From Oscillospiraceae bacterium (GTDB lineage: Bacteria > Bacillota > Clostridia > Oscillospirales > Oscillospiraceae), in contig WQXY01000012.1 in NCBI GenBank assembly GCA_009781515.1, positions 1 through 59,158 of the forward strand: 59,158 nt of DNA, read 5' to 3'. The translations under genes and the position numbers were made by a program. Numbering within the stretch: position 1 is the first letter of the stretch; each line of letters starts with the position of its first letter. The notes beneath the pieces are model-generated. The model was not told the DNA's origin, did not search any database, and saw only the letters and a program-made list of their open reading frames with translations. This document shows, in pieces, positions 1 through 59,158 of the stretch.

Positions 1-1
1 T

Positions 2-2689
2 ACACCATCATACTTCGAAATAATGCTTCGTCCTAATTGGGGCGTATTTATTGTACGAAGTGTCACATTATTGGGTGATGAGGGCGTAGAGCTTGGAACA
101 ATCACATACACAGGCGATGACGAGCATGGCACTTGGGGCAACTTTATTCCTGTTGACCCAGACCCCGGCGACATAGAACCAACACCGACACCGTCGCCGA
201 CACCCATACCTGACCCTGCACCTGATATTACGCTTGCAGACCTCAACGGTCAGCTCTTTGGTTCAGGTAATGCTGCAGCAAACTGGGGCTGGAAGAACTT
301 TGCTGAATTAACTCCAGCAAAAACAGGAAATGTGCTTACAGCAACATTAAATTCAGCTAACCTTGGGTTCGACTTCGCCAATATCAACAATTTTGGTTTC
401 CAACTTGCAATCAAGGAAAGCGAAAGAACTAAGTTTGCAGTTCAAGGCTGGAAAGAAACGCTCTTTATCGCATACACATTAGAATTAGACGGCGTTGTAG
501 TTGACGAGGGCGAAAAAGCCTTAGAATTCAGCTATAATCACTTAGGAGTTGAAGATTGGCAAAAATGGGATTGGAATGATTTCAACTTCGCGGCAACAAA
601 TGTCAAAGACGGCGGAGTATATAAGTTCACATTTGACTTAATTGACGAACTTTCCGACCCGCCCGAGCCTCCTCCGGCGTTTGAAATTCCCGCAGGTGCA
701 ACAATTGTCAACCTTGGCGGCGAGCCGGGAATGACATGGTCAAACGCACCTACACAACGCGGTTGGACAACTGAAGGCACAACACCGTGGACAGTAGACC
801 AGTTCACCTATGCAGTCACACTCGTTTTAGACTTGGAGCGTGCTCCGAGAGGCGGCCTGCAGCTAAATCTGATGAGTGAAGACATTGGCTGGGGTCAAAG
901 TGATGTTCTGACAAACTCAGGCGGAGCTATCGAAGGAGTATCCAAACTTGACGGTACAACACTCACAATTGACCTGACCAAGAGCGAGCATTACGGCAAA
1001 TTTGTAGGAGCCGAAGAATTTGCACGTATCGCTCTGCATTATTACAGCAGCAATGTTGCAGACCTTGGTGTCAATAATGCATACTTGGTAATGTATAAAG
1101 TTGACCTTGGCGGTGTTCCGGGAATGTCATGGTCAAACCCTGACAACGCTGCAAACCAACGCGGTTGGACAACCGAGGGTGCTACACCGTTTGTGGTATC
1201 TGACTTTACAAAAGCAACGACGCTTGTAATCACCACAACAGGTCCGTTAACAGGCGGTTTAGATGTTATTCTAATGGCTAATGGTGGTCCAAATTGGGCG
1301 CAAACGAAAGTCCTCGAAGACGACGGATCAGTTATAGAAGGAATATCATCTTTATCAGGTAATGTTTATACTATCAGTTTAGACAAACTTGATCAGTATG
1401 CAATGTTTGCATCAAGAGATCAGTTTGCACGTATTGCTCTGGCATACTGGAGTCCAAATATAGCAGACATGGAAATACTTTCTGCGTACTTGCTACACGG
1501 TGTGCCCGACATTCCGGAGCCTCCTCCGGAAACTCCTCCGCCGCCGCCTCCTCCACCCTCAAGTGACCCCAATATTGTAAAACTTGGTGAGTTCAACTTA
1601 ACCGGCGGTAGTGCAGCGCAACAAAGAGGATGGCGTACATCAAACGACGGTGAGGGAACAGGTTATCTTGATGTAGCAGACTTCGTAAAAGCGATTGCCT
1701 TAGTGCTTAAAGTTGATAAAGTGCCCGACCTCGAAACAGGTATGCAAATGGTATTCCAAGGCAGCGTAGACTGGGGTTGGTCTGCAAACCAAATTGATAT
1801 AGCACTTGCCGATGTCTTTAATGAAGAGACAATGGAAATCAGAATTCCGTTCTCTATGCATCCCAACTGGGCTACATTCAGAGCAAGCGGAGCAGATGAT
1901 ATTGTTAGAATTATTATTGCATACTACGACGATAATTTGGCAGACCTCGGCATCGTTGATGCATGGCTTGAGTTGCAAGGCTCAACAGTTGACCTTGACC
2001 CTGTTGAAGACTTAGGCGGCGGTAAAGTTGGAGTTTCAATCTCTGATGACAAAATGGAAGAACTTTTAGACGCTGCAGAGGGCAACAGAGGTATTGTTAC
2101 ACTTAACGTAGCAGGCGCACAAGGTGGCGGAGCAGCTACCGCAGCAGTTATCGACAATGCAGCTCTGAAAACCCTACTCGCAGCAGAAGAAGTATCGATT
2201 GTTTCAGTTGTAATGCCGCAAGGCGTAGTTAACTTCAACGCTGCTGCTCTCGCTTCAATCCTCGAGCAGGCAGGCGATGCTGACATCACACTTCATGTTG
2301 AGAAAGTCGACGAAGATGCATTAACAGAAGCTCAAATTGAAGCGCTTCCCGAAGGTGCCGCGGTGTTTAGCATTTCGCTCATGGCAGGTGATACGCCAAT
2401 CACCGAGTTTAACGGTATGCTTACTATCACACTTCCGTGGACAGGTTCGCTGCCTGCAACAGTATTCCACTTAGATAATGACGGCAAACTTACCGAGAGA
2501 ACAACACGTAACGCAGGCGCAGGAAGAATTCAGTTTGACACACCAAGCTTGTCAATCTACATCATTCAGCACACACCGGGCTCAGGCTCAGACAAAACAG
2601 GTGTTGTAATGTTCTTTGGTATCGCAGGTGCGCTGCTTGCAACATCAGGCGCAGGCGCTGTTATCATCGGCCGCAAGCTTAGAAAGTAA
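2..2689 (+). CDS. Modular cell-wall-anchored protein, 5'-truncated by the window edge
   Basis: The frame is open from base 2, so the protein starts outside the window; the first internal Met is at 23 (888 residues follow). Numbering from that Met: a Pro/Thr linker at about 48-68, a beta-rich domain at 69-210, then three related modules of about 125 residues (about 228-357, 359-497 and 524-650). The modules share a QRGW motif near their start, a central tryptophan-rich segment and an ending like ADLGxxxAYL. A Pro-rich linker separates modules 2 and 3. A further all-beta domain (about 655-845) resembles those found in clostridial surface proteins. The C-terminus has SDKTG, a hydrophobic helix and the basic tail RKLRK, like a sortase sorting signal without canonical LPXTG. 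A sortase gene lies about 1.1 kb downstream. The modules are inferred to bind carbohydrate; no catalytic domain is recognised. Confidence 0.8.
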   Translation, partial: TPSYFEIMLRPNWGVFIVRSVTLLGDEGVELGTITYTGDDEHGTWGNFIPVDPDPGDIEPTPTPSPTPIPDPAPDITLADLNGQLFGSGNAAANWGWKNFAELTPAKTGNVLTATLNSANLGFDFANINNFGFQLAIKESERTKFAVQGWKETLFIAYTLELDGVVVDEGEKALEFSYNHLGVEDWQKWDWNDFNFAATNVKDGGVYKFTFDLIDELSDPPEPPPAFEIPAGATIVNLGGEPGMTWSNAPTQRGWTTEGTTPWTVDQFTYAVTLVLDLERAPRGGLQLNLMSEDIGWGQSDVLTNSGGAIEGVSKLDGTTLTIDLTKSEHYGKFVGAEEFARIALHYYSSNVADLGVNNAYLVMYKVDLGGVPGMSWSNPDNAANQRGWTTEGATPFVVSDFTKATTLVITTTGPLTGGLDVILMANGGPNWAQTKVLEDDGSVIEGISSLSGNVYTISLDKLDQYAMFASRDQFARIALAYWSPNIADMEILSAYLLHGVPDIPEPPPETPPPPPPPPSSDPNIVKLGEFNLTGGSAAQQRGWRTSNDGEGTGYLDVADFVKAIALVLKVDKVPDLETGMQMVFQGSVDWGWSANQIDIALADVFNEETMEIRIPFSMHPNWATFRASGADDIVRIIIAYYDDNLADLGIVDAWLELQGSTVDLDPVEDLGGGKVGVSISDDKMEELLDAAEGNRGIVTLNVAGAQGGGAATAAVIDNAALKTLLAAEEVSIVSVVMPQGVVNFNAAALASILEQAGDADITLHVEKVDEDALTEAQIEALPEGAAVFSISLMAGDTPITEFNGMLTITLPWTGSLPATVFHLDNDGKLTERTTRNAGAGRIQFDTPSLSIYIIQHTPGSGSDKTGVVMFFGIAGALLATSGAGAVIIGRKLRK

Positions 2690-2710
2690 GTAACGCAAAC
2701 TTAATGCAAC

Positions 2711-2740
2711 AAAGGAGCTGTAGAAATACGGCTCCTTTTT
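2711..2740 (+). terminator. Rho-independent terminator after the cell-wall protein
   Basis: AAAGGAGCTGTA and TACGGCTCCTTT form a 12-bp stem with one G-U pair closed by a GAAA tetraloop, followed by a short T run. It begins 22 bases after the stop codon. Confidence 0.88.
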
Positions 2741-2807
2741 GTGTTGGCTGAAATAATATGGTTATACGGTGACACCGTGCTATAGCTCAATTAAATTCTC
2801 GTAACTT

Positions 2808-3182
2808 TTATGCCGATGACAACTTGTTTACTATTAATTGGTTTATTGATATTTCTTCCAACTGCGCTCTCGCTGCCAACTCTTGCTGCAACGTGGACGG
2901 CATTCTAACCAAAACTTTTGCATTACTTCTTTTGACTGATTTTGGTATTGGCGGGGGTATGTCATTTTTTAGATATAATTGAATATGTATAGCCATTTCT
3001 TCCACAAGAGCGTCATAAACCTCGTTCGGAGTGGCTCCGTCAACACAACAACCATCTAATTCAAGTATTTCTGCAAAAAAAGCATTATCCCCTGTCTCTC
3101 CTGTTGAGGTTATTATAACTTTATAAGGCATAGCCATGTATTCTTCAAGTGTGTAGATTTCTGCATTTTTTTTAACTGTCAT
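2808..3182 (-). CDS. HicB-family antitoxin-like protein
   Basis: 124 residues. The N-terminal half (about 18-75) has the HicB-like fold pattern: a YKVIIT strand, then FFAEILELDGCCVDGATPNE, then a helix (VYDALVEEMAIHIQLYL). The C-terminal segment (about 88-124, KVLVRMPSTLQQELAARAQ...SINQLIVNKL) reads as a ribbon-helix-helix DNA-binding unit, as in HicB antitoxins that repress their own promoter. Its start overlaps the stop of the upstream 71-residue gene by four bases (ATGA), which fits a translationally coupled toxin-antitoxin pair in the usual toxin-first hicA-hicB order. Family assignment is by pattern; function is inferred. Confidence 0.75.
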   Translation of the reverse strand: MTVKKNAEIYTLEEYMAMPYKVIITSTGETGDNAFFAEILELDGCCVDGATPNEVYDALVEEMAIHIQLYLKNDIPPPIPKSVKRSNAKVLVRMPSTLQQELAARAQLEEISINQLIVNKLSSA

Positions 3183-3394
3183 TTTATTTCACCCCGCTTA
3201 TGTTTAATTATTTTTTCTGATAATTGAATGAGCTTAAACCATTTTGCTCTCGATAGAACCCCGCTTTTAGGCACGCTGAAAGAGAAAACAGGATAATCTT
3301 TTTTGAAATAATATTCTTTGTCGTTGCTTAATATTTCGGTATCTTGCTCAGCTCCTAATTTTGTTAGCAGTTCGCGTGCTTTGTTACTGTCCAT
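3179..3394 (-). CDS. Small protein in the hicA position, possible toxin
   Basis: 71 residues, basic C-terminus (KIIKHKRGEIK). It lies directly upstream of the HicB-like gene and overlaps it by four bases, the place where hicA normally sits. It lacks the usual HicA GSHH motif. A weak HicA-like pattern can be seen: an N-terminal helix ARELLTKLGAE, then a strand pair around YYFKKDYPVFSFSVPKSGVL, then a C-terminal helix. The Shine-Dalgarno GAAAGGA lies about 7 bases before ATG. It could be a divergent HicA-like RNase or an unrelated protein; I do not recognise the family with confidence. Confidence 0.6.
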   Translation of the reverse strand: MDSNKARELLTKLGAEQDTEILSNDKEYYFKKDYPVFSFSVPKSGVLSRAKWFKLIQLSEKIIKHKRGEIK

Positions 3395-3426
3395 GAGTTG
3401 TTCCTTTCAACACTCATTGCCACATT

Positions 3427-3455
3427 ATGATAGCAAAAGTGATATCATGTGTCAA
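3427..3455 (-). promoter_or_regulatory. Promoter and likely operator of the HicB-like pair
   Basis: Read on the minus strand: TTGACA at 3455-3450, a 17-bp spacer and TATCAT at 3432-3427. The spacer region contains ATGATA and TATCAT as an inverted repeat and the palindrome TGATATCA, a suitable site for autorepression by a ribbon-helix-helix antitoxin. The predicted transcript starts about 26 bases before the 71-residue gene. Confidence 0.7.
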
Positions 3456-3690
3456 TAGATTATCACAGGTTAATTCTGATTTGTATTATGATTGCTATAT
3501 AGTATCACCAAAAAACACACGCTGTCTATAAACGTTTAAGCTCTACAAAATGGTTACAAAATGTAGAAAAACGAGTGTAAATCACCTCGTTTTGGCATAA
3601 AAATATGATTAAAAATCACAGTTTTCACAGCTTAAATGTAGAATTCGGATTTGTGGTTTTTTGAAAATTTGTAGAAGTGCACAAATTGTT
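3456..3690. other. AT-rich intergenic stretch, no gene seen
   Basis: Between the divergent HicB-like pair and the sortase gene. It contains no convincing reading frame, RNA gene or terminator; only A/T-rich sequence precedes the sortase regulatory region. Confidence 0.5.
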
Positions 3691-3716
3691 TTGTCATATG
3701 TGACAAGAGTGACAAA
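3691..3716. promoter_or_regulatory. Candidate operator upstream of the sortase promoter
   Basis: TTGTCA-TATG-TGACAA is an inverted repeat at 3691-3706, followed by a third half-site GTGACAA at 3709-3715. It sits just before the -35 box at 3729, so it suits an activator or repressor. The cognate regulator is unknown. Confidence 0.4.
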
Positions 3717-3728
3717 TCATTTTTTGCG

Positions 3729-3757
3729 TTGCATTTTGTGCCCAAATGAGGTACAAT
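3729..3757 (+). promoter_or_regulatory. Promoter of the sortase operon
   Basis: TTGCAT at 3729-3734, 17-bp spacer, TACAAT at 3752-3757. The predicted start of transcription is about 60 bases before the sortase ATG. Confidence 0.6.
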
Positions 3758-3823
3758 ACTATAAATGACGAAAAATAGGTAGAAACACAAAACATAGCTT
3801 AGAGGTATCATCGGAGAGAGCCC

Positions 3824-5680
<1,857 letters not shown>

Positions 5681-5698
5681 AAACTGAAAGGACAAGCA

Positions 5699-8677
5699 AT
5701 GAGAAGGCTGATAAGCATTATACTTATCTTAATAATGACGCTTACTCTTGCCCCGTCTTCTGTGGCAAAAACAGATCTTTCATGGGATGATTTCACAGAC
5801 ATCATCGGTACCCATTCGGTAAATCCGAGCATCCTTACATATCGCGACTACCTCACTCAAAAACCAAAAACAGTGCCGTCGGGCAGTGTCACAATAGAAG
5901 CCGAAACATTCTCGCGATATGAAGAAGAAGGCATAGCCATGACCCCCGAAAAATACACAGACTTCGAGGGAATGTCCGGAGTATCGGTACTCACAGGAGA
6001 AACCGCAGTCATTGAATTTGACGTAAATATATCCGAAGCGGGATTATATGAAATACACATAGAATATTACCCCGTAGAGGGAAAAAGCTCGGCAATCCAA
6101 CGCAGTCTTTTTGTTGACGGAATGTTGCCCTACCGCGAAATGGCGCTCATAGAGCTGCCGAGGATATGGCAAAACAAAGAAGCAAAAGAGCAGGCGGGAG
6201 CCGAGACTTTTATTTGGGAAAAAGACAATCGCGGCAACGACCTTAAGCCGATAATGGTAGAGTCCCCCAAGTGGATAGACGCATATGTCCGTGACTCCGG
6301 CGGATACATAACAACTCCGCTTGTTATATATCTCGAAGCAGGAGTGCGGACGATATCTCTTTATTCCCTGCGTGAGCCTATGCTGCTTCGCCGTATAGTT
6401 TTAACAAGCAGTGAAACCATCCCCGATTACGCGGGAGCGCTCAGCTCATGGGAAGCCAATGGAGCGTCAGACACAACAGGACACAATATCGTCATCGGAG
6501 CACAAGACGCCGTGCGTACCTCCTCGCAAATGCTCTATCCCATTCAAGACCAGTCCTCGCCCGCCGTCTCGCCAAGCAGCCCGAAGTATTTTCTCAACAA
6601 CACAATCGGCGGCAACTCTTGGCGCATGTCGGGTCAATGGGTTGAATACGACTTCACAGTACCCGAAACAGGTTTTTACGAGCTGACCCTACACAGCAGA
6701 CAAAATTTCAGACGCGGTACATATGTATCACGACGTATCAGCATAAACGGGGAAGTACCTTTCACCGAGCTTGAAGACTACGGTTTTCGCTTCAACAGAC
6801 ACTGGCGGACCGACAAGCTCAGCAGTGACGAAGGTGCTCCCTTTAAGTTTTATTTTGAAGCGGGAACAACCAACACAATTCGCATTGAAGCCGTGCTCGG
6901 GGAGCTTGGCGGAATAATTTCCACCGTCCGCGACTGCGTTTATGAACTCAACAACATCTATCGCAGGGTTATTTCAAGAACGGGTGTTCAACCCGACAAA
7001 TTTGCCGACTACCAAATAGCAAGAGCATTGCCGGAACTAAGGTCACAAATGACGGTGCTACGTGATGACCTTGACGATGTCTTGAGTGACCTGCGTGCTA
7101 TGGGAGGTCAAAGCAGTGAGAGGGAACGCGTCCTTATTACAATGCGTGACCAGCTTGACATACTTATTAAAGATGTAGAGCTGTTCCCGAGGCATGTTTC
7201 ATCATTTAGAACAAATATCCGCGCTTGCGGTGCGTGGCTCAACGAAGCGATAGAGCAGCCCTTGCAGCTTGATTTTATCAGCGTCCATTCGCCCGATGTT
7301 ACGGTCAAAAGTCCGAGAAACAATATCTTCCACAGAATTTGGCATGAAATAAGCCGCTTGTGGTATTCGTTCATTATAGATTATAATCAGGTTGGAAATG
7401 TAGCCGAAGACGGCGACGTAATAACCCTTTGGATAGGCTCGGGACGTGATCAGGCAAATGTTATCAAAGCGCTCATTGACGAGAGCTTTACGCGAAACAA
7501 CGGCATAAATGTAAATGTTATGCTTGTGGATATGAACACACTCCTGCAGGCATCGCTTGCGGGGCAAGGGCCTGATGTCGCCATTCAGGTGGCGAGCGAG
7601 CTGCCGATGAACTTCGGACTTCGCGGTTCGGTAATGGATTTGAGCGATTTTGAGGGCTTTGACGAGGTGCGTTCAAGGTTTGCCGAAAGTGCCATGGTGC
7701 CGTATGAATTTGAAGGTCAGGCATTTGCACTGCCCGAAACTCAAATATTCCCGATGATGTTTTACCGCAGAGATATTTTAGCCGAGCTTGAAATGGAACT
7801 TCCGCAAACATGGGACGATGTTTCTGTTATAATGTCAGAGCTTGCTTTTAACCACATGGAGTTTGGAATGCTGCCGAGTGAGCAAATATTTACCATGCTG
7901 CTTTATCAGCACGGCGGTCAGTATTATAATGAAAACAAAACACGCTCCGCGCTCGACAGGGAAGAAGCAATCAACGCCTTTAGAATGTTTACGGAGTTCT
8001 ACACCGACTATAAACTCGACAGGGCAACAAGTGTTGAGGAAAGATTTAGAACGGGTGAAACACCGATAATTATCGCAGACTATACCTTCTATAACAATCT
8101 GCAGATTTCGGCGCCGGAGCTTCGCGGAATATGGGGCTTTGCCCCCGTACCCGGTATCCGTCAGGAGGATGGCACAATAAACCGTGCCGTCAGCAGTAAC
8201 GGAGGCGGAGCCGCAGCGGCAACAGCCATGATAGGTGTCATGGGAGGCAGCGGAAGTGCGGCTGTTATGATGTCCTCAACAGACTATCCTGAGCAGGTTT
8301 GGAAGTTTTTATCATGGTGGACCTCGGCAGATACACAGGTCAGGTTCGGACGTGAAATGGAAAGCCTTATGGGACCTGCCGCCCGCGTTCCTACAGCAAA
8401 TCAGGAAGCATTTTCAAAAATGCCATGGCCTGCACATGACTACAGAGCCCTGCGATATCAGTTCGATTTCGTAAAAGGCATACCGCAGGTACCCGGCGGC
8501 TACTACACATGGCGTAACGTAAACAATGCATTTTATGCCGTGACAACACCGGAAACAGACAGACCCGCAGGAGGCACAAGACTACCCATGCCACGCGAGG
8601 AACTCATGGACAGGGTAATACTGATAAACGACGAAATCCGCTACAAACGCATCGAATTTGGTCTACCGTTGGATTGA
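5699..8677 (+). CDS. Carbohydrate-binding and ABC solute-binding fusion protein
   Basis: 992 residues with a signal peptide (1-23, no lipobox Cys). Two jelly-roll modules of CBM6/35 type are suggested at about 58-245 (starting SVTIEAETFSRYEEEG) and about 295-410 (GQWVEYDFTVPETGFYELTL). A helical linker follows at about 410-530. The C-terminal part (about 560-990) is a family 1 extracellular solute-binding domain: DVITLWIGSGRDQANVIKALIDE, GPDVAIQV, FALPETQIFPMMFYRRDIL. It should capture oligosaccharides at the cell surface and deliver them to the permeases encoded next. The fusion is unusual in size, and without a lipid anchor its attachment is unclear; a carbohydrate- or wall-bound form is an inference. 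Confidence 0.85.
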   Translation: MRRLISIILILIMTLTLAPSSVAKTDLSWDDFTDIIGTHSVNPSILTYRDYLTQKPKTVPSGSVTIEAETFSRYEEEGIAMTPEKYTDFEGMSGVSVLTGETAVIEFDVNISEAGLYEIHIEYYPVEGKSSAIQRSLFVDGMLPYREMALIELPRIWQNKEAKEQAGAETFIWEKDNRGNDLKPIMVESPKWIDAYVRDSGGYITTPLVIYLEAGVRTISLYSLREPMLLRRIVLTSSETIPDYAGALSSWEANGASDTTGHNIVIGAQDAVRTSSQMLYPIQDQSSPAVSPSSPKYFLNNTIGGNSWRMSGQWVEYDFTVPETGFYELTLHSRQNFRRGTYVSRRISINGEVPFTELEDYGFRFNRHWRTDKLSSDEGAPFKFYFEAGTTNTIRIEAVLGELGGIISTVRDCVYELNNIYRRVISRTGVQPDKFADYQIARALPELRSQMTVLRDDLDDVLSDLRAMGGQSSERERVLITMRDQLDILIKDVELFPRHVSSFRTNIRACGAWLNEAIEQPLQLDFISVHSPDVTVKSPRNNIFHRIWHEISRLWYSFIIDYNQVGNVAEDGDVITLWIGSGRDQANVIKALIDESFTRNNGINVNVMLVDMNTLLQASLAGQGPDVAIQVASELPMNFGLRGSVMDLSDFEGFDEVRSRFAESAMVPYEFEGQAFALPETQIFPMMFYRRDILAELEMELPQTWDDVSVIMSELAFNHMEFGMLPSEQIFTMLLYQHGGQYYNENKTRSALDREEAINAFRMFTEFYTDYKLDRATSVEERFRTGETPIIIADYTFYNNLQISAPELRGIWGFAPVPGIRQEDGTINRAVSSNGGGAAAATAMIGVMGGSGSAAVMMSSTDYPEQVWKFLSWWTSADTQVRFGREMESLMGPAARVPTANQEAFSKMPWPAHDYRALRYQFDFVKGIPQVPGGYYTWRNVNNAFYAVTTPETDRPAGGTRLPMPREELMDRVILINDEIRYKRIEFGLPLD

Positions 8678-8684
8678 TTACTGA

Positions 8685-8785
8685 CGTCATTGCGAGGAGC
8701 CATTTATGGCGACGTGGCAATCCAGACCACATAGTTACAATAAATGCATCATCTGGATCGCCACGCCTTACGGCTCGCGATGACG
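8685..8785. repeat. Palindromic repeat A, copy 1 (gene-less)
   Basis: Ends CGTCATTGCGAG and CTCGCGATGACG; inner pair GTGGCAATCCAG and CTGGATCGCCAC, one mismatch in each 12-bp pair. The left arm (8685-8725) is identical over 41 bp to copies at 10826 and 16760. Small hairpins lie inside the arms (GCCA-TTTA-TGGC; GCC-TTAC-GGC). The loop is about 27 bases and similar to those of copies 2 and 6. Confidence 0.92.
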
Positions 8786-8805
8786 ACAAATAACATAATT
8801 AGAAT

Positions 8806-8893
8806 AACCACCCCGGCGCTACGCGCCACCCTGTAGGGGACGATGTCTACATTGTCCCGCACCCCGTAGGGGCGACCGCCCTCGGTCGCCCGC
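8806..8893. repeat. Modular hairpin repeat B, copy 1
   Basis: Starts AACCACCCC and is identical over 34 bp (8806-8839) to 16705-16738. It is a chain of hairpins: GGCGC-TAC-GCGCC, then two GTAGGGG-led hairpins. The first pairs GGGACGATGT with ACATTGTCCC; the second pairs GGGCGACCG with CGGTCGCCC. No coding potential is seen. It fills the gap between the solute-binding and permease genes. Confidence 0.85.
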
Positions 8894-8910
8894 ATAGAAA
8901 GGTAACAATT

Positions 8911-9825
8911 TTGGAACGACTACCGACAAACAGAAACAGCTTAATAGCTCGTCTCGGACGTGAAAAGGTCAGCTATCTTATGTTAGCTCCGTACTTCACG
9001 CTGTTTTTCCTGTTTACGGTACTCCCCGTTCTGATATCAATATTTTTCAGTTTCACATACTTTGACATGCACTCAATGCCGCAATTTATCGGTTGGGGCA
9101 ACTACGCAAAGCTTATTCTCGAAGACGACCTGTTTACAAAAGCGCTGAGCAACACACTCATACTTGCAGTTGTCACAGGCCCTATCAGTTACATTCTTTG
9201 CGTACTGTTTGCATGGATTATTAACGAATTTCGCGGCTTCACGAGAGCGCTTCTTACGCTCGTGTTCTACGCACCGTCCATCAGCGGACAGGCATTTCTC
9301 ATTTGGAGCATAATCCTCACAGGCGACCGTTACGGTTTCTTAAACGGAACACTCATGCAGTTTGGGTTTATTCAAGAAGCCATACTTTGGATGCAAACGG
9401 AAAAATATGTACTGCCCGTTCTTATTGTAGTGCAGCTGTGGCTGTCGCTCGGAACGGGATTTCTCGCGTTTATTGCAGGACTTCAAACAGTCGACAAAAC
9501 GCTTTACGAAGCCGCAGCAATCGACGGCGTTTCAAACCGCTGGCAGGAGCTTTGGTTCATAACGCTCCCCGCAATCAGACCGCAGCTTATGTTCGGCGCG
9601 ATAATGCAAATCACACAAAGCTTTGCAATTGCCGACGTTTCGCTCTACCTCGCAGGCAACCCGTCTGTTAATAACTCGGGTGCAACAATAGTTACCACAC
9701 TTCTCGACTACGGCGGAATACGCTTTGAAATGGGCTACGCATCCGCAATTGCAACAGTGCTCTTTATAATGATGGTTGGTACAAACAAAGCCGTGCAGAA
9801 GCTTCTCAAAAGAATTGGTGAATAA
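8911..9825 (+). CDS. Sugar ABC transporter permease, MalF-type
   Basis: 304 residues from a TTG start preceded by GAAAGG about 9 bases upstream. Six membrane helices are visible, beginning YLMLAPYFTLFFLFTVLPVL. The cytoplasmic EAA loop reads YEAAAIDGVSNRWQELWFIT and would contact the ATPase. It pairs with the MalG-type permease that follows. No ATPase gene is in the window, as is common for carbohydrate uptake type 1 systems sharing an MsmX-like ATPase. An upstream ATG start is not available because the preceding bases are repeat B. Confidence 0.9.
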   Translation: MERLPTNRNSLIARLGREKVSYLMLAPYFTLFFLFTVLPVLISIFFSFTYFDMHSMPQFIGWGNYAKLILEDDLFTKALSNTLILAVVTGPISYILCVLFAWIINEFRGFTRALLTLVFYAPSISGQAFLIWSIILTGDRYGFLNGTLMQFGFIQEAILWMQTEKYVLPVLIVVQLWLSLGTGFLAFIAGLQTVDKTLYEAAAIDGVSNRWQELWFITLPAIRPQLMFGAIMQITQSFAIADVSLYLAGNPSVNNSGATIVTTLLDYGGIRFEMGYASAIATVLFIMMVGTNKAVQKLLKRIGE

Positions 9826-9836
9826 TTATGAGTAAA

Positions 9837-9873
9837 CGGCGATAAATCGCCGGAAACAAATACTGCGTATTTG
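9837..9873 (+). other. Two intercistronic hairpins
   Basis: CGGCGA-TAAA-TCGCCG (9837-9852) and CAAATAC-TGC-GTATTTG (9857-9873) stand side by side in the 71-bp gap between two permease genes. There is no T tract, so mRNA stabilisation or processing is more likely than termination. Confidence 0.45.
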
Positions 9874-9896
9874 TTGCAGATATTGGGAGAAATAAA

Positions 9897-10817
9897 ATGG
9901 CATCAATTAAACTACAAAATAAGCATTACGTGCTCGACCCGAAGGGACGCCCAATCCGTATTAAAGCGTCGAAGCATAGTAAGATTAACCGCAGCCCTGC
10001 GGGAAACATGATGCTATTTGTGCTCATGGCTATTTGCGGCTTGTTTATGGTGCTGCCGATAGTTATGATTGTCAACAATGCCCTGAAGCCGCCGGATGAG
10101 CTTTTCCAATTCCCGCCGCGTCTTTTTGTGCGAAATCCGACGCTTGACAACTTTGCAGACCTGTTTGTGCTTATGGGCGACACATGGGTGCCGTTTTCAA
10201 GAAATATACTAAACACACTCATTATCACCGGCGGCGGTGTCGTCGGGCATGTGCTGTGTGCCTCGCTTGCGGCATACCCCTTGGCAAAACGCAAATTCCC
10301 CGGCTCCAAAGTTCTCTTTTCGGTAGTAGTTCTCTCTATGATGTTCTCATGGACAGTCACACAAATACCAAACTACATGATTATCTCAGCCCTCGGTATC
10401 AACAACAACTACTTGGCGCTGATATTGCCCGCATGGTCATTCGGAATAGGACTGTATCTGATGAAGCAGTTTATGGAGCAAATTCCGGACTCCATAATAG
10501 AGTCCGCACGAATTGACGGAGCGAGTGAGTTTAAGGTCTTCTGGCAAATTATCATGCCGAATGTTAAACCCGCATGGCTGACACTTGCAATATTCCAATT
10601 CCAGCAAATGTGGGTCAACACGGGCGGAATGTTCCTTCGCAGCGAAGAACTCAAACCAATGCAATTTGCAATGCAGCAAATCATGGGAGGCGGAGTTGCA
10701 AGAGCGGGAGCCGCAGCCGCAGTCGCATTTATCCTTGCCGCAATACCAATAACATTTTTCCTTATTTGCCAATCAAGCATATTTGAAACCATGACCACCT
10801 CCGGTCTGAAGGAGTAA
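9897..10817 (+). CDS. Sugar ABC transporter permease, MalG-type
   Basis: 306 residues. A cytoplasmic N-terminus of about 40 residues precedes six membrane helices; the first is MMLFVLMAICGLFMVLPIV. The EAA loop reads ESARIDGASEFKVFWQIIMP. GGGAG-like Shine-Dalgarno (TTGGGAGAAATAAA) precedes ATG. It forms the membrane channel with the MalF-type protein encoded upstream and should import the sugar bound by the CBM/solute-binding fusion. Its TAA stop runs directly into the AACCACC sequence bordering repeat A copy 2. Confidence 0.9.
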   Translation: MASIKLQNKHYVLDPKGRPIRIKASKHSKINRSPAGNMMLFVLMAICGLFMVLPIVMIVNNALKPPDELFQFPPRLFVRNPTLDNFADLFVLMGDTWVPFSRNILNTLIITGGGVVGHVLCASLAAYPLAKRKFPGSKVLFSVVVLSMMFSWTVTQIPNYMIISALGINNNYLALILPAWSFGIGLYLMKQFMEQIPDSIIESARIDGASEFKVFWQIIMPNVKPAWLTLAIFQFQQMWVNTGGMFLRSEELKPMQFAMQQIMGGGVARAGAAAAVAFILAAIPITFFLICQSSIFETMTTSGLKE

Positions 10818-10825
10818 CCACCCCC

Positions 10826-10929
10826 CGTCATTGCGAGGAGCCATTTATGGCGACGTGGCAATCCAGACCACACAGTTACAAAAAGTGCATCATCTGGATC
10901 ACCGCGCTACTTCGTAGCTCGTGATGACG
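10826..10929. repeat. Palindromic repeat A, copy 2 (gene-less)
   Basis: Left arm 10826-10866 is identical to copies 1 and 4. The right arm ends CTCGTGATGACG and contains the hairpin GCTAC-TTC-GTAGC. Its loop closely resembles that of copy 1. It occupies the gap between the MalG-type permease and the NHL-repeat gene. Confidence 0.92.
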
Positions 10930-10951
10930 AAAAGAACGAAAGAGAAGATTA

Positions 10952-12430
10952 ATGCGAAAAATAAGTATCATATTGTTAATAGTGATTGTTATTACAATGG
11001 TGCCGTTTGATGCGATTGCCGCCGACACAGTGCCTTATGATACATATATCTATGACCATTGGGAGTACATAGTCTTTACACCCGCGCCATACGTCCCCGG
11101 CGAAACAATATCAGGAATTGCTCTTGAAATAGGCGCGTTCAGCGACCCGCAGGGAATATTTGTCGACCACGACGACGTTGTGTATATTGCCGACACAGGA
11201 AATAACCGAATTGTAATACTCGAGCCGGACCTGCATACAATACGTGATGTAATAACAACCTTTAATAATGACGGAAAGACAGACAGCTTTAACAGACCAA
11301 GAGGACTTGCAGTTACCACAGACGGCATTATTTACGTCGCCGACACGGAAAATCGCCGCGTAGTAGCTCTCGACGGCAAAGACGTTGTCAGAACTATAGA
11401 AAACCCGCAGTCTGAAATGCTCGGTGATGATTTTGACTTTGTACCGCTCAAGGTAACTGTTGACTATGCAGGACGTGTGTTTGTAATAGCGCGATACATG
11501 TTTCAAGGGATAATGACATTTGACACAAGCGGCGAATTCATTGGATTTTACGGAACAATTGACGTAACAATCTCACTTTGGCAGAGATTTTGGCGTGCAC
11601 TGTCGACCCAAGAGCAAAGAGCAAGACAGCAACTGTTTATTCCCACAGAGTTTACAGGGCTTGACGTTGACCCTATGGGATTTGTGTATGCGTCAAATAT
11701 TGACGCAGCAGGAGAGCAGGCAGTGCGGCGGCTTAACCCAAAAGGTGAGGATGTACTGCGAAAGGGAGTAAACGAAAATGTCGGCGGAGACCTCTTAACA
11801 TGGCCGCAGTCACCAAGTGCATTTTCAGGACCGAGTAATATTATAGACGTGACATACAGAGGCAATGGTATGTATTCACTATTAGACTCCCGACGCGGGC
11901 GTGTATTTACATACGATTATGAAGGCAATCTTTTGTATATATTCGGAGGAATGGGGCAGCAGGCGGGAACTTTCCGCCAACCGACAGCCATAGCCGCTCA
12001 AAAAGACAGAGTGCTCGCACTTGACGCAATACGAAACGAGCTTATAACATTTGAGCAGACCTTATACGGTGAGCTTATAAACAAAGCGGTATCACTGAGA
12101 TACGACGGTGACGAAGCAAAAGCGGTGGAAACATGGCGTGAAGTATTGGTGCTTAACGAAAACTTTGAGCTTGCAAACGCAGGAATAGGCAAGGCATATC
12201 TGACAGCAGGGGAAAATTGGACAGCAATGCAATATCTGCAAATGGGAATGGACAGACAGCATTATTCCATAGCTTTCAGACGTTGGCGAAATGATATACT
12301 CAAAGAAAACATAGGTTGGATTTTGACGGTGATAGTAGGCGGAATATTCGGATACGTGATAATACGAACTGTTGTCAGAAAACGTAAAGGCTATGAGGCA
12401 GCTGACGAAGGAGGTGCTTTTGATGCGTAA
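10952..12430 (+). CDS. NHL-repeat protein with C-terminal membrane anchor
   Basis: 492 residues. Signal peptide 1-23 (ISIILLIVIVITMVPFDAIAA). From about 60 to 365 there are NHL-type beta-propeller blades, for example FSDPQGIFVDHDDVVYIADT and FNRPRGLAVTTDGIIYVADT, ending FRQPTAIAAQKDRVLALD. A short TPR-like helical segment (about 370-450) follows, then a membrane helix (about 456-476, IGWILTVIVGGIFGYVIIRTV) and a basic tail. The propeller should lie outside the cell and may bind a ligand or partner protein. Similar genes occur with DUF5696 and YIP1 genes in sugar ABC loci; a role as accessory to uptake is inferred. The stop overlaps the next start by 8 bases. Confidence 0.8.
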   Translation: MRKISIILLIVIVITMVPFDAIAADTVPYDTYIYDHWEYIVFTPAPYVPGETISGIALEIGAFSDPQGIFVDHDDVVYIADTGNNRIVILEPDLHTIRDVITTFNNDGKTDSFNRPRGLAVTTDGIIYVADTENRRVVALDGKDVVRTIENPQSEMLGDDFDFVPLKVTVDYAGRVFVIARYMFQGIMTFDTSGEFIGFYGTIDVTISLWQRFWRALSTQEQRARQQLFIPTEFTGLDVDPMGFVYASNIDAAGEQAVRRLNPKGEDVLRKGVNENVGGDLLTWPQSPSAFSGPSNIIDVTYRGNGMYSLLDSRRGRVFTYDYEGNLLYIFGGMGQQAGTFRQPTAIAAQKDRVLALDAIRNELITFEQTLYGELINKAVSLRYDGDEAKAVETWREVLVLNENFELANAGIGKAYLTAGENWTAMQYLQMGMDRQHYSIAFRRWRNDILKENIGWILTVIVGGIFGYVIIRTVVRKRKGYEAADEGGAFDA

Positions 12431-13055
12431 GTACTTCTCGCGTGAGAGGCTTGGTTATATGTTCGGCATTTTAAGTAACCCCATAGACTCGTTTTATGAA
12501 ATCCGCTACAGAGATAAAGGAAGCGTACCGCTTGCGGTAATCTGCGTATTTGTGTTGTCGGCTCTGTTTACGATAAACCGTGTGTTTGCAGGGTTTGTTA
12601 TAAATGAAGTAAATCCGCGTACTGTCGACGGCATAACGGAAATGGGTTCATTCTTTATGTTGCTCGGACTGTTTTGTATCGGCAACTGGGCGGTTACATG
12701 TCTTATGGAAGGCGAAGGACGTATGCGTGACATCGTTACGGTTGCAGGCTATGCAATGCTGCCGGTTGCGCTCGCACTTGCCCCCGCAACCATTCTCAGC
12801 AACGTCATTTCTATCGAAGAAGCAGCATTTTACAATATTATCTTGGGTGTAAGCATAGCATGGACAGCAATACTGATGCTTCTCGGAGTAATGACCGTAC
12901 ACAACTACACCCTGCTGAAAACGCTCATAACATTGGTGCTGACATTTACGACCATGCTGATACTCATTTTCATCGGACTTCTTATAATGGATTTGCTCAA
13001 CCAGATTTACGGCTTTTTCTACTCAATATATACTGAACTAATATTTAGGTTCTAA
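12423..13055 (+). CDS. YIP1-like integral membrane protein
   Basis: 210 residues from ATG at 12423, chosen because AAGGAGG stands 8 bases before it; a longer start at 12372 lacks such a site. About five membrane helices are visible, for example VPLAVICVFVLSALFTI and ALILIFIGLLIMDLLN-like segments near the end. The spacing and the GNWAVTCLMEGEGRMRDIV segment suit bacterial YIP1 proteins. Function in bacteria is not established. It is translationally coupled to the NHL protein, so the two likely act together. Confidence 0.75.
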   Translation: MRKYFSRERLGYMFGILSNPIDSFYEIRYRDKGSVPLAVICVFVLSALFTINRVFAGFVINEVNPRTVDGITEMGSFFMLLGLFCIGNWAVTCLMEGEGRMRDIVTVAGYAMLPVALALAPATILSNVISIEEAAFYNIILGVSIAWTAILMLLGVMTVHNYTLLKTLITLVLTFTTMLILIFIGLLIMDLLNQIYGFFYSIYTELIFRF

Positions 13056-13063
13056 CCACCATC

Positions 13064-13183
13064 CGTCATTGCGAGAAGCCACAAAGTGGCAACGTGGCAA
13101 TCCAGCAATCAAATCATATACCCACATTATATATTTTAGTACAGTGTCTGGATCACCACGCTACTTCGTAGCTCGTGATGACG
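13064..13183. repeat. Palindromic repeat A, copy 3 (gene-less, longer loop)
   Basis: Ends CGTCATTGCGAG and CTCGTGATGACG; inner GTGGCAATCCAG and CTGGATCACCAC. The left internal hairpin is GCCAC-AAA-GTGGC instead of GCCA-TTTA-TGGC in copies 1, 2 and 4: a longer, still paired arm. The loop is AT-rich and unlike those of copies 1 and 2. Confidence 0.9.
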
Positions 13184-13205
13184 CAAAAGAAAGAAAGATT
13201 ACAAA

Positions 13206-15794
13206 ATGAAGTTTACAACCAAGCTGATATTGTGGATAGTTGTCATCGGAGCTTTGATTGTGCTCTCTTATCAAGGCTATCTGACAGTACGCTACAGGCT
13301 GCATAACGGACACTTGGCAGTGCTCTCGGAGAAGGACCATGAGTCCGAAATAGGGTCGCCGTTTGCCGTGCCGCCGGGCGCTCCGACAGCTGACATTTCG
13401 GGAATGTCATATGTCACAGGAAATGATAAGCTTCGTTTATATATTGACGAAGAAACAGGAAATATAGCCTTATATGACCTGCGAAACAGCAGCACCATAT
13501 ACGCAGTGCACCCCGACATGAAAACAGACGAGTTTGCGTCGGACTTAAACAGAAGCCTGCTCCAATCTCAAATTACACTCAGCTACTTCACCCCGACAAG
13601 AATACCGGGAAGATTTAACAGCTTCGACCACGCAGTTTCCATGGGTCAGTTCAGACTTGAAAGCATTGCAGACGGCGTGCGCGTCATATATACAATAGGT
13701 GACATATCCAGCCCAACAGGAATTGTACCTGTATACATTACACTCGAGCGGCTGCAGTTTTTCTTGGGGCAGCTTGAGGGAACACGAGCATATTCAAGAA
13801 ATATGATGCGATATATAGAGTCCGATACAGCCCCCGGACATATGCAGCTTATCGACGCCGCCCGTACGGGAGCCGCAACGCTTCGTGAAATGAACGAAGT
13901 CTTTGCATCCGTCGGATACACAGCGGAGGATTTTGCCGCCGATATGGCAGGCTCGGGAGTTGAAGAAGCAGTACCGCTCCATTTTGTAGTGCCCTTGGAG
14001 TTTCGCTTAAATGACGACAGCCTTATCGTAAATGTAAACACAACGGACATTCGCGAATATGCGGGCGGACGTATTGATGAAATTCAACTGATGAGAGCCT
14101 TTGGAGCGGGTGGTATGAATGAAGATGGTTATCTCGTTGTGCCAAACGGCTCAGGTTCTCTCATATATTTTAATAATCGGAAAACCTATGCGGACGAATA
14201 TATGCAGTACATATACGGGCAAGACCCGATGCTCAGAGAATATGTTACCCTCGGCAATATCGAAGATGTGCGTATTCCGTTTTTCGGCATTGAAGCACCC
14301 GACCGCACCATTTTAGGTCGCGTCGAGGCAGGCGATACACAGGCATATCTTACAGCCGGAATATCGGAAAAGTTTAATTCGTTCAACTATATCTATACAG
14401 GCTTTACCCTTAGAGGAAGCTTGGCACTGACAATGTTCGGCATGACAGGAAATGAGTCCACACTTCCCGTTGTTGAGCGTGACCTTCCTGAGCTTGACCT
14501 CACAGTCAGATATACGATTTTGGAAAACAAAGGATATTCGGGCATGGCGGAGCGCGCACGTGAGCTTCTCATAGAAGAAGGCTCGCTGCAGGCTGACCTG
14601 CTCCCGCAAGACGATATCCCGTTTTATATGGACCTTGTCGGCAGTGTTATGGGTCAGAAATTCTTTGCAGGTATCCGCTACATGGGTCAAATCCCAATGA
14701 CAACATACGAACAAGCCGAGGAAATCATAGACGATTTGACTTCAAGCGGCGTGACACGTCAGGTTGTAAATTATGCAGGCTGGTTTAACCGTGGTTATTA
14801 CCATGACATACCTGACAAAATCAAGCCTGTGCGTCAGCTTGGCGCAGTCCGCGACCTTGAAGCGCTTGCAAGAAAAGTAGAGGCTGAAAACGGCAAGCTA
14901 TATTCCGACACGAGTATGCTCACCGTACCATGGAGCACACGAAGATATCGCTGGGATTTGGAGTCCACGAGATATTACGGCGGCGGAATGGTTGGCGGCT
15001 TTGGTCAAGTCAACCCGATAACCCTGTTTAACACATTCTCCGCAGGCTATCTTGAGGTTATGTATAATGCTATGAGCCCGAGATTTTTAACACGCTATAT
15101 GGACAGCTACATCAAAGCATTTGACAAGTATGACCTGACAGGCACATCACTTCGTGATATGGGAGGCTTTCTTGCATCTGACCGCAGACGTACGGGAATG
15201 ATACACCGTGAGGAAGCTAAAGAGGTTATACTTCACAACATGGAAAAACTCCACGACGAGGGCGACCCCCTGATGATTGCAGGCGGCAACATGTATGCGC
15301 TGCGCTTTGCAAGTGACCTTATCAACATGCCCCTTGCTCATAATACATTTTATGTTGTCGATGAAGAAATCCCGTTCTACCAAATGATAATCCACGGAAG
15401 GCTTGATTATGCGGGAATGCCGATAAATCTGTCAGCCGATTTTGACGAAGACGCACTTATTCTGCGGCTTGTCGAATACGGAGCCTCTCCGCATTTTGCA
15501 TTTACATACGAGAGTGCAAATGAAATGAAATACACGGGTCTGAACTGGAAATACAGCACAAAATATGATAACTGGAGCGATAAAGCCAAGGAAATTTATC
15601 ATGCAGTTAACGGTGCTTTGCAATATGTGTCCGGAGCGGAAATGACATCACATGAAATATTGCGCAGCGGACTGCGTTTGATTACATACAGTAACGGGGT
15701 TCAAATAGTAATAAACCGCTCAAATACAGAGCGTACATTAGACGGTGAGACCATACAGCCTGTTGGTTTCATCGTTCGGGGGGTGGCATCATGA
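13206..15794 (+). CDS. DUF5696-like large surface protein of the glycan locus
   Basis: 862 residues. One N-terminal membrane helix (about 7-27, LILWIVVIGALIVLSYQGYL), the rest predicted outside. The first half is beta-rich (KLRLYIDEETGNIALYDLRNSSTIYAV). The second half (about 440-820) alternates strands and helices like a glycoside-hydrolase barrel, with NYAGWFNRGYYHDIPDK, SDTSMLTVPWSTRRYRWD and YAGMPINLSADFDED. I associate this pattern with DUF5696 proteins found beside sugar ABC transporters in Paenibacillus and clostridia; that link is from memory. A polysaccharide-processing role is inferred. The stop overlaps the next start (ATGA). Confidence 0.75.
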   Translation: MKFTTKLILWIVVIGALIVLSYQGYLTVRYRLHNGHLAVLSEKDHESEIGSPFAVPPGAPTADISGMSYVTGNDKLRLYIDEETGNIALYDLRNSSTIYAVHPDMKTDEFASDLNRSLLQSQITLSYFTPTRIPGRFNSFDHAVSMGQFRLESIADGVRVIYTIGDISSPTGIVPVYITLERLQFFLGQLEGTRAYSRNMMRYIESDTAPGHMQLIDAARTGAATLREMNEVFASVGYTAEDFAADMAGSGVEEAVPLHFVVPLEFRLNDDSLIVNVNTTDIREYAGGRIDEIQLMRAFGAGGMNEDGYLVVPNGSGSLIYFNNRKTYADEYMQYIYGQDPMLREYVTLGNIEDVRIPFFGIEAPDRTILGRVEAGDTQAYLTAGISEKFNSFNYIYTGFTLRGSLALTMFGMTGNESTLPVVERDLPELDLTVRYTILENKGYSGMAERARELLIEEGSLQADLLPQDDIPFYMDLVGSVMGQKFFAGIRYMGQIPMTTYEQAEEIIDDLTSSGVTRQVVNYAGWFNRGYYHDIPDKIKPVRQLGAVRDLEALARKVEAENGKLYSDTSMLTVPWSTRRYRWDLESTRYYGGGMVGGFGQVNPITLFNTFSAGYLEVMYNAMSPRFLTRYMDSYIKAFDKYDLTGTSLRDMGGFLASDRRRTGMIHREEAKEVILHNMEKLHDEGDPLMIAGGNMYALRFASDLINMPLAHNTFYVVDEEIPFYQMIIHGRLDYAGMPINLSADFDEDALILRLVEYGASPHFAFTYESANEMKYTGLNWKYSTKYDNWSDKAKEIYHAVNGALQYVSGAEMTSHEILRSGLRLITYSNGVQIVINRSNTERTLDGETIQPVGFIVRGVAS

Positions 15795-16702
15795 AATTGT
15801 CACTATCAGGTAAAAAAGCAGTCGTCGGAATGATTTTTATTGCGCCGTTTGTGATTGGGTTTGTAGTGTTTATAGCATACGGTATATTCACAACAATCCG
15901 CATGAGCTTTTCCGATGTTATACTCGCAGGAGCAACTTCCGGTGTTGAACTCGTCTGGAACAACTTTGATAATTACATACAGGCATTTACAGTGCACCCG
16001 ACCTTCCCCGAGGTCTTTGGTACCTCAATATTAAACATGGTAATAGACGTGCCGCTCATTATTTTCTTCTCGCTCTTTATGGCACTTCTTATTAACCAAA
16101 AATTCAGAGGACGCACAATCGTCCGTGCAATATTCTTCCTGCCCGTTATCTTAGGAGCACCCGCAATATCCAACGCACTCCTGTCAGCCCGGGCAATGAT
16201 GGTTGGCGGCGTCAGCCCTGCATCTGCCGAGGTTATGGCATCGCTCGGCTCAAACTTAAATGTTGACGTAAATTATTATTTGGCAATGCTCGGGGATCTT
16301 GCAATCCCGCCGACACTTATAGGATATATCGTAGACGCGGTGCACAGAATAAACAACATCATAATAGCATCGGGCGTGCAAATTGTAATATTCCTCGCCG
16401 CTCTGCAGTCAATCCCGCCGTCGGTATATGAAGCGGCAAAAATCGAAGGGGCAACACCATATGAAACTTTCTGGCTGATAACATTCCCGATGGTATCGCC
16501 GCTCATACTGACTAATGTGGTCTACACAATAATTGACTCATTTGCAGTCAGTCCCGTAGTTACACTCTCTTACAGCACTATATTCTCGGATTATAACTAC
16601 GGACTTGGTTCTGTATTTAGTCTTGTCAGCTCTCTTGCAGTGTGTCTAATTCTCGTAGTCGTTGGACTTGTACTCGGCAAACGCTCATTCTATTATACAT
16701 AA
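15791..16702 (+). CDS. Sugar ABC transporter permease, MalF-type (second pair)
   Basis: 303 residues, six membrane helices beginning GMIFIAPFVIGFVVFIAYGI. The EAA loop is YEAAKIEGATPYETFWLITF. Its ATG overlaps the stop of the DUF5696-like gene by four bases, so the two are coupled. It pairs with the MalG-type permease at 17152, from which it has been separated by repeats A and B and the inserted nuclease gene. Confidence 0.9.
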   Translation: MKLSLSGKKAVVGMIFIAPFVIGFVVFIAYGIFTTIRMSFSDVILAGATSGVELVWNNFDNYIQAFTVHPTFPEVFGTSILNMVIDVPLIIFFSLFMALLINQKFRGRTIVRAIFFLPVILGAPAISNALLSARAMMVGGVSPASAEVMASLGSNLNVDVNYYLAMLGDLAIPPTLIGYIVDAVHRINNIIIASGVQIVIFLAALQSIPPSVYEAAKIEGATPYETFWLITFPMVSPLILTNVVYTIIDSFAVSPVVTLSYSTIFSDYNYGLGSVFSLVSSLAVCLILVVVGLVLGKRSFYYT

Positions 16703-16704
16703 AC

Positions 16705-16753
16705 AACCACCCCGGCGCTACGCGCCACCCTGTAGGGGCGGCAACCTGCCGCC
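16705..16753. repeat. Modular hairpin repeat B, copy 2
   Basis: Identical over 34 bp to copy 1 (AACCACCCC... to GTAGGGG), then one hairpin GGCGGCA-ACC-TGCCGCC in place of the two different hairpins of copy 1. The arms differ in sequence but remain complementary. It abuts repeat A copy 4. Confidence 0.85.
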
Positions 16754-16759
16754 AACCGC

Positions 16760-17133
16760 CGTCATTGCGAGGAGCCATTTATGGCGACGTGGCAATCCAG
16801 AAGAAAATTATGAAACAAGGTTATGTATATATATTATTTAATAAAAGAAACGGTACACTGTATGTTGGAGTAACATCAGATATAAAAAAACGTATATATG
16901 AACACAAAGAAAAATTAACTGAAGGATTTACAAATAAATATAACATTAACAAATTAGGTTACTATGAAATATTTAGCACGATGATAGATGCTATAGAAAG
17001 AGAAAAACAAATTAAGAAAAGTAATAGAAAGAAAAAACTATTTTTAATTGAAAGTATCAATCCTGAATGGGTAGACTTATATAACGAAATATTATGACTG
17101 GATTGCCACGCCACTACGTGGCTCGCAATGACG
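16760..17133 (+). mobile_element. Repeat A copy 4 carrying a GIY-YIG nuclease gene
   Basis: Left arm 16760-16800 and right arm 17098-17133 are the two halves of repeat A. Both pairs are perfect here: CGTCATTGCGAG with CTCGCAATGACG, and GTGGCAATCCAG with CTGGATTGCCAC, 12 of 12 each. The loop is replaced by an AT-rich nuclease gene whose TGA stop touches the right arm with no spacer. It lies between two permease genes. It is read as a small mobile or homing-type element; mobility itself is inference. Confidence 0.75.
16810..17097 (+). CDS. GIY-YIG endonuclease inside repeat A
   Basis: 95 residues from ATG at 16810, the first codon after the left arm. The GIY-YIG core is complete: YVYIL in strand 1, TLYVGVTSDIKKRIYEH with the YVG and Arg/His positions, and the metal-binding Glu in DAIEREKQIK, ending NPEWVDLYNEIL. 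This is the single-domain UPF0213/YhbQ-like group. Composition is strikingly A/T-rich (many AAA, ATA, TTA codons), unlike the transporter genes on either side, and there is no good Shine-Dalgarno, so it looks acquired. The gene ends flush with the right arm of the palindrome. The likely role is to cut DNA at the repeat or at target sites during movement; this is inferred. Confidence 0.88.
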   Translation: MKQGYVYILFNKRNGTLYVGVTSDIKKRIYEHKEKLTEGFTNKYNINKLGYYEIFSTMIDAIEREKQIKKSNRKKKLFLIESINPEWVDLYNEIL

Positions 17134-17151
17134 GAGATGTAGGTGTAAAAC

Positions 17152-18135
17152 ATGAACATAAAAGCGCGAATTGAACAAATGAAAAATGACCCGACGATTG
17201 CGAGCAAACGCGGACAAGCGGAGCGAAAGCTGCGGGCAGTAGTATTCGCACTTTTCCGTACTGCACTTGTGCTCGGAATATCTTATGTAATACTCAGCCC
17301 GCTTATCGGTATCCTTGCGAGCTCATTCTTTTCAACCGAAGACAGTTACAACCCGGTAGTTTACCTTATTCCGCAAAATCCGACACTTGAACGCTACGAA
17401 CTGACCATATTACGAATGGACTACTGGAACGTACTCGGCAACATGATGATTTATGTGCTCGGACTGACAGTTATACAGCTTTTGATATGCTCAATGGCAG
17501 GCTACGGCTTTGCCCGCTTCAACTTCCCGCTCAAAAAACTGCTGTTCGGCTGTGTAATAATCACTATTGTGCTGCCGTCGCATACGATAATGTTCCCGCT
17601 GTATACAACATTCCAAACATTTAATCCGTTTGGGATATTCGGGCTCTTTAACGACGGCAACAGCGTAAACCTGCTCGGCTCGCCATGGCCTGTGGTTATT
17701 ATGACCATTTTTGGCGTAGGGCTTCGCTCGGGGCTGTATATCTTTATCTTTAACCAATTTTTCAGAGGATTACCGAGAGAAATCGAAGAAGCTGCCTTTA
17801 TCGACGGAGCGGGCAGTGTTCGTACATATCTGCAAGTAATGCTGCCAAACGCGACCCCCGCAGTTGTTACGGTGACAATATTCTCAGTGGTATGGCAATA
17901 TAACGACAACTTCCTCGGCAGGCTCTTTAATGTAAGCGACAGCATACTACTCAGCCGCAGAATTGGCTCATTGCAGGCAACAATATCAAACATCGACCAA
18001 ATCCGCGACCCCTCAATCACCACATTATATGTATATGCAGGTGTAGTGCTGATGATACTGCCACTTCTTTTGATATATGTCTTTATGCAAAAACATTTAA
18101 TCGAAGGCATCGAAAGAAGCGGCATTGTCGGATAA
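17152..18135 (+). CDS. Sugar ABC transporter permease, MalG-type (second pair)
   Basis: 327 residues. Six membrane helices after a polar N-terminus of about 25 residues that repeats RIEQMKND. The EAA loop is EEAAFIDGAGSVRTYLQVML. Shine-Dalgarno TAGGTG is 7 bases before ATG. It should form the second import channel with the protein at 15791 and work with the solute-binding lipoprotein at 19299. It is 18 bases downstream of the nuclease-bearing element, so its expression may depend on read-through of the palindrome. Confidence 0.9.
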   Translation: MNIKARIEQMKNDPTIASKRGQAERKLRAVVFALFRTALVLGISYVILSPLIGILASSFFSTEDSYNPVVYLIPQNPTLERYELTILRMDYWNVLGNMMIYVLGLTVIQLLICSMAGYGFARFNFPLKKLLFGCVIITIVLPSHTIMFPLYTTFQTFNPFGIFGLFNDGNSVNLLGSPWPVVIMTIFGVGLRSGLYIFIFNQFFRGLPREIEEAAFIDGAGSVRTYLQVMLPNATPAVVTVTIFSVVWQYNDNFLGRLFNVSDSILLSRRIGSLQATISNIDQIRDPSITTLYVYAGVVLMILPLLLIYVFMQKHLIEGIERSGIVG

Positions 18136-18166
18136 ATTAATAAAAAATAGAAAGGAAAAATAAAAA

Positions 18167-19270
18167 ATGAAAAAATGGCTCTGCATACTCGTATGTTGCA
18201 CCCTGCTGCTGACATTGCTTGCAGCATGCGGCGACAACAACGGAAACGGCGGTGACGCCGGTCCAAGCCCCGACCCGCAAGTCCCACCCTCGCCACCGGC
18301 AGTATATACACTCGACTTTGCTGACGGAAAAACAGACTTTTTAATGATGAACACAGGAAGCCCCGGCACAGACAAGGACTCAAAACTGGAAATCGGCAGT
18401 GTTGACGGAGCAAATGCTCTGAAAATGACAGCTCCAAACGGAGGCACACTGCGTCTTGGTATCAACGTAAGCGGACTGCTCGGTGATGCCGCAGCTACGG
18501 TCAAAAACGTAGTGTTTGAAGTTTATGCCGAATATCCCGACGGTAACTTTAGTGCGGTATCAGGCAGAATAGCTGCGTTTAGCGGCGATTTGACAGCGAT
18601 TACCGATGCAACATGGCAAGTTTACCTTGCTTCGAGAAACCCGAACCCGGCAACACTCGAATTTGGAGCAGATGAAGGCTTCACAGCAGCAGGACCGAAC
18701 CTTATCGAGTTTTCCTGCCTGACTAACGGACCCGCCGACAGAGGCGAAACACCCGCAGTTATCTACATCAAATCAATAACATTCTATGATGCCGCCAATG
18801 CAGGACTTAGCGTAAACACTGCAGCAGGTTGGGATGCTCCCGACGGTTACGGTGATGAAGTATTCCTTGGTGGTTGGTTATTACCATATCCGCCGCCGGA
18901 GGGCAGAGCGGGTGACTGGCAATACTGGTTTACACCGGGAACAGACAATAAAGAAGAAGATTATATGCCTTGGGAAGTTGTAGCAGCTTCATTTGGTATA
19001 GAGCTTGAAATGGAACAACCGGAAGAAAGCTTTGAATTTATATTCATGGGAGCCTTTAACGGTTGGAGCTGGCAGCAGCGTCAGGTAGTGGATAGCTGGG
19101 CTGACGGTTTCCTCACAATCATGTGGGAAGATATCGGATTTGACCCGACACTTGTCAATGATGATGATGACCAAGTAAAAATTGCAATAGGTAACTGGAA
19201 CGAAGCGGTAATCACCAAAGCCTATCTGTTATATGATGCAGACGCCGTGCCCGACGGCATATCCCAATAA
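18167..19270 (+). CDS. Surface lipoprotein with carbohydrate-binding-like module
   Basis: 367 residues. Lipoprotein signal with lipobox LLAAC (Cys21), then a Gly/Pro-rich linker. An N-terminal beta domain (about 45-205) starts YTLDFADGKTDFLM. The C-terminal part (about 225-360) matches, in order of conserved positions, the 125-residue modules of the cell-wall protein at the left edge: a WQYWFT segment, PWEVV, a tryptophan-rich centre (FNGWSWQQRQVV), LTI and an AYLLY ending. It probably binds polysaccharide and hands it to the transporter; no enzyme motif is seen. Shine-Dalgarno GAAAGGA precedes ATG. Confidence 0.75.
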   Translation: MKKWLCILVCCTLLLTLLAACGDNNGNGGDAGPSPDPQVPPSPPAVYTLDFADGKTDFLMMNTGSPGTDKDSKLEIGSVDGANALKMTAPNGGTLRLGINVSGLLGDAAATVKNVVFEVYAEYPDGNFSAVSGRIAAFSGDLTAITDATWQVYLASRNPNPATLEFGADEGFTAAGPNLIEFSCLTNGPADRGETPAVIYIKSITFYDAANAGLSVNTAAGWDAPDGYGDEVFLGGWLLPYPPPEGRAGDWQYWFTPGTDNKEEDYMPWEVVAASFGIELEMEQPEESFEFIFMGAFNGWSWQQRQVVDSWADGFLTIMWEDIGFDPTLVNDDDDQVKIAIGNWNEAVITKAYLLYDADAVPDGISQ

Positions 19271-19298
19271 ATAATGTGGTAAGAAAGGAATGATGACT

Positions 19299-20765
19299 AT
19301 GAATATGAAAAGAATTTTAGCGTTATTACTCAGTTTTGTATTTCTCTTTGTTATGCTTGCAGCTTGCGGCGATAACAATAACGGTGGAAGTGACACCCCG
19401 TCGGGCGGAACTGACGGCCCCGGAGGCGACGGCGAAGAAGATGAAGGACCGCCAACCTTTGTGCCACCCGACTATAATCTGCCTGATAAAGAACCGGACG
19501 TTATCCGCTACACGGCAGACGGCAGACGCCACATTATCATCGGTACATTCTATGATATGTACTACGACTCCACACATACAAGCATTTTTGACAATCCCAA
19601 TGTTGTAGACCCCGAAACAGCACAGATGACACTCGACAGAGTACGTTATGTTGAAGATAAATATAATGTCTTTATTGAGTTTGTAAACATGACATGGGAC
19701 GGAATTATGGAAAATATTCCGATTTCTATCATGACGGGAATTCCGGATGCCGATGTTTATCTTGCCGACACACAATTTGGTATTCCCGCGGTTCTCAACG
19801 GCATGGCAACATCACTTGAAAGTATGGGATTACCTGCAGATCATGATGTTTTTGCACCATCCGGAACAAATATTGTTATGGAAAGCTTCAAAATCCCCGG
19901 ACAAGATGAAACATACATGTTCAAAGGTGCAGGGGTAGACACAAGTATGTATATGCTCGGTTATAACCGTGATATGCTGCAAAGCCATAACTTGGAAGAC
20001 CCGCAGGACCTTTGGGACAAGGGAGAATGGACATGGGATAAATTCCGTGAATATTGCCGTATTCTCACAGACCCGACACAGGATATCTATGGCTACAGCG
20101 GACTTTGGACGAACTTCCTGCAAAGTATGCTTTTCTCTAATGACACTGTTTTTGCAGGCGGTCCCGAGCAAACAGTCAACTCACCAAAAACATTAGAAGT
20201 TCTAAACTTTATGCATGAGCTTTATAATGTAGATAACTCGGCACGTCCTTGGAATGAAGATGACTGGGCAATCAACAACAGCATTTTTGCCGAGGGAAAA
20301 TCAGGCTTTTGGATTTCCGCATTCTGGATAAATGAGGAGTTTGGCGGATTGAGTGCTACATTTGATATCGGCATGGTTCCGTTCCCTGTCGGTCCGCAAG
20401 GAAATGCCGATACAATGGCAACAACAAACATATCCGGTAACTACTACTTCATACCTCGTTATATTGCGCAGCCCGATGTAGTATTTAACGTAATGTATGA
20501 TTTGCAAAACTGGTATGACGGGGACCTTGAGTATCGTGATGATATCCAGTGGTGGAAAGATAGAATGATTTCGGAAGCGAATATTGAATACTATATGAAA
20601 GTTTCCGGACGTATGGGATTTGACCTGCTTATGGACTTAGGTTTTGGCCCGTCAATTCCGATGATGCTCACCACAACAGCAGGACCTCCGCAATACACCC
20701 CCGTACAGTATGCAGAGACATACTCGCAAGTATTCCAAGACGCACTCGATAACTATTTTAAGTAA
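19299..20765 (+). CDS. ABC transporter solute-binding lipoprotein
   Basis: About 488 residues. Several ATGs lie close together (19290, 19293, 19299, 19305); 19299 is chosen because GAAAGGA ends 9 bases before it. Lipobox MLAAC, then a Gly/Asp-rich linker. The body has family 1 solute-binding features: an N-lobe with KYNVFIEFVNMTWD and PDADVYLADTQFGIP, then YMLGYNRDMLQSH, DLWDKGEWTWDKFREYCRIL and FAEGKSGFWISAFW. It should bind an oligosaccharide for the permeases at 15791 and 17152. It is followed by a hairpin at 20781 and then the GH5 gene. Confidence 0.9.
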   Translation: MNMKRILALLLSFVFLFVMLAACGDNNNGGSDTPSGGTDGPGGDGEEDEGPPTFVPPDYNLPDKEPDVIRYTADGRRHIIIGTFYDMYYDSTHTSIFDNPNVVDPETAQMTLDRVRYVEDKYNVFIEFVNMTWDGIMENIPISIMTGIPDADVYLADTQFGIPAVLNGMATSLESMGLPADHDVFAPSGTNIVMESFKIPGQDETYMFKGAGVDTSMYMLGYNRDMLQSHNLEDPQDLWDKGEWTWDKFREYCRILTDPTQDIYGYSGLWTNFLQSMLFSNDTVFAGGPEQTVNSPKTLEVLNFMHELYNVDNSARPWNEDDWAINNSIFAEGKSGFWISAFWINEEFGGLSATFDIGMVPFPVGPQGNADTMATTNISGNYYFIPRYIAQPDVVFNVMYDLQNWYDGDLEYRDDIQWWKDRMISEANIEYYMKVSGRMGFDLLMDLGFGPSIPMMLTTTAGPPQYTPVQYAETYSQVFQDALDNYFK

Positions 20766-20780
20766 CGAGCAAAAAACTGC

Positions 20781-20810
20781 AGGGGACAGGTCTTTAGCCC
20801 TGTCCCCCTT
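20781..20810 (+). terminator. GGGGACAGG hairpin after the solute-binding gene
   Basis: GGGGACAGG (20782-20790) pairs with CCTGTCCCC (20799-20807). No long T run follows, so termination may be partial. A related hairpin with the same core occurs at 40675-40700. Confidence 0.55.
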
Positions 20811-20831
20811 ACATTAAAGGAGTTATAAAAA

Positions 20832-21035
20832 GTGAAAGTAAAATTAATTGCATTATTAATAGCTATATCTTTAACGGTAGCAGGTTTGGTGGCATGTTCA
20901 TCTCCGTCATCTGACGCAGATAAAACGCCCGACCCCGGTGACGGGGGGTGGTGGCGACACCCTCGCCGACACCTGACGGGACGCCGGCTGACACACCTCC
21001 GCCCACTGCGGAGCCCGACCCCGACCCGGTATTAG
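20832..21035 (+). pseudogene. Lipoprotein signal of the GH5 enzyme, out of frame
   Basis: GTG start preceded by AAAGGAG. It encodes a lipoprotein signal with lipobox LVAC and a linker ending DPGDGG, then leaves the enzyme frame at a run of six G (20943-20948). The downstream residues in this frame (WWRHPRRH...) are not protein-like. One extra G would join it to the enzyme frame as GDGGVVATPSPTPDG, a normal Pro/Thr linker. It is the 5' part of the next gene. Confidence 0.75.
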
Positions 21036-22183
21036 CACCTGTTCCGCAACCGGATGTGATGATGAATTTCAACGAAGACATCAATGCTTTTGAACTGGCA
21101 GTGGATATGGGAGCGGGTTGGAACCTCGGCAACACACTTGATGCGGTGCTCGGACGCAACTCTCCGGTTTCTATATCAATACAAGAAACTTCATGGGGCA
21201 ATCCCGTTACAACAAGGGAAATGGTAGAGCTGCTGAGCAAGTCGGGATTTAATTCACTGCGTATTCCGATAACATGGAGCCGCTTTGTCGGTGAAGCGCC
21301 CGACTATATCTTAAACACAGACATACTTGACCGTGTTCAGGAAATTGTCGACTGGGCGTTTGAGTTTGATATGTACGTTATAGTTAACACTCACCATGAA
21401 TATTTTATTCCACATGAATGTAGTCAAGGAAACGACTGCAGAACGTGGCTATTCCCGGATGATGAGCATAGGGAGCTCGCAGCACGTATCATTACAGCAC
21501 TTTGGCATCAGGTGGCTTCACGCTTTGCAGGCTACAGCGAAAAGCTTCTTTTCGAAAATCTGAATGAACCGAGACTGGTTGGTACAAACTATGAGTGGTC
21601 AGGTGGAACAACTGCAGCACGGGGAGTTCTAAATTATTGGAACCAAGTGTTTATAAAAACTATCAGAAATACGGGTTATCATAATGAAAACCGCTTTTTG
21701 CTTCTTCCGACATATGCAGCAAGTGCCGACCCGGCTCCGATAGCCGACATGTGGGTGCCGCGAAATGACGACAGGATTTTTGTATCGGTACATGCCTACA
21801 CACCATATAATTTAGTGCTTGCGTATAGAGGTGCACATGCGGACACAACCGTATTTCACCCGGATGACCCGGATTACGGACGGTGGACAGGTGATATAGA
21901 CGCGCTCTTCGACCGCCTTGACAAAACCTTTATATCACAGGGCACAGCCGTTATCATGGGTGAAACGGGAATGTTAAATAAACATGATAACCACGAAGAC
22001 CGCGCAAGGTGGGCAGATTATTACACGTCAAAAGCAGCAGAGATAGGAATACCCTGCTTCTGGTGGGATAATGGAATAAAAGGACCGATAACAAATAACG
22101 AAGGGTTCGGACTTATGAACCGCCAAGAAGCCGTGTGGCACTTCCCCGAAATCGCCGCCGCCTTTGTAAAAAATCAAGGTTAA
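20948..22183 (+). CDS. Glycoside hydrolase family 5 endoglucanase-like
   Basis: 411 residues in this frame; the real gene very likely begins at 20832 and is broken by one missing G. After a Pro/Thr linker (about 1-35), the GH5 barrel begins MGAGWNLGNTLDAV. The acid/base Glu is in LLFENLNEPRL and the nucleophile Glu in VIMGETGML; RIPITW and VNTHHEY are the other usual motifs. The chain ends WWDNG...WHFPEIAAAFVKNQG. It should cut beta-glucans such as cellulose, lichenan or xyloglucan at the surface, supplying oligosaccharides to the transporters. Its TAA overlaps the stop of the convergent small gene. Confidence 0.9.
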   Translation: MVATPSPTPDGTPADTPPPTAEPDPDPVLAPVPQPDVMMNFNEDINAFELAVDMGAGWNLGNTLDAVLGRNSPVSISIQETSWGNPVTTREMVELLSKSGFNSLRIPITWSRFVGEAPDYILNTDILDRVQEIVDWAFEFDMYVIVNTHHEYFIPHECSQGNDCRTWLFPDDEHRELAARIITALWHQVASRFAGYSEKLLFENLNEPRLVGTNYEWSGGTTAARGVLNYWNQVFIKTIRNTGYHNENRFLLLPTYAASADPAPIADMWVPRNDDRIFVSVHAYTPYNLVLAYRGAHADTTVFHPDDPDYGRWTGDIDALFDRLDKTFISQGTAVIMGETGMLNKHDNHEDRARWADYYTSKAAEIGIPCFWWDNGIKGPITNNEGFGLMNRQEAVWHFPEIAAAFVKNQG

Positions 22184-22389
22184 TCATCTATTACAACCGC
22201 CGGGGTTGCGTTGCTGTCGGTCAGCCATGGTATTTCAAGCTGCCCGTCAACAACATAGCTGCTGAAAATAAAGTACAGCATCAAAAACAAAATAACGAAC
22301 GTCAAAGCAAAAGTTATAATACCGTAGGTTATAATACGCAAAAACCTACGGTTATTATATGTATTTGGAACATAACGACGTCTCGGCAT
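22180..22389 (-). CDS. Small single-helix membrane protein
   Basis: 69 residues. A basic N-terminus (MPRRRYVPNTYNNRRFLR) is followed by a membrane helix (ITYGIITFALTFVILFLMLYFIF) and a short outside segment ending VVIDD. The stop codon shares bases with that of the convergent GH5 gene (TTAA). I do not recognise a family; similar small proteins follow cell-division or sporulation genes in some clostridia, but nothing here supports that. Confidence 0.55.
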   Translation of the reverse strand: MPRRRYVPNTYNNRRFLRIITYGIITFALTFVILFLMLYFIFSSYVVDGQLEIPWLTDSNATPAVVIDD

Positions 22390-22419
22390 TAGCAACAGTA
22401 CCTCATATAATAAATTTAT

Positions 22420-22521
22420 CGTCATCGCGAGCGAAGCGTGGCGATCCAGACACTGTAACTGTAAGGTGCGGTTTAATTGCTGGATTACCACGTCGCCACT
22501 TAGTGGCTCCTCGTAATGACG
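22420..22521. repeat. Palindromic repeat A, copy 5 (inverted orientation)
   Basis: Ends CGTCATCGCGAG and CTCGTAATGACG; inner GTGGCGATCCAG and CTGGATTACCAC. The right arm carries GCCAC-TTA-GTGGC. Its right end overlaps the 3' end of rpiB and supplies the rpiB stop codon. Confidence 0.9.
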
Positions 22522-22946
22522 TGGGAAAGAAGTTCAATTCTCTTTTTATGTCTGTCTTCACCGCTGAAACCTGTATCTAAAAACTTATCAACAATTTTAA
22601 TTGCATCATCATCGCTCACCACACGCCCGCCGAGCACAAGCACATTGGCATCGTTGTGAGCACGTGCCATTTCTGCCATAAAAGTATCTGTACAAAGAGC
22701 GGCGCGAATGTCGGATGACCTGTTGGCGGCTATGGAAATACCGATGCCCGTGCCGCAAATGAAGATGCCGTTTTCACACTCGCCTGCGGCGATAGCAGCT
22801 ACAGCGGGCTTTGCTACTGTGGGATAGTCACAGCTGTCGGGAGCAAATGTGCCAAAGTCCTTATAAGCACAGCCCCTGCTGTCAAGATGTGCGCGAACGC
22901 TTTTCATAAGCTCAAACCCGCCATGGTCACAAACTAATGCTATCAT
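22500..22946 (-). CDS. rpiB: Ribose-5-phosphate isomerase B
   Basis: 148 residues, normal family length. DHGGFELM near the N-terminus, the catalytic-loop motif FICGTGIGISIAANR, and RAALCTDTFMAEMARAHNDANVLVLGGR are all typical. It interconverts ribose 5-phosphate and ribulose 5-phosphate in the pentose phosphate pathway. Shine-Dalgarno AAAGGT is upstream. The last residues, VITRSH, and the stop codon come from repeat A copy 5, so the original C-terminus was replaced or extended when the repeat arrived. It follows the mannosyltransferase gene by 15 bases. Confidence 0.93.
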   Translation of the reverse strand: MIALVCDHGGFELMKSVRAHLDSRGCAYKDFGTFAPDSCDYPTVAKPAVAAIAAGECENGIFICGTGIGISIAANRSSDIRAALCTDTFMAEMARAHNDANVLVLGGRVVSDDDAIKIVDKFLDTGFSGEDRHKKRIELLSHVITRSH

Positions 22947-22961
22947 GCAATTAATACCTTT

Positions 22962-24557
22962 CTATATCGGCCAGTTGCCAAACCACCTGAGAATATGGGT
23001 GTAATACCACATAGGCAGATACATGCCCGACAAAGCGGGATAAAACATAGCAAACACAGAGCCTGTGACTGCCGTATAACCGTAAACATAGAGTTTTGCT
23101 CCGGGCTTGTTTCTCTCAAGCATTGTGTTAAATAAATGAGCCAAGGCAAACACCAAGAAAAGTGAGCTTGGGAAGTAGTGATAAGCAAACACAATGCGTG
23201 TCACGGCAACCCACGGCAGAAGCCCCGACAGATAACCGATGAGGATAAACAAAGCCTTGCTGTCACGGTGGGTAAACACACGGATTGCCATTGTAATCAT
23301 TGCAAACAGCCCACCCCAGTACAAAACGGGATTTCCGAAGCCGCCGTATGCGGCGCGCAGACCGTCTTTGTGATTGTTGACATACATAATGGGCTTGATA
23401 TTTAAGAGCCATTGCCACCAGTGTGATGAACCGCCATGCTCGGCAACTAATTTGCTGTGATAATTAAACATGGAGACTTGATTGCTCCAAACAAGATTAA
23501 AATAGTCGCTGCTCCAAAGCATACCGCCCTCTATGGTCATGCCCCGTGCGGTTCCGTAGGGGATATAGCTGAGATAATAAACAATTACGGGGATAAGCAC
23601 AAAGAACAAAAACGAACATAAAAATGTTTTAATAAGATATTTGGCATAGCTTGGTCTGTCATAGCTGTTGTAGTGAATACCAAGATGTACCAAGCGGATT
23701 ATATACATTATAAGAAGCCCCGCCCCTGCATAAAAGCCCGTCCATTTAACAGCAAAGCTGAGCCCGAAGAAAATACCCGACAGTGCGAGCGCAGGCAGGC
23801 TGCTGCTAAACGTAGCGTCCGGGTCGCTCGACATATACCTGTACATGAAATAAAACGAGAGCAGAATAAAAAGCACGACATAGGTGTCGATTGTGCCCAT
23901 ACGTGAGTGGACAAAGCGCATAAATTCAAAGCCCAAAATGAGCGAGCCGCAGGTAGCTACAGCGGTTTTGCCAAACATGTTTTTTAAGAACACATACATG
24001 ACAAGCACCATAATCATACCGCATATCGCCCCAACCAAACGCCAGCCGAAAGGTGACATGCCAAAAGCGAGAATAGAGCCTGCAATGATGTTTTTGCCGA
24101 GCGGCGGGTGTGAGGTTTCGTATGGATTTAAGTTTTCAATATGCTCGACTGCAGTTCTGACAAAATAAATTTCGTCAAAAAATATTGTTTCCTTGTGGTG
24201 TCTTCGGCTGTGCTCACGAACCTCAGCCATAACATCAACATCGGCTGTGCTGCCGAGGTTAAAAATCGCAATAAACAGGAAAAAAGCCGTAATTACTCCG
24301 AGCGGCACGACGTCGCTCATTGTAATCGGATGTCTGTCAAATAAAAATGAAAGTTTGCTTTGGTCTCTTTCTTTTTTCATTTGTATCCACTCGCTCGTAT
24401 TGGTCTCGGGCTGCAGGATTTTCAGATAATACAGGAAAAACAGCATAAGGAAAAAGATTATGAATACGGGAAATACTACAGCTATAGTTATGTTTGAAAA
24501 TACTGCCTGAAAATGTGCTGAAATTGCGGCAAATATCTCTTGAATACTATCATTCAC
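22962..24557 (-). CDS. Protein O-mannosyltransferase (PMT-type, GT39)
   Basis: About 531 residues from GTG at 24557, which has GGAGGG 10 bases upstream; an ATG at 24575 gives 537 but lacks a ribosome site. About ten membrane helices. The PMT motif NPYETSHPPLGKNIIAGSIL follows an acidic loop (DEIYFVRTAVEHIE), and FGMSPFGWRLVG, FEFMRFVHSRMGTIDTYVVL and FGLSFAVKWTGFYAGAGLL match the family. It transfers mannose from polyprenyl-phosphate-mannose to Ser/Thr of exported proteins. The window encodes several secreted proteins with Thr/Ser/Pro linkers that could be substrates. Confidence 0.85.
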   Translation of the reverse strand: MNDSIQEIFAAISAHFQAVFSNITIAVVFPVFIIFFLMLFFLYYLKILQPETNTSEWIQMKKERDQSKLSFLFDRHPITMSDVVPLGVITAFFLFIAIFNLGSTADVDVMAEVREHSRRHHKETIFFDEIYFVRTAVEHIENLNPYETSHPPLGKNIIAGSILAFGMSPFGWRLVGAICGMIMVLVMYVFLKNMFGKTAVATCGSLILGFEFMRFVHSRMGTIDTYVVLFILLSFYFMYRYMSSDPDATFSSSLPALALSGIFFGLSFAVKWTGFYAGAGLLIMYIIRLVHLGIHYNSYDRPSYAKYLIKTFLCSFLFFVLIPVIVYYLSYIPYGTARGMTIEGGMLWSSDYFNLVWSNQVSMFNYHSKLVAEHGGSSHWWQWLLNIKPIMYVNNHKDGLRAAYGGFGNPVLYWGGLFAMITMAIRVFTHRDSKALFILIGYLSGLLPWVAVTRIVFAYHYFPSSLFLVFALAHLFNTMLERNKPGAKLYVYGYTAVTGSVFAMFYPALSGMYLPMWYYTHILRWFGNWPI

Positions 24558-24655
24558 GTTGATTATTCCCTCCATCTTCGCTATAATGTGTTTTTGTAGT
24601 AATAATATCAGTAATAAAGTGAAAAGTCAAAGCATGAAAGATGAGGATTGGAAAA

Positions 24656-26092
24656 ATGTCAAAGGAAAAAAAGGTTGAACAAATCACCGATATGGAGCAG
24701 GATTTCGGGCAGTGGTTTACGGACGTTGTGATACGTGCCGAGCTTATTGCATATTCAGGAGCAAAAGGCTTCTTTGTCCTGCGGCCGTACGGATATGCTA
24801 TATGGGAAAATATGCAGGCGATGCTCGACAGACGCTTTAAGGAGCTTGGGCATGAAAATGTCTCAATGCCGCTTTTAATTCCGGAGTCCCTTTTGCAAAT
24901 GGAAAAAGACCATGTTGACGGGTTTGCGCCCGAATGTGCATGGGTAACATTCGGAGGCAGTGAGGAACTTGAGGAACGCTTGTGTATCCGCCCCACGTCC
25001 GAGGTGCTCTTTTGTGACCATTGGGCACAGGTTGTTAAGTCTTGGCGTGATTTACCTAAGCTATATAACCAGTGGTGCAGTGTGCTCCGTTGGGAAAAAT
25101 CCACACGTCCGTTTTTACGTCATCGTGAGTTTCTCTGGCAGGAAGGTCATACCCTCCATGCCACAGCCGAGGAAGCCCTTGAAGAAACCGAGCAAATGCT
25201 TGAGGTATATGCCGAGCTTTATGAAGATTATCTTGCTATGCCCGTCATTCGGGGCAGAAAAACCGAAAAGGAAAAATTTGCGGGAGCAGAGCGTACATAT
25301 GCCGTTGAGTGTATGATGCATGATAAAAAAGCACTGCAAGCAGGGACATCTCATTATTTCGGCGACGGCTTTGCAAAAGCGTTTAATATTGCATTTTCGG
25401 ACAAAAATAATGTTCTTACAGCTCCGTTTGAAACCTCATGGGGGCTTAGCACTCGCTCAATCGGCGGAATAATAATGACACATGGCGATAATAACGGACT
25501 GAGTCTGCCTCCGCGCATAGCCCCTGTTCAGGCAGTGGTAATACCGATTGCAGCGCATAAGGAAGGCGTTTTGGAAAAAGCAGGGGAGCTTACAGAGAGG
25601 TTAAAGGCTGTGGGAGTGCGAGTTAAGTGCGACACCTCAGACCAAAGCCCCGGCTGGAAGTTTGCCGAAAATGAGATGAAGGGTGTTCCGCTTCGTATTG
25701 AAATAGGACCCAAGGATATTGAAAACAATCAATGCATCGCTGCAAGGCGTGATACGGGCGATAAACTCCCGATTTCATTAAGCGAGCTTGAAGAAACAGT
25801 AAACAAGCTTCTCGAGGATATCCAAAAGGATATGTTTAAGCGCGCAAAAGAGAACCTGATAACCAACACCCGTGCTGCTAAGTCAATTGACGAAGCAAAA
25901 GATATCATGGCAAAACACGGCGGGTTTATTGAAACAATGTGGTGCGGAAAACTCGAATGCGAAGAAAAAATGAAAGAAGATGTGGGCGTCAGCTCGCGCT
26001 GCATACCGTTTGAACAAAAAAATATCGGCAGTACCTGTGCAATCTGCTCTGATACTGCCGACACTATGGTTGTGTGGGGAGTTGCTTACTAA
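24656..26092 (+). CDS. proS: Prolyl-tRNA synthetase, short archaeal/eukaryotic-like type
   Basis: 478 residues from ATG at 24656, which has GAGGA 8 bases upstream. Class II core without the bacterial insertion domain: DFGQWFTDVVIRAELI, FFVLRPYGYAIWENMQ, the motif 2 region WEKSTRPFLRHREFLWQEGHT, and motif 3 near SWGLSTRSIGG. A C-terminal zinc-binding segment contains CGKLECEEKM and STCAICSD and the chain ends in Tyr, as in archaeal-type enzymes. It charges tRNA-Pro. The stop overlaps that of the convergent gene. No T-box leader is present in the short upstream gap. Confidence 0.95.
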   Translation: MSKEKKVEQITDMEQDFGQWFTDVVIRAELIAYSGAKGFFVLRPYGYAIWENMQAMLDRRFKELGHENVSMPLLIPESLLQMEKDHVDGFAPECAWVTFGGSEELEERLCIRPTSEVLFCDHWAQVVKSWRDLPKLYNQWCSVLRWEKSTRPFLRHREFLWQEGHTLHATAEEALEETEQMLEVYAELYEDYLAMPVIRGRKTEKEKFAGAERTYAVECMMHDKKALQAGTSHYFGDGFAKAFNIAFSDKNNVLTAPFETSWGLSTRSIGGIIMTHGDNNGLSLPPRIAPVQAVVIPIAAHKEGVLEKAGELTERLKAVGVRVKCDTSDQSPGWKFAENEMKGVPLRIEIGPKDIENNQCIAARRDTGDKLPISLSELEETVNKLLEDIQKDMFKRAKENLITNTRAAKSIDEAKDIMAKHGGFIETMWCGKLECEEKMKEDVGVSSRCIPFEQKNIGSTCAICSDTADTMVVWGVAY

Positions 26093-27261
26093 TAGTTTAG
26101 AAACTTATACCGCAGCCAGTTTCCGGCATGGTCGGTTATGGTTAAATAACCGTCCTGTGTGCGGTATTCAAAATATTCTGCCCATGCGGCGTCATCGTCA
26201 AAAATACCGATTGAGTTATATCCGCCGTCGGGCGGGAACCACCATGACCCGTATCTGTTTGGGTCGGTTGGAAATACAAGACCGGTAAAATCAAAAAACA
26301 CGTGAGATGAGCGACCTAAAAAGAATAGCGATCCGCTGCTGTCTTCAAGTTCCCAATAGCCATATGGACTGTCATTTGAAACCCGGTCGAAATAGACAGT
26401 GTTTCCGCTTGGGTCCGTAAGTGCAAGAGTATTATTTGATACTTCATATGTAAAGTAAGCTGCGTCTTCCCAGTGGTCTGTAACTACGATTTCTTTATCG
26501 TCAATAATGAACCAACTTCCCCAAAAACCCAACTCCGTAAAAAACCAATCTTCATCTGCTGCAAATACACTGCCTGTGCCGATAAATGCAACCATAGGCG
26601 ATTTTTGGAAGAAGAAAAGCGGAGTTGTGCCGCGTATGTATTCCCATGTGCCCTTGAGAATATGATCATCGTGAGTATAGTAGGGCGGCGGGGGTGTATC
26701 ATTCGGAGTGGGTGTCGGCGTGCTTGTATCGGGTGTGGTTGTAGGTGTGGGAGTGGGAGTAGGCGCAGGTGATAAGGTTGGTGTCGGTGTTGGTACACCG
26801 CCTATATTTCCTCCGTCGCCACCGCCACCGAGCCTTGGCATAAACACAAAAATAAAGACAAAAGCAGCAACGAGTAAAAGAAAACCAACCCCGCCGAGCA
26901 CCCCGCCGATTATTGCTGCGTTGTTTTTCTTGCGTGGCGGCTGTCCTGCGGCATGTGGGTACTGCTGAGTGTAACCTTGTTGCTGATATTGTTGATATTG
27001 GGGCTGCTGATACTGTGGTTGTTGTGGGTAACTTTGCTGAGGTTGCTGATATTGCTGCGTTTGCTGATATTGAGGCTGCTGTCCGGTGTAGTCCTGCTGC
27101 GATTGCTGATACTGTGGTTGTTGTGGCTGCTCTGCCGGCTGCTGATATTGCGTTTGCGGCTCATATTGCTGTGTAGTGCAATATGGGCATTGCGAATAGA
27201 CCGATGCGTCATAGTGCAGGCTGCACTGTGGGCATTGTTTCATCTGCATAATGTTAGCCAT
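26089..27261 (-). CDS. Zinc-ribbon, Gln-rich membrane protein with duplicated C-terminal domain
   Basis: 390 residues. An N-terminal zinc ribbon (CPQCSLHYDASVYSQCPYC) is followed by a Gln/Tyr/Pro-rich tract (about 30-105) of QYQQPQ-type repeats, one membrane helix (about 113-137), and a Pro/Thr linker (about 150-195). The outer part has two related beta domains of about 90 residues, each starting GTWEY or GYWEL and ending in a TDPSG/TDHAGN segment. The start is uncertain: ATGs at 27261, 27249 and 27243 compete and GAAAGGA abuts the first. The function is unknown. It sits at the end of the tetR operon. Confidence 0.7.
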   Translation of the reverse strand: MANIMQMKQCPQCSLHYDASVYSQCPYCTTQQYEPQTQYQQPAEQPQQPQYQQSQQDYTGQQPQYQQTQQYQQPQQSYPQQPQYQQPQYQQYQQQGYTQQYPHAAGQPPRKKNNAAIIGGVLGGVGFLLLVAAFVFIFVFMPRLGGGGDGGNIGGVPTPTPTLSPAPTPTPTPTTTPDTSTPTPTPNDTPPPPYYTHDDHILKGTWEYIRGTTPLFFFQKSPMVAFIGTGSVFAADEDWFFTELGFWGSWFIIDDKEIVVTDHWEDAAYFTYEVSNNTLALTDPSGNTVYFDRVSNDSPYGYWELEDSSGSLFFLGRSSHVFFDFTGLVFPTDPNRYGSWWFPPDGGYNSIGIFDDDAAWAEYFEYRTQDGYLTITDHAGNWLRYKFLNY

Positions 27262-27267
27262 TCCTTT

Positions 27268-27858
27268 CTAAAGCACAGTCCGTAACATCTTCAAACAACT
27301 CTCTGCCTGCGCGGCTGCTGTATCTACAGCATCATCAGCGCCGAAAGTATAAACGATACCCTCAGCGTAGTTTTCAATCAGTTTTACCACTTGCAGGGGG
27401 TCAACTCCGCTCTTAAAGAGCTTTTCTTCGCCCGGGGCGAGGCTTATGCCTGCATGCATGTCTTTGGCTATTGCCAGAAGTCTTTCAATGTCTGCAGCCA
27501 CCTCGTCGTCATCTTCCTTATAAACACTTTCGATAAAATCGTTCATTGCCGGATAGCGGCTCTTTAAGGATAATCGAAACTTGATTGTAATAAGAGCTCT
27601 TTCAAAGAAGTCCTTGCCGACGGTGTCTCTGTCGTGCTGAGCCTCAGTCATTACTATTTTTCCGGTGTAATAAACAAGATATGCGTAAAGTCCCTTTTTG
27701 CTGCTGAAATAATGGAAAATCAGTGCCTTTGAAATACCTGCCGCCGACGCGATTTCGCTGATATAAGCCTTTTTATAGCCAACCTCGCCAAATAATGTCA
27801 TAGCTGCTGTAACGATTTTGTTTTGTTTTTCCTGCGGCAACGAAAGAAACTTCTTCAT
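27268..27858 (-). CDS. TetR-family transcriptional regulator
   Basis: 196 residues. The helix-turn-helix is at about 12-60: KIVTAAMTLFGEVGYKKAYISEIASAAGISKALIFHYFSSKKGLY, here read as positions only, with the typical GYKKA and FHYFSSK segments. The C-terminal ligand domain is divergent. It lies between an amidase gene and the zinc-ribbon gene on the same strand with gaps of 21 and 6 bases, so it may control either. Shine-Dalgarno AAGGAG precedes ATG. Confidence 0.9.
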   Translation of the reverse strand: MKKFLSLPQEKQNKIVTAAMTLFGEVGYKKAYISEIASAAGISKALIFHYFSSKKGLYAYLVYYTGKIVMTEAQHDRDTVGKDFFERALITIKFRLSLKSRYPAMNDFIESVYKEDDDEVAADIERLLAIAKDMHAGISLAPGEEKLFKSGVDPLQVVKLIENYAEGIVYTFGADDAVDTAAAQAESCLKMLRTVL

Positions 27859-27879
27859 ATGGTTTACTCCTTATTTTTA

Positions 27880-29583
27880 TCAGTGACGTATCATATATTT
27901 GCTGCAAATGCCTGCAAACTCGGGGGAATTTGCAAAATGAGCGGAAACGGTATGGCGCGACATGCCGTTTGTTTTCATATGCCCAAGCCAATTTGCTTTG
28001 CCCGAGGGGTCGGAAGCTCTTCCAAGCATTGACATATACAGCATTTCTACAAAGTCCTCGTCATCTAAGTTCTTATTGCTCATTTCAAGCGAATTGGTAA
28101 ACGACATGGCAACGGCAGAGCCTGTCATTCTGCCTGACATTAAATGACCTGTCCAATTATCCAAACCGGATAAATCAGGCTCTCTGCCGAGCGCTTCTTT
28201 ATATAAGCGTGTAACAAAAGCTTCTACAATCTCACGCGGAGGAACGTAAAAGGTTTGTGAGGCAGGTTGCGGGAAATTGCTGTGAGGAATGCCGTAGCTG
28301 CGGCATAAATTTGTATATTCGGGTGAGTTTGCAAACAAAGTAAACACAGTTTCTCTCGGCATCCATGCGTTTAAGTGACCTATCCAGTTTGCCCTGCCGC
28401 TGCTATCCGGCTCGCGGTCTAAAAGAGTTCTGTATAGGGTGTCTACAAACTGCTCGTTTGTTACATTTCTGCTCTTATACTCGGCACTGAAAATGAATGA
28501 AAAAGCAACGGTAGCTCCACTCATGTTGCCGGTCATAAGATGATTTTGCCAGTTTTGAAAGCCGGACGGGTCAGGCTGTCTGCCCAGAGCGGTTACATAA
28601 AGCCTGCGGACAAACTGCTCGACCAATATAGCGTCCATAACAACAGGCTTGGTATTTGTTGCAAGCGGCAGAGCGGCAAAATATTGAACAACCGCATCAA
28701 CATAAGCAGATGCAAGCATTCCCATATAAGTGCTGTTTAGAAGCAGTGCACGCTCTGTTGCGTTTGTATGATAGCCGTTTTCGGCAAGAACGGACGGAAT
28801 ACCAACTTCGCGGTTAATAAAGTAGTTTTCTGCCCTCAAACCGTTGGAACGTCTTGGTATATTATTTCCGCCGTAACGTACGCCCGCAATATGGTCAAGC
28901 AAAATATCTGCAAAACGTCTGCTTTGCTCGACATATGGGTAGCCGGTGTAGTAGGTCGCTGTGTTAAAAAATTCGGAGGGATTGATGTAATAAACTTCGC
29001 CGCCCCGAACACCCGTGCTGCCACCGGAAGCGGGAGCATTTGAGTGTAGTGAAATCATAAGGAAATTGTTGCGGATAAGAGGGTTGTTGAGATACTCGAA
29101 AGTACGCCTCAAATCATGGTGAATTGTTCTTGATGCATGAAAGGGTGTATTCATCAAGCGTTGCCCCTCGGAGTCGGGGTTGTTTATTATACCCTGCATG
29201 ACACCTATGAGCCTGTCTATTTCATTGATGTTATTTACATCGGTGTATGTTTCTCTTACAGTTTGAAGTGCAATCATATTAATAATAGCGGCGCGTGCGG
29301 GCAGCAGAACATCGTATTCGTCAGAGCGGGTTGTATATACCGTTGCTCCTCGTGCAGCAAGAAGCGGTGCGATTTGCCTCGCCAAAGAGAGCATATGCAC
29401 ATGCTCCACATAGCCGTTTGCGCTGCCGCCGCCGGCTGCTCCGATGCCATGGCCGGGGTCAAGGAAGATCACCCTGCCGACAAGGTCTTGCGTTACTGCC
29501 TGAGCGGGAACAAAACCCATAGAAAATGAAAGTAGTATGGAAATTACTAAAACCGCTGAAATAATTGCCTTTTTAAGTACCAT
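27880..29583 (-). CDS. N-acetylmuramoyl-L-alanine amidase with DUF4214 repeats
   Basis: 567 residues from ATG at 29583 (AGGTG 7 bases upstream); a GTG at 29592 is possible. Signal peptide 1-29. Amidase_3 domain (about 35-300) with zinc ligands His45 in LDPGHG, Glu60 in GYVEHVHML, the His in ISLHSNA, and the catalytic Glu in LAENGYH. The rest holds three DUF4214-like repeats (about 325-570) with motifs such as LYVTALGRQPDPSG and LYRTLLDREPDSSG. It should hydrolyse peptidoglycan stem peptides outside the cell; the repeats may bind wall or S-layer sugars (inference). Confidence 0.88.
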   Translation of the reverse strand: MVLKKAIISAVLVISILLSFSMGFVPAQAVTQDLVGRVIFLDPGHGIGAAGGGSANGYVEHVHMLSLARQIAPLLAARGATVYTTRSDEYDVLLPARAAIINMIALQTVRETYTDVNNINEIDRLIGVMQGIINNPDSEGQRLMNTPFHASRTIHHDLRRTFEYLNNPLIRNNFLMISLHSNAPASGGSTGVRGGEVYYINPSEFFNTATYYTGYPYVEQSRRFADILLDHIAGVRYGGNNIPRRSNGLRAENYFINREVGIPSVLAENGYHTNATERALLLNSTYMGMLASAYVDAVVQYFAALPLATNTKPVVMDAILVEQFVRRLYVTALGRQPDPSGFQNWQNHLMTGNMSGATVAFSFIFSAEYKSRNVTNEQFVDTLYRTLLDREPDSSGRANWIGHLNAWMPRETVFTLFANSPEYTNLCRSYGIPHSNFPQPASQTFYVPPREIVEAFVTRLYKEALGREPDLSGLDNWTGHLMSGRMTGSAVAMSFTNSLEMSNKNLDDEDFVEMLYMSMLGRASDPSGKANWLGHMKTNGMSRHTVSAHFANSPEFAGICSKYMIRH

Positions 29584-29598
29584 TTTTTGCACCTGCCG

Positions 29599-31569
29599 TT
29601 ATGAAAATAATAGTTTATTAATAAGCCCCGAGAAGTCTGACGGGTCGTCAAGAGGAATACCCGCTGTCAAAAGAGCCTCGCCATAAAGAAGATTGGAAAG
29701 GTCTGCCGCTTTGTCCTTGTCATTTTCAAATGCGTCTTTAAGCGCTGTAAATGAGGGGTGGGTGGCATTTAGTTCAAGCACACGCTCCGCGCGCATCTTG
29801 CCGAACATTTCTTCTTCCGCGCTTCCCTCACCTCCGCGTCCTGCCTGCATGGACTTAAAATATTTCTCCATTTCAAGGCTTATTTCGCCTTGTGATGTGA
29901 GGCAAACAGGGTGGCTTTTCAGTTTCTGCGAAAACCGCACCGCCGCAACCTTACCATTAAGTGAGGTTTTTACGAAATCAAGCAGGTCTTTATTTTCGGT
30001 TTCCTGCTGCTCCAGTTCTTTTTTGTCTTCGTCGCTTTCGAGACCGAGGTCTTTGTCATTAACGGAGCGAAATTCTTTTTCTTCGATTTTACCGAGCATA
30101 CGTACTGCAAACTCGTCGATTTCGTCCGTTAAATAAAAAATATCATATCCCTTATCGCGAACCTGCTCAGTCTGCGGAAGCTTACCCAGCATTGCGACAC
30201 TCTCGCCGCTTGCGTAATAAATATATTTTTGGTCTTCGGGCATGGCGTTTATATATTCGGAAATTGGAATGAGTTTTTCGGATTTTGACGAGTAGAACAT
30301 AATAAGGTCGCCGAGCATGTCTTTATTCATGCCGTAGCCGTTTGCCAGACCGTATTTGAGCTGAATACCAAACGCTTTGTAAAATGCTTGATATTTTTCC
30401 ATGTCGATTTCCATGAGTTTTTTCAGCTCGGATTTTATTTTCTTTTCAATGTTTGTTGCGATAACTTTGAGCTGGCGGTCATGTTGAAGAATTTCGCGGG
30501 AAATATTAAGCGAAAAATCGGGCGACTCCACAACGCCGCGGACAAAACGAAAATGCTCGGGCAGCAGGTCGCTGCAATGTTCCATAATCATAATACCCGA
30601 TGAATAAAGCTGTAAGCCCGCTTTATACTCGCGGGTAAAATAATCGTATGGTGCGACAGCGGGGATAAAAAGCATGGCATTGTAGCTCACAAGACCCTCT
30701 GCAGACACACGGATAACAGACACGGGGTCGGCGCGGTCAAAGAATTTTTCTTTATAAAACTCTGCACATTCCTCGTCCGACACATCGCTTTTGCTGCGTT
30801 GCCAAATCGGAATACGGCTGTTTATGACTTCGTTTTCAGTGTAGTCTTCCCATATTTTTTTCTTTTCGCCCTTGTCGTCCACCTCATCGGTTTCAACCTG
30901 ACGGTTCTTTTTAACGTCCATATATATCGGCCAGCGGACATAATCGGAGTATTTTCTGATAAGGCTTGTCAGAGTATATTCCTCAAGATATTTGCTGTAC
31001 TGCTCGTCGTCAGTGTCTTCTTTGAGTTCAATGATGATATCGGTGCCGGGGGAGTCTTTTTCGCAGGCGGAAATTGAATATCCGTCGGAACCCGAAGACA
31101 CCCACATGTTGGCAGCCTTATCCTTTGCATCGGCGCTGTTGTAAGCCCGCGAGATAACTGTAACTTTTGATGCAATCATAAATGCAGAGTAAAAACCGAC
31201 GCCAAACTGCCCGATGATATCAATATCTTCGGAACTGCTCTCGCTTTCTTTCATATCTTTTTTGAACTGCAAAGAGCCGCTCTTGGCGATAACACCAAGA
31301 TTTGCTTCAAGCTCGTCTGCGGTCATACCGACGCCGTTATCGCTGATTGTAAGTGTTTTTTTATCCTTATTGATGTCAATGCTTATCTTAAAGTCGTCTC
31401 TTGTCAGACCAACCTTGTCGTCGGTAAGTGAAATGTAACAAAGTTTATCAATTGCATCCGATGCGTTGGAAATCAGCTCGCGCAGAAAAATTTCCTTATG
31501 CGTGTAAATTGAGTTGATCATCAGATCAAGCAGCCTCTTTGACTCTGATTTGAATTGCTTTTTTGCCAT
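29599..31569 (-). CDS. htpG: Hsp90 chaperone
   Basis: 656 residues. ATPase N-domain: KRLLDLMINSIYTHKEIFLRELISNASDA, DNGVGMT, GQFGVGFYSAFM. The middle domain contains RGVVESPDFSLNISREILQ, and the C-terminal dimerisation domain follows. It folds and remodels client proteins with ATP. Shine-Dalgarno AGGAGGT is ideal. It follows mreB by 25 bases. Confidence 0.96.
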   Translation of the reverse strand: MAKKQFKSESKRLLDLMINSIYTHKEIFLRELISNASDAIDKLCYISLTDDKVGLTRDDFKISIDINKDKKTLTISDNGVGMTADELEANLGVIAKSGSLQFKKDMKESESSSEDIDIIGQFGVGFYSAFMIASKVTVISRAYNSADAKDKAANMWVSSGSDGYSISACEKDSPGTDIIIELKEDTDDEQYSKYLEEYTLTSLIRKYSDYVRWPIYMDVKKNRQVETDEVDDKGEKKKIWEDYTENEVINSRIPIWQRSKSDVSDEECAEFYKEKFFDRADPVSVIRVSAEGLVSYNAMLFIPAVAPYDYFTREYKAGLQLYSSGIMIMEHCSDLLPEHFRFVRGVVESPDFSLNISREILQHDRQLKVIATNIEKKIKSELKKLMEIDMEKYQAFYKAFGIQLKYGLANGYGMNKDMLGDLIMFYSSKSEKLIPISEYINAMPEDQKYIYYASGESVAMLGKLPQTEQVRDKGYDIFYLTDEIDEFAVRMLGKIEEKEFRSVNDKDLGLESDEDKKELEQQETENKDLLDFVKTSLNGKVAAVRFSQKLKSHPVCLTSQGEISLEMEKYFKSMQAGRGGEGSAEEEMFGKMRAERVLELNATHPSFTALKDAFENDKDKAADLSNLLYGEALLTAGIPLDDPSDFSGLINKLLFS

Positions 31570-31594
31570 TTGAAATAATTACCTCCTGAAATAA

Positions 31595-32623
31595 TTATAC
31601 TCTCATTTGTTTGCGACGTGCTAAATTTATTGTGCCCTCGCTCATGTCGCCGACCCAGTTTAATGCTTTTCCAAGGCCGTTGGCGACGCAAAGGTCGGTA
31701 TCATCTGCAGTGTATGTGGCTATGCTTGTGCGGCTTGAAATCAGCTTGTCAAAACCCCAAAGCTGACTGTTGCCGCCCGTGAGAACTATGCCGTTTTGTG
31801 AAATGTCGGCAACAAGCTCAGGCGGAGTTGCTTCAAGAACATTATGGACAGCATCGACAATGCTCTCTGTTACTTCCTCAAAAGCTTCAAGCACATCAGT
31901 CGAGCTGACGGCAACAACGCGCGGCAAACCTGTCAAAAGACAGCGGCCTTTAACTTCAACCGCAACGGTTTCGGGACGTGGGAATACGCAGCCGATACTC
32001 TTTTTGAGCTCCTCGGCAGTATTGTCACCTATGAGAACATTATGTTTGCGTTTGACGTATTTAATCAGAGCGTTGTCAAACGCATCGCCGCCCGCCTTGA
32101 GCGACTCAGACTCAACAACGCCGGAGAGCGACAGCACTGCAATGTCTGTTGTGCCGCCGCCGATGTCAATGACCATATGACCGTCGGGTTTTGTAATATC
32201 AAGGCCTGCGCCGATAGCTGCTGCAAGCGGTGCTTCCATGAGATATACCTTGCGCGCGCCCGCCGCAACACCTGCGTCAATAACGGCGCGCTCTTCAACC
32301 TCTGTGATGCCCGAGGGCACCGAGATGATAATTCGGGGTTTGAGCAGCGAGAATGCCAAGGTTTTACGCACAAATTCCTTGAGCATACGCTCGGTCATGT
32401 CATAGTCGGAAATTGCACCCTCGTGCATGGGGCGAATGGCAACGATGTTTCCGGGGGTGCGCCCGAGCATTCTTTGTGCCGACATTCCGACATTAAGCAG
32501 ACGCCCTGTATTTTTGTCCATGGCAACAACGGCAGGCTCGCGCATAATAACACCCTTACCACGCGTTGAAAGAAGAACCGAAGTTGTCCCCAAGTCTATT
32601 CCAATATCTCTGCCTAAAATCAT
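31595..32623 (-). CDS. mreB: Rod-shape determining actin homologue MreB/Mbl
   Basis: 342 residues. Actin-type nucleotide motifs: GRDIGIDLGTTSVLL, MVIDIGGGTTDIAVLSL, and GIVLTGGNSQLWGFD. MreB-specific segments include AVRPMHEGAI-like VAIRPMHEGAISDYD and KPRIIISVPSGITEVEERAV. It polymerises under the membrane and directs lateral wall synthesis. No mreC or mreD is adjacent. Shine-Dalgarno AGGGAA is upstream. Repeat A copy 6 separates it from comF. Confidence 0.94.
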   Translation of the reverse strand: MILGRDIGIDLGTTSVLLSTRGKGVIMREPAVVAMDKNTGRLLNVGMSAQRMLGRTPGNIVAIRPMHEGAISDYDMTERMLKEFVRKTLAFSLLKPRIIISVPSGITEVEERAVIDAGVAAGARKVYLMEAPLAAAIGAGLDITKPDGHMVIDIGGGTTDIAVLSLSGVVESESLKAGGDAFDNALIKYVKRKHNVLIGDNTAEELKKSIGCVFPRPETVAVEVKGRCLLTGLPRVVAVSSTDVLEAFEEVTESIVDAVHNVLEATPPELVADISQNGIVLTGGNSQLWGFDKLISSRTSIATYTADDTDLCVANGLGKALNWVGDMSEGTINLARRKQMRV

Positions 32624-32659
32624 ATTTTAATTCCCTAATATTCTTGGCTTTCTATATGT

Positions 32660-32758
32660 CGTCATCGCGAGCGTAGCGTGGCGATCCAGATGATGCACTT
32701 GTTGTAACCCTGTGGTTTAGATTGCCACGTCGCTACCTCGTAGCTCCTCGCAATGACG
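32660..32758. repeat. Palindromic repeat A, copy 6 (inverted orientation)
   Basis: Ends CGTCATCGCGAG and CTCGCAATGACG. The inner pair is GTGGCGATCCAG with a degraded partner (TTAGATTGCCAC). Right-arm hairpin GCTAC-CTC-GTAGC. Read in reverse, the loop resembles that of copies 1 and 2 (ACCACA...GTTACAA...TGCATCAT). Confidence 0.9.
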
Positions 32759-32773
32759 GCGGTATTAATATAT

Positions 32774-33424
32774 TTACTTCCCTCTTGCTAAAACGGCGCA
32801 GACTACGCTTTCGGCTCCCGCTTTTAAGAGCACATCGGCACATTCATCTAAGGTGGAGCTTGTTGTAATGATATCGTCAACGAGAAGTACGCGCTTGCCT
32901 GCGACAATCTGCGGGTCTGATGCCTCATAAGCACCGCTGATATTTCGGCTTCGTTCTTCTTTGTCGCCAAGCTCCGACTGGGCTTTTACATCACGGACTT
33001 TTATTAAAGTCGAAGTTGCATTTTTGTTTAGCTTGTGAGCGGCAGCCACCGCAAGCAGCTTTGCCTGATCATAACCGCGGGAAGACTCTCGTTTTTCGCT
33101 CAGAGGAACCCACGAAATAATATCATAACTTAGCTCTTTGCACTCGCGTATGCACTGTGCAAGCAGGCTTGCGTAAACAGGTGCATAATAGGACGCTCCT
33201 CTAAACTTATAACGCAAAATCGAGCGACGTACTACATCAGTATAATACAATGGCGAGACACAAAAGTCAAAGATTTCTCCATCTTGATGACCATGATTTT
33301 CTGTAAACGGTAAAGACTCCATACACCTCTCGCAGATGCCCTTGTCAGATTTGTTCAAAACCCGTGCACAAAAAACACATTTTGGCGGGAAAAATAAATC
33401 AAGCACAAAAGATAAAAAGCTCAT
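32774..33424 (-). CDS. comF: ComF-family phosphoribosyltransferase
   Basis: 216 residues. The N-terminal zinc finger has CVFC and CERC. The phosphoribosyltransferase signature is VLLVDDIITTSSTLDECADVL, preceded by SRGYDQAKLLA. In Bacillus, ComF supports DNA uptake during transformation. It overlaps recD2 by four bases, so the two are co-translated, consistent with a role in DNA uptake or repair. Shine-Dalgarno GGGAGG lies within recD2. Confidence 0.92.
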   Translation of the reverse strand: MSFLSFVLDLFFPPKCVFCARVLNKSDKGICERCMESLPFTENHGHQDGEIFDFCVSPLYYTDVVRRSILRYKFRGASYYAPVYASLLAQCIRECKELSYDIISWVPLSEKRESSRGYDQAKLLAVAAAHKLNKNATSTLIKVRDVKAQSELGDKEERSRNISGAYEASDPQIVAGKRVLLVDDIITTSSTLDECADVLLKAGAESVVCAVLARGK

Positions 33425-35616
33425 TGTGTGCCTCCCGCAAGCCTTGCGCGAAGCCCGCTGTAGCGTTTTTGGCGCTTGTCATTTTGAACCATTTTATTCA
33501 TGATTTCAAGACTGCCGACAATTACGAGAAGACTTTTTGCACGTGTCATTGCGGTATAGAGGACACTTCTTGTGAGCAGGGGCGGTGCAGCGCCTGTCAT
33601 AGCAAGAATAACAGCATGATACTCGCTGCCCTGTGATTTATGAACAGTCATTGCAAATGCAGGCTCAAGCTCCGCAAGTTGGTCAAATGTGTATGTAACA
33701 AGCTTATCGTCAAACAAAACCGTTACGGACTCCCTGCTGTGGTCAATTTCGCAAACAGTTCCCACATCGCCGTTAAACACACCCGCGCCACTGATTTTCT
33801 TGTCCGGACTTGTCCACAGGGTATCATAATTGTTCTTTATTTGCATGACCTTGTCGCCTGTGCGAAAGAGAAAAGAACCTGAAAGCTTTTCTTTTTTCTC
33901 AGCACTTTGCGGGTTTAATTTTTCTCGAAGCTGCTCATTGAGTGCTACAGTTCCGCTCGCACGCTTGCGTGTCGGTGAGAGCACTTGAATTTGCGACGGG
34001 TCAATGTTCATATTTTTTGGAAGTCTGTCACTGTAAAGCTCGGCAATTGTTTCCGCAAGCTGCTCTTCACCTCGGCGCTGCATAAAAAACAAGTCGGGAT
34101 ATTTTTCTGTAAAATCAGGCATAATGCCTTTATTGACACTGTGAGCACATTTAATAATGCCGCTGTCCGCCGCTTGTCTGAATATTTCCGTTAATGCAAT
34201 AACAGGCACCGTATCGCTTCTGATTACGTCAGAGAACATATTTCCCGGACCTATCGGCGGAAGCTGATCGGCATCGCCAACCATAATAATACGGCAATCG
34301 GGTTTTATGGCACAAAGCAGAGCGTCCATAAGCAAAATATCAATCATGGAAGACTCGTCGACAATAATGGCATCGGCATCAAGCTGATTATGCTCATTAT
34401 ACTCAAACATAGGTCTGCCGCCCTCGTCAAGATTTGCTCCGAGCAGGCGGTGTATGGTGGCTGCTTCAAAGCCGCAAAGCTCGGAGAGCCGCTTGGCGGC
34501 ACGCCCCGTAGGAGCGCAAAGAACCGTTTTTAGCCCCATATCCTCAAAGAGTTTTAGTATGCCGCGGACGGTTGTAGTTTTGCCTGTTCCGGGGCCTCCT
34601 GTGAGAGCCAAAATGCCGTGATTTGCCGCAAGCTCTATAGCCTCAAGCTGCAGCTTGGAGTATGAAAAACCGGAAGTGTCGTTTGGCGTTTTTGTTTTGC
34701 TTTTGCCATTTGGCAAAGTGCAGTGCAACAAACGCATTGCAACATTTTGCTCCGCATCATATATATGCTTCAAATAACAAGCTTCAATACCAAGCACGGT
34801 GTCAACGACAACTTCGTCTTCCTCACAAAGCTCGTCCATTGCTTCGCTTATGGCATCATAATCTATCCCGATAAGCTCGCTGACCGCAGCGGTCAGCTTA
34901 TCGCAGGGGATAAAAGTATGTCCGTTTCCGAGATTATGCGTCAGTGTAAAAATGAGTGCGGCGGACACCCTCTGAGGAGAGTCGCTTTCAAAACCGAGGT
35001 CAAGAGCAATGGAGTCCGCTTCAAAAAACTCCGCTCCGCAAGACTCGAAAGCGATAATGTAAGGATTGTCCCGAACTGCGGGGAGCGCTTCATCACCGTA
35101 AATTTTATATACACGTGTGGCAATGAGCGGTTTTATGTTATAGTTTCTGAAAAAGTCAATCAGCTGTCTTAATCCTGCCAAGCGGCGGTAGTCCTCGCCG
35201 ATTTTTCGGGCAGTTTTGAGTGATATTCCTTTGATAGAAGATAATTTATCAGGGTCATTTTCAATTATGTTAAGTGAGGTTGCACCAAACATATCAACAA
35301 TTTCACGTGCTCTGCCGGGTCCGATATTTTTTACCGCACCCGAAGCTAAATACCGAAAAATCTCCTCAATTCCGCTCGGAGGTTTTATTTCAAAAGTCTC
35401 AGTCTTAAACTGCTCGCCATATTGAGGATGAGTGCTCCAAGTGCCGGACATAACAATATGCTCGCCCAATGACACGCCGGGCAGACAGCCTGCAGCGGTG
35501 ACAATGCCGTTTGCAGTATCAAGCCGCAAAACGGTATAGCCGTTTTCGGCATTGGAAAACACTATTGAACTAATAATACCTTCTACGGCATCTTTATCCA
35601 TCTGTTCTGCTGACAT
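33421..35616 (-). CDS. recD2: RecD2-type DNA helicase
   Basis: 731 residues. The N-terminal OB-like region is followed by helix-hairpin-helix segments (NIGPGRAREIV, SIKGISLKTARKIGEDY). Walker A is GGPGTGKTTT, Walker B DESSMID, motif III MVGDADQLPPIG, and motif VI MTVHKSQGSEY...YTAMTRA. It is a 5'-3' SF1B helicase in DNA repair, independent of RecBC. Its first 23 bases overlap the 3' end of relA. AGGTG lies 7 bases before the ATG. Confidence 0.95.
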   Translation of the reverse strand: MSAEQMDKDAVEGIISSIVFSNAENGYTVLRLDTANGIVTAAGCLPGVSLGEHIVMSGTWSTHPQYGEQFKTETFEIKPPSGIEEIFRYLASGAVKNIGPGRAREIVDMFGATSLNIIENDPDKLSSIKGISLKTARKIGEDYRRLAGLRQLIDFFRNYNIKPLIATRVYKIYGDEALPAVRDNPYIIAFESCGAEFFEADSIALDLGFESDSPQRVSAALIFTLTHNLGNGHTFIPCDKLTAAVSELIGIDYDAISEAMDELCEEDEVVVDTVLGIEACYLKHIYDAEQNVAMRLLHCTLPNGKSKTKTPNDTSGFSYSKLQLEAIELAANHGILALTGGPGTGKTTTVRGILKLFEDMGLKTVLCAPTGRAAKRLSELCGFEAATIHRLLGANLDEGGRPMFEYNEHNQLDADAIIVDESSMIDILLMDALLCAIKPDCRIIMVGDADQLPPIGPGNMFSDVIRSDTVPVIALTEIFRQAADSGIIKCAHSVNKGIMPDFTEKYPDLFFMQRRGEEQLAETIAELYSDRLPKNMNIDPSQIQVLSPTRKRASGTVALNEQLREKLNPQSAEKKEKLSGSFLFRTGDKVMQIKNNYDTLWTSPDKKISGAGVFNGDVGTVCEIDHSRESVTVLFDDKLVTYTFDQLAELEPAFAMTVHKSQGSEYHAVILAMTGAAPPLLTRSVLYTAMTRAKSLLVIVGSLEIMNKMVQNDKRQKRYSGLRARLAGGTQ

Positions 35617-37783
35617 CTGTTACACCTGAAATTGACATAATTTTCGCCATTGCGGATACAAGCTCATCACGATTTTTTACATCTACAACAATTGTTATAT
35701 GCGAAACCCCGCCGTCCAAGGTTCGGGCATGAAATGATGTGATTTTAACACCGAGCTTATTTAATATGGAAGCGACATCAACAACAATGCCCACCCTGTC
35801 AATTACCTGCAGGTCAATAACGGTAGAATACAAGCTGTTATCCGTGCTGCCCCATGTGACGCGCACCCACCTGCCGCTCTCGGACTCCGGCTCCATTAAG
35901 GATTTAAGATAATTATGGCAATCCTGACGGTGAACGGAAACGCCGTATCCGCGTGTGATAAAGCCGACAATCGGGTCGCCGGGAATTGGCAGGCAGCAGC
36001 GTGCAAATTTTACGAGGCAGTTATCCAACCCCTCAACAACAACACCCTGAGGTGCTCTCTTAGGTATAGCATGTGTAATAGGTATATCCGGCAAAGGCTC
36101 TTCCTCTTTGCTTTTTTTTGCGATTTGCCGCAGCTCCTCGCGTACCATGTTTACGACCTTTGCTGCGGAAATTCCGCCATACCCTATAGCGGCGTGCATC
36201 TCGTCAATAGCTCCGAAAGACGCGCGGGAGAGCACCTTGGGGAGTATATCATCGCTCATGGCGTCTGCAAGCGATATATTTGCATGGCGAAGTGCAGACT
36301 CAAAGGACATTTTACCGTGCACGACATTTTCATCGCGTTTTTCTTTCTTAAACCATTGGCGGATTTTGTTTCTTGCCTCAGGGCTTTTTACAATATCAAG
36401 CCAGTCGCGGCTGGGTCCTTTTGCCGAGTTTGATGTTTGTATTTTCACCACGTCGCCGTTGCCTAAAACATGCGCATAGGGAACTATCCGCCCGTTTACG
36501 AGCGCTCCGGTCATCCGATTTCCTACCTCGGAGTGTATGCTGTAAGCGAAGTCAATCGGGGTTGACCCTTTGGGCAGGTTTACAACGTCGCCGCGTGGTG
36601 TAAATACAAACACCTCATCGGCAAACATATCCACCTTGAGCGCCTCCATAAATTCCTGAGCATCACTGTCCTGCTGGGACTCGAGCAAACGCCGCACCCA
36701 TGCAAATTTTTCCTCGTCGGCAGCTTTTGCAGTCTTTCCCTCCTTGTATTTCCAGTGTGCGGCAATGCCGTACTCGGCGGTTTGGTGCATTTCCCATGTT
36801 CGTATTTGCACCTCAAAAGGTACGCCCTCACTGCCGATGACATTGGTGTGCAAACTCTGATACATATTTGGTTTCGGAGTTCCGATATAGTCGTTAAAGC
36901 AACCCGGTATCGGACGGTATAGCTCGTGGATATGCCCAAGCACGTTGTAGCAATCAGCTATATCATTAACGATAATGCGGATTGCGTGCAGGTCGAGCAC
37001 TTCGGAAAGCAGCTTGTTTTCGGAATACATCTTTCTGTAAATGCTGTATAAATGCTTGATACGACCCGTGACTTGACCTGTGATGCCATATTCGTCAAGG
37101 CGGCGTGTCAGCTTTGATTGAATGGTTTCCAAAAATGCCTCGTCTTCGACATGGCGCTGTTTTAAGCCCTCCAAGATTTCCCTTGTTGCATCAGGGTCAA
37201 GGTACTGAATAGACAGGTCTTCAAGTTCCCATTTGAGCCGTTGCATACCGAGCCTGTGTGCAATGGGGGCATACATTTCCATGGTTTCAAGTGCTTTTTC
37301 GCGTTGCTTTTCAGGCTCGACATATTCCATGGTGCGGGTATTGTGAAGCCTGTCGGCAAGCTTAATCAAAATAACGCGGATATCTTGAGCCATGGCAAAA
37401 AGCATTTTTCTCAGGTTTTCCATTTGCTCATCTTCCGCGCTTGTATATGTGACGCGCGTAAGTTTTGTGACACCCTCAACTATTCCGGCAACATCTTTGC
37501 CGAAGCGTGCTTCGATATCCTCAAATGTAACATCGGTATCTTCAATACAATCATGTAAAAGCGCGGCACATATAGAGTCCTCGTCGAGACCCATTTCCAA
37601 GACAATTTCGGCGGCGGCAAGAGGGTGCGAAATAAACTCGTTGCCGTCCTTACGAAGCTGCTTACCGTGAGCCTCTCGGGCAAAATCGAACGCAGCACGG
37701 ACACGGGCGGTATCCACGCCGTGAATGTGCTCTTTCATTGCCACTTCGAGATGATGATATTTAGCTTCCAAATCAATAATCAT
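35594..37783 (-). CDS. relA: Bifunctional (p)ppGpp synthetase/hydrolase
   Basis: 729 residues with the full Rel architecture. HD hydrolase (about 28-150): HPLAAAEIVLEMGLDEDSICAALLHDCIEDT. Synthetase (about 230-345): DLHAIRIIVNDIADCYNVLGHIHE, KPNMYQSLHTNVIG, EVQIRTWEMHQTAEYG. TGS (about 390-450): VFVFTPRGDVVNLPKGSTPIDFAYSIH. A zinc-type helix region and a C-terminal ACT domain (about 655-729) follow. Both catalytic sets look intact, so it should make and remove the alarmone. AAGGA precedes ATG. recJ lies 11 bases upstream, the usual neighbour in Bacillota. Confidence 0.96.
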   Translation of the reverse strand: MIIDLEAKYHHLEVAMKEHIHGVDTARVRAAFDFAREAHGKQLRKDGNEFISHPLAAAEIVLEMGLDEDSICAALLHDCIEDTDVTFEDIEARFGKDVAGIVEGVTKLTRVTYTSAEDEQMENLRKMLFAMAQDIRVILIKLADRLHNTRTMEYVEPEKQREKALETMEMYAPIAHRLGMQRLKWELEDLSIQYLDPDATREILEGLKQRHVEDEAFLETIQSKLTRRLDEYGITGQVTGRIKHLYSIYRKMYSENKLLSEVLDLHAIRIIVNDIADCYNVLGHIHELYRPIPGCFNDYIGTPKPNMYQSLHTNVIGSEGVPFEVQIRTWEMHQTAEYGIAAHWKYKEGKTAKAADEEKFAWVRRLLESQQDSDAQEFMEALKVDMFADEVFVFTPRGDVVNLPKGSTPIDFAYSIHSEVGNRMTGALVNGRIVPYAHVLGNGDVVKIQTSNSAKGPSRDWLDIVKSPEARNKIRQWFKKEKRDENVVHGKMSFESALRHANISLADAMSDDILPKVLSRASFGAIDEMHAAIGYGGISAAKVVNMVREELRQIAKKSKEEEPLPDIPITHAIPKRAPQGVVVEGLDNCLVKFARCCLPIPGDPIVGFITRGYGVSVHRQDCHNYLKSLMEPESESGRWVRVTWGSTDNSLYSTVIDLQVIDRVGIVVDVASILNKLGVKITSFHARTLDGGVSHITIVVDVKNRDELVSAMAKIMSISGVTDVSRTDG

Positions 37784-37794
37784 TTGCTAAATCC

Positions 37795-39489
37795 TTATAA
37801 TAAACTTGCCCGTATATCGAGCAGTTGCAGCTGTACGCTGCTTTTGCCGCGAAATTCGTTTACTTGAGGCTCAAATGCAACATCTACAATGTCCCCGACA
37901 TTTATTCCAAGCTCCTCGGTTGCTCGTGAAAAAAATATACAAGCGAAAATTACTCCGCATTTTTCGATTTTTAATCTTGTGTGTTTACCCTCGCCGATTG
38001 ATTGCAGTACAATAAGTTTTGCCTCTTTTATGCAAAGGCACGGCGGCGGATTTTCACTGCCAAACGGCTCAAGCTTTTTTAATGCTTCAACATTTTGCAA
38101 ATCCAAGAGGTCCGGCTTTTCAACCTCAAAATCTATACGAAGACAAGAAATGGGGCTTTTTGCCACATGCTTGTGATAATACTCCGTGATACGGCGGCAT
38201 AGCTCTGTTATGTTATCTTCCCTGACGGTTACTCCGGCAGCCTTATTATGACCGCCGTAATTTTCAAGAATGTCCTTGCATGAACATAGAGCGTCGTATA
38301 TCGAAAAACCCCCGTAGCTGCGGCACGAGCCGCGGCCGATGCCTGTTTCATCAATGCTGATTATAATCACAGGGAGCCTGAAACGCTCCGACATTCGCGC
38401 TGCCACAACACCTGTCACGCCCTGATACCATTGAGTGCTGCTTAGTATAATCGGCTCGTCGGGTTTATCTTTCGTCAGCTCGCTCAGCGCCTCTTCAAAT
38501 ATTTCCTGCTCAAGATTTCGCCTTTCGGCATTCAAGCGGCAAAGCTCGGTGACAAGCTCGTCGGCTTCAAGAGGACTGTCGGTGAGAAGAAGCTTTACCG
38601 ACAGCATCGGGTCGCCCATTCTTCCGGCGGCATTTAATCTCGGTGCAAGTGCAAAACCGATTGTTGATGCCGTAACTTGCTCTGCGTCTTTACTTACTTC
38701 GTTTATAAGCCGCTTAAGTCCGGGCGGCGGGTTTGAGTTTAACATATCAAGCCCCGCACAAATCAGTTTGCGGTTTTCCCCTGTTACAGGCATTACGTCC
38801 GCAACAGTCCCAAGTGCAAGATAGCTGCCGTAACGGTTTATTATTTCGTCAGAGAGGTAGTCGTTTTCGAGTGCGCAAATGAGCTTAAAAGCAACGCCGA
38901 CACCTGCAAGTGAGTTATACGGATAGTCGCAGTCGTGACGCTTCGGGTTTACAACGGCTTCGGCTTCGGGTAGCGTATCTCTGCATTCGTGGTGGTCGGT
39001 GATAACAAGCCCAAGCCCTATGTCTTTTGCATGTTTAGCCTCGCACACGGCGGTTATGCCGCAGTCGACCGTTACAACAAGACTGACGCCGTTTGCTTTG
39101 AGCGTGTCGAGACCGGATGTGCTAAGACCGTAACCCTCGTCAAAACGTCCGGGTATGTATATCTCGAAGTCTGCATTTTTTGACCTCAGCCAAAGTGCAA
39201 GCACAGCGACGGAAGTCATGCCGTCCACATCATAGTCGCCGTAAACTGCGATTTTCTCGCCCGATAAAACAGCCTTGTTAATTCGGGCGACAGCCTTATC
39301 CATGTCAGCCATCAAAAAAGGGTCATTATAGGGGAGTGTATCCGTATCGAGAAAAACCCTGATATCATTAAAGCTGTCTTTGAAGCGTGAGGTTAAAAGT
39401 ACAGAAATCAAGGGGTTCACACCACTTCGGCACATTGTGACCGCTATTTCTCTGTCAAAACCTTCAATATCCCAATGTAAAAATCTCAT
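37795..39489 (-). CDS. recJ: Single-stranded DNA exonuclease RecJ
   Basis: 564 residues from ATG at 39489; an in-frame ATG at 39519 exists but lies upstream of the predicted transcription start. DHH motifs: GDYDVDGMTSVAVL, VTVDCGIT, VITDHHE, and DHHA1 motif GGHNKAAG. It degrades 5' single strands in recombination and mismatch repair. No Shine-Dalgarno is visible: the -10 box TATACT ends 7 bases before ATG, so translation may be leaderless. It heads the recJ-relA-recD2-comF run. Confidence 0.93.
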   Translation of the reverse strand: MRFLHWDIEGFDREIAVTMCRSGVNPLISVLLTSRFKDSFNDIRVFLDTDTLPYNDPFLMADMDKAVARINKAVLSGEKIAVYGDYDVDGMTSVAVLALWLRSKNADFEIYIPGRFDEGYGLSTSGLDTLKANGVSLVVTVDCGITAVCEAKHAKDIGLGLVITDHHECRDTLPEAEAVVNPKRHDCDYPYNSLAGVGVAFKLICALENDYLSDEIINRYGSYLALGTVADVMPVTGENRKLICAGLDMLNSNPPPGLKRLINEVSKDAEQVTASTIGFALAPRLNAAGRMGDPMLSVKLLLTDSPLEADELVTELCRLNAERRNLEQEIFEEALSELTKDKPDEPIILSSTQWYQGVTGVVAARMSERFRLPVIIISIDETGIGRGSCRSYGGFSIYDALCSCKDILENYGGHNKAAGVTVREDNITELCRRITEYYHKHVAKSPISCLRIDFEVEKPDLLDLQNVEALKKLEPFGSENPPPCLCIKEAKLIVLQSIGEGKHTRLKIEKCGVIFACIFFSRATEELGINVGDIVDVAFEPQVNEFRGKSSVQLQLLDIRASLL

Positions 39490-39496
39490 GCGAAGC

Positions 39497-39525
39497 AGTA
39501 TAACATAAAATATCAGCATTGACTA
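39497..39525 (-). promoter_or_regulatory. recJ promoter, leaderless arrangement
   Basis: Read on the minus strand: TAGTCA (39525-39520), 17-bp spacer, TATACT (39502-39497), then 7 bases to the ATG. Its -35 box overlaps the -35 box of the divergent promoter at 39519. Confidence 0.6.
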
Positions 39526-39547
39526 TTACTGCTTGATAATATATTAT
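39519..39547 (+). promoter_or_regulatory. Promoter of the zinc-ribbon membrane protein gene
   Basis: TTGACT (39519-39524), 17-bp spacer, TATTAT (39542-39547). The -35 boxes of this and the recJ promoter overlap on opposite strands, so the two promoters may exclude each other. Confidence 0.6.
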
Positions 39548-39589
39548 GATTGACATCCAAATTTATATCAAAATGGAAGGGGTTATAAT

Positions 39590-40651
39590 ATGATGTTTTG
39601 TGCAAAATGCGGCAATCAAGTCGCTGAAGGCAGTTTCTGCAGTCAATGCGGAACACAAGCAGCCGCTGCACCGCAAGCAGCGCCGCCTCCGGTAGCAGCA
39701 GCACCACCGCCGCCACCAATGGCACCGCAGGCACCGCCACCTCCGCCGATGGCACCAATGGCACCACCTCCGCCGCCAATGGCACCGCAGGCACCTCCGC
39801 CACCACCTCCGCCCGGGAGGGCTTATCAGCAGCCGTATCCCGCTGCAGCGTACGCAGCACCTGTTAAAATAAAGCCGCCGCATTACGCACCGGGCGGGTT
39901 TATAGAGTTGTTCCACGAGTTTGGCAGTTCAATAATATTTATGATTGCGATTATTCTTTTCTCTGCCGGAGCTCTTATGACAAGATTTTTGTCATTCACG
40001 GTGTGGACAATTTTCGACCTTGCGATAGTCGGACTTCCGATTGCAGGCTTCTGGGTTATTTTTGCAGCTTCAAAGATGCCGAAAATGCCGGAAAAATCAT
40101 TGGTTGCACTGACATTATTTAAAGTGTCGATTATTATCACCCTTGTTTTCACAGGTCTTGCAGCACTTGCAGCTGTAATAGTAGCAATAATTACATTCCT
40201 TGCAGCCAGCCAAATCGGCGGGCAGGCAATAGCTATCGGTCTTATTGCAATATTAGTTGCAGGCGGTATGGTGACATTTATTGTTATCTACTTCAAAGCA
40301 GTGCTTACAATGCTCGGAGGTATCCGAAACGGTCTTATGACCAACGGATTTGTACCGCTTCCGGAAATCAAGACATTCACAATTCTTACTTACATTATGG
40401 TAGGATTTTCAGTGCTTGGAGCGATAGTCGGTATCATAGCCACCTTTGCACTAAATGCACTCTTAGGACCGGTGCTGTACATGCTTCCCGGCTTCTTGGC
40501 TGATATCGTATGGGGAATGTTCCCGTCGCCGGCAGTTGTGGCATTTACAACACTCTTTGAACTCGCATACAACGCAGGTATCGTAGTGGCAATTGTAGTT
40601 CTCAACAAGCTCAACGGCAGAATTATGGCAAGAGCCTACGGCCACCAATAA
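39590..40651 (+). CDS. Zinc-ribbon membrane protein with Pro/Ala-rich linker
   Basis: 353 residues. The zinc ribbon is FCAKCGNQVAEGSFCSQCGT. A Pro/Ala tract (about 25-85) built from PPPPMAPQA-type repeats follows. Five or six membrane helices span about 110-350, for example FMIAIILFSAGALM and AIAIGLIAILVAGGMVTFIVIYF. The layout, a zinc ribbon facing the cytoplasm joined to a multi-helix membrane domain, is common in clostridia; its function is unknown. GAAGGGG is upstream; ATG at 39593 is an alternative start. Confidence 0.75.
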   Translation: MMFCAKCGNQVAEGSFCSQCGTQAAAAPQAAPPPVAAAPPPPPMAPQAPPPPPMAPMAPPPPPMAPQAPPPPPPPGRAYQQPYPAAAYAAPVKIKPPHYAPGGFIELFHEFGSSIIFMIAIILFSAGALMTRFLSFTVWTIFDLAIVGLPIAGFWVIFAASKMPKMPEKSLVALTLFKVSIIITLVFTGLAALAAVIVAIITFLAASQIGGQAIAIGLIAILVAGGMVTFIVIYFKAVLTMLGGIRNGLMTNGFVPLPEIKTFTILTYIMVGFSVLGAIVGIIATFALNALLGPVLYMLPGFLADIVWGMFPSPAVVAFTTLFELAYNAGIVVAIVVLNKLNGRIMARAYGHQ

Positions 40652-40664
40652 AACATGACAAAAG

Positions 40665-40712
40665 AAATGTCAATGGGGACAGGACTTAAGTCCTGTCCCC
40701 GTGACATTTTTA
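40665..40712. terminator. Bidirectional terminator between convergent genes
   Basis: AAATGTCA and GGGGACAGGACTT pair with AAGTCCTGTCCCC and TGACATTT, giving a long, nearly perfect stem with A-rich and T-rich flanks. It serves the gene at 39590 and murC. The core matches the hairpin at 20782. Confidence 0.85.
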
Positions 40713-40719
40713 TCTTTTC

Positions 40720-42114
40720 TTATCTAACTAAATCTTCGCCGACTTTGAAAATATCGCCTGCTCCGACGGTGAGAATTATATCTCCGTCTTGTGCGATAGC
40801 GGCGATTTCGTTTTTCAGCTCCGCAAATCCGCTGATTGCCCTCGCTCCCGTGACAGCGGCAGCCAAGTCGTCGGAGGTTATACCCACAGTATTACTCTCG
40901 CGTGCTGCGTATATATCGGCCAAAAATACGATGTCAGCTCTTTTGAGCTGCTGTGCAAAGTCGGAAAAAAGAGCCTTTGTACGTGTATATGTATGAGGCT
41001 GAAAAGCAAGTAAAACACGTTTATATTCGTCTATTGTTGCCACTGCGTCAAGAAGTGCTTCAAGCTCGCAGGGGTGGTGAGCATAATCATCAAATACATC
41101 AGCGCCGTTAAAGCTGCCCTTATATTCAAATCTTCTGCAAACGCCCGTATAGCTGAGAAGACCGCTTTCGATATCCCCTACGGGAATACCGATATTAAGG
41201 CATACGGCGACAGCTGCAAGTGCGTTCATCAGATTATGCCTGCCGGGAATTATAAGCTTTACCGTGCAGGTAAATTTCCCGTCAAAAAAAACATCCATAG
41301 ACGGGTTTCGTCCCGACATTACGGCGTTTATGCCGCGTACGCGAGTAGGCTTGCCTGTAGTTTGGGAAAGTTCACCGAAACCGAATGTTAAAAGCTCACG
41401 CCCGAGAGGGGCAAGAGCTTGCATTGTGTTCAAATCGTCGCCGTTACAAATAATTTGCCCGTTTTCAGGGACAAGTGATGCAAATTTACAAAAAGATTGC
41501 TTTAGAGCATCTAAATCCTTAAAGAAATCAAGATGATCTGCATCAATATTTAATATTATTGCTGTTGTCGGGTGGAAGTTATGAAACGAATTATAATATT
41601 CGCAAGACTCAAGAACAATAGTATCGCCTTTTCCGACATGGCAACCGGACTCAAGAGCGGGAAGAGTTCCGCCTATCATAATAGTCGGGTCAACTCCCGC
41701 AGAGAGCAGAATGTGGGAAATCATTGATGTTGTGGTTGTTTTACCATGCACGCCTGAAACACATATGGCGTTCTTGTAACCCTTCATGATATAACCCCAT
41801 GCTTCGGCACGTTCAAAAACGGGTATATCAAGCTCCCGTGCAGCCTTTATCTCAGCATTGTCCTCTCTGGCTGCGGCAGTGCGGATAATATATTCTGCTC
41901 CGGTTATGTTATCTGCAAAATGTCCGATTTTTATATTGATACCAAGCTCGCGTAAATCGCGGGTAGCAGAGCCGTCTGCTACGTCCGAGCCTGTTATAGG
42001 AGCACCCGAGTTGTGTAAAACTTCCGCGAGCGGTGACATTGAAACACCGCCAATTCCTACGAGGTGGCAACGCTTCTTGCTCTTAATAAAACTTCCGATA
42101 TCAGCTTTGTTCAT
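40720..42114 (-). CDS. murC: UDP-N-acetylmuramate-L-alanine ligase
   Basis: 464 residues. The N-terminal Rossmann motif is HLVGIGGVSMSPLAEVL. The Mur ligase P-loop reads CVSGVHGKTTTTSMISH. Further family motifs are ESCEYYNSFHNFHPTTAIILN and VFDDYAHHPCELEALL, and GRHNLMNALAAVAV. It adds L-alanine to UDP-MurNAc in the cytoplasm, the first peptide step of peptidoglycan synthesis. AAGGAG lies 5 bases before ATG. It is divergent from cca. Confidence 0.95.
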   Translation of the reverse strand: MNKADIGSFIKSKKRCHLVGIGGVSMSPLAEVLHNSGAPITGSDVADGSATRDLRELGINIKIGHFADNITGAEYIIRTAAAREDNAEIKAARELDIPVFERAEAWGYIMKGYKNAICVSGVHGKTTTTSMISHILLSAGVDPTIMIGGTLPALESGCHVGKGDTIVLESCEYYNSFHNFHPTTAIILNIDADHLDFFKDLDALKQSFCKFASLVPENGQIICNGDDLNTMQALAPLGRELLTFGFGELSQTTGKPTRVRGINAVMSGRNPSMDVFFDGKFTCTVKLIIPGRHNLMNALAAVAVCLNIGIPVGDIESGLLSYTGVCRRFEYKGSFNGADVFDDYAHHPCELEALLDAVATIDEYKRVLLAFQPHTYTRTKALFSDFAQQLKRADIVFLADIYAARESNTVGITSDDLAAAVTGARAISGFAELKNEIAAIAQDGDIILTVGAGDIFKVGEDLVR

Positions 42115-42150
42115 AATGCTCCTTGCTAAAGTCTGACCAACTGGTGTATG

Positions 42151-42179
42151 ATTATACTACTACAGTTTTAATAATACAA
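42151..42179 (-). promoter_or_regulatory. murC promoter, overlapping a possible cca -10 box
   Basis: Read on the minus strand: TTGTAT (42179-42174), 17-bp spacer, TATAAT (42156-42151). The same bases, ATTATACT, read TATACT (42153-42158) on the plus strand in a position to serve cca, though no good -35 box for it is seen. Confidence 0.6.
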
Positions 42180-42193
42180 GGATTAAGTAAAAA

Positions 42194-43381
42194 ATGACGA
42201 CAGTAGCCCCTCCAAAGCATATAGCGGCAATACTTGACAAGCTTACCTCAAAAGGGTTTAAGGCTTATATTGTCGGCGGTTCGGTTAGAGATGCCATGCT
42301 CAGCCGTTCGTCTTACGATTGGGATATAGCAACATCAGCAACTCCCGCCGATGTTGTCAGACTTTTTGAAAAGACGGTTTTGACGGGTGAAAAGTTTGGA
42401 ACTGTTACAGTTGTTCTTGATGAATGTACTGTAGAGGTAACTACGTTTAGAACAGACGGGGAATATAACGATGCCCGCCACCCGCAGTCGGTGGAGTTTG
42501 TAACCGATATAAATAAAGACCTCGGACGCCGCGACTTTACCATAAATGCTATAGCAATGTCCATAGACGGAGAGATAGTCGACCCGTTTGGAGGAATAAA
42601 CGATATAAACGAAAAAATTATCAGATGTGTCGGTGATCCCGAAAAAAGATTTTCCGAAGATGCACTGCGAATGTTTCGTGCTTTTCGTTTTAGTGCACAG
42701 CTTGGTTTCAAAATTGAAAAGGATACACTCTCGGCAATAAAAGCGGGAGCTGCAAATGCGGCAAATATCAGTGCAGAGCGTATACAAGCAGAGCTTGGAA
42801 AGACACTAATGTCAAAGAAACCGGAAATTGTCGGCGAAATAATCAAAAGCGGTTTGCTTAACAGGTTTTTGCAAGGAGCATATAAAAATTCCGTAGAATT
42901 ATGCAGAATGAGTAAGCTGCCGGATGAAACCGCACTTCGATGGGGTGTGCTTTGTGCAGTTTTGTTTGATGAAAAGTGTATAGAGTCTGCATGGGATTTT
43001 TTGCGGGAGCTGCATGTAGAAAGTAAAATAATAAAAACAATTAACACGGCAATGTTAGTGAAAGACTTTCCGACCGACCGAATTGGACAAAAACGTATGT
43101 TGGTGAAATATGGTGCTTCTGCAGCACGAGTAGCTGCTGCAATAAACGATGTCAAAACCGGGGATTCAATGGCATCATTATTGACCATATACAGAATTAT
43201 GGCATCCGGAGAGTGCATATCGCTTGATACGCTCGCTGTTACAGGCAAAGATTTAATCGAGCTTGGATTATCGCCGGGACCTGAGCTTGGTAAAGAGCTC
43301 TATAAGCTGCTTGACTATGTAATCGTAAATCCGGACAGCAATAACCGTGAAGTGTTGCTAAAGTTTATTAATAATAAATGA
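42194..43381 (+). CDS. cca: CCA tRNA nucleotidyltransferase
   Basis: 395 residues. The nucleotidyltransferase head reads AYIVGGSVRDAMLSRSSYDWDIATSATP with the catalytic Asp pair in DWD; RRDFTINAIAMSIDGEIVDPFGG and RMFRAFRFSAQLGF are typical class II motifs. It adds or repairs the 3' CCA of tRNA. No clear HD phosphohydrolase motif is seen in the C-terminal half, so it is probably the short form. AAGGA precedes ATG. Confidence 0.93.
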   Translation: MTTVAPPKHIAAILDKLTSKGFKAYIVGGSVRDAMLSRSSYDWDIATSATPADVVRLFEKTVLTGEKFGTVTVVLDECTVEVTTFRTDGEYNDARHPQSVEFVTDINKDLGRRDFTINAIAMSIDGEIVDPFGGINDINEKIIRCVGDPEKRFSEDALRMFRAFRFSAQLGFKIEKDTLSAIKAGAANAANISAERIQAELGKTLMSKKPEIVGEIIKSGLLNRFLQGAYKNSVELCRMSKLPDETALRWGVLCAVLFDEKCIESAWDFLRELHVESKIIKTINTAMLVKDFPTDRIGQKRMLVKYGASAARVAAAINDVKTGDSMASLLTIYRIMASGECISLDTLAVTGKDLIELGLSPGPELGKELYKLLDYVIVNPDSNNREVLLKFINNK

Positions 43382-43411
43382 AAATGAAAAAACTGATAAT
43401 AAGGAAAACAT

Positions 43412-45115
43412 ATGAGCATTAAGAAACCATGGCTTAAATCTTATGGAAACATTCCGCATAATCTTGAATATCCCGATTGCTCAATGGTAAAGCTCGTATT
43501 TGCAGCGGCAGAAAAACTTCCAAATGTGAGAGCATACGACTTTTTCGGCTCGGGTAAGAGCTACCGCGACTTTACGGAAGAAATACGGCTGTGTGCGCGA
43601 GGGCTAACAGACATCGGTGTTAAAAAAGCTGACAGAGTAACTATATGTATGCCAAACACACCGCAGGCGGTTATTATGTTCTATGCGCTTAATCTTATGG
43701 GAGCCGTGGCGAACATGGTGCATCCTTTGTCAGCGCAAGAGGAGCTTGCCCATTTTATTAGCAGCAGCCGCAGTGTTGCGGTGCTTACGCTTGACCAATT
43801 TGCCGATAAGCTGATAGAAATAATGCCGAGAACTGAAGCAAAGACGCTAATATTGACCGGAGCGGACAACGGACTGACGGGCATCAGGAAATTTGTATAC
43901 CGCCGGACAAAAGGCAGAAAAATACACAAACACCCGAGCGGGAGAGATATACTCAGATACGAAGACCTCTTGAAGAGAGGGAAAAATTGCACAGGTGAAT
44001 ACGACGCCCAAACCCGTGGTGACGATATAGCGGCAATACTGTACAGCGGCGGAACATCGGGAACAACCAAAGGAATACTGCTGACAAACTTAAATTTTAA
44101 CGCACTGAGTATGCAGACAATAGCGGCAGGGGATTGTGTTGAAGAGAAGACAAAAATGCTTGCTATTATGCCTGTGTTTCATGGCTTTGGTCTTGGTGTA
44201 TGTATACACACGACTTTGGTATCAAGTGCAACGGCGATTTTAGTGCCGCAGTTTAACATAAAAGCATACGCCAAAATACTCAGAAAAAAGAAGCCCCACT
44301 ACATAGCGGGAGTGCCGACGCTGTATGAGGCGATGCTTAGAATGGACGGGATTGAAAATTTGGATATGTCGCAGCTAAAAGGCGTGTTTTCGGGCGGCGA
44401 CTCTCTGACGGTCGAACTCAAGAGAAAGGTTGATTTGTTCCTAAAACAGCACGGCTCGGCGGAGCAGGTGCGTGAGGGCTACGGACTGACAGAATGTGTG
44501 ACGGCAAGTTGCCTGACGCCGCGTACCTTTCACAAGGAGGGAAGCATTGGAATTCCATATCCCGATATGTCTTATAAAATCGTAAAGCAGGACACAGGGG
44601 AAAACCTCCCCTACGGGGAGGAGGGCGAAATTGTTATTTCAGGTCCGACAGTTATGGTCAGCTACGATAATAATATCGAAGAAACGGAAAAAACGCTAAA
44701 AACACACGCAGACGGAAATATATGGCTGCACACGGGCGATCTTGGTATTATGGACGAAGATGGGTTTGTATACTTCCGCCAGCGGATAAAACGTATGATA
44801 ATTTCATCGGGCTACAGTATTTACCCGACCCAGCTCGAAAATGCGATTGAGGCACATGAAAAAGTGCTCATCAGTTGTGTCATAGGAATTCCCGATGAAT
44901 ATAGAAAGCAAAAAATAAAGGCATATATTACACTTCGTGACGGGCAGGAAGCTACAGAAGAAATTAAAGCGTCCATCATTGAGCATTGCAAAAAGAACAT
45001 AGCAAAGTATGCAATGCCAAGCGAATTTGAATATCGCAAGGAGCTGCCCCGAACACTTGTAGGAAAAGTTGCATATATTGAATTAGAAAAAGAGGCAGGT
45101 ATGACACATGAATAA
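43412..45115 (+). CDS. Acyl-CoA synthetase (AMP-binding enzyme)
   Basis: 567 residues. The adenylate-forming P-loop is ILYSGGTSGTTKGI. Further motifs are GYGLTECVTASCLTP, WLHTGDLGIMDEDGFVYFRQRIKRMI and, near the C-terminus, KELPRTLVGKVAY with the catalytic Lys. It should activate a carboxylic acid, probably a fatty acid, as acyl-AMP then acyl-CoA. The substrate cannot be read from sequence. AAGGA lies 7 bases before ATG. Its stop overlaps gltX by 8 bases. Confidence 0.9.
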   Translation: MSIKKPWLKSYGNIPHNLEYPDCSMVKLVFAAAEKLPNVRAYDFFGSGKSYRDFTEEIRLCARGLTDIGVKKADRVTICMPNTPQAVIMFYALNLMGAVANMVHPLSAQEELAHFISSSRSVAVLTLDQFADKLIEIMPRTEAKTLILTGADNGLTGIRKFVYRRTKGRKIHKHPSGRDILRYEDLLKRGKNCTGEYDAQTRGDDIAAILYSGGTSGTTKGILLTNLNFNALSMQTIAAGDCVEEKTKMLAIMPVFHGFGLGVCIHTTLVSSATAILVPQFNIKAYAKILRKKKPHYIAGVPTLYEAMLRMDGIENLDMSQLKGVFSGGDSLTVELKRKVDLFLKQHGSAEQVREGYGLTECVTASCLTPRTFHKEGSIGIPYPDMSYKIVKQDTGENLPYGEEGEIVISGPTVMVSYDNNIEETEKTLKTHADGNIWLHTGDLGIMDEDGFVYFRQRIKRMIISSGYSIYPTQLENAIEAHEKVLISCVIGIPDEYRKQKIKAYITLRDGQEATEEIKASIIEHCKKNIAKYAMPSEFEYRKELPRTLVGKVAYIELEKEAGMTHE

Positions 45116-46517
45116 CAACACGAAAATCCGTACGAGATTTGCACCGAGCCCGACAGGTTACATGCATGTCGGTGGCTTGCGTACTGCACTTTACGCTTTC
45201 CTGATTGCGAAAAAAAGTGGTGGTACGTTCATTTTGCGTATAGAAGATACAGACCAAACCCGATTTGTTGAGGGTGCGACAGAAATAATCATTAAGACGC
45301 TTGAAACCGCAGGGCTAAAATATGACGAGGGCCCCGGTATCGGCGGACCCGTGGGACCATATGTGCAAAGCGAGCGTAAGGAGCTGTACAGACCATATGC
45401 CGAGGAGCTGTGCGAAAAAGATGCCGCATACTATTGTCTTTGCGAGGCGGAAGAATGCTCATGCAGAGAGCTTCGGTATGAGGAAGCCAAGCAAAGAGCA
45501 GCTGCGGGAGAGTCGTTTGCAATTCGCATGAAAGCCCCGAGAGACGGTGAAACAAAGTTTGTGGATGTTGTCTATGGAGAGGTTGTTGTGCAAAATAAGG
45601 AGCTCGACGATATGGTGCTGCTTAAACGTGACGGTATGCCGACATATAACTTTGCAAATGTAATAGATGATCATTTAATGGGCATAACACATGTTATCAG
45701 AGGTTCGGAATATATCAGCTCCGCACCTAAGTATAACCTGCTCTATCAGGCATTCGGTTGGGAAATACCGACATACATAACAGTTTCGCTTATTATGCGT
45801 GATGCGACGCATAAACTTTCCAAACGCCATGGCGACCCGACCTATGACGACTTGCTAAATGACGGTTATCTGCCTGATGCGGTGCTCAATTATGTGGCGC
45901 TTCTCGGTTGGAGTCCCGGAGGCGAGCAGGAATTTTTTACACTCGGTGAGCTGCTTGAAGTGTTTGATGTAAGCGGAATATCGAAATCTCCGGCAATATT
46001 CGACATAGAAAAGCTAAACCACTTCAACAGTGAGTATATCCGCAAGCTGACGTCCGAGGAGTTTGAAAAAATTGCAGCGCCATACATAAAAAGCGTGATA
46101 AAAAATGAAAGTATTTCAATCTCTGCGGTTGCAAAAATTTTGCAGGCACGTTGTGTTAAGCTCAGTGACATTCCCGAAAAGATTGATTTCTTTGAAACAC
46201 TTGTTGATTATGATACGGAATTATTTGTGCATCAAAAGTCAAAAACAGACAAAACTATAGCTTTTGACATGCTGAGCGCCGCAAAAGCTGCGTTTGAAAA
46301 GCTGCCCGACTGGACAAATGATGAAGTTCACGATATACTTATAGAGACGGCTGAAAAGCTTGGTGTAAAAAATGCAACATTAATGTGGCCTGTGAGGATA
46401 GCAACAGCAGGCAAGGCTGTGACACCGGGCGGTGCTGTTGAAATATGCAACATACTCGGTCGAAATGAAACACTTCGCCGTATTGAAGCAGGAATAGAAA
46501 AACTAAGGAGCAATTAA
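45108..46517 (+). CDS. gltX: Glutamyl-tRNA synthetase
   Basis: 469 residues. Class I signature RFAPSPTGYMHVGGLRTALY in the first 35 residues and KLSKRHG near the middle, with RIEDTDQTRFV and VLNYVALLGWSPGG. It charges tRNA-Glu, possibly also tRNA-Gln ahead of an amidotransferase. It overlaps the acyl-CoA ligase gene by 8 bases and is followed with no gap by the next gene. No T-box leader precedes it. Confidence 0.96.
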   Translation: MNNNTKIRTRFAPSPTGYMHVGGLRTALYAFLIAKKSGGTFILRIEDTDQTRFVEGATEIIIKTLETAGLKYDEGPGIGGPVGPYVQSERKELYRPYAEELCEKDAAYYCLCEAEECSCRELRYEEAKQRAAAGESFAIRMKAPRDGETKFVDVVYGEVVVQNKELDDMVLLKRDGMPTYNFANVIDDHLMGITHVIRGSEYISSAPKYNLLYQAFGWEIPTYITVSLIMRDATHKLSKRHGDPTYDDLLNDGYLPDAVLNYVALLGWSPGGEQEFFTLGELLEVFDVSGISKSPAIFDIEKLNHFNSEYIRKLTSEEFEKIAAPYIKSVIKNESISISAVAKILQARCVKLSDIPEKIDFFETLVDYDTELFVHQKSKTDKTIAFDMLSAAKAAFEKLPDWTNDEVHDILIETAEKLGVKNATLMWPVRIATAGKAVTPGGAVEICNILGRNETLRRIEAGIEKLRSN

Positions 46518-47186
46518 ATGAGTAACATAACAAAAAACCTCTTTTTAGCTCTCACATTTTTATGTGTGATTGCTTTGGTTGTTTTTTGCATCCAACTCAT
46601 TGTTATTAACAGTGGTGTAGAGCCAAGGCAACCCGATGAAATTATTTCAGGTGACGGTCCTCCCGACGGACAGGGAAATGAAAACCCCGGAGGTAGTGAA
46701 AGCCCCGGAGGTAGTGAAAATCCCGGCGGCGGTGATAATGAGCCACCGACCACCCGTCCTCCTCCTCAAGGAGAGCGCCGAGAAATAATGTTAGATGCCA
46801 ATAACACACTTGTTATTTATGCAAGAACTGAAACATTCGGCTTTACAAACAATGACCTTGACTGGAAGTTTAACTATACGGGCGGAGGAAATGCAGGGCT
46901 TGAGATAAGATTTGAGTTACTTTCGCTAAATATAAATGTTGACGCAGAAATGATGCTCAACAGGCATACAAACAGTACGGGGGCTGAATATAGGGGTGAG
47001 CAGTCGATACAAGGCTCGCCTGTCAGAGGGTATTTTGTCACCTTGAACGAAGCCGGCGTCACATATGAAGCATGGCTGCACCAATTAGAGGGCAGCGACC
47101 TTGCAGTAGCGTTCATAATAAACTATAGCACCAACGAACAAAGAGATGCCTTGTACGAGGTGCTAAGTTCAATTGATATTGACTAA
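46518..47186 (+). CDS. Membrane-anchored protein of unknown function
   Basis: 222 residues. One N-terminal membrane helix (about 8-30, LFLALTFLCVIALVVFCIQLIVI), a Gly/Pro-rich linker (about 36-88) with repeated ENPGGSESPGG-type units, and an outer alpha/beta domain (about 90-222) starting REIMLDANNTLVIYARTE and ending YEVLSSIDID. I do not recognise a family. AAGGAG is inside the end of gltX, so it is co-translated. Its end overlaps the convergent ybaB stop by four bases. Confidence 0.65.
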   Translation: MSNITKNLFLALTFLCVIALVVFCIQLIVINSGVEPRQPDEIISGDGPPDGQGNENPGGSESPGGSENPGGGDNEPPTTRPPPQGERREIMLDANNTLVIYARTETFGFTNNDLDWKFNYTGGGNAGLEIRFELLSLNINVDAEMMLNRHTNSTGAEYRGEQSIQGSPVRGYFVTLNEAGVTYEAWLHQLEGSDLAVAFIINYSTNEQRDALYEVLSSIDID

Positions 47187-47533
47187 AATCCTAAGTTTAA
47201 CCCGCCTGTGAGTTTTGACATGGAGTCGGAGCGGCTTGTTTCTTCCTTGCGCAGAGCTTCGTTTACCGCTGCGACAATTAGGTCTTGCAGCATTTCAACA
47301 TCAGCAGGGTCAACCGCATCAGGCTCAATGGTCAGTGCTTCAAGCTCGCGTTTGCCCGTCACAACTGCGGTAACAGCACCGCCGCCCGATTGTGCGCTAT
47401 AAGTTTTATTTTCCATTTCGGCCTGCATTTGAAGCAGGTCTTCTTGCATTTTTTGTGCCTGCTTAATCATGTTCATGTTCATTCCGCCGCCGCCAAAGCC
47501 GCCACTGCGAAAACCGCCTTTGTTCTTACCCAA
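47183..47533 (-). CDS. ybaB: YbaB/EbfC nucleoid-associated protein
   Basis: 116 residues from a TTG start with AGGGGGA upstream. A Gly-rich N-terminus (GGFRSGGFGGGGMNMN) precedes the typical MIKQAQKMQEDLLQMQAEME helix and the GAVTAVVTGKRELEALTIEP strands. It is a small dimeric DNA-binding protein. It follows dnaX by 17 bases, the normal Bacillota order, but the usual third gene, recR, is missing here. Confidence 0.92.
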   Translation of the reverse strand: MGKNKGGFRSGGFGGGGMNMNMIKQAQKMQEDLLQMQAEMENKTYSAQSGGGAVTAVVTGKRELEALTIEPDAVDPADVEMLQDLIVAAVNEALRKEETSRSDSMSKLTGGLNLGF

Positions 47534-47550
47534 TTTAATATCCCCCTATG

Positions 47551-48741
47551 TTATTCAAATTTTACAATGTCAAATGCACTCAGCTTATCAAGAGAGCTGC
47601 TTTTCGCATCTTCTGCGGACTTGTTATTGACCGCTTCGGTCAGCGCGTTGCCCGAGGTAGCGGGCTTGTTTTCTTCAATACACATTTTTATAAGGCACAT
47701 TTCAAGTGTAAGCCTTGAAATGCCACCACGCGACAAACTGAATAATGCATCCTTAGACACACTGAGGCAGTATAAAAGCCGTTCGGTGGTAAATGTTTTT
47801 GACAAGTCGGAAAGCTCTTTTCGGGATATTCCCGTGCCAATAAGAGCGCTGTCGGGTGACAGACTGACAACAAGCATGTCGCGGAAAAACCCGACAAGCT
47901 CACTGAGCAGCGCTGCCATGTCTTTGCCGTCGGCATATAAGCTGCCGAGTATATCGAGTATGATGCTAATGTCGCTCTTGGCAACTGCTTTTACCATACC
48001 GAGCAGTTCATCTTCCCCTGCAAGACCTATGGTATCAAGCACATGCACCAAATCGATTTTTTTGTCACAGGCACACTGGTCAAGCAGTGATATTCCGTCA
48101 CGCATCGACCCGTCTGCAAGAATTGAAAGTTTTTCTGCCGCTTCTTGTGTTAAGTCCTGCTTTTCGCTTGCTGCAATTTTTAAGAGCCGCTTTGAAATCT
48201 CGCCTGCAGGCAATCTCTTAAATGAAAATTTCTGACATCTCGACAGTATGGTAGCAGGCACTTTATGCAGCTCTGTTGTGGCGAGTATAAAAACGATATG
48301 CTCGGGCGGTTCTTCAAGAATTTTCAAAAGTGCATTAAAGGCAGGTGTTGAGAGCATATGCACCTCATCGACGATATACACACGCTTGCGGACACTGGCA
48401 GGTGAGTAGATTGCCTCGTCACGCATTGCCCGAACATCGTCAACGCCGTTGTTTGAAGCCGCATCAAGCTCTAAAACATCAAGAATGCTGCCGTCCTCTA
48501 TTCCTATGCAGGAAATGCACTTATTGCAGGGGTTGCCGTCTTCGGGTTGCAAACAGTTGACGGCGCGCGAGAGGATTTTTGCACATGTTGTTTTCCCCGT
48601 GCCGCGTGTGCCGACAAACAAATATGCATGAGAGAGTCTGTTTGCGACTATCTGCCTGCGAAGAGTTTCGGTGATATGCTCTTGCCCTGCAACATCACTA
48701 AAGCTTCGTGGTCTGTATTTTCTGTATAACGCCTGATACAT
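47551..48741 (-). CDS. dnaX: DNA polymerase III subunit gamma/tau, short form
   Basis: 396 residues from ATG at 48741 with GGAGG 11 bases upstream; longer frames run into the SRP RNA and are not used. MYQALYRKYRPRSFSDVAGQ, Walker A GTRGTGKTTCAKILSRAVN, a four-Cys zinc module (CLQ...CNKCISC), VYIVDEVHML and ATTELHKVPATILSRCQ are all typical. It is the clamp-loader ATPase. It stops near the end of domain III with only a short tail, so the tau-specific C-terminal domains are absent or very reduced. Confidence 0.93.
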   Translation of the reverse strand: MYQALYRKYRPRSFSDVAGQEHITETLRRQIVANRLSHAYLFVGTRGTGKTTCAKILSRAVNCLQPEDGNPCNKCISCIGIEDGSILDVLELDAASNNGVDDVRAMRDEAIYSPASVRKRVYIVDEVHMLSTPAFNALLKILEEPPEHIVFILATTELHKVPATILSRCQKFSFKRLPAGEISKRLLKIAASEKQDLTQEAAEKLSILADGSMRDGISLLDQCACDKKIDLVHVLDTIGLAGEDELLGMVKAVAKSDISIILDILGSLYADGKDMAALLSELVGFFRDMLVVSLSPDSALIGTGISRKELSDLSKTFTTERLLYCLSVSKDALFSLSRGGISRLTLEMCLIKMCIEENKPATSGNALTEAVNNKSAEDAKSSSLDKLSAFDIVKFE

Positions 48742-48764
48742 AAAAACTCTATCCTCCGTTTTGT

Positions 48765-49041
48765 GAAAGACCGTACACCGATCTTTGAAAATATGATATG
48801 CCCGCTGACCTGACAGCCGGCTCAAAACCGGCTCCCTCGCGGCACACGAGAGGTTTCGCTTAATGCTGCTCGGTTCCCCGCCTGACATGGTTCGCAAATT
48901 CACGTTGCGCGAGACCGGTCCGTCAACGCTGCTTATCAGGAGCTGACAACACATCATAAGTCCGAGAACCGGAATTCATCCCTGCTGTAGCGGATTGCAG
49001 GTTACAGGGCACCGCTAACTCCCCGATTAGTACGGTCTTTC
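48765..49041 (-). ncRNA. ffs: Signal recognition particle RNA, large bacterial type
   Basis: The ends pair as GTACGGTCTTTC with GAAAGACCGTAC. Near the 5' end (about 48985-49020) the Alu domain has GTGCCCTGTAACCTGC and CTACAGCAGGG, as in Bacillus scRNA. Domain IV has ACCATGTCAGG, a CGG-GGAA-CCG hairpin, then GAGCAGCATTAAG, the Ffh-binding site with a GGAA tetraloop. At about 277 bases it is the long form typical of Bacillota. It sits just upstream of dnaX in the same direction, the usual place. Ends are approximate. Confidence 0.93.
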
Positions 49042-49102
49042 AAAAATAATATACTACACTCATAGGTTTTTATCAATACTACTTTCAGTTCATGTGTATA
49101 TG

Positions 49103-49111
49103 TGGTATAAT
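49103..49111 (+). promoter_or_regulatory. Extended -10 box, leaderless start of the deacetylase
   Basis: TGG followed by TATAAT (49106-49111) forms an extended -10 element. Exactly seven bases separate it from the ATG at 49119, so transcription should start at or one base before the start codon. The -35 region (TTTCAG at 49083) is weak. Confidence 0.6.
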
Positions 49112-49118
49112 TACGACC

Positions 49119-50273
49119 ATGAAGAAAAAATTGCTTGCTTTAATACTTTTGATATGTATGTCCGCTTTCGTTATGCCCCTCGTGAGCACGGCAGAAACAC
49201 CCGAACTTGCCGAGGCTGTGCGTGCAGACGGAATGTTTTTTGTCGACGGCAAGAATGTAAAGCTTCGGGCATATGAAATAGAAGAGAACATCTATGTAAA
49301 CCTGTTTGAAGTTGCGCTCGCATTAAACGATACGGAAAAGCAATATTCATTGGCATGGAGAATGGGCGGGCAGGCACTTCGTATCATAGGCGGTATGCAA
49401 TACAGGGCTATTGCAGTCAGCCTTGCAAGAGCAAATATCAACCGTTCTGACGCGATACAAACGAAAACAGCTGTTTTTTTGTTTAATGAAGAAATAGAGG
49501 TTACATCATACAAGGTAGGAACTGACACATACTTCAACCTTAAAGAATTTGCAAAAGCAATGGACTTTAATATCGTCACATGCCCCGAAGAAGGCTCTGT
49601 CGAGCTTGTCACAGGTATGCCCTACGAAGAAGATTTGATTATCAGACGAAATATTGACCCCGAACTGCCAATGGTTGCTCTGACATTTGACGACGGGCCT
49701 GTGAAATACACAGACCAGATACTTGATATATTGGAACGTCACGATGCTGTCGCCACATTTTATGTTATAGGAAGTCAAGTAAACACATGGAAAGACACTA
49801 TGCTCAGAGCGGTTGAAATGGGATGTGAAATAGGAAACCATACAATGAACCACAGAAACCTGCGAAAACAAAATGACGACGGTATCCGCAGGCAGATTGT
49901 CGATGCAAATGACGCGATAGAAGCAATCACGGGAGTTAAACCGTTGACTATGAGACCTCCGTGGGGTGAAATGAACGACACCTCCAGAGCTGCTATGGGG
50001 TGGCTTGGAATGCCAATCGTAACATGGTCGATAGACCCGCTCGATTGGCTTACAAAAGACGCATACACAACCCATTCAAGGGTTATGGAAGCTGTAAGGG
50101 ACGGCGACATAATTTTGCTCCATGACACACATTCATCAACAGTTACAGCAACATCTCTGATAGTATCCTCTTTATTAAACAGAGGATATCAGTTGGTCAC
50201 GGTTTCGGAGCTTTTCCACTTCAAGGAAGTAGACCCTGTAGCGGGGCGTACATATACCGCAGTAAGAGGATAG
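49119..50273 (+). CDS. Polysaccharide deacetylase with N-terminal copper amine oxidase-like domain
   Basis: 384 residues from ATG at 49119. Signal peptide 1-23. A domain like the copper amine oxidase N-terminal fold (about 30-160) is suggested by GMFFVDGKNVKLRAYEIEENIYVNLFEVALALND, cited by position 32-65. The NodB deacetylase domain (about 180-365) has VALTFDDGP with the metal Asp, GNHTMNHRNL with two His ligands, RPPWGE, and ILLHDTHSS. It should remove acetyl groups from peptidoglycan or another surface glycan. It has no Shine-Dalgarno and is likely leaderless. Confidence 0.9.
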   Translation: MKKKLLALILLICMSAFVMPLVSTAETPELAEAVRADGMFFVDGKNVKLRAYEIEENIYVNLFEVALALNDTEKQYSLAWRMGGQALRIIGGMQYRAIAVSLARANINRSDAIQTKTAVFLFNEEIEVTSYKVGTDTYFNLKEFAKAMDFNIVTCPEEGSVELVTGMPYEEDLIIRRNIDPELPMVALTFDDGPVKYTDQILDILERHDAVATFYVIGSQVNTWKDTMLRAVEMGCEIGNHTMNHRNLRKQNDDGIRRQIVDANDAIEAITGVKPLTMRPPWGEMNDTSRAAMGWLGMPIVTWSIDPLDWLTKDAYTTHSRVMEAVRDGDIILLHDTHSSTVTATSLIVSSLLNRGYQLVTVSELFHFKEVDPVAGRTYTAVRG

Positions 50274-50274
50274 T

Positions 50275-50303
50275 TTGACAACAATATAATTATATGTTAC
50301 CAT
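50275..50303 (+). promoter_or_regulatory. rpsO-pnp promoter
   Basis: TTGACA (50275-50280), 17-bp spacer, TACCAT (50298-50303), directly after the deacetylase stop codon. Confidence 0.55.
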
Positions 50304-50309
50304 TGGCAG

Positions 50310-50417
50310 TCCATGAGCTTAGTTTCGGGATAAAGCTTCTTTTCCGCCCGATACTCAGCCGTTGGAAGTAAAGTCGGAGTTTTTCTCCGGCATAGTGAAA
50401 AGAAAGGTTTATTTATC
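50310..50417 (+). promoter_or_regulatory. rpsO leader, possible S15 autoregulatory structure
   Basis: About 108 untranslated bases precede rpsO. CGGAG-TTTTT-CTCCG (50375-50389) is nested inside GCCG/CGGC (50358/50388), close to the Shine-Dalgarno GAAAGG. S15 is known to regulate its own mRNA in several bacteria; that this leader does so is inference. Confidence 0.4.
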
Positions 50418-50684
50418 ATGATTACCAAAGAACAAAAAGGATCAGTTATTGAAAACAACCGCACACACGAAACAGACACAGGCTCACCGGAAGTACAAAT
50501 AGCAATTCTCACAGAACGCATTAAACAGCTTACCGAACATTTGAAAGTGCACAAAAAAGACAAACACAGTGAATTGGGACTTCTCAAAATGGTCGGACGC
50601 CGCCGCAGTTTGCTCGACTATTTAATGAACAAAGACATTGAACGCTATAGAGCATGTATCGCAAAGTTAGGTATCAGAAAGTAA
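50418..50684 (+). CDS. rpsO: 30S ribosomal protein S15
   Basis: 88 residues, the normal length. [38 protein letters not shown] and [18 protein letters not shown] are diagnostic, cited as residues 12-50 and 60-78. It binds 16S rRNA early in small-subunit assembly. The order rpsO-pnp is conserved. Confidence 0.97.
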
Positions 50685-50693
50685 AAGGTTATC

Positions 50694-50724
50694 AAAGCCG
50701 GGCTGAAAAGTTCAGTTCGGCTTT
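50694..50724 (+). terminator. Hairpin between rpsO and pnp
   Basis: AAAGCCGGGCTGAA pairs with TTCAGTTCGGCTTT (14 bp with two G-U pairs), loop AAG. Only a weak T run follows. It may be an attenuator or an RNase III processing site, as in other rpsO-pnp operons. Confidence 0.6.
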
Positions 50725-50778
50725 GTTATGCTGTATGAAAAAGACGGAAAAGAAGAAGTAGAAAGAGAGAAAATTCAG

Positions 50779-52890
50779 ATGATTATCACAAAAAGAGAGT
50801 TCAACAATGTAAAAAAGTTTAGCATGGAGTTTGCAGGGCGCCCGCTTACCTTGGAAACAGGCAAATTGGCTGAGCTTAGCAACGCGTCGATATTGGTGCG
50901 TTATGGTGAAACAGTGGTACTTGTTGCTGTTACGGCGTCACCGCGCCCGCGCGACGGTATTGACTTTTTCCCGTTATCGGTAGACTTTGAAGAAAAACTG
51001 TATGCAGTCGGCAGAATTCCCGGCGGATATCTGCGCCGTGAGGGCAGACCGGCAGAGCGTGCGGTACTTGCAGGACGTATGATAGACAGACCGATGCGTC
51101 CGTTATTCCCCGACGACCTACGCAACGACGTAGCGATAACATGTACAATTTTAGCAGTTGACCACGACTGCTCACCGGAAATTGCTGCAATGGTCGGAGC
51201 ATCAGCCGCCGTTTCAATATCCGACATTCCCTTTAACGGCCCGATTGGCGGAGTAGGTCTCGGACTTATTGACGGTCAGTTTATTATTAACCCGACAACA
51301 CAACAGCGTGACGTTACCGAAATGTTCTGCACAATAGCATCAACAGAAAATAAGGTTGTTATGATTGAAGCTGCAGGCAGAGAAATTCCGGACGATATCA
51401 TGCTCGAGGGTATAAAAACAGCACATGAAGCAATTCAGCCTGTCATTGCACTGATTAAGCAAATGGTCGCAGAGATTGGCAAGCCCAAATTTGAATATGC
51501 AAAGTCATCTTTTAACGAAGAGCTTTTCGGCAAAATCGTAGACAGATATTTTGGTGATGTGCAGCATGCCCTTGATACAGACGACAAAAACGTCCGTGAA
51601 GACCGCTATAATGCAGTGACATCACGCATGATAGCCGACTTAGGCGGAGAGTATCCCGAAATTAATGACCAGCTTGAAGAAATCACATATAAAATCCAAA
51701 AGAAGGTTGTTAAAAACTGGCTGCTGCAAGGAAAACGTGTTGACGGCAGAGCAATGAATGAAATTCGCCCGCTTGCATCAGAGGTAGGTCTTCTTCCTCA
51801 GGTGCACGGTTCGGGTCTCTTTACAAGAGGGCAAACACAGGTTCTCTCTATAGCAACACTCGGCACTGTATCAAATGTTCAAAAGCTTGATACAATCTAC
51901 GAAGAAGAAACAAAACGTTACATGCACCACTACAACTTCCCGTCATTTTCCGTCGGTGAAGCACGCGGTGTCCGCAGCACAACACGCCGTGAGCAAGGTC
52001 ACGGAGCGCTTGCGGAAAAGGCATTGGAACCTGTGCTTCCGGGCATTGACGAATTCCCATATGCAATTCGTGTAGTATCAGAGGTTCTCTCGTCAAACGG
52101 CTCAACCTCTCAAGGTGCGATTTGCGGCTCAACACTTGCTCTTATGGATGCAGGTGTGCCGATTAAAGCTCCTGTTGCAGGTATTTCATGCGGTCTTATT
52201 TCCGACGGTGGCAATTGGACAACATTTATTGACATTCAAGGTGTTGAAGACTTCCACGGCGAAATGGACTTTAAGGTCGGCGGAACAAAAAAAGGCATTA
52301 CCGCCATTCAAATGGACCTTAAAAACGACGGTTTGACCATGGAAATCATCAAGTCTGCGTTTGATATGTGCCGTGAAGCACGTATTCAAATTCTCGACGA
52401 AATAATGCTGCCGGTTATTTCCGAGCCGCGCTCAGAATTAGCACCGACAGCACCTAAGATGATTATGATGAAAATTCATCCCGACAAAATCAGAGAAGTC
52501 ATTGGCAGCGGCGGTAAAGTCATTCAAAAAATCTGTGCAGACACCGGAGCCAAGGTTGATATTGAAGATGACGGCAGTATTTACATTGCATCGCCGGATA
52601 TCGAAGCCTGCCGCAGTGCTAAGAAAATGATTGACGACATAGTTTTTGTGCCGGAAATCGGTAAAAACTACTATGGTAAGGTCGTAAGGGTTATTCCGAT
52701 TGGTGCGTTTGTTGAGCTTGTGCCAGGAAAAGACGGCATGGTTCATATATCAAAGCTTGAAAACCGCCGTGTGGAAAAAGTCGAAGATGTCCTCAATGAG
52801 GGCGACATGACATGGGTAAAGGTCATGGAAATTGACGACCGTGGCCGTATAAATCTTTCGAGAAAAGATGCTATGCCCTTTCCCGATTAA
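50779..52890 (+). CDS. pnp: Polynucleotide phosphorylase
   Basis: 703 residues from ATG at 50779, giving the usual family length; an ATG at 50728 adds an unrelated acidic stretch. Two RNase PH domains (FSMEFAGRPLTLETGKLAELSNAS at about 15-38, and GLFTRGQTQVLSIATLGT in the second), then KH (IREVIGSGGKVIQKICADTGAK) and S1 (GKVVRVIPIGAFVELVPGKDGMVHIS) domains, cited by motif. It degrades RNA 3' to 5' with phosphate as a degradosome component. Confidence 0.95.
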   Translation: MIITKREFNNVKKFSMEFAGRPLTLETGKLAELSNASILVRYGETVVLVAVTASPRPRDGIDFFPLSVDFEEKLYAVGRIPGGYLRREGRPAERAVLAGRMIDRPMRPLFPDDLRNDVAITCTILAVDHDCSPEIAAMVGASAAVSISDIPFNGPIGGVGLGLIDGQFIINPTTQQRDVTEMFCTIASTENKVVMIEAAGREIPDDIMLEGIKTAHEAIQPVIALIKQMVAEIGKPKFEYAKSSFNEELFGKIVDRYFGDVQHALDTDDKNVREDRYNAVTSRMIADLGGEYPEINDQLEEITYKIQKKVVKNWLLQGKRVDGRAMNEIRPLASEVGLLPQVHGSGLFTRGQTQVLSIATLGTVSNVQKLDTIYEEETKRYMHHYNFPSFSVGEARGVRSTTRREQGHGALAEKALEPVLPGIDEFPYAIRVVSEVLSSNGSTSQGAICGSTLALMDAGVPIKAPVAGISCGLISDGGNWTTFIDIQGVEDFHGEMDFKVGGTKKGITAIQMDLKNDGLTMEIIKSAFDMCREARIQILDEIMLPVISEPRSELAPTAPKMIMMKIHPDKIREVIGSGGKVIQKICADTGAKVDIEDDGSIYIASPDIEACRSAKKMIDDIVFVPEIGKNYYGKVVRVIPIGAFVELVPGKDGMVHISKLENRRVEKVEDVLNEGDMTWVKVMEIDDRGRINLSRKDAMPFPD

Positions 52891-52895
52891 TTCAA

Positions 52896-53711
52896 TTACG
52901 TCTTCTTTCGGATAGGAGCCATAACGCGGAGCACATAGTTGTCAAAATCACCCACGCATGTTTCATTAAGAGGATATTCCTCATAGATATACCCGCATAT
53001 TTCATAACCGTTATCATCTATATAGGAAATAAATTTATCATATAAATCACGCGTATCACCATACCCGCAGCGCTTGTAGCATACGGCATACAGCGAGGCG
53101 GGTTTCTTGTCGCAGCCGTCAGGGTTATAGAAGAAAAACCTGTCGGGTTCGTAAAAAATCCCCTGCCTGATATTATCTTCCGAATGAATAGCCCATACAG
53201 GATAATTCAAATCCAAGCTTTCGTTTTCAGAGCTCATTTTTTGATAGAAGTCCAAAAATGCATCATAGAACATTCTCTCGCCACTATAATCATTAAGATC
53301 GCCTAAAATTATTGCTTCCGCCGGCAACTGACAAATAACAACCTTGCTGTCGTCTATATTTTTGACGGAGCGTATCATTTTCCTAAGTGTGTGAAGCAGC
53401 TTGCGCGCACGGTTCCATTCATCAATTTTGGCATCGATTTCAACTATTTGCTGCGCAAGAACTTCCTCGGAAAGCTCCGGTGTCCGATTGTTTTTAAGCT
53501 CCCTAATTTCCTCAAGTGACATTCCGAGTTGCTGTAATGAACGAATAACACTAACGGAAAGAAGCTGATTTGCTGAGTAATAACGGTAGTTATTTTCTCT
53601 GCGCGATACAGGGGGAAGCAAATCTATACGGTCGTAATGAAGTAATGTGTCTCTGGTAGTGCGTGCATATTTTGCAAACTCACTAATGGAAAATAGCCCG
53701 TTTTCAGTCAT
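52896..53711 (-). CDS. MerR-family regulator with effector-binding domain
   Basis: 271 residues. MerR helix-turn-helix at about 6-75: FSISEFAKYARTTRDTLLHYDRIDLL then YRYYSANQL and LGMSLEEIRELKNNR. A coiled-coil linker (about 80-115) leads to a GyrI-like effector domain (about 130-268) with VWAIHSEDN, RFFFYNPDG and GYEICGYIYEEYPLNE. This design is that of BmrR-type activators that sense drugs or metabolites. GGGAGAGG lies upstream of ATG. A promoter with a 19-bp spacer points away from it at 53884. Confidence 0.9.
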   Translation of the reverse strand: MTENGLFSISEFAKYARTTRDTLLHYDRIDLLPPVSRRENNYRYYSANQLLSVSVIRSLQQLGMSLEEIRELKNNRTPELSEEVLAQQIVEIDAKIDEWNRARKLLHTLRKMIRSVKNIDDSKVVICQLPAEAIILGDLNDYSGERMFYDAFLDFYQKMSSENESLDLNYPVWAIHSEDNIRQGIFYEPDRFFFYNPDGCDKKPASLYAVCYKRCGYGDTRDLYDKFISYIDDNGYEICGYIYEEYPLNETCVGDFDNYVLRVMAPIRKKT

Positions 53712-53883
53712 AATGCGCCTCTCCCTTTTGTATTTTTTCTGCTATTTTATCATGTAGTGTTGCCCTGCACAACAGATAGACATGATATTATATGTTCAAA
53801 AAACTGTGTGCAATGATGAATAAATACTGCTAAATCACCATATAAGCTGAAAAATCGCAAATAAATATTTTTTTGAAACGCTA

Positions 53884-53914
53884 TTGACACGTGAGTTACA
53901 CAACAGTTTACTAT
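53884..53914 (+). promoter_or_regulatory. Candidate MerR-regulated promoter with 19-bp spacer
   Basis: Perfect TTGACA (53884-53889) and TACTAT (53909-53914) are separated by 19 bp. A 19-bp spacer is the mark of promoters that MerR-family activators realign. It lies divergent to the MerR gene, in the expected position. Confidence 0.55.
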
Positions 53915-53923
53915 TCACCTTAG

Positions 53924-53988
53924 ATAGAGTTTCTACACAAACTCTATGAAGAAAAAGAAAGGTGATGTTGAGTATGATTGCGTTATAA
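53924..53988 (+). other. Leader hairpin and very short open frames after the MerR-type promoter
   Basis: ATAGAGTTT-CTACAC-AAACTCTAT forms a hairpin at the predicted 5' end of the transcript. GAAAGGTGATG then precedes a four-codon frame (ATG at 53974, TAA at 53986). Another frame from 53946 (MKKKKGDVEYDCV...) runs 33 codons into the antitoxin gene. No full gene is present; this may be a scar of a lost target gene. Confidence 0.4.
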
Positions 53989-54033
53989 ATACACATTTTA
54001 TGCAAAAATATTATTCAAAGGAAGGTGTTTGTA

Positions 54034-54306
54034 ATGCCAAATATTAGACCGATTTCTGATTTAAGAAACAATTCAAATGAAATTAGCGAGTTTTGTAAGA
54101 CCACATGTGAGCCGGTATTTATCACTAAAAATGGCGTAGGAGACATGGTAGTGTTAAGTATCGAGATGTATGAACGACAACAGGCACAGCTTGACCTGTA
54201 TGGCAAATTGGCGGAAGCGGAAGCTGAGGTTGCATCGGGTGCACAAGGTGTTGACTTCTTTGGATTTGCAAAGAAGCTGAGGGCTGACGTACATGGACGA
54301 GTATAA
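54034..54306 (+). CDS. Phd/YefM-type antitoxin
   Basis: 90 residues from ATG at 54034, with AAAGGAAGG upstream. The N-terminal fold is typical: IRPISDLRNNSNEISEFCKTTCEPVFITKNGVGDMVVLS, cited as residues 4-42. The C-terminal part (EAEVASGAQGVDFFGFAKKL) should bind the toxin. It overlaps the toxin gene by 14 bases and should repress the operon. Confidence 0.88.
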   Translation: MPNIRPISDLRNNSNEISEFCKTTCEPVFITKNGVGDMVVLSIEMYERQQAQLDLYGKLAEAEAEVASGAQGVDFFGFAKKLRADVHGRV

Positions 54307-54595
54307 TGTTGTAATTTACCCGACGGCACAAAATGATGCATCCACAATTGTTGAGCATCTGAATGCTTTGCCGCCGGAAGAGGCGGAGTCGTACTTTGAC
54401 ATGCTGATAAAAAAAGCGGAAGTGCTAAAAAATGCTCCGTCAGGCTGCCCTATGACAAAGGACTCGCAGCTCAGATTGCGCGCTTACAGAACGCTTACCA
54501 CAGATGAATATGTGTTTTTCTTTGTAGTAACGGCAAGAACGGTGGAAGTCCGCCGCATCTTATATGCTAAGCGGCAATACGAGCGTTTGGCTTGA
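54293..54595 (+). CDS. RelE/ParE-family toxin
   Basis: 100 residues. YNVVIYPTAQNDASTIVEHL, the Arg-rich core RLRAYRTLTTDEYVFFFVV and the ending VEVRRILYAKRQYERLA match the RelE/ParE fold. RelE members cut mRNA at the ribosome while ParE members poison gyrase; which applies here cannot be settled by eye. It pairs with the Phd-type antitoxin. Its stop codon lies inside the -35 box of the thrS promoter. Confidence 0.87.
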   Translation: MDEYNVVIYPTAQNDASTIVEHLNALPPEEAESYFDMLIKKAEVLKNAPSGCPMTKDSQLRLRAYRTLTTDEYVFFFVVTARTVEVRRILYAKRQYERLA

Positions 54596-54620
54596 CATAA
54601 GCCAAAATGCGTGACATACT
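54592..54620 (+). promoter_or_regulatory. thrS promoter, leaderless arrangement
   Basis: TTGACA (54592-54597) contains the toxin stop codon; 17-bp spacer; CATACT (54615-54620). Six bases separate the -10 box from the thrS ATG, and no Shine-Dalgarno is present. Confidence 0.55.
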
Positions 54621-54626
54621 GTGTGA

Positions 54627-56384
54627 ATGTCAAACATTCAGTACACATTCGAAAACGAACAGTATAAGGAAGCATATCGCCACACGGCAGCACACGTACT
54701 CGCGCAAGCTGCCCGGCGAGTGCTTTCTGATGTCAAGCTTGCTATAGGCCCTGCTATCGAAAACGGGTTCTATTACGATTTTGACACATCTCAGGCTATC
54801 ACCCCCGAAATACTTGAAGCTATCGAAGCGGAAATGCGGAAAATCATAAAGGAAAAATATCCGTTGGAACGCTTTGAGCTGTCGCGCGAGGAAGCTTTGG
54901 AATTTGTTAAAAAGCAAGGCGAGCCGTATAAGGCGGAGCTTATTAATGACCTGCCCGAAGATGCGGTTATCAGCTTCTACAAGCAGGGTGATTTTACGGA
55001 TATGTGCGCAGGCCCTCATGTGGATACAACCGGAAGAATAAAGGCTAACGCAATTAAGCTTACAAGCTGCACGGGAGCATATTGGCGTGGAAACGCAGAG
55101 AACAAAATGCTTCAACGTGTCTACGGAACATGCTTTATGAGCAAAGAAGAGCTTGATGAGCATCTTCGTCTTATAGAAGAAGCAAAACTGCGCGACCACA
55201 GAAAACTCGGCAGAGAGCTTGATTTATTTGGGTTGTATGACGAGGGTCCCGGTTTTCCGTTTTTCTTCCCTAAGGGAATGATTGTCAGAAATGAACTTAT
55301 AAGCTTTTGGAGGCAAGAGCATAAAAAAGCCGGATATGTTGAGATTAACACACCGCTTATATTAAATGAGGAGCTTTGGCATCGCAGCGGTCATTGGGAC
55401 CACTATAAAGAAAACATGTATTTCACAAAGATAGATGATGTCGATTATGCTATCAAACCAATGAACTGCCCCGGCGGTATGCTTGTGTTTAAAAGGCGGA
55501 TGTGGAGCTATCGCGAGCTGCCTGTACGTATGGCAGAGCTTGGTATTGTTCACCGTCACGAGCTTTCGGGTGCGCTTCACGGGCTTATGCGTGTCAGATA
55601 TATCACACAAGACGACGCTCATATTTTTATGATGCCCGAGCATGTGCCCTCGGAAATTGCTGCGGCAATAGACCTTGCAGACAGGCTTTATTCGGTGTTT
55701 GGTTTTGAATACCGTGTAGAGCTGTCAACCCGCCCCGAAGATTTTATGGGCGAAATCGAAACATGGAACATGGCTGAGAAAATCCTTGAGGATACACTCA
55801 TAGCCAAAAACATAAACTATAGGATAAACCCCGGCGACGGTGCGTTTTACGGTCCGAAGATAGACTTTCATCTGCTCGACTGTCTTGGGCGCTCGTGGCA
55901 GTGCGCCACATTGCAGCTCGACTTTCAAATGCCCGAACGCTTTGAGCTTGAATATGTCGGTGCGGACGGCGAAAAGCACCGCCCCGTTATGATACACCGC
56001 ACCATGCTTGGCTCGATTGAGCGCTTTTTCGCAATAATAACAGAGCATTATGCCGGAGCATTTCCGCTTTGGCTTGCACCTGTTCAGGTTATTATTTTGC
56101 CGATTACAGACCGCACGCATGAATATGCAAAGACCATAAAAGAAAAGCTTGATGATGCAGGACTTCGTGTCGAGTGTGATTTTAGAAACGAAAAAGTCGG
56201 ATTTAAGATACGTGAGGCACAGGTGCAAAAAATTCCGTACATGCTTGTTCTCGGAGATAAAGAAGCAGAAAACGGACTCGTCACCGTTAGAAATCGCAAA
56301 GAGGGTGACGTTGGCACAATGTCCCTTGAAGATTTTACGGCAAAACTCACAGATGAAGCAGAAAAAAGAGAGCATAATGTATAG
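54627..56384 (+). CDS. thrS: Threonyl-tRNA synthetase lacking the TGS domain
   Basis: 585 residues. It begins directly at the N2 editing domain: YRHTAAHVLAQAARRVL with the HxxxH motif, AIGPAIENGFYYDFD, and later DMCAGPHVDTTG. The catalytic core has MNCPGGMLVFKRRMWSYRELPVRMAELG and GPKIDFHLLDCLGRSWQCATLQLDF; an anticodon-binding domain ends the chain. The N1 (TGS) domain of about 60 residues present in longer enzymes is missing. An in-frame TGA at 54624 rules out an upstream start. Short forms are known in clostridia, so it is probably functional. Confidence 0.94.
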   Translation: MSNIQYTFENEQYKEAYRHTAAHVLAQAARRVLSDVKLAIGPAIENGFYYDFDTSQAITPEILEAIEAEMRKIIKEKYPLERFELSREEALEFVKKQGEPYKAELINDLPEDAVISFYKQGDFTDMCAGPHVDTTGRIKANAIKLTSCTGAYWRGNAENKMLQRVYGTCFMSKEELDEHLRLIEEAKLRDHRKLGRELDLFGLYDEGPGFPFFFPKGMIVRNELISFWRQEHKKAGYVEINTPLILNEELWHRSGHWDHYKENMYFTKIDDVDYAIKPMNCPGGMLVFKRRMWSYRELPVRMAELGIVHRHELSGALHGLMRVRYITQDDAHIFMMPEHVPSEIAAAIDLADRLYSVFGFEYRVELSTRPEDFMGEIETWNMAEKILEDTLIAKNINYRINPGDGAFYGPKIDFHLLDCLGRSWQCATLQLDFQMPERFELEYVGADGEKHRPVMIHRTMLGSIERFFAIITEHYAGAFPLWLAPVQVIILPITDRTHEYAKTIKEKLDDAGLRVECDFRNEKVGFKIREAQVQKIPYMLVLGDKEAENGLVTVRNRKEGDVGTMSLEDFTAKLTDEAEKREHNV

Positions 56385-56443
56385 ATATCACCAAATATTC
56401 TACATTGTATTGTGTTTTTCTCTAAAAAATGTAATAATAACTT

Positions 56444-56468
56444 ATGCAATGTGTATAATACACAGCAT
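56444..56468. promoter_or_regulatory. degV promoter -10 box inside a palindrome
   Basis: TATAAT (56454-56459) lies inside the perfect palindrome GTGTAT-A-ATACAC (56451-56463), flanked by ATGC (56444) and GCAT (56465). A protein bound here would block the promoter. A GGTATT-GAAA-AATACC hairpin (56472-56487) follows at the expected 5' end of the mRNA. Confidence 0.5.
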
Positions 56469-56502
56469 GTAGGTATTGAAAAATACCGGAAAGGGAAAGT
56501 AA

Positions 56503-57414
56503 ATGAGTTCGTTTAAGATATTGGTAGACACAAGCTATGACTTGCCGCAAGAATACATTGACAAAAATGATTTGAGAGTTATCCCAATCCCGTTCCACCT
56601 CAATGGTGTAACGCATGAAGACGGTCGCTGGAAAGACATCTCCGAAGAAGGCTTTTATGATGCACTTGCAAAAGGCGGCGTCGCAGGCACAACCCTGATT
56701 AACCCCGAAACATTTGTTCAGACGTTTACCGAGTATGCAAAAAATAATGAGGAACTATTAGTTATTTCGCTCAGTAGCGGACTTTCAGGTACTGCGCAAA
56801 ATGCAGTCATTGCCCTGCAGGAAGTTAAAGAAACGTATCCCGACTGCAAAATATACCCTGTTGACGGACGTAATGCAGCAGGCGGTACAGGTCTTGTCAC
56901 TGTTCTTGCTGTTAATAAACGTGCCGAGGGCTTATCAGCCGCAGAGACAGCAAAATGGCTTGAGGAAAAAAGAGACTCTTGCCTGTCATTGTTTACGGTC
57001 GACGATCTAATGTATCTGCACCGCGGCGGTCGCCTCAGTAAGCTTCAAGCTGTAGCAGGTTCGATTATCGGAATTAAACCGCTGCTTAACGTAGCTCCCG
57101 ACGGCACACTCAAGCTCAAAGATAAAGCACGCGGACGTAAAGCTGCACTCGAAACACTCGTTAACCAAATGAAACGCAGCCTTAACCCCGACACAAAAAA
57201 ACTGAAAACAGTTATAATCAGCCACAGTGATTGCAAGGAAGATGCTGAAAAAGTAGCCAACCTCGTCAGAGATTTTGTTGAAGTAGAAGAATTCTTTATA
57301 GTCATGATGGGACCCGTTATCGGAGCCCACGTAGGTCCGGGGTGTATAGCACTGTTCTTTGAAGCCGACATGGACCGTCCGGAGTACGAAGCAAAATTCT
57401 ACGGAGGAAAGTAG
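56503..57414 (+). CDS. DegV-family fatty-acid-binding protein
   Basis: 303 residues. KILVDTSYDLPQEYIDKNDLRVIPIPFHLNG at the N-terminus, ISLSSGLSGTAQNAV, VDDLMYLHRGGRLSK and GPVIGAHVGPGCIALFF are the DegV landmarks. Family members bind a fatty acid and present it to fatty acid kinase FakA for phospholipid synthesis. The kinase gene is not here. GGAAAGGG precedes ATG. Confidence 0.92.
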   Translation: MSSFKILVDTSYDLPQEYIDKNDLRVIPIPFHLNGVTHEDGRWKDISEEGFYDALAKGGVAGTTLINPETFVQTFTEYAKNNEELLVISLSSGLSGTAQNAVIALQEVKETYPDCKIYPVDGRNAAGGTGLVTVLAVNKRAEGLSAAETAKWLEEKRDSCLSLFTVDDLMYLHRGGRLSKLQAVAGSIIGIKPLLNVAPDGTLKLKDKARGRKAALETLVNQMKRSLNPDTKKLKTVIISHSDCKEDAEKVANLVRDFVEVEEFFIVMMGPVIGAHVGPGCIALFFEADMDRPEYEAKFYGGK

Positions 57415-57453
57415 CATAAGTCTCGTGTAATTTATTGAACTAAAGCATTAAAT

Positions 57454-57484
57454 GTCACCCTTAGGTTATCTAAGGGTGACGTTT
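57454..57484 (+). terminator. Rho-independent terminator after degV
   Basis: GTCACCCTTAG pairs with CTAAGGGTGAC (11 bp, loop GTTAT), followed by GTTTT. Confidence 0.88.
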
Positions 57485-57504
57485 TCTCTGTGGCGAATTC
57501 CTTA

Positions 57505-57613
57505 AAAAGTGTATATTAGTGTGTAGAATGTGCACGTTACTCCCCAAAACATACATGTTACTCCAAAAAGGTAGACAAATATGCGAGAGTATAATAATCT
57601 TAACATAAATTAA
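57505..57613 (+). other. Tandem-repeat region, possible decayed IS21-type end
   Basis: ACGTTACTCC (57534-57543) and ATGTTACTCC (57555-57564) repeat with a 21-bp period. After AAAAAGGTAGACAAAT comes an ATG (57581) with an 11-codon frame, MREYNNLNIN. Multiple short repeats next to a transposase start are typical of IS21-family ends. The alternative is a tandem operator for the next gene. Confidence 0.3.
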
Positions 57614-57703
57614 TAAATGGTATGTTTTAGAAACATGTCAAAATTACTTTTTTAGGATATTTATGTATACCAAAAAGTGAGTAAAAATAACGGGAGGATT
57701 AAA

Positions 57704-59005
57704 ATGAGAAAAAAGTTGTCTTATGTAATTGTGGTAGTTCTGATTCTATCCATATTTAACAATGCTGCAGGGTATGCAGTGTCAAATACTTTTGACATTG
57801 ATCAATTTTCGGACGATGATATAGTTGCAGAAACAATATGGCTTACGGACACAAATGAGGCGTTTGCCACATGGGACGGAATATCCATGGATAGCCTGCA
57901 ATATGAAGAGGCTAAAACAACAAGTTCAACCCAGTCATCAGCAACACTCACAATTTCGCCCTCAACAGCATGGACAGGTATATCAGCAACAGGGGCAACG
58001 CGTACAATTACGGTAACAACTAATGTGTCGTATACTGTGAGCATGCCGACATGGATAACACGCACGAATGTAACGGGAGGTTTTAGGCTTGAGGCAGCAC
58101 GAAATCCAAGTGCAGCTGCGAGGAGTGGGACGGTATCGGTAACAGGTGGCGGGATAACCCGAAGCTTTAGTGTATCGCAAGTAGGAGCACCGCCATCTCT
58201 TTCGATATCACCTTCGACAAACTGGATAAATATACCGGCAATAGGAAACGCAACGAGAACGATAACTGTCACAACAAATATACCATCATACACCGTAAGC
58301 AGACCCTCATGGTTGACTGTCGAAAATGTGTCGGGCGGGTTTAGGTTAACTGCTCAAAGCAATACAGCTACAACTGCAAGGAGCGGTACAGTAACTGTTA
58401 CGGCTAATGGTATACCTGCAAGCTTTTCTGTATCGCAAAACAAACAGTATTTTTGGTATTCCGATGGAAATAATGTTGGTTTTTGGTCAGGAATAATTTC
58501 TGTTGGAGCACCGGAGATTATTGGAGCGGTTCCGCCGAGTTTCAACTTATTTAATAGAGCTTCTGAGGCTCAAACAATTTGGATGTCTGCTTTAGGTATT
58601 GCACTATATCCAAACACACATACAAATGCATCGATACAGATTTTCGGAGGGTCATTAGCAGAAATGCAAAAGGAAAGTGGCGATTCTCGCGATTTTGCAG
58701 GTTTGTGTAGTTATCCATCAATGGCAACAGTGGCGAGTATTGCGGCAAACAATACTATGAGAACTGTCTACAGATTTTCAGGGAGATCTAAAACTTTTAT
58801 AACATACGGCATTGAGCCAGATTATTGGACAGAAGATATGATAAGAGCCCTTGTGGTCCATGAACTTGGTCATGCATTAGGTTCTATGGGGCATGCGCCA
58901 AATATAAATGCCACAATGTATTATAAATTGCAGTGGACTGCAAATGGGACGCTATCAACAAATGAAGCAAGACACCTAAGGCAAATATATGACGATTTCA
59001 GATAA
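57704..59005 (+). CDS. Secreted metalloprotease with two BACON-like domains
   Basis: 433 residues from ATG at 57704, with GGGAGGA upstream. Signal peptide 1-23. Two immunoglobulin-like BACON repeats (about 80-162 and 165-250), each with ISPSTxW, RTITVTTN and a final SFSVSQ. The C-terminal protease (about 260-433) has HELGHALGSMGH: His386, Glu387, His390, Gly393, and a His at 397, one residue further than in the metzincin motif HExxHxxGxxH. A possible Met-turn (ATMYY) follows. It probably cleaves protein outside the cell; BACON domains are thought to bind glycans or mucin. ATGTTT-TAG-AAACAT (57622-57636) lies upstream as a possible operator. Confidence 0.82.
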   Translation: MRKKLSYVIVVVLILSIFNNAAGYAVSNTFDIDQFSDDDIVAETIWLTDTNEAFATWDGISMDSLQYEEAKTTSSTQSSATLTISPSTAWTGISATGATRTITVTTNVSYTVSMPTWITRTNVTGGFRLEAARNPSAAARSGTVSVTGGGITRSFSVSQVGAPPSLSISPSTNWINIPAIGNATRTITVTTNIPSYTVSRPSWLTVENVSGGFRLTAQSNTATTARSGTVTVTANGIPASFSVSQNKQYFWYSDGNNVGFWSGIISVGAPEIIGAVPPSFNLFNRASEAQTIWMSALGIALYPNTHTNASIQIFGGSLAEMQKESGDSRDFAGLCSYPSMATVASIAANNTMRTVYRFSGRSKTFITYGIEPDYWTEDMIRALVVHELGHALGSMGHAPNINATMYYKLQWTANGTLSTNEARHLRQIYDDFR

Positions 59006-59158
59006 ATGAAGCAAAGAATGATGCTTACCTTAAATTGAAAAGACTAACTATTAAATGTCAAGAATAATTCCATGTAATTTTGAAAATATTTAACATCAAG
59101 CAAAAAGGGTCGCCAAACAGAGCGTATCGCAACGCTTTCAAAAAAATATCAATCTCTA
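59006..59158. other. End of window, no gene seen
   Basis: AT-rich sequence after the protease. Only a ten-codon open frame is visible, starting at 59006; no clear terminator hairpin is seen. Confidence 0.4.

Follow-up and report, generated by a model that had tools for sequence, protein, structure and literature searches.

A small GIY-YIG nuclease gene framed by inverted CGTC-tagged palindromes: a candidate mobile unit and a candidate partner for CGTC REPs

The window analysed here is a stretch of 59,158 nucleotides from an Oscillospiraceae bacterium (contig WQXY01000012.1 of assembly GCA_009781515.1). Between two genes for ABC permeases it holds a unit of 376 bp, positions 16759-17134, whose termini are one palindrome in two inverted copies and whose interior is a gene for a GIY-YIG nuclease (Table 1). 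The outer arms (16759-16771 and 17122-17134) and the inner arms (16788-16800 and 17098-17110) are 13 nt each and 100% complementary. The tag CGTC is found at 16760-16763 and, on the opposite strand, at 17130-17133, and both arms carry a CCAG tail. The stop codon of the gene, TGA, occupies 17095-17097, so that the right arm begins at the very next base. The gene is only 23.3% GC, compared with 44.4% and 45.5% for the two permease genes and 45.6% for the window. Both parts of the palindrome recur far beyond chance: the 12-nt outer motif, with at most one mismatch allowed, has 10 matches against 0.38 expected, and the 13-nt inner motif has 9 against 0.05.

A first-pass annotation of this DNA had described an AT-rich gene of 95 codons lying exactly in the loop of a palindromic repeat, with its stop codon touching the right arm, a left arm matching gene-less copies over 41 bp, and an insertion point between two genes of one transporter operon. 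All of these statements are borne out, the 41 nt of the left arm being found exactly at 8685, 10826 and 16760. The same annotation gave the outer and inner inverted repeats as perfect over 12 bp; they are perfect over 13 nt, and the repeats reach one base further at either end (16759-17134). Its claim that no other copy has both pairs of repeats perfect is true, by eye, of the window's six dimers, but it does not extend to the genome: by eye, the outer stems match as well in at least one dimer, G000:C26:4196-4291, of the 31 that the 100 repeats listed out of 116 contain.

Table 1. Positions of the unit, of the host genes on either side of it, and of the gene-less repeat dimers in the window.
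Feature	Position	Strand	Remarks
Upstream ABC permease gene, in the host operon that the unit interrupts	15791..16702	+	Pfam BPD_transp_1
Left CGTC-tagged REP arm with inner hairpin	16759..16800	+	tag CGTC outward, tail CCAG towards the gene; 41 nt from 16760 identical to 8685 and 10826
Single-domain GIY-YIG nuclease gene, 95 aa	16810..17097	+	Pfam PF01541, E=4.3e-18; 23.3% GC
Right CGTC-tagged REP arm, in inverted orientation to the left one	17098..17134	-	starts straight after the stop codon
Downstream ABC permease gene (host operon)	17152..18135	+	Pfam BPD_transp_1
Gene-less REP dimer	8685..8785	.	fold z=-5.6 as ssDNA; absent at the syntenic gap of G002
Gene-less REP dimer	10826..10929	.	no dimer in G002; the corresponding gap of G009 holds a ATTCTGCG-type dimer
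Gene-less REP dimer	13064..13183	.	no dimer in G002; the corresponding gap of G009 holds a ATTCTGCG-type dimer
Gene-less REP dimer	22420..22521	.	repeat pattern and fold
Gene-less REP dimer	32660..32758	.	repeat pattern and fold

The arms follow the layout CGTC-ATTGC-variable-GCAAT-CCAG and belong to a large family. The pattern GTCATYRCGA..GYRATC has 116 copies in the genome, and its reversed control has none. In the 100 copies from which we drew our repeat statistics, complementarity at the two variable positions of the stem is kept without exception; four of the 16 allowed combinations are seen, namely TG/CA (54), CG/CG (34), CA/TG (8) and TA/TA (4). The inner segment takes 65 distinct sequences among 98, and in 53 of the 98 it can form at least four pairs with itself, as against 9.7% of shuffles. 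The same 100 repeats form 31 dimers with their tags outward (HH), the two pattern matches being 33 nt apart in 16 of them, and no dimer with tags inward (TT) within 150 nt; 38 repeats are left unpaired by this pattern. Folded as single-stranded DNA, the window's five gene-less dimers score well (z from -2.9 to -5.6), as palindromes must. The idea that the loops of these dimers are remnants of the gene was rejected, since by eye there is no resemblance. Another family of palindromic repeats (CACCCCGGCGCTACGCGCCACCCTGTAGGGG) adjoins CGTC dimers in the window, at 16705-16758 and at about 8815-8900, and a relative is present at the permease gap in G007 and G008.

Palindromes of this general kind have been described before. 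The available part of the 2013 survey of CGTC-tagged REPs (Di Nocera, De Gregorio, Rocco 2013, PMC3733652) defines them by a tag CGTC or TGTC/CCTC, a stem opening with AT, a CCA tail, a stem of 8-9 bp and a loop of 4-5 bp. It describes four families, present in many copies and mainly as HH dimers with spacers mostly of 20-100 bp, and reports CGTC-type palindromes in five phyla. As far as that part of the survey goes, the elements have no dedicated transposase or associated enzyme gene, and what spreads them is left open (PMC3733652). The repeats of the window share with them, as portrayed there, the CGTC tag, the complementary AT start of the stem (ATTGC/GCAAT), the CCAG tail, the high copy number (116, with a control of 0) and the preference for HH over TT dimers (31 and 0); the range of spacer lengths and the occurrence in several phyla are common to both as well. 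They differ in having an outer stem of 5 bp and an inner part that varies in sequence and length. Since stem and loop are thus unlike the description, we would place the window's repeats, at best, in a family additional to the four of the survey. The arms of other homologues of the gene, for example ATTCCTGC..GCAGGAAT, do match a stem of 8-9 bp and a loop of 4-5 bp.

The central question is whether the gene and the palindromes belong together beyond this one locus. We scanned one genome per species, found 161 relatives of the protein and retained the best 80 loci, whose record titles span many phyla. Under a strict motif (GTC, a 6-nt stem with at most one mismatch, and a C[CT] tail), repeats with their tails inward lie on both sides of 44 of the 80 homologues, compared with 2 of 204 other open reading frames of the same loci and none of 1600 shuffled flank pairs. 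Fisher's test gives p=5.5e-27 for the first comparison, with loci treated as independent although the 80 include a few that are closely related. A motif match on some side and in some orientation accompanies 73 of the 80 homologues and 35 of the 204 other frames. The repeats face tails outward on both sides at 10 of the 80 loci, seven of which have no inward pair; thus their orientation is not fixed. At seven of the 80 homologues there is no motif at all, under a definition so strict that it misses some arms visible by eye (as at L051).

A second sample, drawn from the class of an alphaproteobacterial MAG, contains the protein in 68 of 240 genomes. Thirty loci were taken, two of them (L272 and L278) with misplaced frames but kept in the count, and 12 of the 30 have tail-inward repeats on both sides (p=1.6e-10) and 22 of the 30 have any repeat; one locus, L274, is L096 of the first set again, so that the new loci with both-sided tail-inward repeats number 11 of 29. 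The association is also specific to the subfamily. Among ten close loci, that of the window being one, seven have a tail-inward repeat on at least one side, as against 1 of 20 more distant GIY-YIG loci (27-38% identity, one of them from the window's own genome), a comparison that omits L026, a fragment, and five genome-scan matches without a locus. In the congener G009, and in G005, the right arm lies inside the gene, where it encodes DSATTRRMT near the C-terminus, the codons being read by hand. For the homologue of Rhizobium tumorigenes no flanking repeat was found, and a search for phage or viral contigs found none.

The arm type follows the enzyme type. Within a locus, the two arms are alike: they differ by 0.98 mismatches in an 8-nt core, compared with 2.96 +/- 0.17 when shuffled (n=50). 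Between loci, the arm cores follow the distance between the proteins (Mantel r=0.21 over 67 loci, with none of 5000 permutations as high and host kinship ignored). The congener G009 combines two repeat families, ATTGCGA with 36 copies and ATTCTGCG with 92, with a pair of GIY-YIG genes that share 67% and 52% identity with that of the window, and each gene is flanked by its own repeat family. The window's genome has 61 copies of ATTGCGA, none of ATTCTGCG, and one gene of the first kind; conversely, G005 has no copy of ATTGCGA, 8 of ATTCTGCG, and one gene of the second kind. Against this pairing, the ATTCTGCG family is present in G006 (39 copies) and G010 (26 copies), both of which have no match for the protein.

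Among 99 genomes including the window's, the subfamily is present in 6 of the 9 with at least 10 ATTGCGA repeats and in 4 of the 90 others (p=1.4e-5, phylogeny ignored and the gene fragments of G001 counted as absent). The three repeat-rich genomes that lack the gene are G002, G003 and G052, two of which are 97-98% complete. An alphaproteobacterium, G270, has ten GIY-YIG genes that are 44-68% identical to one another, seven of them with a motif match, and arms of several types, mostly with tails outward. In 400 kb of this genome, in stretches picked to include the GIY-YIG loci and hence no genome average, there are 15 perfect palindromes, 8 of which lie within 250 bp of seven of the genes; if one mismatch is allowed, 8 of 29 palindromes lie near such genes. 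The repeats of G270 are few, and we therefore rejected large REP populations as a rule.

It might be supposed that unrelated transposases move the palindromes and that the GIY-YIG gene was merely caught between two of them. Some copies do travel in other company. The genome G136 has five copies of the gene (L169-L173), found in a copy-number search of 49 of the 80 loci, and four of these lie inside an unrelated element of about 590 bp with terminal inverted repeats of its own; its ends are GCGYTAACTTAA-like, and 51 such ends occur in that genome, some pairs close together, so that the element perhaps belongs to a MITE family. Likewise, the copy in Rhizobium CIAT894 adjoins an IS4 transposase gene. 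Because four of the five G136 copies ride in an unrelated inverted-repeat element, we rejected copy number as proof of self-movement. As an account of the association, however, passive capture is highly improbable: a single gene subfamily recurs between such palindromes in many phyla, where other genes are seldom found (2 of 204), the arm type tracks the enzyme, and in G009 gene and repeat match two by two.

If the unit is mobile, related genomes ought to show the site without it. Eighteen congeners were searched; the orthologous permease is present in five, and no such unit precedes it in any of them. In the most similar congener, G002, the three other dimer sites examined (8685, 10826 and 13064) are empty as well. 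In G009, dimers of the other family occupy two of those three gaps, while a longer repeat of the ATTGCGA type fills the remaining one. The first-pass annotation had called the unit a candidate mobile element, and both the bordering of homologues by such arms and an empty site in relatives had been set beforehand as tests; with arms on both sides, tails inward, at 44 of the 80 homologues, a match of some kind at 73, and an empty site in all five congeners that have the permease, the claim is supported.

On plasmid AZO_p3 of Azospirillum lipoferum 4B (L337) a related gene lies between two complete REP dimers, between sufB and sufC of the suf operon. All 11 further Azospirillum records covering both flanks, at 84-95% identity, are shorter at this point by 494-605 bases, and the unit is absent from the four of them inspected in detail. 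Two deltaproteobacterial MAGs (L066 and L073) have in common a block, 84% identical over 390 nt, that runs from REP edge to REP edge and is surrounded by unrelated sequence. In Shinella the gene is absent, by eye, from two relatives, but divergence of the spacer keeps the junction from being placed, and for the Rhizobium CIAT894 locus the other records, among the matches listed, matched parts only. Neither in the congeners nor in Azospirillum, where the junctions lie in diverged spacers, did we see a movement event or a target-site duplication.

The gene lies exactly in the loop of a dimer, and over 41 nt its left arm has the same sequence as gene-less dimers. This also invites a second explanation, namely homing: the nuclease would cut dimers without the gene, which would then acquire it through repair templated by the dimer that carries it. 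GIY-YIG enzymes do occur as homing endonucleases of group I introns, and the protein has the same catalytic domain, although its match to that family (TIGR01453) is weak, 31.9 bits against a cut-off of 56.05; unlike those enzymes, the gene here consists of the domain alone and lies between palindromes that themselves lie between two protein genes. Against homing, both gene and dimer are missing from the syntenic site in relatives, and the genome contains one gene of the subfamily as against at least 31 gene-less dimers. We consider homing very unlikely.

The occurrence of the protein is patchy. Its best match is 73% identical and comes from a MAG titled Spirochaetes, compared with 67% for the best among the 18 congeners (the homologue list being the best 80 of 161). 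A protein match of any kind is found in 32 of 99 relatives and, as given above, in little more than a quarter of the alphaproteobacterial-class sample, and a tree of the protein, weakly resolved, mixes phyla.

The most serious of the three rival explanations draws on the Ssn proteins. These are site-specific, single-strand GIY-YIG nucleases, studied for transformation and cleavage, and the Neisseria homologue is reportedly tied to repeats of its genome as targets. They share with the protein of the window the GIY-YIG domain and the small size. The homologous frame of N. gonorrhoeae, which we take to be Ssn, is 56% identical to our protein over 98% of the query, and CGTCATTCCCGC repeats lie beside its gene. 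The available part of the 2013 survey assigns the Neisseria repeat dRS3 to its family CGTC-1 (PMC3733652), and this assignment and the CGTCATTCCCGC repeats beside the gonococcal homologue are mutually consistent. Proteins of the UPF0213 group (PDB 1zg2 and 1ywl) are similar to ours in domain sequence and length, but the matches are weak (E 0.0014 and 0.0091).

One may picture a resident nuclease, serving the host or itself, with a role in DNA uptake: it would cut its own repeats in incoming or exposed single strands, while the flanking repeats would mark or regulate the gene and would be spread by other means. The reported link of Neisseria Ssn to transformation and the gonococcal homologue with its adjacent repeats both speak for this explanation, as does the chemistry, for GIY-YIG enzymes hydrolyse DNA, form no covalent joining intermediate and so have no strand-joining step. 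Against it stand the empty sites, the different REP types in the same gaps of different species, the coincidence of the unit's borders with REP edges, and the patchy occurrence (32/99 and 68/240) with phyla mixed in the weakly resolved tree. On balance we find this explanation rather unlikely, while giving it the most weight among the rivals.

We favour instead the reading, to which we assign a probability of roughly 0.6, that 16759-17134 is a mobile unit of the form CGTC-REP, GIY-YIG nuclease, inverted CGTC-REP, and that the many gene-less dimers of the genome stand to it as REPINs stand to RAYT genes, as small relatives that are not autonomous. Because related genes in many phyla sit between palindromes of the same kind, the enzyme is a strong candidate partner, and its subfamily is the best candidate for the missing partner that spreads CGTC REPs. 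That the enzyme moves the repeats we infer from what was observed, that is, from the repeat family, the specific association of gene and repeat in many phyla, the match between arm and enzyme, and the empty sites.

The parallel with REP/RAYT systems, which the first-pass annotation had drawn while remarking on the different class of enzyme, is a good one, since most features of CGTC-tagged REPs are found in these repeats; the enzyme is GIY-YIG, not HUH. As far as the accounts of REP/RAYT and REPIN systems (GTAG REPs) available here describe them, both arrangements have a small enzyme gene flanked by the genome's own REP family, along with many gene-less dimers; the difference is that RAYT is an HUH tyrosine transposase. 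By analogy with RAYTs and with the Ssn nucleases, the nuclease may recognise the palindrome folded in single-stranded DNA, for example on the lagging strand, and may nick beside the tag. Two inverted palindromes might thereby free or expose the unit, and replication or host repair could then copy or join the unit, or a dimer, into a new site; the gene-less dimers would be moved in trans. Since no covalent joining intermediate is formed, the joining step would fall to host repair. More broadly, we see an even chance that CGTC REPs and this subfamily, as their missing partner, constitute a second system that mobilises REPs. It would be convergent with REP/RAYT, a hydrolytic nuclease taking the place of the transposase, and would extend over many phyla and many pairs of enzyme and palindrome, as in the genome with ten GIY-YIG genes, seven of them with a motif match, and several arm types.

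Several of the parts are already known: GIY-YIG proteins, CGTC REPs and, reportedly, Ssn nucleases acting on Neisseria repeats. The candidate novelty lies in a REP-plus-enzyme arrangement with a different class of enzyme, a GIY-YIG nuclease. Our literature searches, in which matches were judged by title and the opening of the abstract and most subscription papers were outside the scope, yielded among the matches listed none that links GIY-YIG genes to CGTC REPs. If the arrangement is what it appears to be, REP-like populations arose twice, with different chemistries. Furthermore, because a specific enzyme goes with matching types of repeat, the spread of CGTC palindromes becomes testable with one small protein and oligonucleotides, and many natural pairs of nuclease and hairpin, which may differ in specificity, are on offer.

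Some individual loci have features of their own. In a Caccopulliclostridium MAG (L060), the gene at 2501-2785 has flanking inverted repeats with a local score of 90.5 but no match to the CGTC motif. On a Shinella plasmid (L138, about 2900-3400), the long inverted repeats of the unit reach well past the REPs, with a local score of 75.5. Finally, on plasmid p1 of Planktothrix agardhii (L137), the GIY-YIG gene has a restriction-modification gene of type IIL (MmeI) on one side and drmA, a DISARM gene, on the other.
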